Source: Eubacteriales bacterium (lineage in GTDB: Bacteria; Bacillota; Clostridia; Saccharofermentanales; Fastidiosipilaceae). Taken from it: a stretch of 33,201 nt of DNA. The notes under the pieces are model-generated. The model worked only from the letters and a program-made list of their open reading frames with translations. It did no database searches and was not told the origin of the DNA. The stretch covers positions 1 to 33,201 of the forward strand of contig JAUNVS010000016.1 in assembly GCA_030537565.1 (NCBI GenBank), written 5' to 3'. Position numbers and translations under genes: made by a program. Of the stretch, positions 1 through 33,201 are shown piece after piece (position 1 is the first letter of the stretch; each line of letters begins with the position of its first letter).

Positions 1-1
1 T

Positions 2-424
2 TCCAGTGAGCGCATGATGGATGCCCTTTATTTGATGAAGGGAGAATTGATAGGACTCACTGATGGAAATGTCAGCTTCGATTCGAGCTTTGAAAAGGAG
101 TTAAACCCGAATCGCTTGGCGTCGATGCTTTATGAAGCCATGCGCTTGGATCCAAACATCGAGATTTCAAATGAGGATCTCAAAGATCAACTCGAGCGAC
201 TTTTGGCTCAGGACCCGGTATTACAGAAGAATTTAGTTGATTTGTTTGTCGGCTATCTAAATATGGATGCGAGCACTACGGTGGGGGATGATCTCAACGC
301 CTGGTTGCAGGAACAGGGGGAATTTCTCCAACGTTTTTGGCATTCACTGCGTGAGTCTAAAATATGGAATGATACAGTTAGTGAGTTCAGATCTCTTGTC
401 AACACGCTGCTACCAAGTGAATAG
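2..424 (+). CDS. Unidentified protein, C-terminal part only (5' end outside window)
   Basis: The frame is open to the left edge of the window, so this is the last 140 or so residues of a longer gene and not a complete protein starting at the ATG at 14. I do not recognise the family. The visible part is acidic and helical-looking, with no membrane segment, no cysteine pattern and no nucleotide-binding motif. It ends 28 bases before a DUF697/YcjF-like gene on the same strand. In other bacteria DUF697 proteins often follow a GTPase or a YcjX-type P-loop protein, so an upstream P-loop domain lost to the window edge is possible. That is only inference from context. Confidence 0.6.
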   Translation, partial: SSERMMDALYLMKGELIGLTDGNVSFDSSFEKELNPNRLASMLYEAMRLDPNIEISNEDLKDQLERLLAQDPVLQKNLVDLFVGYLNMDASTTVGDDLNAWLQEQGEFLQRFWHSLRESKIWNDTVSEFRSLVNTLLPSE

Positions 425-452
425 GATAAGAGTTAAAAGTTGAGGTATTTTC

Positions 453-1433
453 TTGAATCGCATTAAAAAGACACACTTGGGGATCTTGTTGGCAACAAGT
501 CTCTTGATTGTACTGATCATCTTCATGATTAACCAGTGCCTCAGTTTGGCCTCGTTTTTGAGTTTTGGGGAGCCCAGGGTTCAGCTTGTCCTGAGTATTC
601 TTTTCCTCATCGTGATCTTCTCGCTGCTCGGATTTCCAATATGGCTTTTTTACCGATACCCACAACGCGAAGCTCTCCCTGAGGATCGCAATAGTCGCCA
701 CTACAGCGTTGCACTCGATAAACAGCTGAGAGGACTCAAGCGAAACCGCTTTTTACGTCAATCAGGACATTTGTTTGATCCGGAACTTGATCTCGAAATA
801 CAGGTTCAGCTCGCCCAAAAACGGCTTAGTATCGAGGCCAATCGCTTGATTCGTGCCGAAGCGAGTTCGGTCTTTTTGAGCACAGCGATATCTCAAAATG
901 GAGTCCTCGATGCGGCCTTCGTAGTGGTTTCGTTATTCCGTTTGATTTACCGCTTGACTCGCCTCTATGAGAATCGTCCACAAATCCTAAAGATCATCAA
1001 AATTTACAACTACATTCTCGCTGCTATTTTCTTGGCGCGCAGCATCGAGGATCTCGACTTAATCGAGGCTCAGTTGGAGCCGATGATTTCTGCTTTAGTC
1101 AGCAGTTCCATGCTCGCGATGATTCCAGGTGCAAAACAGATCAGTCAGATTGTCATCACGTCTCTCGCAGAAGGAAGCGTTAATGCCCTGCTCTGTCTTC
1201 GGGTCGGAGTGATGTGTCGTCGGCTACTCTCGAGTCACCTCGAACTTCCGAAACGAGAACTTCGTCGCGAAGCCTCAATCGAGGCAAGTGGTTTATTCAT
1301 ACGCCTGGTACGTGAGAATGGTTCTGCGATTGTTCGCGTGGTCGGTCGTTGTTTCAAAGACTTACCCAAGAATATCGTGCGGCGAAAACGTCGGGATAAT
1401 TCAGATGATTGCTTAACGAGCGTCGAAAAATAA
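453..1433 (+). CDS. DUF697/YcjF-like membrane protein
   Basis: The protein has 326 residues. Two hydrophobic segments near residues 8-32 and 43-68 anchor it. A cytoplasmic region follows, and residues about 120-260 match the DUF697/YcjF pattern: an EANRLIRAEAS helix, then ISQNGVLDA, a hydrophobic RLIYRLTRLY stretch, and a late AEGSVNALLCLRVG segment corresponding to the family's QG-x-G-x-L-x-T-x-R-V-G motif. The start is TTG at 453, preceded by GAGG at 442-445 with 7-base spacing. No ATG fits better. The C-terminus is strongly basic (RRKRRD). The biochemical role of this family is unknown, though relatives sit beside GTPases or stress-induced P-loop proteins. Pattern recognition only; no search was run. 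Confidence 0.6.
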   Translation: MNRIKKTHLGILLATSLLIVLIIFMINQCLSLASFLSFGEPRVQLVLSILFLIVIFSLLGFPIWLFYRYPQREALPEDRNSRHYSVALDKQLRGLKRNRFLRQSGHLFDPELDLEIQVQLAQKRLSIEANRLIRAEASSVFLSTAISQNGVLDAAFVVVSLFRLIYRLTRLYENRPQILKIIKIYNYILAAIFLARSIEDLDLIEAQLEPMISALVSSSMLAMIPGAKQISQIVITSLAEGSVNALLCLRVGVMCRRLLSSHLELPKRELRREASIEASGLFIRLVRENGSAIVRVVGRCFKDLPKNIVRRKRRDNSDDCLTSVEK

Positions 1434-1570
1434 GAGTGCTCTCGCCAAGTGTCTTAGCAACTTCAAACAATAAAATAGATCTATATAGATTAGAATCGGA
1501 TTAATCGCCTGAAAACATTGGTGATGATAAAGATGATCTTTGGATTTTCAACAAAGCGTAGCGAGTCGAT

Positions 1571-1599
1571 TTGACGCACTATTTTAGTCGGACTACAAT
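1571..1599 (+). promoter_or_regulatory. Sigma-A-type promoter of the ATP synthase operon
   Basis: TTGACG at 1571-1576 and TACAAT at 1594-1599 are separated by exactly 17 bases, which is close to the housekeeping consensus. Transcription would begin near 1606, about 75 bases before the atpB start. The promoter lies inside the 248-base gap between the DUF697 gene and atpB. It also rules out any atpB start upstream of about 1600. Confidence 0.75.
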
Positions 1600-1681
1600 G
1601 CAAATTGGCTCAGTTAGTTGGAGTTTATATCTGCAAACGTTTCCTAAATGTGAATGTGAACAGATGCGAAATGAGGCGAGT

Positions 1682-2533
1682 ATGCAAGAAATAATTGAAT
1701 TTTTGCGTGCGCTCGGTCGTAATTTGTGGGAGCAAGCGCGCATTGGTGGCCGCAGTATCTCTGATGGAATCACCGAGACGCTCGATTACGGCGGGCGCGT
1801 TCACATCCATATTGGAAATATCAGTATTCCAATTTCAGATGCGAGCATTGCGCTCTGCTTTACAACCTTGATCATCTTAATCATTGCGCTTGTCTTGCGG
1901 ACGGCTTTAAAGCTTAGTGGCATTAATCGCCGCCAGACGATCCTTGAGGCCGCATACCAGGGGCTAGTCAATCTAGGGAAGTCATTTGGACTTGATCAGC
2001 GGCAGGCTGCCACGATGGCACCGATTATTGCTTCGATTTTCTCATTGATCACGGTGTCGAACTTACTCTCGTTGGCCAAGCTTAAGCCAGCTGCTCAGAA
2101 CCCAGCCTTTCCCATCAGTCTCGCGTTGTTTACGGTCTGTCTATGTATTTTCATGGGGATCCGCTTCGTCGGTATATCTGGATTTATGCGTTCTCTGATG
2201 CATCCGATGCCAGCACTGATGCCATTTCAGGTTCTTGACTACTTGATTAAGCCGATTTCATTGGCCTTTCGTCTCTTTGGCAATATTTTTGGTGCCTTCA
2301 TCCTCATTGAATTTTTGGGATTGGTCTTGCCATTAATAGTTCCGACTGTCTTCGGCCTTTGGTTCGATTTAGCTGACGGTATCCTCCAGGGTTTGATTTT
2401 TGCGATCCTGAGCTTGAACTATGTTGGCGAGATTGTTGAGAAGAGCTCAGAGATGGAAGAGTTGGCTGCTGAGAAGCGTATGGCTAAAGCTGAGAAGAAT
2501 TTTGCGATAAAGTCAGATCAAGCATCGTCATAG
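1682..2533 (+). CDS. atpB: ATP synthase F0 subunit a
   Basis: Subunit a of the membrane F0 sector forms the two half-channels that bring ions to the c-ring. The 283-residue product has five or six hydrophobic segments and the hallmark KPISLAFRLFGN segment, in which R197 is the essential stator arginine (Arg210 in E. coli). The start at 1682 has GAGG 5 bases upstream. Earlier in-frame starts lie in or right beside the promoter (1571, 1598) or lack a ribosome site (1664). Two family features look changed. The residue nine after the arginine, Glu219 in E. coli, is Phe. The usual PTADxN-type segment before a late helix is replaced by NPAFPISLAL. The C-terminal tail is charged and longer than in E. 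coli. The subunit call is firm; ion specificity cannot be read from it. Confidence 0.93.
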   Translation: MQEIIEFLRALGRNLWEQARIGGRSISDGITETLDYGGRVHIHIGNISIPISDASIALCFTTLIILIIALVLRTALKLSGINRRQTILEAAYQGLVNLGKSFGLDQRQAATMAPIIASIFSLITVSNLLSLAKLKPAAQNPAFPISLALFTVCLCIFMGIRFVGISGFMRSLMHPMPALMPFQVLDYLIKPISLAFRLFGNIFGAFILIEFLGLVLPLIVPTVFGLWFDLADGILQGLIFAILSLNYVGEIVEKSSEMEELAAEKRMAKAEKNFAIKSDQASS

Positions 2534-2587
2534 GATGGCGCAGGCTGATTGTGATTTTTATAGATTTTAAGGCGCAGCAATGCGCTT

Positions 2588-2593
2588 AGGAGG
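2588..2593 (+). promoter_or_regulatory. Consensus Shine-Dalgarno of atpE
   Basis: A full AGGAGG is followed by six T residues and the atpE ATG at 2600. It is the strongest ribosome site in the operon, which fits the high copy number of subunit c per enzyme. Just upstream, GCGC at 2572-2575 can pair with GCGC at 2582-2585. Confidence 0.7.
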
Positions 2594-2599
2594 TTTTTT

Positions 2600-2830
2600 A
2601 TGGATAGAGGTTTGATTGCTGTTGCGGCCGGTTTGGCGATTGGAATCGCCGCAGGGCTCTGCGGTCTAGGCATCGGTTTGTCTTCAGGACGCGCCTTTGA
2701 AGCGATTGCCCGCCAACCCGAGCAGGGGAAGAAGATCCAGACGCTTTTGTTAGCTGGCATCGTGTTTATGGAATCGATGGCTATTTACGCGCTCGTCGTC
2801 AGCCTCTTGCTCCTCTTCGTCTTTAAATAA
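2600..2830 (+). CDS. atpE: ATP synthase F0 subunit c
   Basis: The 76-residue protein is two hydrophobic helices joined by the conserved polar loop ARQPEQ (R38-Q39-P40). The ion-carrying carboxylate is E58, followed by S59, with Y63 four residues on. Glycine repeats in helix 1 (GLAIGIAAGLCGLGIG) are the packing motif of c-rings. Sodium-coupled rings such as that of Ilyobacter have a glutamine in helix 1 that ligates Na+. The aligned position here is I25, while the ES and Y parts of the Na+ signature remain. This leans towards H+ coupling without proving it. Length and position between atpB and atpF are standard. Confidence 0.96.
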   Translation: MDRGLIAVAAGLAIGIAAGLCGLGIGLSSGRAFEAIARQPEQGKKIQTLLLAGIVFMESMAIYALVVSLLLLFVFK

Positions 2831-2875
2831 GCGTACTCGATTGACGCTTATTGGTCAGGATTAAGGAAGTTCTCC

Positions 2876-3463
2876 ATGATTCATACGCTCGTCTCAATGC
2901 ATATCATTGCATTAGAGCAGTCGCTCGACCTGTTTTCTCGGGAGAATCTGGCCTCCTATCTCGCGACTGCGATTTTGGCACTGGTCAACCTAGGGCTCAC
3001 TTACTGGATTATCAAGCGAATCCTCTTTAAGCCAATTCAGAAACTACTAGAAGCCCGACGCGAGAAAATCGAGTCGGACCTAGCTGCTGCTGAGTTGCAT
3101 AAGCAGGAGGCAGAGGCGCTCGAAGCTCAGTATCACAGTAAACTACAGGCCGCTCATGATGAGGCCTCCTCGATTATTCGAGATGCTCAGAAGCTCGCTG
3201 ATTTGCAGGCCAGCCAGCGTCGCCAGGAGGTTGAGGAGGAACTCGATCTCTGGCGCAAGCGTGTCCATGAAGAGTTATCGGTTGATGAAGCACGTCAGGA
3301 ACTCGCACGCAAACAAGCGGTCGTCGATATTTCCACTGAAATGTTGAGGCAGATATTTAAATCTCAGTCCGATGACAGTTTGTTGGATGAGAAAATTCAA
3401 GCAGCTGAGGCGGAGGTCCGTAAACAGATGTCCATGAAAGAGGCAGTACGCGATGAAGAATAA
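2876..3463 (+). CDS. atpF: ATP synthase F0 subunit b (peripheral stalk)
   Basis: The 195-residue protein has one membrane helix at about residues 26-50 (LASYLATAILALVNLGLTYW), the ILFKPI exit motif, then a long charged coiled coil to the C-terminus. This is the usual architecture of the b dimer that links F0 to the top of F1. AAGGAAG six bases before ATG 2876 supports the start. The protein is about 25-30 residues longer than many b subunits, with an acidic tail. In the canonical enzyme the b C-terminus docks on the delta C-terminal domain, which here is fused to alpha. The last 11 bases overlap the alpha gene, suggesting coupled translation. Confidence 0.93.
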   Translation: MIHTLVSMHIIALEQSLDLFSRENLASYLATAILALVNLGLTYWIIKRILFKPIQKLLEARREKIESDLAAAELHKQEAEALEAQYHSKLQAAHDEASSIIRDAQKLADLQASQRRQEVEEELDLWRKRVHEELSVDEARQELARKQAVVDISTEMLRQIFKSQSDDSLLDEKIQAAEAEVRKQMSMKEAVRDEE

Positions 3464-5261
3464 ACAGCAACGGCCGAAAATCGAAATTATTTCGGCTGAA
3501 AAACTGGATGATGCACGGAAGAATCGCATCATCGCTTCGATAGCTGGCGAGGACTATGAAGTCGAAGAACACGTAGCTCCAGAAATATTGGGGGGCTTCG
3601 TCGCTCGTAAGGATTCAACTCAGTATGACTTCTCCGTCCAGGGGCATATCAAACGCATGGGAGCTACTCTGCGTAAAAATTTTAAACAAGCCGATATCGA
3701 AGATTTGGCGGAGGCGTCATCCGACCCGTTAGAGCGTAACAGTAAACGCTCTCAGGAGCTTTTGGACAGTGAGTGGGTCAAACAGCAACTCTCTTCCGTG
3801 AAAGCATATGATGTTCGCGAGGTGGGTGAAGTCCAATTTGTCGCCGACGGAGTGTGTTATGTCGATGGACTGCCCTCTTGTAAAAACCAAGAGCTCTTAC
3901 TATTCGGAGAGGATCAGTACGGACTCGTCATGAACCTTGAGGATGAGCGTGTCGGTGTCGTTTTATTAGACCAAAACGCCCAGGTGCGCTGCGGTGACAT
4001 CTGTATGTCTACGGGGAGGACTCTCTCTGTACCCACTGGATCTCATCTGCTCGGACGAATTGTTAACCCGCTTGGTGAGCCCCTCGATGAACGTGGGGAC
4101 ATTGAGGCAATCAATCTTCGGCCGATCGAAGCGCCTTCGGCCTCGATCATCGATCGACAGGCGGTTAACCAAGCCCTTTACACCGGCATCACAGCAATCG
4201 ATGCCATGATTCCCATCGGGCGCGGTCAGCGTGAATTGATTATCGGCGACCGTCGTTCGGGGAAAACTTCGATAGCGGCGGAAACCATCCTCAACCAAAA
4301 GGGGCAAAATGTCGCCTGTATTTATGTCGCGATAGGACAGCGTATGTCTGCGGTCAGTGAACTCGTTCGTCGCTTTCGGCGAGAGGGAGCCATGGAATAC
4401 ACGAGCGTTGTCATCGCATCGGCGTCAGACTCCGCTGCCATGCAGTACATCGCACCTTATGCAGCGACTGCTATGGCAGAGGGCCTGATGTATAACGAAA
4501 AACGGGACGTATTAATTGTCTACGATGACCTCTCGAAGCATGCGGTAGCCTACCGAGCCATATCCCTTTTGCTACGTCGCCCCCCAGGGCGTGAAGCGTA
4601 CCCTGGCGACATCTTCTATATTCACTCGCGCCTCCTCGAGCGCGCTCTCCGGCTATCGCCGGAGCTCGGTTCGGGCTCGATTACGGCTCTGCCGATTATC
4701 GAGACTCAAAACGGTAACATCTCGGCCTTTGTCCCAACCAATGTGATATCGATTACTGACGGTCAGATTTTCCTGGATACGGAGAAGTTTTTTTCAGGAC
4801 AGCGGCCAGCTGTTAGTGAGGGCTTGTCAGTATCGCGTGTTGGCGGTGCGGCCCAATCGAAAGCGATGAAAAAAGTTGCTGGTTCTCTACGTTTGACCCT
4901 CTCACAGGCACAGGAACTTGAAGCCTTTAGCCGACTCAATAGTGAGAGCGATTCGAGCACGCAGGCACAGGTTCGTCGTGGGCGACTGATCAAACTCTTA
5001 CTTAATCAGGGACTCGGCGAGCGACGCAAGATGCAGGATTCTGTTTTCTTGATTTACCTTTGCAATAATGGCTATCTCGATGAGATGGACCTCGAGGCCG
5101 CTGAAACGGCATTTAAAGAACTACCCCTCGTTTTCCAGAGTCATGCCAGTGAAGCCTATGAGAAGATGGGAGAAACTGGGCAGCTTAGTCTTGAGATTGA
5201 ATCGGCCATGCTCGAGAGCTTCCACGCATATCTGAATTCTAGCGGACACGAGGAGGCATAA
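3453..5261 (+). CDS. atpA: ATP synthase F1 alpha subunit with N-terminal delta C-terminal-domain fusion
   Basis: The protein has 602 residues, where alpha is usually 500-513. From about residue 123 onward it is a complete alpha subunit: a beta-barrel, Walker A GDRRSGKT at 265-272, the CIYVAIGQR segment, VYDDLSKHAVAYR, and the late ISITDGQIFL and SVSRVGGAAQ motifs. The Walker A sits about 95 residues later than usual. Residues about 9-75 read as the C-terminal domain of delta (OSCP): IEIISAEKLDD, then EILGGFVAR at 44-52, then YDFSVQGHIKRMG at 58-70. These parallel E. coli delta segments VISAAALS, VMAGVIIR and IDGSVRGRLERL. A polar linker of 35-45 residues joins the two. The six-helix N-terminal half of delta, which normally holds alpha, is absent, and no separate atpH fits because this gene overlaps atpF by 11 bases. 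The start at 3453 has AAAGAGG nine bases upstream. The alpha call is certain; the delta identity rests on motif alignment by eye. Confidence 0.9.
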   Translation: MKNKQQRPKIEIISAEKLDDARKNRIIASIAGEDYEVEEHVAPEILGGFVARKDSTQYDFSVQGHIKRMGATLRKNFKQADIEDLAEASSDPLERNSKRSQELLDSEWVKQQLSSVKAYDVREVGEVQFVADGVCYVDGLPSCKNQELLLFGEDQYGLVMNLEDERVGVVLLDQNAQVRCGDICMSTGRTLSVPTGSHLLGRIVNPLGEPLDERGDIEAINLRPIEAPSASIIDRQAVNQALYTGITAIDAMIPIGRGQRELIIGDRRSGKTSIAAETILNQKGQNVACIYVAIGQRMSAVSELVRRFRREGAMEYTSVVIASASDSAAMQYIAPYAATAMAEGLMYNEKRDVLIVYDDLSKHAVAYRAISLLLRRPPGREAYPGDIFYIHSRLLERALRLSPELGSGSITALPIIETQNGNISAFVPTNVISITDGQIFLDTEKFFSGQRPAVSEGLSVSRVGGAAQSKAMKKVAGSLRLTLSQAQELEAFSRLNSESDSSTQAQVRRGRLIKLLLNQGLGERRKMQDSVFLIYLCNNGYLDEMDLEAAETAFKELPLVFQSHASEAYEKMGETGQLSLEIESAMLESFHAYLNSSGHEEA

Positions 5262-6221
5262 ATGGCCTCGAAGAATGACATGAAACGGCGGATGAAATCA
5301 ATCCGCGATCTGCGTCAGATGACTCGCGCCATGCAGCTGATTTCACAGATTAAGCGGGGAAAGGCGATGCGCCTCCTCGATAAGTCGAAGCCTTTCTACG
5401 TCTACACGATGCGGACGATGAACGAGATTATGATCCAGTCACCGAATCTCTTCGACCCACTTTTCCAACGGCGGAAGAAAGCAGCGGGTAGCACGTGGAA
5501 GATTCGCATCATCCTCGTACCTGCTGAAGAGGGGATGGCTGCAGCCTATAGCTTAAAAGTCCTCCGACATGCGGAAAAGCTTGCTGATGAGCTCCTCGAA
5601 CATGTGCGGGCTCAGGGCTACGATGCCGAGGTCCGTTTTCAGAGTCTGGGACGTTCGATGGCCCATCGTCTAGCGGAAGATGGGTATCTAAGCCTCGAGG
5701 ATATTCCCTGTGAAAAAAAAGAGCCAGACTATTATTTCAGTCATGATTTAGCGAGTCAGATTCTCGGAGACTACCACCATGAAGTCTTTGACGAAGTCTA
5801 TTTCGTTTACATGCATATGAATACGAAGGTGAGTTCAGATCCGTTTTATATTCGCATGTTTCCAGCGGATGCGCTTGGACTCCGACTTTTAACAAAGAAG
5901 ATGTTGAGTGCAGAGGAGCTTGAATATGAGAATGCTTACATCTCGAAGCTCAAGCACCGGCGCTTAGATTTTGAACCGAATGAATTGGAAGTGATTAAGT
6001 ATCTCGAGTCCGCTTATGCGACGGCGATGCTTTATGGAATTCTCAATGAAGCGTATGCGGCCGAACAGACATTCCGTATGCAATCGATGGATTCTGCGAC
6101 GACGAATGCAGATGAGCTTCTCGAGGATTTGCAGGCTTTGATGAACCAGACTCGACAGGCAGAGATTACGGAAGAACTTAATGAAATAATCGCTGGTGCT
6201 TCTTCCTTAGACCAGCATTGA
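5262..6221 (+). CDS. atpG: ATP synthase F1 gamma subunit (divergent centre)
   Basis: Gamma is the rotating central shaft. The 319-residue product keeps both terminal coiled-coil helices: MASKNDMKRRMKSIRDLRQMTRAMQLIS at the start, and an end carrying FRMQSMDSATTNA then RQAEITEELNEIIAGA. The central Rossmann-like domain keeps its outline, for example DEVYFVYMHMNTKV. The highly conserved GLCGxxN segment near residue 90 is replaced by EEGMAAAYS. The protein is about 30 residues longer than usual. It starts immediately after the alpha stop codon, with AGGAGG five bases before the ATG, inside the end of the alpha gene. The role is certain; the central divergence is notable. Confidence 0.93.
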   Translation: MASKNDMKRRMKSIRDLRQMTRAMQLISQIKRGKAMRLLDKSKPFYVYTMRTMNEIMIQSPNLFDPLFQRRKKAAGSTWKIRIILVPAEEGMAAAYSLKVLRHAEKLADELLEHVRAQGYDAEVRFQSLGRSMAHRLAEDGYLSLEDIPCEKKEPDYYFSHDLASQILGDYHHEVFDEVYFVYMHMNTKVSSDPFYIRMFPADALGLRLLTKKMLSAEELEYENAYISKLKHRRLDFEPNELEVIKYLESAYATAMLYGILNEAYAAEQTFRMQSMDSATTNADELLEDLQALMNQTRQAEITEELNEIIAGASSLDQH

Positions 6222-6232
6222 GGTAAATATAG

Positions 6233-7672
<1,440 letters not shown>

Positions 7673-7694
7673 AAACTTAGACGGGGGAGGATGC

Positions 7695-8135
7695 ATGAAA
7701 CACGCTTATTTTCGCTTTGAATTCGTGACTCCTGAGGGCGCGATTATTGAGAGTGATAAGACCTGGCGGGTGCAAATTAATGCCTATGATGGGCTTCTCG
7801 CAGTTGAGCGAGGACACATGCCTCTCGTTGTTCCAATTACGCCGGGCATTCTAAAAGTGAATACAGAGGATGAGGAGATCATTCGATTCGCGTCCCATGG
7901 TTATGCCATGATTGAACCCGAAGAAGTGGTCGTCCTCGCATCTGCTTCGGAATGGCCCGATGAAATCGATGTCGAACGGGCACGCCATTCTCTAGAACGT
8001 GGCCAGCGGCATTACCAAGAGGCCCAGCTGAGTCATAATGCAGCGAGCCTCTCGCGAGCAGAGCATGCGATTCGTCGCGCCAAAGCCCGACTCCATATTC
8101 ACGAGGTCTATGCCAAACAGCATCACGAATCGTGA
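7695..8135 (+). CDS. atpC: ATP synthase F1 epsilon subunit
   Basis: The 146-residue protein has the N-terminal beta-sandwich that binds gamma and the c-ring (FEFVTPEGAIIESDK, then GHMPLVVPITPGIL) and the C-terminal helical hairpin (EIDVERARHSLERGQ, then LSRAEHAIRRAKARLHI). The usual GxxGILPGH turn is altered to DGLLAVERGH. A GGGGGAGG tract ends four bases before ATG 7695. Another ATG at 7691 is out of frame. This is the last gene of the operon. It converges on thymidine kinase with a gap of only 22 bases, and I see no strong terminator there, only a 14-base palindrome at 8137-8150 without a T run. Confidence 0.94.
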   Translation: MKHAYFRFEFVTPEGAIIESDKTWRVQINAYDGLLAVERGHMPLVVPITPGILKVNTEDEEIIRFASHGYAMIEPEEVVVLASASEWPDEIDVERARHSLERGQRHYQEAQLSHNAASLSRAEHAIRRAKARLHIHEVYAKQHHES

Positions 8136-8157
8136 AAGGATATTTATCCTCAGTAAA

Positions 8158-8760
8158 CTAGATCTCGGAGCTCGTCGCTGCACTCGCTCGAGCCGCTTGA
8201 TAGCAAACGCCACAGAGCGACTCATATTCGACGGAGTCTTCCCCATCGATGGCTAGTTGGGCACCTTCGAAGACATAACGGCCGTTGATCTTACGGGCAT
8301 TAAAAATTGCCTTTCGTCCGCAGGCGCAGACGGTCTTTAACTCTTCGATGCTATGGGCCAAAAGCATAAGCCGATCGCTGCCTTCGAAGGCTTCACGACG
8401 AAAATCACTTCGTAGGCCGTAGCAGATCACCGGGATCTCCGCATCAATCACAAGATCAAAGAGTTGATCACAGTGTTTTCGAGAGAGAAATTGTGCCTCA
8501 TCAACGAGGATGCAGGAGATTGCTGCTGCCGCATGTTCTTCAAGAATGCGACGGCGCAAATCACTATCGGGATCCAAGAGAAAATCCACCTTACGAGAGA
8601 TCCCGAGGCGGGAGCAGATCTGTTCACCGCCCTTACTATCGGCTCGGACTTTTATTAAATAAACGCGCATGCCACGCTCTTCGTAGTTGTGGGCTACTTG
8701 GAGTAGATTGGTGCTCTTACCTGAATTCATTGCACCGTAGCGAAAATATAACTTAGCCAT
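8158..8760 (-). CDS. tdk: Thymidine kinase (type II)
   Basis: The enzyme phosphorylates thymidine to dTMP in the salvage pathway, in the cytoplasm. The 200-residue product starts with the phosphate-binding loop (YGAMNSGKST, residues 8-17). It has Walker B VDEAQF with the catalytic base E88, the lasso-type YGLRSDF loop at 114-120, and two cysteine pairs for structural zinc (C145/C147 and C183/C186). Length is typical for the bacterial TK1-like family. GGAGA lies just upstream of the ATG on the minus strand. The gene is convergent with atpC and divergent from the LCP-like gene. Confidence 0.95.
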   Translation of the reverse strand: MAKLYFRYGAMNSGKSTNLLQVAHNYEERGMRVYLIKVRADSKGGEQICSRLGISRKVDFLLDPDSDLRRRILEEHAAAAISCILVDEAQFLSRKHCDQLFDLVIDAEIPVICYGLRSDFRREAFEGSDRLMLLAHSIEELKTVCACGRKAIFNARKINGRYVFEGAQLAIDGEDSVEYESLCGVCYQAARASAATSSEI

Positions 8761-8798
8761 GGGTCTCCATTCTCATTGTCATCAAGTTGAAACTCTAG

Positions 8799-8831
8799 AG
8801 GGGCTTACAAGCCCCTAGGAGTGGTTATAAT
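8799..8831 (+). promoter_or_regulatory. Palindrome over a promoter in the tdk/LCP intergenic region
   Basis: AGGGGCTT at 8799-8806 and its exact reverse complement at 8809-8816 flank a 2-base centre. That is too tight for an RNA hairpin loop but typical of an operator. TATAAT at 8826-8831 is a perfect -10 for the LCP-like gene. The best -35, CTTACA at 8804-8809 with 16-base spacing, lies inside the palindrome. A bound regulator would cover the -35. Which protein binds is unknown. Confidence 0.5.
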
Positions 8832-8894
8832 ACTATCCTGTGATTCCGACGAGGGCTAGACTTGCGTCGGTAAAATCGACTAGGGGAGATGGCC

Positions 8895-10493
8895 ATGCGC
8901 AAGAAACAGCAAGTTGAGAAACGCAAACAGACGACTTTGATTCAGAAGAGGAATCATTTCTACCTCTATTTTCTCATTCTGCTCGTTTTGGACCTCTTAG
9001 CCTTTTTATCCATTAAGCGACTGGCCATACTTGAAATTTATTTCAAGATGATCTTCCACTGCCATCCCTTTAATCTTCTGATTACTATTCCACTTTTATT
9101 CTTGATCTTGTTCCTGATCCTACGTCGAAGTCGGGGACTTCGTACCTTTGTCGTAATCTACTTTTTGCTGACCGCGCCCCTTCTTACTTGGCTTAGCTGG
9201 GAGTCCCATGGCTTCGCGCAGGCGAAACGTGGCCTCGATCTCAAAAGCGAAGTCGATCAGGCAGTTGAGGTGAATATGGACCTCTATGTACTTAAGGATT
9301 CGCCAATTAATCGACTGGAGGACTTAGGGGGCAAGCGGGTAGCCGCTGCTCTACCGCTTGATCAAGATAACGTTTTGGCAAGCCTCGCTAAGATCAACCA
9401 GGCCTATGAAACCGTCAGCTTCCCCAGCAATGCTCGGGTGATTGAAGCGCTGATCGATAAAACCTGTGACGTGGCCATCATCAACCGATCGCATTTAGGC
9501 GTTCTGCTTGAGGCTAAGCCTCAGTTCTTGAGTGAGTGCAGGCGTTTGGATATCGAATTCCCTGAGCCGAGCACAGATGATCAGCAGGGACTCGGCCATA
9601 GCGAGACGAGTGAGACGACGATTGTGGAGATGAGCTCAGCGGGTAAGTTAGAAGCAGATCGCCCAGATGCGGCGACCTCGGCGAGTGCACTGAAGCTGAA
9701 GACTGGTCTAAATCTATTTATCGGATTGCGCTCTGATCCTAGTCGTGCTGCGCTTCAGGCCGAGGCGGCAGCCCAACTAATGTTGCTGCATCGCCCCGAG
9801 GCCCGACACTCGATTCTTCTTTCGGTTCCGAGCAACTTTTGTGTTGAAGACGGGCAGGAGGGGATCGAGGGCGAGGATCTCTGGCGCTTTCTCCCCTTAG
9901 CGGGTCGCAAGTCGCAGATGGCGGCTCTATCGAAGATTAGTCATTTAGAGCTCGACGACTACCTTATTCTTGATGAGTCCAGTCTCATCGAACTGGTTGA
10001 CGCCCTTGGCGGGGTTGAAGTCAATAATCCGGTCGCTTACGAAAATCATGATTTTCAGTTTCCAGTCGGAAACCTGCACTTAGATCACGATCGCAGCCTC
10101 GCATATATTGGTTTAGACTCAGCATCACAGCCAAACTCAGATACACCTAGCTCGACTGAGGTTTTCGATCTTGCTCTCGGGCAGCGTCAGCAAGCTTTGT
10201 TGGAGGGATGCATTGCCAAACTCTATGATTACAAATCACTGATGCGTCTCAAGACCTGCCTCTCGATCCTTAGTCGGGGGGCAGAGAGCAACCTCAGTTT
10301 CGAATCTCTCACGCGCTTTCTCTTCGACTGTTATCAAGCAAACCGCGATCAGCGGCTTGAAGTCTTGCGACTTAGTGGGAAGAAAATCACGGACTTTAGT
10401 TCAGAGCAGATTCCGGATCAGAAGCTTGAAGCCATCGCTTACAGTGATGAGACTAAGTCGATGATCAGTGAGGCGATCTGGGGCATCGAATGA
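8895..10493 (+). CDS. LCP (LytR-CpsA-Psr)-like membrane protein, catalytic residues missing
   Basis: The 532-residue product has three N-terminal membrane helices (about residues 22-105). An extracytoplasmic region follows that resembles a small periplasmic-binding-type lobe (about 125-220, LEDLGGKRVAAALP and CDVAIINRSHLGVLL). Next come an acidic, low-complexity linker (about 225-265) and an LCP-type domain to the end. LCP features are DDYLILDESSLIELVDALGGVEV and QRQQALLEG. The residues that bind pyrophosphate and metal in active LCP enzymes are altered: the SIPRD motif reads SVPSN, the YxRxR segment reads YIGLDS, and the DT at the domain start is missing. Attachment of wall polymers by the usual chemistry is therefore doubtful. 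The start at 8895 is preferred over 8889 because AGGGGAG at 8882-8888 then has a 6-base spacing. Confidence 0.75.
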   Translation: MRKKQQVEKRKQTTLIQKRNHFYLYFLILLVLDLLAFLSIKRLAILEIYFKMIFHCHPFNLLITIPLLFLILFLILRRSRGLRTFVVIYFLLTAPLLTWLSWESHGFAQAKRGLDLKSEVDQAVEVNMDLYVLKDSPINRLEDLGGKRVAAALPLDQDNVLASLAKINQAYETVSFPSNARVIEALIDKTCDVAIINRSHLGVLLEAKPQFLSECRRLDIEFPEPSTDDQQGLGHSETSETTIVEMSSAGKLEADRPDAATSASALKLKTGLNLFIGLRSDPSRAALQAEAAAQLMLLHRPEARHSILLSVPSNFCVEDGQEGIEGEDLWRFLPLAGRKSQMAALSKISHLELDDYLILDESSLIELVDALGGVEVNNPVAYENHDFQFPVGNLHLDHDRSLAYIGLDSASQPNSDTPSSTEVFDLALGQRQQALLEGCIAKLYDYKSLMRLKTCLSILSRGAESNLSFESLTRFLFDCYQANRDQRLEVLRLSGKKITDFSSEQIPDQKLEAIAYSDETKSMISEAIWGIE

Positions 10494-10526
10494 GTTTTTG
10501 TCGTACTGGTTTCACCAGTCCCTAGG

Positions 10527-10560
10527 ATTAGCCACATGGAACTAGCTAATTTTCCTTTTT
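10527..10560 (+). terminator. Possible weak terminator after the LCP-like gene
   Basis: ATTAGC at 10527-10532 pairs with GCTAAT at 10545-10550 around a 12-base loop, followed by a T-rich tail (10551-10560). A second, tighter hairpin lies just upstream, ACTGGT at 10505-10510 with ACCAGT at 10514-10519, and has no T run. Both stems are short, so read-through is likely. Confidence 0.35.
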
Positions 10561-10564
10561 CGGC

Positions 10565-10594
10565 TTGTCGATATGAGGGATTAGCATATAGACT
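10565..10594 (+). promoter_or_regulatory. Possible promoter of the membrane pyrophosphatase
   Basis: TTGTCG at 10565-10570 and TAGACT at 10589-10594 are separated by 18 bases. Each matches the housekeeping consensus at four of six positions. The position 46 bases before the start codon is suitable. Confidence 0.35.
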
Positions 10595-10639
10595 ATGGGC
10601 AAAGCCTTTTACAATAAAAGCTGCTTAATGGAGGTTAGC

Positions 10640-12688
10640 ATGAATTTCGAGCTTTATATTATTCTGGCCGGAGGTATATTAGCCCTGGCCTTTGCGCTTT
10701 ATAAAACGCGTTGGATTTATAAGCGCAATTTGTCAGATGAGATATTGAAACGCACAGGTGGATATATCCAAGAAGGCGCTATGGCCTTTCTCAAGCGTGA
10801 ATACCAGGTCCTGATGCCCTTCGTGGTTATTGTGGCGCTCTTGTTGGCGGTCGCAAATAAAGGCGTTCTCAGATATCAGGGAGCTGCCTTTATTTTAGGT
10901 GCCCTAACTTCGATTGGCGCTGGTTATATTGGTATGCGGGTCGCTACCGCATCAAACTCTCGTACCGCTCAGGCCGCTCATGATGACGGCTTGAACTCCG
11001 CACTTAAAGTCGCTTTTGCTGGCGGTTCTGTTATGGGTATGAGCGTAGTTGGCCTCGCGCTCGTCGGCCTCTTTGTTGTTATTTTCCTAGCGATTCACTT
11101 TAACGGCTCGAGTGCCGAAGCACTTAAGGAAATCGTCTTACCACTCGGTACGGCTTTTTCATTTGGTGCCTCCTCGATCGCCCTCTTCTCTCGTGTCGGC
11201 GGTGGTATTTATACCAAAGCGGCTGACGTTGCAGCTGACCTCGTCGGCAAGGTTGAAGCTGGTATTCCCGAAGATGATCCGCGTAACCCCGCTACGATCG
11301 CGGATAACGTTGGCGATAATGTCGGCGACGTCGCAGGCATGGGCGCTGACCTCTTTGAATCCTTCGTTGGCTCGATTGTTGGTGCGATGATTCTCGGTCT
11401 CTCGGTCCAAGTGGGCTTTGAGAGCCAGATCAAGCTCGTCTTTCTGCCTTTGATTATTGCAGCTCTCGGTGTTCCCGCTTCAATTATCGGGACTCTCTTC
11501 GTTCGTAGTGAACAGGGAAGTGACCCCCAAAAGGCACTCAATCGCGGAACCTTCATTGCCTCCTTCATTGCCATTGTCTTTAACTTAATTGCGATTTTTG
11601 TTGTCCTCGGTGGCGACGACTATGCGGGCTTTAAGAAATTTCATGTTGTCGGTGCCATGGTCATCGGCTTGGTGTCGGGGATTATTATTGGGCAGATTAC
11701 AGAGTACTTCACTGGTACCCATAAGCGTCCAACCAATATTATTTTGAAATCGTGTGAGACTGGTCCAGCTACGACCATTATTTCTGGTGTCGGTGTCGGT
11801 ATGATGTCGACTTTCCCAACCGTTCTCATCATCGCTGTGGCCATCTTTGTTGCCTATGCCTTCGCCGGACTCTATGGGGTCGGTATTGCAGCAATTGGCA
11901 TGCTGGTTACCTTGGGTATTCAGCTCTCCGTTGATGCCTATGGTCCGATCGCAGATAATGCGGGCGGTCTCTCTGAAATGGCGGGCTTCCCTCATGAAGT
12001 TCGTGAAGTAACCGATAGTCTCGATGCGGTTGGTAATACCACTGCAGCAATTGGTAAGGGCTTTGCCGTTGGATCAGCAGCGCTCACCGCTATCATTCTC
12101 TTTAGTTCGTTTAAAGACAGCGCTGGACTCTCGGTGGTTAATGTGACCGACACCCGCGTTCTCGTCGGTATCTTAATCGGTTCCGTCATTCCCTTCCTTT
12201 TCTCAGCCCTAGCGATGTCTGCCGTCGGTAAGGCCGCTTCAGAGATGATTGCAGAGGTCCGCCGTCAGTTCCGCGAATATCCTGAGATCCTTCAGGGAAC
12301 AAAGGTCCCTGAGTATGCGAAGTGTGTCGATATCTCGACCCAGGCTGCTCTGAAGCAAATGCTATTACCTGGCCTGATTGCGATTGTCAGTCCAGTGCTC
12401 GTTGGTTTCCTCGGTGGTAGCGCGATGCTTATCGGTCTACTTCTTGGAGTTACGATCACGGGTGTTGGCCTAGCTGTCTTTATGTCCAACTCCGGTGGGG
12501 CTTGGGATAATGCGAAGAAGATGGCCGAAGCCGATGATAAGATGGGCAAGCAGTCCGAAGCGTACAAGGCGGCGGTTGTCGGTGATACAGTCGGTGACCC
12601 ATTTAAGGATACGGCTGGCCCAGCCCTGAATATTTTGATTAAAATTATGTCAATGATTGCATTGGTCATCGCACCAATGCTGCGTTAG
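10640..12688 (+). CDS. hppA: K+-dependent membrane pyrophosphatase (ion pump)
   Basis: The enzyme hydrolyses pyrophosphate and pumps Na+ or H+ across the membrane. The 682-residue product has about 16 membrane helices and the signature substrate loop ([11 protein letters not shown], then [20 protein letters not shown]), plus a second acidic cluster near the C-terminus ([17 protein letters not shown]). A469 and G472 in [10 protein letters not shown] mark the K+-dependent subfamily, where K+-independent pumps have Lys and Thr. E240 in ADLFESF sits where Na+-pumping members carry their key glutamate. A Na+ pump, or a dual Na+/H+ pump, is therefore likely but not proven. One glycine in the usual DVGADL motif is Ala. 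The start at 10640 is preferred because GGAGG at 10630-10634 is five bases upstream; earlier ATGs at 10595 and 10628 lack a good site. Confidence 0.94.
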
Positions 12689-12699
12689 AGAGGTCCATC

Positions 12700-13485
12700 A
12701 TGTCGAAAAGCTATGAAACTCACATGTACATGGTCTGTTATCCGAACCATGCACTCGTCCTTTCGCAACTAAATCCTGAGGATTTTGCCTTTAAGTACAA
12801 CTATGGCTCGGCGAGCTACTATTCAGGTAAGCTGGTTTTCGCCGAGATCGACCAAAACTATCGCCACCCATATTTCCGGATTGACGAGGCGCTCCTCAGC
12901 CTCAAGCCCCATGAAGATGGGGAGCCGAAGGCGACGAAGTATGTTTCGAGCTATCGGATTCTTGAGCACATTGAGATCTCTGCGATTCAGAAATTGTTCC
13001 TCGCAAACGCGGATGGTTCCTGCCTCGAGTTGAAGGAATCGGAGTACCAGGGTCCACAGACGAAGAATGACCTGCGTGTCTACGCTGAGCTTACTCCCCT
13101 GAATGTTCTGACCTTGTCGAAGTGGAATATGCGTGAGTTTGGTCGTTATTTTACAGATCCGAAGAATATTCTCGCGGTTCCACGGCTTCTTTTTAGCCAG
13201 GTTCGTCTCGATGTTGATAATTTCCTTCGAGAGTTTGAAATGAACCCCTTTATTAATCCACCTCTTCAGGGAATCCATCCCTCGAAGCTCCGTGATGCGA
13301 TTCTTGACCTGCGTCGTCGGCCGAACAAATTTATGAAGGGAATCACGCTCGATGCTTCTTTCACGAAGGAATCGTACAAGCGTATTAAAAATGGCTTCAT
13401 GTTTGTCGATGCCGAAGATGAGAAGTTTTTCGCCATGCCGAGCTTAGATGAGATTGAAGAACTGAGATTCTTTAAGAACATTTAA
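12700..13485 (+). CDS. Conserved hypothetical protein
   Basis: I do not recognise this 261-residue protein. It is soluble, rich in aromatic and charged residues, and has no signal peptide or membrane segment. Its N-terminal part contains YPNHALVLSQLNPEDFA and YYSGKLVFAEID, and its C-terminal part contains a basic RRRPNKF segment followed by an acidic end. There is no evident metal or nucleotide motif. GAGAGG overlapping the end of the pyrophosphatase gene serves as ribosome site, and the genes are 11 bases apart, so they are very probably co-transcribed. A strong terminator follows. Function is unknown; the linkage to the pyrophosphatase is the only clue. Confidence 0.8.
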   Translation: MSKSYETHMYMVCYPNHALVLSQLNPEDFAFKYNYGSASYYSGKLVFAEIDQNYRHPYFRIDEALLSLKPHEDGEPKATKYVSSYRILEHIEISAIQKLFLANADGSCLELKESEYQGPQTKNDLRVYAELTPLNVLTLSKWNMREFGRYFTDPKNILAVPRLLFSQVRLDVDNFLREFEMNPFINPPLQGIHPSKLRDAILDLRRRPNKFMKGITLDASFTKESYKRIKNGFMFVDAEDEKFFAMPSLDEIEELRFFKNI

Positions 13486-13506
13486 GTCAAGGATGCTATG
13501 AATTAG

Positions 13507-13536
13507 AGGCCTCAGCTAGCGCTGAGGCCTTTTTTT
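13507..13536 (+). terminator. Rho-independent terminator
   Basis: A perfect 10-base-pair stem (13507-13516 with 13521-13530) has a TAGC loop and a run of seven T residues ending at 13536. It ends the pyrophosphatase and unknown-gene transcript. The same DNA encodes the last codons and TAG stop of the convergent ABC gene, whose stop codon spans the last stem base and the loop. Confidence 0.9.
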
Positions 13537-15315
13537 ATCTTCAGTCTTGTTTTTTAAAGGAGCAAATTGGGCGAGGTAGAGGCGCCGATAGGCGGAAGTT
13601 CTCTTGGCCATTAATTCTTCGTGGCGTCCGATTTCAACGATTTTGCCTGAGTCGACCATAAGGATGAGGTCAGCGTCCTGGATGCTCTGCAGACGATGGG
13701 CCACGATAAAGGCGGACTTATTGTCCATCAATTCGTTCAACGTCGCTTGAATGCTTAATTCGCTACGCGTGTCGATGGAACTACTTGCTTCATCGAGGAC
13801 GAGGACGTCATGTGTTTGTAGGAAGAGGCGGGCGAGGGCGATGAGCTGGCGTTCCCCTTCGGAGAGGCTATTTTGATCTGCGTCGATCATCGTGTCGTAG
13901 GCATTCGGCAAACGGGATATAAATCCATCGGCTCGAGCTTGTTTGGCTGCTGCGATAATCTCTTCGCGGCTCGCTTCAGGCCGCCCCAGGGCGATATTAT
14001 CTGCAATGCTGGCTGTAATTAAGAAACTTTCTTGCAGGACGAGGGCGTAGTGGGCGCGTAGATCCTTGCGATCCACTTTGTAGATGCTTTTTGAGTCAAT
14101 ACGGATGTCGCCTGAATTGGCATCGTAGAAACGCAGTAACAAATTGATTAGGGTGCTTTTACCGCTGCCAGTCTTTCCAACGATAGCGACTTTAGATTTG
14201 GCGGGTATTCTCAAGTTGAGATTTTGTATTAGGGGCTTTTCGGGCTCGTAGGAGAAGTCCACATGCTCAAAAGTAAAACTGCCGTCAACCGAAGAGGGAA
14301 GGCCAATTGGATTTTCGCAATCATGCCATTCGTCACGTTCAATAAGCTCATTGAGGCGGCTTTGACTCACTCGGGCGTTTTGCAGTTCAGAGAGGACTTG
14401 GCTGATCTCATTAAAAGGGCTCGCGTACTGCTGAGCATACGCGAGGAAGGAGACTAGGATGCCGATGCTTATTTTACCCTGGTATGCGAAATGCGCTCCC
14501 AGGACAGCGATTGAGGCGTAGACAATGGCGCTGACGAATCGGTTTAAGGGATTGCTGAGCGAAGCGATAAAATTTGCCCGACGGCTGGATTCTTCAAGCT
14601 GACTGTTTAGGACTTCAAATCTGTATTTACTCTTGTCTTCAGCCGCTGCGATTTTGAGACTGCGTATCCCGTGGATTTGGTCTTCGGCATAAGCAGATAG
14701 GGCTGACCGTTTCTCGGCCTGGGCTTTGAAGTGACGATGGCTTTGGCTTGCAATAAAGCGTGCTGCGAGGACTGAGATCGGGGTTAGTAGGATGATGAGG
14801 AGGGCCAGTTGTAATTGGAGCTGGAGGATGAGCAGCATGGTGATCAAAATGCTGAATATCCCAGTAAGAAATTTTGAGAGAAATAGGGAGATACCATCAC
14901 AGATGTTTTCGATGTCGCCCGTGAGGTAGTGTAAAAAGTCTCCACGTTTCGATTGATCTAAGGCGGAGAGGGGGAGTTTCTGGAGTTTTCTGAAGAGTTG
15001 GCGACGCAAGCTATAGGCTAAGGCATAGGAAAGTCTTGCCGCCTTGCTTTCGAGAAGATAGCGGAAGCCTGCCGACAAGAGGGCCAAGCCAGCAATTGTA
15101 AGGAGTTGGACCAGGTATGGGGAGGCTGGATTTTGGCGAAGGACAGTGAGGCTGTCGATACTTCGTCCAATCTGAATTGGGATGAAGGATTGGAATGCGA
15201 CAGTTAAGAGGGCGCAGAGGACAAGCCAAGTGATCTGAGTGCTCTTTGTTTGTGGGAGGAGGGCGAGGAGTGAGCGGATTTGTTTTATTTGCTTGGAAAT
15301 TGCGAACTTTCTCAT
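13516..15315 (-). CDS. ABC exporter half-transporter, consensus-Walker subunit
   Basis: The 599-residue protein has an N-terminal six-helix exporter domain (residues about 25-310) and a C-terminal ATPase domain. Walker A is GKTGSGKST (K386), the Q-loop is VLQES, and Walker B is LVLDEAS with catalytic E509. The H-loop is H540. The signature is LSEGE at 484-488 where the consensus is LSGGQ. Paired with the upstream partner, this gives a heterodimer: this subunit supplies the Walker motifs of the working site, and its altered signature faces the degenerate site. AAGGAGG precedes the ATG. The start overlaps the partner's stop as ATGA. The substrate cannot be read from the sequence. Confidence 0.93.
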   Translation of the reverse strand: MRKFAISKQIKQIRSLLALLPQTKSTQITWLVLCALLTVAFQSFIPIQIGRSIDSLTVLRQNPASPYLVQLLTIAGLALLSAGFRYLLESKAARLSYALAYSLRRQLFRKLQKLPLSALDQSKRGDFLHYLTGDIENICDGISLFLSKFLTGIFSILITMLLILQLQLQLALLIILLTPISVLAARFIASQSHRHFKAQAEKRSALSAYAEDQIHGIRSLKIAAAEDKSKYRFEVLNSQLEESSRRANFIASLSNPLNRFVSAIVYASIAVLGAHFAYQGKISIGILVSFLAYAQQYASPFNEISQVLSELQNARVSQSRLNELIERDEWHDCENPIGLPSSVDGSFTFEHVDFSYEPEKPLIQNLNLRIPAKSKVAIVGKTGSGKSTLINLLLRFYDANSGDIRIDSKSIYKVDRKDLRAHYALVLQESFLITASIADNIALGRPEASREEIIAAAKQARADGFISRLPNAYDTMIDADQNSLSEGERQLIALARLFLQTHDVLVLDEASSSIDTRSELSIQATLNELMDNKSAFIVAHRLQSIQDADLILMVDSGKIVEIGRHEELMAKRTSAYRRLYLAQFAPLKNKTEDKKRPQR

Positions 15316-17075
15316 CGTTCAACCTCCTTACCCAAGTGCAGAAGTTCGGTACTTAATGTCTTCGGAAACTGCGTTTCGAATATCTCTCGGTAGAGAGCGG
15401 ACTTGGCCAGTAGTTCCTGATGGCTGCCGAGAGCGACTTGACGACCGTTTTCTAGCACGAGAATTTGATCGCAGTCTAGGAGACTGGAGGCGCGTTGAGC
15501 GACTCGAATTCGACTGACATTTGGTCGGAGAGATTTAATTCCCTTTCCGATGTTCATTTCGGTCTCATAGTCGAGGGCGGAGCTAATGTCATCGAGGATT
15601 AAGAGTCGGCTCTTCTTTAGCAGGGCTCGTGCGAGATTGAGTCGCTGACGCTGACCTCCTGAAAAATTGCTGCCACCCGATTCGACCTCTGTGTCCAAGC
15701 CCTCCTTTGCTTCGATAAATGCGAGGCTGTCACTGGCTTTTAGCGCAGCTAAGAGCTCCTCGTCACCTGCGCTTTCATCGAAAAGTAAGAGATTTTGTCG
15801 CAGACTATCTTGGAATAATTCCACGCGCTGGGCGGCATAGGCGATCGACTCTCGGTAGCCATCCCAACTCAGTTCTTTAAGATTGTGGCCATCGATGAGA
15901 ATTTCGCCAGAACTCGGGGGGAGAAGTCCAGCGATAACCTGGACGAGGGTGGATTTCCCAGATCCTGTTCCGCCGATGATTCCTAGACTCGTTCCTGGCC
16001 GTAGATGGAAATTGATTCCTTGAAGAGCATATTCGGGGGCATCAGGGTAGCGAAAGGCGAGGTCTCGCACGTCGAGATCCATGGGAGTCTGCTGTTCCCA
16101 TCTATCTGCCTTGCTTCTTTGTTCAGGTCGTTCTGGGTCGCTGATCCTTTCCTTTATCCTTAGATGGGCTGCAACTGCCTTTGAAATAAGAAGCATTAGT
16201 TGAACCAGTTTTAAGGCCTCAACGAGGATCGCGGACATGTAGTTGCTAAGGGCGAGAACTTCACCGGCTTCGAGGCGCTTACTCAGGACTGCTTGTCGAC
16301 CGAAGAAGAGGACAGCAAGGAGGGCTAGGTTGATGAGGAGAAAGGAAGTCGGAGCGAGCAGGGCATTTCGCTTCCCACAGACTTCGGCAACTTGGCGGGA
16401 GCTTTGATTGACCGAGTCAAAACGCTTTTCCTCAAGTTCTTGCCGATTTAGGGCGCGAAAAATTCGGCGGCCTTCGAAGTTCTCGACCAGGATGCGCGTT
16501 AGCTTCTCCAGTTTTAATTGGATTTTAAAAAAGTCGAGGATGCTGCGTCGAGAAAAATAGCTGATCAGGCCGAGGAGAAGGACGATCGTCAACGCAAAGA
16601 GGAGGGAGATTCGAGCATCGATTCGATAAGCCATGTACGCTGCTCCAAAGACGACGAAGGGGGAGCGTAAGAGCAGTCGTAGGATCATGTTGACTCCGTT
16701 TTGGACGAGATAACTGTCTGAATTCAGTCTGGTGAGAATCTCCTGTTTGGAGCTTAGTTCAATTTCTGCCGCTGACTTATTGAGGTAAGCAGAGTAGAGT
16801 TGGCTTCTCAGTTGGGCACTAAGCCGGCTAGCGGATTTGGCGGCCCAGTACTGCGCACTGGCAGCTAGAATGATTGAGACGAAGCAGATTAGAAAGAGAT
16901 TGCGCCCTGCGTTGCAGATTACATTTAGTTCATGTGCTCGAATTCCAGCATCGATCATTTTTGCGATCAAGAGCGGGACGCAGAGCTCGAGCAGCGTCTC
17001 GACCAACTTGAACAGAGGGGCGAGGAGCGATTGTAGACCAGAACTCTTCCAGATGTCGGCAACTAGGGATTTCAT
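15312..17075 (-). CDS. ABC exporter half-transporter, degenerate-site subunit
   Basis: The 587-residue protein has a six-helix exporter domain followed by an ATPase domain with Walker A GGTGSGKST and intact signature FSGGQ. In Walker B the catalytic glutamate is Asp (LLILDDISSALD), and the H-loop histidine is Gln (RVAQRAS). These two changes are the classic marks of the non-catalytic side in heterodimeric exporters such as TM287/288. The preferred start is ATG 17075, because it overlaps the preceding stop as ATGA exactly as this gene overlaps its partner. The longer TTG start at 17093 has no ribosome site. The complex should sit in the cytoplasmic membrane and export a lipid, drug or envelope molecule; the operon context favours the last. 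Confidence 0.92.
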   Translation of the reverse strand: MKSLVADIWKSSGLQSLLAPLFKLVETLLELCVPLLIAKMIDAGIRAHELNVICNAGRNLFLICFVSIILAASAQYWAAKSASRLSAQLRSQLYSAYLNKSAAEIELSSKQEILTRLNSDSYLVQNGVNMILRLLLRSPFVVFGAAYMAYRIDARISLLFALTIVLLLGLISYFSRRSILDFFKIQLKLEKLTRILVENFEGRRIFRALNRQELEEKRFDSVNQSSRQVAEVCGKRNALLAPTSFLLINLALLAVLFFGRQAVLSKRLEAGEVLALSNYMSAILVEALKLVQLMLLISKAVAAHLRIKERISDPERPEQRSKADRWEQQTPMDLDVRDLAFRYPDAPEYALQGINFHLRPGTSLGIIGGTGSGKSTLVQVIAGLLPPSSGEILIDGHNLKELSWDGYRESIAYAAQRVELFQDSLRQNLLLFDESAGDEELLAALKASDSLAFIEAKEGLDTEVESGGSNFSGGQRQRLNLARALLKKSRLLILDDISSALDYETEMNIGKGIKSLRPNVSRIRVAQRASSLLDCDQILVLENGRQVALGSHQELLAKSALYREIFETQFPKTLSTELLHLGKEVER

Positions 17076-18349
17076 GCGTTTAATTGGGTACAAAAATAAT
17101 CATAGATGGCAGTGCTTAAGGCCTTTGAAATCAAGTAACGTTTTTCTTCGTCGAGGAGGAATTTTATGTCTTCCGAAATGGCGAGGTTCCCCATTGATAG
17201 GCGCACAGTTGGGATGTTAAGGTAGCGAGCCGCTGGAAAATCCTCACTTTGAATCGCCTTTGAATTACGTGTCTGGGCCTCGAGCGCGTAGCTGGGGGCC
17301 TCGCTAGCCATCTGTGGTAGATATTGGTAAAGGCTGGACTCCAGACAGCGTGCAAAGCGGAGATCGAGTTGATCCCGATAGGCTGTATACGCTGGCTGGC
17401 TGGGTAGGTAGCGATTTAGGTCGCGTTGAAAGTAATAGCGCAAGATTTTTTCATCATTGGCTTTGGCTAAGCTTGCTGGCAAGTAGGTCAGACGATAACC
17501 GTGAAGTTGATCGGGGCCGCGGTCGCGGTCGACACTGAGATCGATGTAGATGAAGTTTTCTAGATCTCGCATATAGTCGAGGACCTTACGGGCTTCGGGA
17601 CTAATCCCTAAGCCCTGTGCGATACCGCGCGGGCTGAGTTTGGGATCTGGATTCACCTCATCACTGTTTTGATCGACAATTCGGCGGCAGGCATCGATTA
17701 AGGTCTGAATCTCAGACGTATCCTTTCCCTTACTTTCTAAGGCTTTCTTTTCTTCATGAAGAATGATTTCTGCGACAGAGAATATGCGAGCGTAATTTTG
17801 AAGTGGTATCGAGTCCTCAGCGATGATATGGACGTTTGCTCCCATTGCCTCTAATGCATAGGCCGTCATGCGTGCAATCTCCATATAGAGCTGATCTTCG
17901 AAAATTACCTGATCGCCATGGTGGAGACTGAGATTATTTCGTGTCGGATCAATCCCGGCATCAATAAAAATGTGGGCCCCGATCAGTGGGAGTTCTGATT
18001 TGCTGCGATCGATAAAAAACTGACGCGAGCTTTCGATCTGGTAGGTAATACCTGACTTATTGGACCAGCAGTCCATTTTATCGTCGACGCCCTCGATAAT
18101 TGTGTCGTCCACCTGGTTCGGGGTGATTATGTAGTGGAGGGAGATGTTCTCATCGACCTGGCTTCGGTTTTGCATACGATTTTTGATCATCTCGGGTTTG
18201 AGTACCCGTTGTTCCAGTGGATTTTCTTTTAGATAGTTGACGTCCACATGGCGACAAGCACTTGAGTTGAAGGCCAGGAGAAAAAGGAAGAGCCAAGATA
18301 TGACTCTTCGATGGCGAGTAGCTATTCGATTTGCAATCTCATAGTTCAT
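17072..18349 (-). CDS. Lipoprotein with degenerate amidase_3 fold (pseudo-amidase)
   Basis: The 425-residue protein has a basic N-terminus, a hydrophobic stretch and a cysteine at residue 32 (FNSSAC), so it is a probable but atypical lipoprotein. From residue 125 it follows the N-acetylmuramoyl-L-alanine amidase layout: IFIDAG, an FEDQLYMEIA helix, EAMGANVHII, LQNYARIFS, FIYIDLSVD, and PTVRLSMGNLAISED near the end. Three key residues are lost. The first zinc His (GHGG motif) is I133, the second (SIHAN motif) is S272, and the catalytic Glu (LVExGF motif) is Ser. Only the middle zinc ligand E151 remains. An insertion of about 60 charged residues separates the two halves. Binding to wall glycan without hydrolysis is a reasonable inference. 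AAGGAAG precedes the ATG by five bases. Confidence 0.65.
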   Translation of the reverse strand: MNYEIANRIATRHRRVISWLFLFLLAFNSSACRHVDVNYLKENPLEQRVLKPEMIKNRMQNRSQVDENISLHYIITPNQVDDTIIEGVDDKMDCWSNKSGITYQIESSRQFFIDRSKSELPLIGAHIFIDAGIDPTRNNLSLHHGDQVIFEDQLYMEIARMTAYALEAMGANVHIIAEDSIPLQNYARIFSVAEIILHEEKKALESKGKDTSEIQTLIDACRRIVDQNSDEVNPDPKLSPRGIAQGLGISPEARKVLDYMRDLENFIYIDLSVDRDRGPDQLHGYRLTYLPASLAKANDEKILRYYFQRDLNRYLPSQPAYTAYRDQLDLRFARCLESSLYQYLPQMASEAPSYALEAQTRNSKAIQSEDFPAARYLNIPTVRLSMGNLAISEDIKFLLDEEKRYLISKALSTAIYDYFCTQLNA

Positions 18350-18367
18350 TAAACTTCCTTAGACCAC

Positions 18368-19276
18368 TTAGAACTGCGCTGGGTAGAGTCCCTCTTGGTG
18401 ACGGCGCGCTAAGTTCTGCATGACTTTTTCCTTATCATCTTGGTATGTGACACCAAACCAGGTTTCGGAGCAGGGCAGTGCGTGGAGATGAATCTCCCCA
18501 GATTGGACGAGTTGGCTGATGAGGACGGGCAAAAAGAACTCGGACTTAAGTGGATTGGCAACGAGCTCAGTTTCCAAAAAGCGGATTAGAGCTGTCTCAA
18601 TTCGATCGAGGAAGGAGGCGGGGAGGGCCCAGAAATTCATGCTGACAATCGACTTGGGATCGAGAACTTGGCTGGGTTCGAGGCTGTCATCATAAAGTTT
18701 CCCATCCTCATGACGGGCGATGGACTTACACTCATAGACTGAACTGACCTCTCCCTCTGCATTAAGCTGGCAAATTCCTCTCGAGACGGATCCAAATTCA
18801 GAGACAGTTTTCGAAAGTTCATAAGCGACAAGGGCATAGTTATGGTCGAGGTCGATGGCCGGATTCGTGAGTTGCTTGTGGGCTATCTTAAACGCTGTTG
18901 GTCCATAGTAGTCATCGGCATTTAATACGCAGAAAGGCCCTGGGATTTCTGCCTTTGCACAATAGAGGGCATGAGCAGTTCCCAGGGGCTTAGTGCGGGC
19001 TGGGTCGTAGTCGACAGAGACTGGCACTCGATCAAGACTCTGATAGGCATAGGCGATATCAATCTTATTGCGCCATTTTGCTGCAACCTGTGCTTCGAAA
19101 TCATCGCGTATATCCTCTTTAATAATAAAGACGATGCGAGTAAATCCCGCCTGAATAGCATCGTAAATCGAATAATCCATCAGGGTTTGGCCCGATGGGC
19201 CTAGACCGTCGATTTGCTTGAGACCGCCATAGCGGCTTCCCATACCGGCGGCGAGGAGAACGAGTGTCGTCTGCAT
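18368..19276 (-). CDS. Sugar-phosphate nucleotidyltransferase family protein
   Basis: The 302-residue protein has the nucleotidyltransferase signature LLAAGMGSRYGGLKQ at its N-terminus and the metal-binding LNADDYYG near residue 120, with KPLGTAHAL between them. This is the fold of enzymes that join a sugar-1-phosphate to UTP, dTTP or CTP. The sequence does not show the specific motifs of GalU or RmlA, and the C-terminal half (IVSMNFWALP, then SEFFLPVLI) belongs to a distinct Firmicutes subgroup of undefined specificity. The gene lies 16 bases after galE and 18 before the pseudo-amidase gene, so a role in supplying an activated sugar is plausible. Confidence 0.82.
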   Translation of the reverse strand: MQTTLVLLAAGMGSRYGGLKQIDGLGPSGQTLMDYSIYDAIQAGFTRIVFIIKEDIRDDFEAQVAAKWRNKIDIAYAYQSLDRVPVSVDYDPARTKPLGTAHALYCAKAEIPGPFCVLNADDYYGPTAFKIAHKQLTNPAIDLDHNYALVAYELSKTVSEFGSVSRGICQLNAEGEVSSVYECKSIARHEDGKLYDDSLEPSQVLDPKSIVSMNFWALPASFLDRIETALIRFLETELVANPLKSEFFLPVLISQLVQSGEIHLHALPCSETWFGVTYQDDKEKVMQNLARRHQEGLYPAQF

Positions 19277-19292
19277 AGCTCAGTCCCTTCTA

Positions 19293-20327
19293 TTATTTGG
19301 AGTCCGCAGGACTCGTATAACCGTCTGGATTTTTCGACTGCCAATGCCAGCTATCCTCGAGCATGCGTCGGAGGTCATATTGGGCTGTCCAGTTGAGCTT
19401 TTCCTTTGCCTTCGTTGGATCGAGGTAATTCTCCGCAATGTCGCCAGGTCGACGTGCTTTAATTTCGTAGGGGAGTTTTCGTCCACAGACTTCGGAGTAG
19501 CAGTTAAGGATTTCGAATACAGAGTAACTGCGTCCAGTACCGAGATTAATGGCATCGAAGCCCTTACGTGTGTTCATCTCTGCGAGTGCAGCGACATGGC
19601 CCTTTGCGAGGTCGACAACGTGGATGTAGTCACGGCGTCCAGTTCCGTCTGGGGTGGGGTAGTCATCTCCAAAAATATTGAGGTGATCGAGTTTGCCGAC
19701 GGCCACTTTTGCAATATAAGGAACGAGGTTCCCAGGAATTCCATTGGGTTCTTCGCCAATCTCGCCAGATTCATGGGCACCGAGGGGGTTGGCATAGCGA
19801 AGAGCCGTCGCAATGAACTCAGGATCTGCTTTTGCATAATCCTCTAAAAAGCGTTCGTTGATAATCTTTGATTGGCCATAGGGATTAGTGGCAGAGCTCG
19901 TTCCGACGGACTCAGCAATTGGCAGATGCTCGGGTTCTCCATAGACTGTCGCTGAAGAGGAGTAAATGATTTTGTGACAGCCGAACTTACGCATGCTATC
20001 TAAGATGTTAAGCGTCGAAATCAGGTTGTTTTTATAGTATTCGATCGGCTTGAGACAGGATTCGCCGACGGCCTTTAGTGCTGCGAAGTGGATCACCGCT
20101 TCGAAGGGGCCATACTGCTCAAAGAGCTGGTCCACAAAACTCTGATCATCGAGATCGCCCTCGGCGTATGGAATCGATGTGCCTGAAATCTTCTCGAGTC
20201 GCTTAATTACCTCAGGACAGGAGTTGGAAAAGTTATCAGCGATGACAACTTCGTAGTCCGCCGATAAGAGTTCAAGAATGGTATGACTTCCGATATAGCC
20301 CGCACCACCGCACACTAAGATTTTCAT
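19293..20327 (-). CDS. galE: UDP-glucose 4-epimerase
   Basis: The enzyme interconverts UDP-glucose and UDP-galactose, and in some lineages the N-acetyl forms, using bound NAD. The 344-residue product has the NAD motif GGAGYIG at 7-13, the SSSATVYG segment with catalytic serine, and the catalytic pair Y150/K154 in YGQSK. It also has the substrate-loop segment LRYANPLGAHESGEIGEEP, where most relatives have Phe in place of the Ala-preceding Tyr. GGAGG precedes the ATG. It is the first gene of a five-gene minus-strand operon and follows a good -10 sequence. Length is typical. Confidence 0.95.
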   Translation of the reverse strand: MKILVCGGAGYIGSHTILELLSADYEVVIADNFSNSCPEVIKRLEKISGTSIPYAEGDLDDQSFVDQLFEQYGPFEAVIHFAALKAVGESCLKPIEYYKNNLISTLNILDSMRKFGCHKIIYSSSATVYGEPEHLPIAESVGTSSATNPYGQSKIINERFLEDYAKADPEFIATALRYANPLGAHESGEIGEEPNGIPGNLVPYIAKVAVGKLDHLNIFGDDYPTPDGTGRRDYIHVVDLAKGHVAALAEMNTRKGFDAINLGTGRSYSVFEILNCYSEVCGRKLPYEIKARRPGDIAENYLDPTKAKEKLNWTAQYDLRRMLEDSWHWQSKNPDGYTSPADSK

Positions 20328-20387
20328 GATTACCTCCGTTAAATGGGGCGCGTAGACGCCTCGATTTGCCTCGTGAAACCATTAGAT

Positions 20388-20393
20388 ATTATA
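20388..20393 (-). promoter_or_regulatory. -10 element of the galE operon
   Basis: A perfect TATAAT on the minus strand lies 60 bases before the galE start. No convincing -35 is found at 16-18 bases, so the promoter may need an activator or may tolerate a poor -35. Confidence 0.45.
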
Positions 20394-20423
20394 GCGAATA
20401 CTTCAGGGCTTTTATAGTTGAAT

Positions 20424-20441
20424 CCCTGCGTTTTTGCAGGG
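20424..20441 (-). other. Short hairpin between araC-type gene and galE
   Basis: CCCTGC at 20424-20429 pairs with GCAGGG at 20436-20441 around a 6-base loop. It lies just after the AraC-family stop codon on the minus strand, where a terminator would be expected, but has no T run after it. It could be a weak terminator or transcript-end stabiliser. Confidence 0.35.
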
Positions 20442-20453
20442 GTAACAGTCGGC

Positions 20454-21314
20454 TCACTCGCCCTCGCTTCGCTTTTTTTCGCGTACATATAGATGCCTGT
20501 ACGCGGTAGGGCTGAGGCCCGTGTGGGATTTGAAACTCTGGCTGAAAAGTGTGGGGGAGGAGAAGTTCAGATAGACACTGATGGCCTTCATACTCATCTT
20601 GCCTTCGACAATCAGTTCTTTAGCCTTTGCGAAGCGCTTTTCTTGACAATAGCGCATCGGGGAGATGCCGAGCTCTTGCTTAAAGCGATGGACGAGGTAG
20701 TGCTTATTGTATTTCGAGAGTTCTGCGAGGTTTTGAAGTTGGAAATTTTCATGGTAGTGCTGGTCGATGAAATGTTTGACCTCAGCGATCTCCGGGCTAA
20801 GATGTTCATCCTCAACGCACTCGACTTCCGGGCTCCGATCTGCCCGCTTGAGCTGAGCGAGGACGCATAGGCTGAGGGCTTGGCACAGGGGCTCGTAGGA
20901 CTTCTGCTGCTCGATGGCCTCGCGATAGAGGCGGTGGAGGTCATCGTAAAGCTCTTTGCTCACATCTTCAGCAGAGATACTGATAAAGTCACAATTAATG
21001 AATAGGGCCGGTAGTCTAGAGAAAATCAAGAGGGCGACTTGCGTGCCATTGACTTCGTTGGGGCTTGGTCGATAGCTAAGATGCAGCTCTTTGCTATCAC
21101 TCAGAAGCAAGATATCTCTCTGTTTTAGGTGGAACGTTTGGGCCGTGTTCTTCAGTGTTGATTCACCTTGAATCTGCACATACAGGACGGGACGACCGTC
21201 GAGAAATTCTCCCAAATCTTCAGTGCTGAGACCAGAGAGTCGCGCGATGGCGAGAAGAGGGCTCTCGCTCTGTCGAACCCGTCGCAATGGTAATCGAATC
21301 ATCTTTGTGCGCAT
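20454..21314 (-). CDS. AraC-family transcriptional regulator
   Basis: The 286-residue protein has an N-terminal cupin-like sensing part (VLYVQIQGES, then FHLKQRDILLLSDSKELHLSY) and a C-terminal double helix-turn-helix of the AraC/XylS type (about residues 180-280). The second part shows FQLQNLAELSKYNKHYLVHRF, ISPMRYCQEKRFAKAKELI, and the family signature FSSPTLFSQSFKSHTGLSPTAYR. It is divergent from the DUF4091 gene, the usual arrangement of a sugar-responsive AraC activator with its target. The inducer is unknown. Confidence 0.9.
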   Translation of the reverse strand: MRTKMIRLPLRRVRQSESPLLAIARLSGLSTEDLGEFLDGRPVLYVQIQGESTLKNTAQTFHLKQRDILLLSDSKELHLSYRPSPNEVNGTQVALLIFSRLPALFINCDFISISAEDVSKELYDDLHRLYREAIEQQKSYEPLCQALSLCVLAQLKRADRSPEVECVEDEHLSPEIAEVKHFIDQHYHENFQLQNLAELSKYNKHYLVHRFKQELGISPMRYCQEKRFAKAKELIVEGKMSMKAISVYLNFSSPTLFSQSFKSHTGLSPTAYRHLYVREKKRSEGE

Positions 21315-21371
21315 AGTCTATCCCCGTTAATTAGACGAAGTCATCCCCCGAATGAGAGGGGTTTATCTGAT

Positions 21372-21414
21372 TGATTATTATACTCGGCGGTGCCAGAATT
21401 GCTGAATCATATAC
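21372..21414 (+). promoter_or_regulatory. Candidate AraC-type direct repeat
   Basis: TGATTATTATAC at 21372-21383 and TGAATCATATAC at 21403-21414 match at 9 of 12 positions in the same orientation, 31 bases apart, close to three helical turns. AraC-family proteins commonly bind such direct repeats. They lie between the regulator and the DUF4091 gene. The second copy ends 41 bases before the start codon. Confidence 0.3.
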
Positions 21415-21455
21415 GCTTGCTTTTCAAATTGAATTCTAAGAAGTGAGGTCTGCTT

Positions 21456-23156
21456 GTGACACTAAGATTTTTTTCTAATTTAGACACCCTGTTCTTCGAC
21501 TCAAACGAATGGAGTCAGAATGCTTCTGATCAGCCGATCGTCAGCCGTACTTGTCTTTTCCGAGGAGAATATGCCTATCTTCAGTTCGTATACGATGGCG
21601 ACTTAGCCACTCGCTTAACCTTGCACTTGGAGGTTCCGTTTCAAGCCAAACTCTACCGTGTTGTTTGCGTGCCCAGTAGCTATCCCGCTCCGCCCGCCGC
21701 TGAGTCAGACGACGACTATCTGCGCAAGTCCGCTGGTCTTTACCCTGATCTTCTCGAAGAGGTCAATTTTGATGAGATTCATCCGAAGACGGCCTACTTA
21801 TTAGAATTAAATTATCTTGGAAGGCTGAGTGGATCCTCGACGATCGGCCTCGATTTTGCGCCCAGAGCTGGATCATATGAATTTGAACTAGAGCTCTACT
21901 CTGAAGCACTTCCAGAAATCGATCTTTGGCATAGTGAGTGGATGCACGTTGATTGCTTATCGGATTATTACGCTGTGGAGGCTTTTAGCGAAGCCCATTT
22001 TGGAGCGATCGAGGCCTTTGCGACTGAGGCCCGTAAACTCATGTGCAACTGCATTTATACTCCCGTTTTTACGCCGGCCCTAGACGTAGAACTTGGGCGT
22101 CATCGCAGCTTCGCCCAACTTCTTAAGATCCGACTAGAGCAAGTTGAGAATCGCTATCTCTATGACTTCGACTTTTCTCTCGTGGAACGCTACATGAAAC
22201 TCATGGATCGTCTCGGCTTTCGTCGATTTGAAATATCTCATTTATTTAGCCAGTGGGGCGCTGCCTATGCGATTGATATCTATGCAGAGGTCTCTGAAAA
22301 CGCAGAAACGGCACTGCGCTCTGACTTTAGTAACGCAGGGCCAGTCCATCGGGGCAAGACTCGTATATTTGGTAATGAACAGGAGGCCAGTGACCCGCGG
22401 TATATTGATTTTTTGAAGCAATTTCTACGCGCCTTCCGAAGTTTTTTAGTAGAACGGGATTATTTCGATCGAGTCATTTTACACATTTCAGATGAGCCGA
22501 GTTTAGACCACCTAGCTCATTACCGGAGTTTGGTCGATGCCTTAGCTCCGGAGCTAAGGGGATTTGCATGCATGGACGCACAGACCGAGTCCGCCTATCT
22601 TGGAATTGAGTCCCTCTGTGACTTCGTCATCGCCCTCGACCGCTACGAGAGTCTCGCATCAAGCGTTGAGGCTAAGCGGAATCTGTGGCTCTACTTTTGT
22701 TGTGTACAGGCTCCCGACTGCGTTAACCGTTTCATGGCGATGCCACTGTGGCGTCAGCGTAGCTTGGGCTACCTGCTCTATGCCTTCGACGTCGATGGCT
22801 TCCTCCACTGGGGCTTAAACTTTTACAATAGCCAATTTTCGAGGCGGCAGCTTAACCCCTACCAAGTGACCGATGCAGATGCCGCCTTCCCATCGGGCGA
22901 TGCCTTTCTACTTTATCCTGGTCCAGGGCTTCGCCCCCAGACCTCTCTTCGCTCGATGGCCTTACTAGAAGCGATGATGGATTATCGTCGGCTCCGTTAC
23001 CTCGAGACGAAAATCGGCCGCTCGGCCACAATCGAAGCACTTCCAGTTCCGTCTGAAATTTCCTCGAAATTTTATTTTAGGACAAAGCCCGCATGTGAAC
23101 TGTTCAGCAAATCGCTTGATGCAGTTCTCCGAAAAAGCAGCGAAGCGGATAGTTAG
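21456..23156 (+). CDS. DUF4091 protein, glycoside-hydrolase-like
   Basis: The 566-residue protein has an N-terminal beta-sandwich-like part (about 1-150) and a probable TIM-barrel part. The C-terminal third carries DUF4091 hallmarks: WLYFCCVQAPDCVNRFMAMP, then GFLHWGLNFYNSQ, then DADAAFPSGDAFLLYPGPG, then SLRSMALLEAMMDYRRL. No signal peptide is visible, so it should act in the cytoplasm. The acidic HISDEPS segment near residue 348 is a likely active-site loop. DUF4091 proteins are linked to sugar catabolism, but the substrate is not defined here. GTG 21456 is the start, with GAGG seven bases upstream. Control by the divergent AraC gene is likely. Confidence 0.85.
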   Translation: MTLRFFSNLDTLFFDSNEWSQNASDQPIVSRTCLFRGEYAYLQFVYDGDLATRLTLHLEVPFQAKLYRVVCVPSSYPAPPAAESDDDYLRKSAGLYPDLLEEVNFDEIHPKTAYLLELNYLGRLSGSSTIGLDFAPRAGSYEFELELYSEALPEIDLWHSEWMHVDCLSDYYAVEAFSEAHFGAIEAFATEARKLMCNCIYTPVFTPALDVELGRHRSFAQLLKIRLEQVENRYLYDFDFSLVERYMKLMDRLGFRRFEISHLFSQWGAAYAIDIYAEVSENAETALRSDFSNAGPVHRGKTRIFGNEQEASDPRYIDFLKQFLRAFRSFLVERDYFDRVILHISDEPSLDHLAHYRSLVDALAPELRGFACMDAQTESAYLGIESLCDFVIALDRYESLASSVEAKRNLWLYFCCVQAPDCVNRFMAMPLWRQRSLGYLLYAFDVDGFLHWGLNFYNSQFSRRQLNPYQVTDADAAFPSGDAFLLYPGPGLRPQTSLRSMALLEAMMDYRRLRYLETKIGRSATIEALPVPSEISSKFYFRTKPACELFSKSLDAVLRKSSEADS

Positions 23157-23233
23157 ATTGGCCAGAGCTCGTCAAAGTGTTTTATACTCTCTATTTCACA
23201 GATGTGAGAAATTCAGGATGAAAGAGTGACTGC

Positions 23234-25546
23234 ATGTCGAATTTGCAAGCACAAAATCCAGCGGAGATTTACCCCCAAGAACAAGTCTATCTCGAAGAGG
23301 TCCAGGCCTTTATTCGTGCCAGCCTTACGGAATTGCGAGCCAGAAAGCAAGCCCTATTTGAAGAGAGTGTGCGGCAGAAACGCGAGGGCTATGAAGAGCA
23401 TCTTGAGTATAAGCTCGGACCAGATAATGCGGTCTTACAGAGTGCGCTACTTGAGAACCACCATCAGCGCGAACAAGTCAGTGAAGAGATTAGTGCATTA
23501 GAGCGAATCGAGGCTTCTCCCTATTTTGCGAAGCTCCGTTTTGAGTTTTCCGACGACCACGAGGTCGGATCATTTTACATTGGGTTGAGAGACCTCCTCG
23601 ACACGGCTGAGTACCGGCAATATGTCGTTGACTGGCGATCTCCCTTAGCAACTCTGTATTATGAGGCCAATCTTGGTGACTGCGCCTATGAGACTGCCTA
23701 TGGGTGTGTCGAGGGACGGCTTTTGGAGAAATTGCAGATCCTTATTCAACGCGGTGTGCTGAAGTCGATCGTTCCTAGCGAAAAAGATCTTCACGATGAA
23801 CTCTTGCGGGCGGTTCTCTCGGAGCGCGCTTCGGCAACGATGCGGGAAATCGTTGCAACCCTGCAGAGTGAGCAAAATGAGATTATCCGAGCCGATCAAG
23901 CGGCCTCGGTATTCATCCAGGGCCTTGCAGGCAGCGGTAAGACGAGCGTGGCCCTCCATCGCGCAGCCTACTTACTCTACCGCAATGCAAATCTCAGTTC
24001 GGACCGCATCCTGCTTTTGTCGCCTAACCACTATTTTAGTCAGTATGTTTCAGAACTCCTGCCGCGACTTAACGAGGCCCCACTGCGATCGCTAACCTTT
24101 GATGATCTAGCCATCGAAGTCCTCAGCCAGAGGGAGGGGCGCTATCGTAGACTGAAGTTTCGGGAGGCGAGTTTAGAGCGTCAGCAAGAATTTGCAAGCG
24201 CCGCCTTTTACCAACAATTCCAAGAGTTTATAAAACGCTTTGAAGAGAAAAATTTTGTTGCCTTTGATCTTCAATTTGCAGACGTAAAAATCACTAAATC
24301 AGAGATTGAACGAGATTTTTATGCATTGAAATCTGAACCGCACTTCAAACGCTTTGAAAATTTGATCCAACGCTATCGAACCCGCTTTAAACCCTCACAA
24401 TTCGTCAAGATCCAACAGCAGCTCCTGAGGTCTCTCTGGTCGATGTACCAGGTTCATCGGATCGGAGCCGTCTTTCAAGCCTTTGAAGAAGACAAAAAAC
24501 ATGCGGATTTCAAGCTGGTTGCCGACGGTGAATCGGCCCCCAAGATTGCCGAGATTTTCTATCCTGAGACCTTCGGCGCTGAGCGTCGTAAGCAGCAGCG
24601 TCCAGAGCAGGAGGGTGTGCGCTATCTCGAAGCGAGTGAGCGTCGGCTCGTTCCGACGGCAGTCTATCAGCCCAATAAAGAGAGTGCACAGCCTCCATAT
24701 GAGGACCTATCATCTGGGCTCTATCGAAATGAGGGTTCAAGTGGATTGGACCGAGTCGATCTCTTGCTTCGCTTCGCACTTTACTGTGAACTCTACCCAG
24801 TTTATGGATTGGAGCCGATCCAACATCTGATCGTCGATGAGTTCGAAGAGTTAGGCTATCTCCAACATGCCTGTATCTCGAAGCTCTTTTCATGTACGAA
24901 GACGATTATTGGTGATGTCTATCAGAACCTTAAGCGTAGCCAGACACTCGATGACTTTTACGCCATCACCGCGATCTACGAAGCGAATCGCAGTCGGGGT
25001 GAGACGATTCTCATCAAAGAGTTTACAAGGGCCTACCGATGCAGCTACGAGATTGCTCAGTTTTGTGCTGCACTCTTTCCTGAACAGGACTTGCAAGCCC
25101 TCGAACGGCATGGCGAACTGATTGAAGTATGTCTTACAGATCATCACGATGCAGCTGTCGAAGCACTGGCAAAACGGCTGATGATGCTCGAACGGGAATT
25201 CAAGAGTTCTGATGCACCGATGCTTCGAGCTCTTCTCTGTGCGGATCAGGCCATGAAATCTGAGCTTCTCGAGGCGCTCCAAGCACGGTCGCTTTCGATT
25301 GGTACCCAGGCTTTTACCGAGGCACAGCAATGCACAATTTTCACGCTTGAAGAAGCGCGCGGTATGGAATTTGATGAAGTTCTCCTCTTTGAACTTGACC
25401 AAGCGTCAATCGATGACGAAATCCTGCGTCGACGGCTTTACCTCGGTGCAAGTCGCGCTCTCCATAGCGTATCGATCTTCGGTGGCCCGAAGCTAGCCCA
25501 GGTCTTGGAGACTTTGTCCGACAAATGTTATAGAATTACGCAATAA
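23234..25546 (+). CDS. helD: HelD-like RNA polymerase recycling ATPase
   Basis: The 770-residue protein belongs to helicase superfamily 1, HelD type. HelD in Bacillus releases stalled RNA polymerase from DNA. It has an N-terminal charged coiled coil (about 15-95) that would reach into the polymerase, the HelD-specific FYIGLRDLL and VVDWRSPLATLYYE segments near 120-145, and Walker A GLAGSGKT at 230-237. It also has LLLSPNHYFSQYVSELLP, the motif III-like IIGDVYQNL, motif IV-V segments FTRAYRCSYEIA and EEARGMEFDEVLL, and a closing LYLGASRALHSV. Motif II reads VDEFEE at 534-539 where VDEAQD is usual, so the Gln is replaced. The catalytic D and E remain. It leads the dtd and fhs genes. Confidence 0.85.
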   Translation: MSNLQAQNPAEIYPQEQVYLEEVQAFIRASLTELRARKQALFEESVRQKREGYEEHLEYKLGPDNAVLQSALLENHHQREQVSEEISALERIEASPYFAKLRFEFSDDHEVGSFYIGLRDLLDTAEYRQYVVDWRSPLATLYYEANLGDCAYETAYGCVEGRLLEKLQILIQRGVLKSIVPSEKDLHDELLRAVLSERASATMREIVATLQSEQNEIIRADQAASVFIQGLAGSGKTSVALHRAAYLLYRNANLSSDRILLLSPNHYFSQYVSELLPRLNEAPLRSLTFDDLAIEVLSQREGRYRRLKFREASLERQQEFASAAFYQQFQEFIKRFEEKNFVAFDLQFADVKITKSEIERDFYALKSEPHFKRFENLIQRYRTRFKPSQFVKIQQQLLRSLWSMYQVHRIGAVFQAFEEDKKHADFKLVADGESAPKIAEIFYPETFGAERRKQQRPEQEGVRYLEASERRLVPTAVYQPNKESAQPPYEDLSSGLYRNEGSSGLDRVDLLLRFALYCELYPVYGLEPIQHLIVDEFEELGYLQHACISKLFSCTKTIIGDVYQNLKRSQTLDDFYAITAIYEANRSRGETILIKEFTRAYRCSYEIAQFCAALFPEQDLQALERHGELIEVCLTDHHDAAVEALAKRLMMLEREFKSSDAPMLRALLCADQAMKSELLEALQARSLSIGTQAFTEAQQCTIFTLEEARGMEFDEVLLFELDQASIDDEILRRRLYLGASRALHSVSIFGGPKLAQVLETLSDKCYRITQ

Positions 25547-25558
25547 GGAGGCGGGATA

Positions 25559-26011
25559 ATGCGTGCAATTGTTCAAAGAGTGTCCCAGGCATCGGTAACG
25601 GTCGAGGATGAAGTCGTCTCATCGATCTCCCGGGGTTTTTTGATACTCCTCGGATGTTGCCCAGCGGATAACGAGCAAATCTGCGAGAAACTCTGGACGA
25701 AGATTCTTAAACTGAGGATCTTCGAAGATGAGGACGGGAAGACGAATCTCTCCCTTAATGATACTGAGGGTGAGGTTCTCATCGTTTCACAATTCACGCT
25801 ATACGCTGACTGTAAAAAGGGGAATCGTCCTTCGTTTACCGCTGCTGGATCACCGGATCATGCGAATCAGCTTTACCGCTATTTCGTTGACTGTGCTCGC
25901 CGCGACTTAGGTGAGCGCGTTGGCACGGGATCTTTCGGCGCTTCTATGGAGGTCGCCTTAATTAACTCAGGCCCGTTCACTATCTATCTCGATAGTGACA
26001 CGTTGTTCTAA
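25559..26011 (+). CDS. dtd: D-aminoacyl-tRNA deacylase
   Basis: The enzyme removes D-amino acids (and some glycine) mis-attached to tRNA. The 150-residue product matches the DTD family end to end: MRAIVQRVSQASV at the start, the catalytic SQFTLYAD at 77-84 with T80, and the NSGPFTIYLDS motif at 136-146, where NxGP forms the chirality-gating cross-subunit site. AAGGAGG overlaps the helD stop, 12 bases away. Dimer formation is expected from the family. Confidence 0.97.
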   Translation: MRAIVQRVSQASVTVEDEVVSSISRGFLILLGCCPADNEQICEKLWTKILKLRIFEDEDGKTNLSLNDTEGEVLIVSQFTLYADCKKGNRPSFTAAGSPDHANQLYRYFVDCARRDLGERVGTGSFGASMEVALINSGPFTIYLDSDTLF

Positions 26012-26024
26012 AGGGAGAATAATT

Positions 26025-27695
26025 TTGAAGACAGATATTGAAATCGCCCGTTCCGCATCGAAAAAAGACATTCGAGAGATTGCCGCCCAGATGGGAATTC
26101 GTGAAGAGGAGTTGATCCTTTACGGATTTGATAAGGCGAAGCTATCCGAAGCCCTCATTAAACGTCTCGAGCATGAAGAAGACGGTCAGTTGATCCTCGT
26201 CACCGCGATTACTCCGACGAAGGCTGGTGAAGGGAAGAGTACGACGAGTATTGGTCTTGCCGATGCCCTCCAGCGTTTAGGGAAGAAGACGATGCTCTGT
26301 CTTCGTGAACCTTCGATGGGACCTGTTTTCGGCCTAAAGGGCGGTGCGGCTGGCGGTGGCTATGCCCAGGTCATTCCGATGGAGGACATTAACCTTCACT
26401 TTACTGGAGATATGCACGCGATTACTGCCGCAAACAACCTGATTGCGGCCTGCATCGACAATCAACTTTACTGGGGAAATGAACTGCAGATTGATAAAGA
26501 ACGGATCGTCTTCAAACGCTGTATGGATATGAATGACCGCGCCTTACGCAGTCTTACAGTTAACCGTGGTTCGCGTAAGGATCGCGATCTGCGCGAGGAT
26601 GGATTTAATATTACGGTTGCTTCCGAGATCATGGCGGTGCTCTGTCTTGCCAGTGATGCTGAGGATTTGCGTGAGCGCCTCGATCGCATTCTCGTCGCAT
26701 ACACTCTCAGTGGTGAAGCCCTCTATGTCCGTGATCTTGGAATTAGTGGCGCCTTGCTTTTGATTTTAAAAGACGCGCTTCAGCCGAATCTGGTTCAGAC
26801 ACTCGAAAATACGGCGGCACTCGTTCACGGTGGTCCCTTTGCCAACATTGCCCACGGTTGTAACTCCTTGCGTGCGACGAAGACGGCCCTTAAACTGGCG
26901 GACTACGTTGTTACGGAAGCAGGCTTTGCCGCGGATCTAGGTGCTGAGAAATTCCTCGACATTAAGTGTGTCATGGGTGGCCTGAAGCCAAAGGCCGCTG
27001 TCCTCGTCGCCACCGTACGAGCCCTTAAACTCCATGGGGGTGTGGCCTTTGACAATTTGGCCGAGGAGAACCTCGAGGCTCTTAAACAGGGACTTGCGAA
27101 TCTGGACCGCCATGCGGAAAGTTTGAAGAATTTTGGCTTAGAAACGGTTGTTGCAATTAACCGTTTTGCCGATGACAGCGAAGCTGAACTGAAACTTTTA
27201 GCAGATCACTGCCGTGATCACGGCCTTCACTTTGCTCTCTCAGAGGTGTTTAGCCAGGGTGGCGCTGGTGGCGAGGCGCTTGCTAAGGCAGTTCTTGAGG
27301 CGCTTGAGGCTCAGGGTGAGGCCAACTACCGTCCAGTGTATGCGCTCGAAGACGACTTTAGGACGAAGCTCGATAAGATCGTTAAACACTGTTACGGAGC
27401 AGATGCAGCCGTCCTCAGTGAGGCGGCCGCCAAGCAGCTTGAAGAGCTGGAGGCGATGGGTTACGGAAACTTGCCACTTTGTATGGCGAAGACTCCGAGC
27501 TCACTGAGTGATGATCCTAAGCTGCTGGGTGCACCGACGGGCTTTACGATCCATGTCCGAGAGTTGAGACTTTCTGCAGGGGCAGGCTTTATCGTTTGCC
27601 TAACAGGGGATGTGATGACTATGCCAGGTCTACCCCGACACCCGATGGCAATTGATATGGACTACCGCAATGGGGAGATTTTGGGTCTCTCATAA
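26025..27695 (+). CDS. fhs: Formate-tetrahydrofolate ligase
   Basis: The enzyme makes 10-formyl-tetrahydrofolate from formate, THF and ATP, feeding purine and formyl-Met synthesis, and the Wood-Ljungdahl pathway where present. The preferred TTG start at 26025 gives 556 residues, the usual length, beginning MKTDIEIARSA. AGGGAG lies seven bases upstream. A GTG at 25995 would extend the protein into dtd and has no site. Motifs are the P-loop TPTKAGEGKSTTSIG (K71; most relatives have KTTT), REPSMGPVFGLKGGAAGGGY and NLHFTGD, and the C-terminal PTGFTIHVRELRLSAGAGF. No other one-carbon genes are in the window, so an acetogenic role cannot be inferred. Confidence 0.97.
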   Translation: MKTDIEIARSASKKDIREIAAQMGIREEELILYGFDKAKLSEALIKRLEHEEDGQLILVTAITPTKAGEGKSTTSIGLADALQRLGKKTMLCLREPSMGPVFGLKGGAAGGGYAQVIPMEDINLHFTGDMHAITAANNLIAACIDNQLYWGNELQIDKERIVFKRCMDMNDRALRSLTVNRGSRKDRDLREDGFNITVASEIMAVLCLASDAEDLRERLDRILVAYTLSGEALYVRDLGISGALLLILKDALQPNLVQTLENTAALVHGGPFANIAHGCNSLRATKTALKLADYVVTEAGFAADLGAEKFLDIKCVMGGLKPKAAVLVATVRALKLHGGVAFDNLAEENLEALKQGLANLDRHAESLKNFGLETVVAINRFADDSEAELKLLADHCRDHGLHFALSEVFSQGGAGGEALAKAVLEALEAQGEANYRPVYALEDDFRTKLDKIVKHCYGADAAVLSEAAAKQLEELEAMGYGNLPLCMAKTPSSLSDDPKLLGAPTGFTIHVRELRLSAGAGFIVCLTGDVMTMPGLPRHPMAIDMDYRNGEILGLS

Positions 27696-27714
27696 ACTTG
27701 CGAAGGGATTTATG

Positions 27715-27737
27715 AGCGTCGCAGAGTCTGCGACGCT
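27715..27737 (+). terminator. Strong hairpin after fhs, atypical terminator
   Basis: AGCGTCGCAG at 27715-27724 pairs perfectly with CTGCGACGCT at 27728-27737 around a 3-base loop. It is strong, but the following bases are not a T run (TGCCGCTTAATT). It may end the helD-dtd-fhs transcript or act in the yitT leader. Confidence 0.5.
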
Positions 27738-27749
27738 TGCCGCTTAATT

Positions 27750-27766
27750 GCGCAGTCGGCATGCGC
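27750..27766 (+). other. Hairpin over a candidate yitT start codon
   Basis: GCGCA at 27750-27754 pairs with TGCGC at 27762-27766 across a 7-base loop. The ATG at 27761 lies in the loop edge and stem. The ATG at 27776 stays free. Confidence 0.3.
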
Positions 27767-27775
27767 TTAGCCTAT

Positions 27776-28633
27776 ATGAATACGTCGAAATTTACCTGGA
27801 ATCGATTCATGATTTGGAACCTCGGCACCATCTTGATTGCTGTCGGTGTTTACTTTTTCAAATTCCCAAATCACTTTACCATGGGGGGCGTGAGTGGTAT
27901 TTCAGTTCTCCTCGCGCATTTTGTCCCGAGTATGTCAGCGGCGACGGCAGCACTCATCCTCAACATGGTCCTCCTCGTTGTTGGCTACATCTGTATCGGA
28001 CGTGACTTTTCGATTGCGACACTCTATTGTTCGATCCTCGTTTCGCTCTTGATGAAGTTTTTCGAATACATATGTCCATTGAGTCGTCCATTGACGCAGA
28101 CGCCGATACTCGAACTTTGTTTCGCGATAATACTCCCTGGGGTAGGGGCGGCACTCCTGTTTAATACTTTCGCTTCAGGTGGTGGAACGGATATCATCGC
28201 TCTCGTGCTACGCAAGTACACGCATATTGATATCAGTAATGCTCTCCTCGCCAGCGATATCCTCGTCCTCGTTGCCTGCTTCTTCGTCTTCGACTTAACC
28301 ACAGCGCTGATGAGCTTGCTCGGCTTGATTGTGAAATCATTTCTCGTCGATGCCGCGATTGAGAATATCAATCGGAATAAGTACTTTACGATTATTACGA
28401 CGAAGCCGGATGAAATCGAGGCGTATATCATCGATAAGCTCCATCGCAGTGGTACCCGGGTATCTGGACAGGGGATCTATACTGGCCATGATTTGAAGGT
28501 AATTTACTGCGTCGTTAACCGTTACCAAGCTGTTAAGCTGCGCGAGGCCATTTGTAAGATCGAGCCCGAAGCCTTCGTGTTGATTAGCAATACATCGAAT
28601 ATCATCGGAAAGGGCTTTCCGATGAATCAGTAG
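27776..28633 (+). CDS. YitT family membrane protein
   Basis: The protein has about 285 residues. Five or six hydrophobic segments fill the first two-thirds, with the family motifs PNHFTMGGVSGISVLL, LLFNTFASGGGTDIIALVLRK and a DISNALLASD segment. The C-terminal soluble part (about the last 80 residues) is the DUF2179 domain, with YFTIITTKPDEIEAYI and SGQGIYTG. The family's transport role is unproven. The start is uncertain: 27776 leaves a short tail before the first membrane helix, 27761 would add five residues, and neither has a clear ribosome site. The longer TTG start at 27737 lies in a hairpin and is unlikely. It is 11 bases before glgB. Confidence 0.85.
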   Translation: MNTSKFTWNRFMIWNLGTILIAVGVYFFKFPNHFTMGGVSGISVLLAHFVPSMSAATAALILNMVLLVVGYICIGRDFSIATLYCSILVSLLMKFFEYICPLSRPLTQTPILELCFAIILPGVGAALLFNTFASGGGTDIIALVLRKYTHIDISNALLASDILVLVACFFVFDLTTALMSLLGLIVKSFLVDAAIENINRNKYFTIITTKPDEIEAYIIDKLHRSGTRVSGQGIYTGHDLKVIYCVVNRYQAVKLREAICKIEPEAFVLISNTSNIIGKGFPMNQ

Positions 28634-28644
28634 GGAGCGAGATC

Positions 28645-30759
28645 ATGAACGACACATTTCTGTTTAATCGAGGTGAAAACTACCAGGCCTATAATTTCCT
28701 GGGCAGCCTAGCGCTCGGAGATCGAGAGGCGGGGTTTAGCTTTCGTGTCTACGCTCCGCACGCTAAGTCAGTCCGTGTAGTCGGTGATTTCAATGATTGG
28801 AACCCCGAAGCACTCTATCTAAAAGTCATCGGCGATACTGGAATCTTCGAGGGCATTGAAGAAAAGGCCCGACATTGGGACCGATATAAGTACGCGATTG
28901 AGACGTCCGATGGACGCATCATCTACAAACAAGATCCCTTTGCCCGCCACCAGGAGTTGAGACCGTCTACTGCTTCGATTTGTTATGCCCCCGAGGAACC
29001 CTATCAATTTAGCGATGCTGAATTCCTCGAGGCTCGTAGTCGCATTGATGCCCGCGAATTACGTCCCTTAAATATTTATGAATGCCACCTGGGATCTTGG
29101 CGGAAATATGCGGATGGACACTACTATAATTATCGAGAGCTCGCGCATCAGTTGGCTGATTATCTCAATGAATTTTCCTATAACGCCATCGAGATCATGC
29201 CAATTACTGAGTATCCACTTGACGATTCTTGGGGGTATCAGGTGACCGGTTATTTCGCACCGACGTCACGCTATGGGAGCCCAGAGGATTTTAAGTACTT
29301 TGTCGACTATATGCACAGTCATGGGATCCGAGTGATTCTCGACTGGGTGCCGGGGCACTTCCCAAAGGATGACTTTGCACTCGCTAAATATGATGGCGAA
29401 GCAGTTTATGAATATGCCAACCCACTGCTAGGTGAGAATCCCGAGTGGGGGACACTGGTCTTTGATTACTCTCGCGCTGAGGTTCAGAGTTTTCTCTTAT
29501 CCTCGGCTTACTACTGGCTGGATGAGTTTCACGTTGACGGGCTTCGCGTTGATGCTGTCTCCTCCTTTATCTATCTTGATTTCGCACGCAAGAATGCACC
29601 GAAAAATCGCCTGGGCGGTAACATCAATCTTGAGGCGGTCGAATTCCTAAAACGCCTCAATCATATGATTCGTGAGAAAAAGCCTGGTGTGCTTTCGATT
29701 GCTGAGGAATCGACGACCTTCGAAGGTATCAGTCACCCCATCGAGGCGGGAGGGCTCGGCTTTAGCCACAAGTGGAACATGGGCTGGATGCACGACTGTC
29801 TCGATTACATGGAACTTGATTACTATGCTCGACGATATCACCACCATCGCATGACTTTCTCGATGACTTATGCATTCCAAGAAAGCTTCGTCCTGGCGCT
29901 TTCTCATGACGAAGTCGTCCATGGGAAAAAATCACTTATCGGGCGCATGCCAGGGGATATCTGGAGGCAGTGCGCTTCGCTACGTACGCTGTTCGCGTGG
30001 CAGATTGCCCATCCCGGTGCGGTTCTCAATTTTATGGGGGGAGAGTTTGGTCAATTCGTCGAGTGGCGGTTTAAAGAAGAACTTGAGTGGTTCATGCTCG
30101 AATTTGAGCATCACCGTCAGATCCATGACTATGTGAGAGACTTAAATCGATTCTATCTGAGTGAAAAAGCCCTTTGGGAGGATGACCACAGTTGGTCAGG
30201 CTTCCACTGGATTAATGCAGATGATGCCGATAACTCGATCTATATTTTTGAACGCCTTTCACTCGAGTCTCAGGAGCGGATTTTGGTCGTCTTTAATATG
30301 ACACCAGCAGTACACGATGACTATCTGATTCAAGTGGAAGATGCGGGCAACTACCGCCTGATTTTCAATTCGGATGAATTGCGTTATGGCGGTGCCGCTT
30401 ACCTCTCAGATATGGAGGTCGGCGCGATTGTACAGACGGATCCTCAGTCTGAAACTCAGATCCGTGAAATTGAGGCCGAACGCAAAACGCGTTTTGCGAA
30501 GCTTGAAGCTGAATTTGAAGCAGATCTCGAGAGCTATCAGAATGTAAGGAAAAGACTTATTGAAGACCTCAAGCAGATGTCGAGTCTCACTGAGAATCCT
30601 GGATCGCTTCCCGTCCATGAACTCGGGCTTGACGATGAGCAGTTCCGTGCGATGATGATCTTGCGCCGACAGGCCCTACTTCGTCCAAAGGCTAGCCTGC
30701 GTCTCAAGTTACCGCCACTTTCTGCACTCTTCTTTAAGTTTGAGCCCGTAGAGGAATAA
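28645..30759 (+). CDS. glgB: 1,4-alpha-glucan branching enzyme with C-terminal insertion
   Basis: The enzyme makes alpha-1,6 branches in glycogen (GH13). The 704-residue product has an N-terminal CBM48 domain (VYAPHAKSVRVVGDFNDWN, 36-53). The catalytic barrel has VDGLRVDAV with nucleophile D303, SIAEESTTF with catalytic E at 354-355, and LSHDEVVHGKK with H421/D422. A C-terminal beta-domain ends in LPPLSALFF. Between the GGAAYLSD segment and that end lies an insertion of about 80 residues (597-680), charged, helical and coiled-coil-like. I do not know it from other branching enzymes. GGGAG is the ribosome site. No other glycogen genes are in the window. Confidence 0.95.
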   Translation: MNDTFLFNRGENYQAYNFLGSLALGDREAGFSFRVYAPHAKSVRVVGDFNDWNPEALYLKVIGDTGIFEGIEEKARHWDRYKYAIETSDGRIIYKQDPFARHQELRPSTASICYAPEEPYQFSDAEFLEARSRIDARELRPLNIYECHLGSWRKYADGHYYNYRELAHQLADYLNEFSYNAIEIMPITEYPLDDSWGYQVTGYFAPTSRYGSPEDFKYFVDYMHSHGIRVILDWVPGHFPKDDFALAKYDGEAVYEYANPLLGENPEWGTLVFDYSRAEVQSFLLSSAYYWLDEFHVDGLRVDAVSSFIYLDFARKNAPKNRLGGNINLEAVEFLKRLNHMIREKKPGVLSIAEESTTFEGISHPIEAGGLGFSHKWNMGWMHDCLDYMELDYYARRYHHHRMTFSMTYAFQESFVLALSHDEVVHGKKSLIGRMPGDIWRQCASLRTLFAWQIAHPGAVLNFMGGEFGQFVEWRFKEELEWFMLEFEHHRQIHDYVRDLNRFYLSEKALWEDDHSWSGFHWINADDADNSIYIFERLSLESQERILVVFNMTPAVHDDYLIQVEDAGNYRLIFNSDELRYGGAAYLSDMEVGAIVQTDPQSETQIREIEAERKTRFAKLEAEFEADLESYQNVRKRLIEDLKQMSSLTENPGSLPVHELGLDDEQFRAMMILRRQALLRPKASLRLKLPPLSALFFKFEPVEE

Positions 30760-30788
30760 AAAAGAGAGCGATTAGAAAATCGCTCTCT
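30758..30788 (-). terminator. Rho-independent terminator of tRNA-Thr
   Basis: On the minus strand, an 11-base-pair perfect stem (30788-30778 with 30773-30763) with a 4-base loop is followed by a run of T residues (30762-30758). It begins three bases after the tRNA end. The T run overlaps the glgB stop codon. On the plus strand the hairpin lacks a T run, so it is a weaker stop for glgB. Confidence 0.85.
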
Positions 30789-30791
30789 CTA

Positions 30792-30863
30792 AGCCACAGG
30801 TGAGAATCGAACTCACGACCTATTCATTACGAGTGAATTGCTCTACCCCTGAGCCACTGTGGC
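30792..30863 (-). tRNA. tRNA-Thr (anticodon CGU)
   Basis: The cloverleaf is complete on the minus strand at 72 bases. It has a 7-pair acceptor stem (GCCACAG with CTGTGGC), a D stem GCTC/GAGC, an anticodon stem ATTCA/TGAAT around loop CTCGTAA with anticodon CGT, a T stem GTGAG/CTCAC around TTCGATT, and a 5-base variable loop. CCA is not encoded. It reads ACG codons. Confidence 0.96.
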
Positions 30864-30873
30864 AGCAGAAATT

Positions 30874-30901
30874 ATTATAACAGCCGAAATCCAAGCGTCA
30901 A
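30874..30901 (-). promoter_or_regulatory. Promoter of tRNA-Thr
   Basis: On the minus strand TTGACG (30901-30896) and TATAAT (30879-30874) are 16 bases apart, giving a start near 30867, a few bases before the tRNA. This is the strongest promoter in the window. Confidence 0.85.
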
Positions 30902-30958
30902 GCCACAAAGTGATGAGTTTTTTGACGCCTGGGTGAAGCGTATGGAAATGAAGTTAGA

Positions 30959-31714
30959 ATGAATGAAAAAAGATTAAACAAATTTCTTTCTGAGCAGGGC
31001 CTCTGTTCAAGACGAGAGGCGGATACATGGATTGAGGCGGGGCGAGTCAGCGTCAATGGTCAGATCGCAAGTTTAGGGACGAAGATTACTGCCGCTGATC
31101 GGGTCCGTGTCGATGGCCGTGACGTTAAGATGAAAGCTCGTAAACACAGCTATTACGCACTCAATAAGCCGAGAGGCATCGTCTGCACCTGTGATCCTAA
31201 AGAAAAGAATAATATCGTCGATTATCTAGGCGTAGATCATCGAGTTTTCCCGATTGGCCGTCTGGATAAGGATTCCGAGGGATTGATTCTACTCACGGAT
31301 GATGGGGATATTGTCAATCGCATCCTTCGTGCGCGTTATAAACATGAAAAAGAATACCTCGTCGAAACCCGCGAAGATTTCGATGATGACTTTTTGAGCC
31401 GGATGGCTTCTGGTGTCCGGATTTTAGGGACGAAGACCGAGCCCTGTCGTGTGGAACGCATCTCAAGTCGACGCTTTAAAATCGTCCTCACCCAGGGCCT
31501 CAATCGTCAGATTCGCAGAATGTGTGAGGCGCTCGGCCACGAAGTCGTCTTCTTGCGCCGGATTCGGATTATGAATATCAGCCTCGGGAAATTGGGCCTC
31601 GGTGAATACCGTCCGCTCGGTTATAAAGAGCTGCAGCAAGTCTTGGAATTGATTGAACGGGCCGAGGCTCGTGAGCGGGCGAAGCCTTCGTCACGAAAGG
31701 GTGCGCGTGACTGA
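30959..31714 (+). CDS. rluF: 23S rRNA pseudouridine synthase, RluF/RluB type
   Basis: The 251-residue protein has an N-terminal S4 RNA-binding domain (RLNKFLSEQGLCSRREAD, 5-22) and a RsuA-type pseudouridine synthase domain with PIGRLDKDSEGLILLT, in which D103 is the catalytic aspartate. Further matches are NIVDYLG, HEKEYLV, VRILGT and LTQGLNRQIRRMCEALGHEV. These resemble E. coli RluF (target U2604) more than RluB, but RluF is not the only possibility. The basic tail (RKGAR) is common. The ATG at 30959 lacks a strong ribosome site. The gene starts back to back with the tRNA-Thr promoter. Confidence 0.88.
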   Translation: MNEKRLNKFLSEQGLCSRREADTWIEAGRVSVNGQIASLGTKITAADRVRVDGRDVKMKARKHSYYALNKPRGIVCTCDPKEKNNIVDYLGVDHRVFPIGRLDKDSEGLILLTDDGDIVNRILRARYKHEKEYLVETREDFDDDFLSRMASGVRILGTKTEPCRVERISSRRFKIVLTQGLNRQIRRMCEALGHEVVFLRRIRIMNISLGKLGLGEYRPLGYKELQQVLELIERAEARERAKPSSRKGARD

Positions 31715-32453
31715 TTTACTTGCTGGAATCGAGATTCTTTATGAGGATAACCATCTCCTCTTAATTGCTAAGCCGAGTGGGATCTTATCCCAGGCGGACG
31801 ACAGTCGACGCCCTGATGTATTAAGTGTTGTTAAGACGTACATCAAAGTGCGGGGCCAGAAGCCGGGTCAGGTTTTCCTGGGACTGCTCCATCGCCTCGA
31901 CTATGAGACGAGTGGTCTGATGTTGCTTGCGAAGACGTCAAAGGCAGCTTCGCGACTCTCCGAGGAAATTCGTAGCCGGCGCTTTAAAAAGTACTATCTT
32001 TGCCTCACGGAGAGCTCCTCCGCATTGGCATCTCGGGGACGTTTAGAGGACTACCTCTTAAAAGACCGGCGCAGCAATCAAGTCTGCATTGCCAAGCGAG
32101 ATACGGCTGGGGCTAAATATGCGAGTCTTTGTTATCATCGCCTCGCGCGAAGCCGCGTCGGCGATCTCTACTTGCTTGAACTCGAGACAGGCCGTTCCCA
32201 TCAGATACGAGTCCAATTTGCAGCGCGTGGGGCGGCACTGATCGGAGATCGGCGCTATGGAAGCTCGTCACCTCAGCGTTCAGACCAACTAGCCCTGCAC
32301 GCTGTAGCCCTTCGCTTCCAGCATCCTGTACGTCGTGAACCCTGTGAATTTGTCAGCCTGAGCTCAGCTCCAGCTGTCTTTGACGCATGTGATCCGAGCG
32401 TTTTAAGTTCAGAAAGGCTTTTACATGAAACGAATTCTATTAGTAGATGCTAA
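31707..32453 (+). CDS. RluA-family rRNA/tRNA pseudouridine synthase
   Basis: The 248-residue product has the RluA-family catalytic motif HRLDYETSGLMLLAKT with D65, plus IEILYEDNHLLLIAKPSGILS at the start and LETGRSHQIRVQFAARG near residue 180. No S4 domain precedes it, unlike RluD and RluC. The preferred GTG start at 31707 has AAAGG six bases upstream and overlaps rluF by 8 bases. Longer in-frame starts at 31653 and 31701 lie inside rluF or too close to the site. The RNA target cannot be read from the sequence. The end overlaps polA by 29 bases. Confidence 0.88.
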   Translation: MTDLLAGIEILYEDNHLLLIAKPSGILSQADDSRRPDVLSVVKTYIKVRGQKPGQVFLGLLHRLDYETSGLMLLAKTSKAASRLSEEIRSRRFKKYYLCLTESSSALASRGRLEDYLLKDRRSNQVCIAKRDTAGAKYASLCYHRLARSRVGDLYLLELETGRSHQIRVQFAARGAALIGDRRYGSSSPQRSDQLALHAVALRFQHPVRREPCEFVSLSSAPAVFDACDPSVLSSERLLHETNSISRC

Positions 32454-33201
32454 CTCAATTATTAACCGTGCATACTATGGCATGGCGCATAGCTCCGCCC
32501 TGACGAATTCAAAGGGGGAAGCGGTGGGGGCGGTCTACACCTTCATGGTGATGCTTCTCAAGCAGTTGGAGCGCCAGGATTATGATGCCTTAGCCTGTTG
32601 TTTCGATCGTAAGGAAAAAACGTTCCGACACAAGCGCTACGATGGGTATAAGGCGCAGCGAAAGGCAGCGGATCCCGAGCTGATTGCACAGATTGGGATC
32701 CTCAAAGACCTTCTCGAGGCCTCTGGTGTGTCGGTGGTCAGCCTCGCTGGCTATGAGGCCGATGACCTAATTGGTACCTTGGCGCGACAGGCCCATGAAG
32801 CCGGCTTGGCGGTGGATATCTATTCGGGCGACCGCGATGACTTTCAGCTACTAAAAGCAGGCGTTGAACAAATTTATCCGAGTCGTCGGGGCGACATTAC
32901 GATTAGCGTTGAGAATCTCGGTGAACACTTTTATGGTTTACGGGCCGATCAAGTGGTGGATTTCAAAGCCATTATGGGGGATAGTTCCGACAATATTCCA
33001 GGGATAAAGGGCCTCGGGGAGAAGTCGGCCCAGGCTTTGCTCAACGAATACGACAATCTCGATGCGGTTTATGATTCTCTCGATGAAATAAAGGGCGCGA
33101 TGCGCAAAAAGTTGGACTCTGGGCGTGAACTTGCCTATCTTTCGCGGGAGCTGGCAACCATTGACTGCGACGTTCCGCTTGATTTTGGCATTGACGATCT
33201 C
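32425..33201 (+). CDS. polA: DNA polymerase I, N-terminal part (cut by window end)
   Basis: The first 259 codons are present and the frame is open at the window edge. They cover the 5'-3' exonuclease domain, which removes RNA primers and flaps. Visible metal-site segments are LLVDANSIINRAYYG with D8, FDRKEKTFRHKRYDGYKAQR, GYEADDLIGTLA, SGDRDDFQLL and MGDSSDNIPGIKGLGEKSA. The start at 32425 has AGAAAGG seven bases upstream and overlaps the preceding pseudouridine synthase by 29 bases. Whether the polymerase domain follows cannot be seen here. A stand-alone exonuclease is an alternative, but the domain is typical of PolA. Confidence 0.93.
   Translation, partial: MKRILLVDANSIINRAYYGMAHSSALTNSKGEAVGAVYTFMVMLLKQLERQDYDALACCFDRKEKTFRHKRYDGYKAQRKAADPELIAQIGILKDLLEASGVSVVSLAGYEADDLIGTLARQAHEAGLAVDIYSGDRDDFQLLKAGVEQIYPSRRGDITISVENLGEHFYGLRADQVVDFKAIMGDSSDNIPGIKGLGEKSAQALLNEYDNLDAVYDSLDEIKGAMRKKLDSGRELAYLSRELATIDCDVPLDFGIDDL

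Follow-up and report, generated by a model that had tools for sequence, protein, structure and literature searches.

The gene analysed here would encode a catalytically dead, outward-facing and membrane-tethered Amidase_3 pseudoenzyme, kept for a non-catalytic role at the cell wall as a sensor, scaffold or regulator, a reading to which we assign a probability of roughly 60%. That this pseudo-amidase is non-hydrolytic and extracytoplasmic is well supported by sequence comparison and modelling, namely by its predicted fold, by the loss of active-site residues and by a likely orthologue, also disarmed, from another genus of the same bacterial family (genome G008). We infer that the protein lacks activity and that its role is a non-catalytic one.

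The gene is found in a window of 33,201 nucleotides, this being the whole stretch of DNA that was analysed, and belongs to an apparent operon (Table 1) with the order galE, nucleotidyltransferase, pseudo-amidase, exporter subunit 1 and exporter subunit 2, closed by a strong hairpin. The intergenic gaps are 16-18 bp, plus two overlaps, one of them being the ATGA at 17072-17075 shared by the stop codon of the pseudo-amidase and the ATG of exporter subunit 1. Codon usage and GC3 of the pseudo-amidase reading frame are like those of the neighbouring genes. The two exporter subunits form a heterodimeric exporter, although no listed family model reached its cut-off for the pair. In subunit 1, the Walker B motif is LLILDD, with Asp replacing the catalytic Glu, and the signature of subunit 2 is degenerate (LSEGE), so that the pair resembles heterodimeric exporters (MsbA-like, SmdAB-like) with one degenerate ATP site. 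For the nucleotidyltransferase (18368-19276), named families match weakly. Also, a by-eye reading of window positions 8889-10493 indicates an LCP (LytR-CpsA-Psr)-like protein with an apparent insertion resembling a solute-binding protein (GGKRVAAALPLDQDN...).

Table 1. Features of the apparent operon and active-site codons of the pseudo-amidase, in window coordinates.
Feature	Coordinates	Strand	Remarks
UDP-glucose 4-epimerase GalE	19293..20327	-	first gene of the apparent operon
Sugar-phosphate nucleotidyltransferase-like protein	18368..19276	-	302 aa; 18 bp upstream of the pseudo-amidase gene
Pseudo-amidase	17072..18349	-	425 aa from ATG; Amidase_3 fold at residues about 122-423
I133 codon	17951..17953	-	first zinc-ligand His position
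E151 codon	17897..17899	-	sole zinc ligand kept
S272 codon	17534..17536	-	second zinc-ligand His position
S385 codon	17195..17197	-	catalytic Glu position
ABC exporter subunit 1	15312..17075	-	587 aa
ABC exporter subunit 2	13516..15315	-	599 aa
Terminator-like hairpin, strong	13505..13532	.	end of exporter subunit 2; scored on the + strand

On profile and model grounds, the window protein is a member of Amidase_3 (PF01520) as a homologous fold family. The Pfam model matches residues 356-415 with 14.9 bits, below its gathering cut-off of 27, and an hhalign comparison of the single sequence with a profile of 13 intact relatives gives a probability of 99.5 and an E value of 4.8e-23 over residues 89-422. 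Because a sequence search of the PDB with the window protein returned no match at E<=10, the fold was assessed from a model. The AlphaFold2 model (pLDDT 77.1, pTM 0.75), which depends partly on the sequence evidence since intact amidases were included in its alignment, superimposes on solved Amidase_3 amidases with Z scores of 17-19 over 175-197 residues, being 19.3 for the C. difficile amidase 4rn7, 19.2 for Rv3717 and 17.9 for E. coli AmiC; the first structures outside the family appear at Z of about 9.5. The Amidase_3 layout claimed in the original prediction is therefore borne out by both the profile alignment and the model, the best structural matches being Amidase_3 amidases and no unrelated fold. 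Homologues are present in 40 of the 58 related genomes, and a scan of the genome contigs with the window protein as the only query gave no match.

In the active site, three concordant alignments (two with MAFFT, one with hhalign) place I133, E151 and S272 at the His-Glu-His zinc ligands of the zinc N-acetylmuramoyl-L-alanine amidases and S385 at the catalytic Glu of the V-E-x-G-F motif. None of them restores the metal ligands, and the loss of both zinc histidines and of the catalytic Glu, with E151 alone retained, stands as it was first proposed. The conserved Asn that follows the second His is replaced as well (D274), and binding of peptidoglycan is thus not assured, although the modelled fold suggests that the protein may bind the wall. 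Compared with the zinc amidases AmiC, CwlV, Rv3717 and CwlD (PF01520), the protein is alike in fold (residues 122-423), in motif order and in E151, and it is clearly homologous to the intact-motif members of its own bacterial family. It differs from these enzymes in lacking the two zinc histidines and the catalytic Glu, in its sub-threshold Pfam score and in a long insertion common to its subfamily.

This insertion, at about residues 183-262 between the two halves of the domain, had been regarded as a special feature of the protein, an added charged segment. It is a family trait: the same insertion splits the Amidase_3 matches of relatives that have the full DPGHGG...E...SIHCN...VLVEMGF motifs, so that its being unique to the window protein can be discarded. 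Only a short low-confidence stretch around residues 350-361 is peculiar to the window protein. At the N-terminus, a hydrophobic segment followed by C32 is read from the sequence, although the lipobox N-S-S-A-C32 does not fit the standard pattern, being atypical at positions -3 and -4, where small or aliphatic residues are expected. In the G008 homologue, ILVGC-HRVDV aligns with NSSAC-RHVDV of the window protein, the mature proteins starting alike. The lipoprotein assignment made at first sight is accordingly retained because of homology to the G008 protein, and not on the lipobox of the window protein itself; on this basis we infer an outward-facing lipid anchor. Two subfamily relatives, at L114:4993-6996 (G003) and L042:1441-3522 (G010), carry several LysM-like repeats at the N-terminus, where an anchor and linker usually stand.

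The losses recur in part in the G008 homologue, where the second His is replaced by Asn (SLNMS) and the catalytic Glu by Gln (ALQCG), with the first His and the Glu ligand retained. The exporter subunits of the window and of G008 are sisters in the trees of both subunits (SH-aLRT 98 and 100), both regions include a linked gene for a HelD-like helicase, and the CdaA tree groups the window genome with G008 (82/91); on these grounds, the lipoproteins of the two genomes are most likely orthologous. The amidase tree by itself does not support this orthology because the terminal branch of the window copy, with a length of 2.27, is the longest in the tree. A clade of the window copy with G008 is not rejected (AU p 0.288), nor is its placement with the lipoprotein-type copies (AU p 0.361). 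The free tree joins the window copy to those of a neighbouring family of the same order (f3), a placement that is distrusted given the branch length and these two results, and that is perhaps due to long-branch attraction.

Disarmed copies are also found in that neighbouring family. A homologous gene lies near cdaA and glmM at about 20 loci in this order, and in most f3 genomes the amidase gene begins 1-4 bp after glmM. The order cdaA(-YbbR)-glmM-Amidase_3 is conserved at L065:1706-5812 as well as at some 20 further loci. All 14 f3 copies examined are missing one or more catalytic residues, the degeneration ranging from a single change (for example, the catalytic Glu to Thr in G043 or the second His to Gln in G046) to no recognisable motif, and 12 of the 16 f3 genomes have no other Amidase_3 match. 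In close pairs, dN/dS is 0.09-0.14 for the disarmed f3 copies and 0.12-0.18 for intact copies, these ratios being rough because dS approaches or exceeds 1 in several cases. The disarmed copies are under purifying selection as strong as that on the intact ones, and selection thus keeps disarmed copies in this order. Given that the f3 copies as one clade are not rejected (p 0.38), two origins of disarming, one in f3 and one in the lineage of the window and G008, fit the data; a single origin for both may also apply. Tandem duplicates of the amidase gene, with both copies motif-intact, are seen in three genomes (L037:5581-8207, L038:5998-8630 and L049:7151-9917).

These data bear on the first alternative, that the gene is a decaying relic of an amidase no longer needed in a lineage of small genomes, and is drifting to loss. 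The very long branch of the window copy, the small genomes and the absence of a detectable copy in two genomes of the family (G001 and G004) agree with such a decay. However, the reading frame of 425 codons is intact with normal codon usage, the fold is still recognisable, and the disarmed homologue of another genus (G008) also has an intact reading frame. Moreover, the strong purifying selection on the f3 copies speaks by analogy against a relic, which we consider unlikely; since disarmed copies are under selection in a related family, the inactive protein probably has another task at the wall that involves no cutting.

The second alternative comes from the exporter genes. The protein would here serve the ABC exporter as its dedicated accessory lipoprotein, catching or handing over an exported envelope component (e.g. 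a glycan or a peptide) at the outer face of the membrane. The ATGA overlap, the apparent operon with galE and the nucleotidyltransferase, and the presence of the same exporter orthologues about 0.7 kb from the homologous G008 lipoprotein gene point in this direction. Nonetheless, in G008 the lipoprotein and exporter genes are divergent with a Dps-like gene in between. The claim that the protein is made together with the exporter is supported by the ATGA overlap. Also, the orthologous exporter pair of eight other genomes of the family has no adjoining amidase gene, the amidase genes of these genomes being elsewhere or absent and those neighbouring ORFs that were read being other than amidases. 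A general rule of exporter association is in this way discarded, other genera keeping the exporter without an amidase beside it, and substrate handing as an obligate role, one of the functions first suggested, is consequently unsupported. Most disarmed copies of the order, in addition, adjoin cdaA-glmM and not exporters. A dedicated exporter accessory is thus quite unlikely; a partnership of some kind with the exporter, based only on apparent co-transcription and on linkage in two genera, would be possible.

Finally, an altered enzyme with a new or weak activity, working without metal or through a metal site reconstituted from E151 and H143/H144 or other residues, is very unlikely: E151 is kept and the two histidines lie in a hairpin just before it, but neither histidine is matched in G008 or in most relatives, and both likely orthologues have lost the catalytic Glu.

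A non-catalytic wall protein of the kind preferred here has a precedent in CwlM of mycobacteria, an Amidase_3 homologue that has not conserved the zinc-coordinating residues and is essential as a regulator, not as an enzyme (PMC4946905). The window protein is CwlM-like in being an Amidase_3 homologue without conserved zinc residues. Unlike CwlM, which is cytoplasmic and has no secretion signal, it has an N-terminal membrane or export signal; and whereas CwlM is phosphorylated, activates MurA and controls MurA and MurJ, the window protein belongs to another operon and a distant lineage. A literature search for degenerate Amidase_3 proteins other than CwlM returned nothing specific. Another likeness is with activators of the GerS-CwlD and EnvC type, which are non-catalytic envelope proteins working with amidases, and in which the folds of GerS and EnvC differ from the Amidase_3 pseudo-amidase fold. 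GerS is a lipoprotein that activates CwlD (PMC8496864), and EnvC is without catalytic residues (PMC4946905). Unlike in these systems, no other Amidase_3 that the window protein could activate was found in the window genome (84% complete), and a partnering active Amidase_3 of its own genome is discarded within that coverage. Neither Amidase_2 nor NLPC_P60 was found in the same 84% complete genome, and the G008 genome yielded no second Amidase_3.

GlmM is reported to inhibit CdaA, the c-di-AMP cyclase (PMC8573169). The gene order of the f3 operon suggests that a wall-facing pseudo-amidase may be part of this CdaA-GlmM circuit. In the window genome, cdaA and glmM are on separate contigs (C43 and C66), neither with the pseudo-amidase, so that a remaining link between cdaA and the pseudo-amidase is rejected. 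At L107:3761-5332, a cyclic-nucleotide-binding (CRP-like) gene stands before the cdaA gene of the window genome, an arrangement shared with several relatives; neither glmM nor an amidase gene comes after this cdaA.

According to the mechanism proposed for the non-catalytic pseudo-amidase, the protein would most likely descend from lipoprotein-type amidases of the same bacterial family. The second His and the catalytic Glu would have been lost first, a loss common to the G008 genus, and the first His later, and the zinc hydrolysis of the family should be impossible for the window protein. The ancestral scaffold would be retained to hold either peptidoglycan or a partner protein at the outer face of the membrane. 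The protein would be made together with GalE, the sugar nucleotidyltransferase and the heterodimeric ABC exporter; that it also acts directly with this exporter is possible, and is the weaker part of the claim.

A wider proposal, which at present we regard as doubtful, is that disarmed Amidase_3 proteins would constitute a recurrent class of outward-facing wall sensors or scaffolds in this order, the f3 copies, as part of the cdaA-glmM operon, informing CdaA-GlmM control of c-di-AMP and of amino-sugar supply, and a protein of the same kind having been transferred to an exporter operon in the window lineage. Regulation of wall growth by degenerate wall hydrolases is known from EnvC and CwlM, but CwlM, the Amidase_3 case, is cytoplasmic. 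What would be new is a membrane-tethered and outward-facing Amidase_3 pseudoenzyme, with disarmed counterparts under strong purifying selection within the c-di-AMP synthase/GlmM operon of the neighbouring family. If this is true, wall sensing by CdaA and GlmM becomes a directly testable question.
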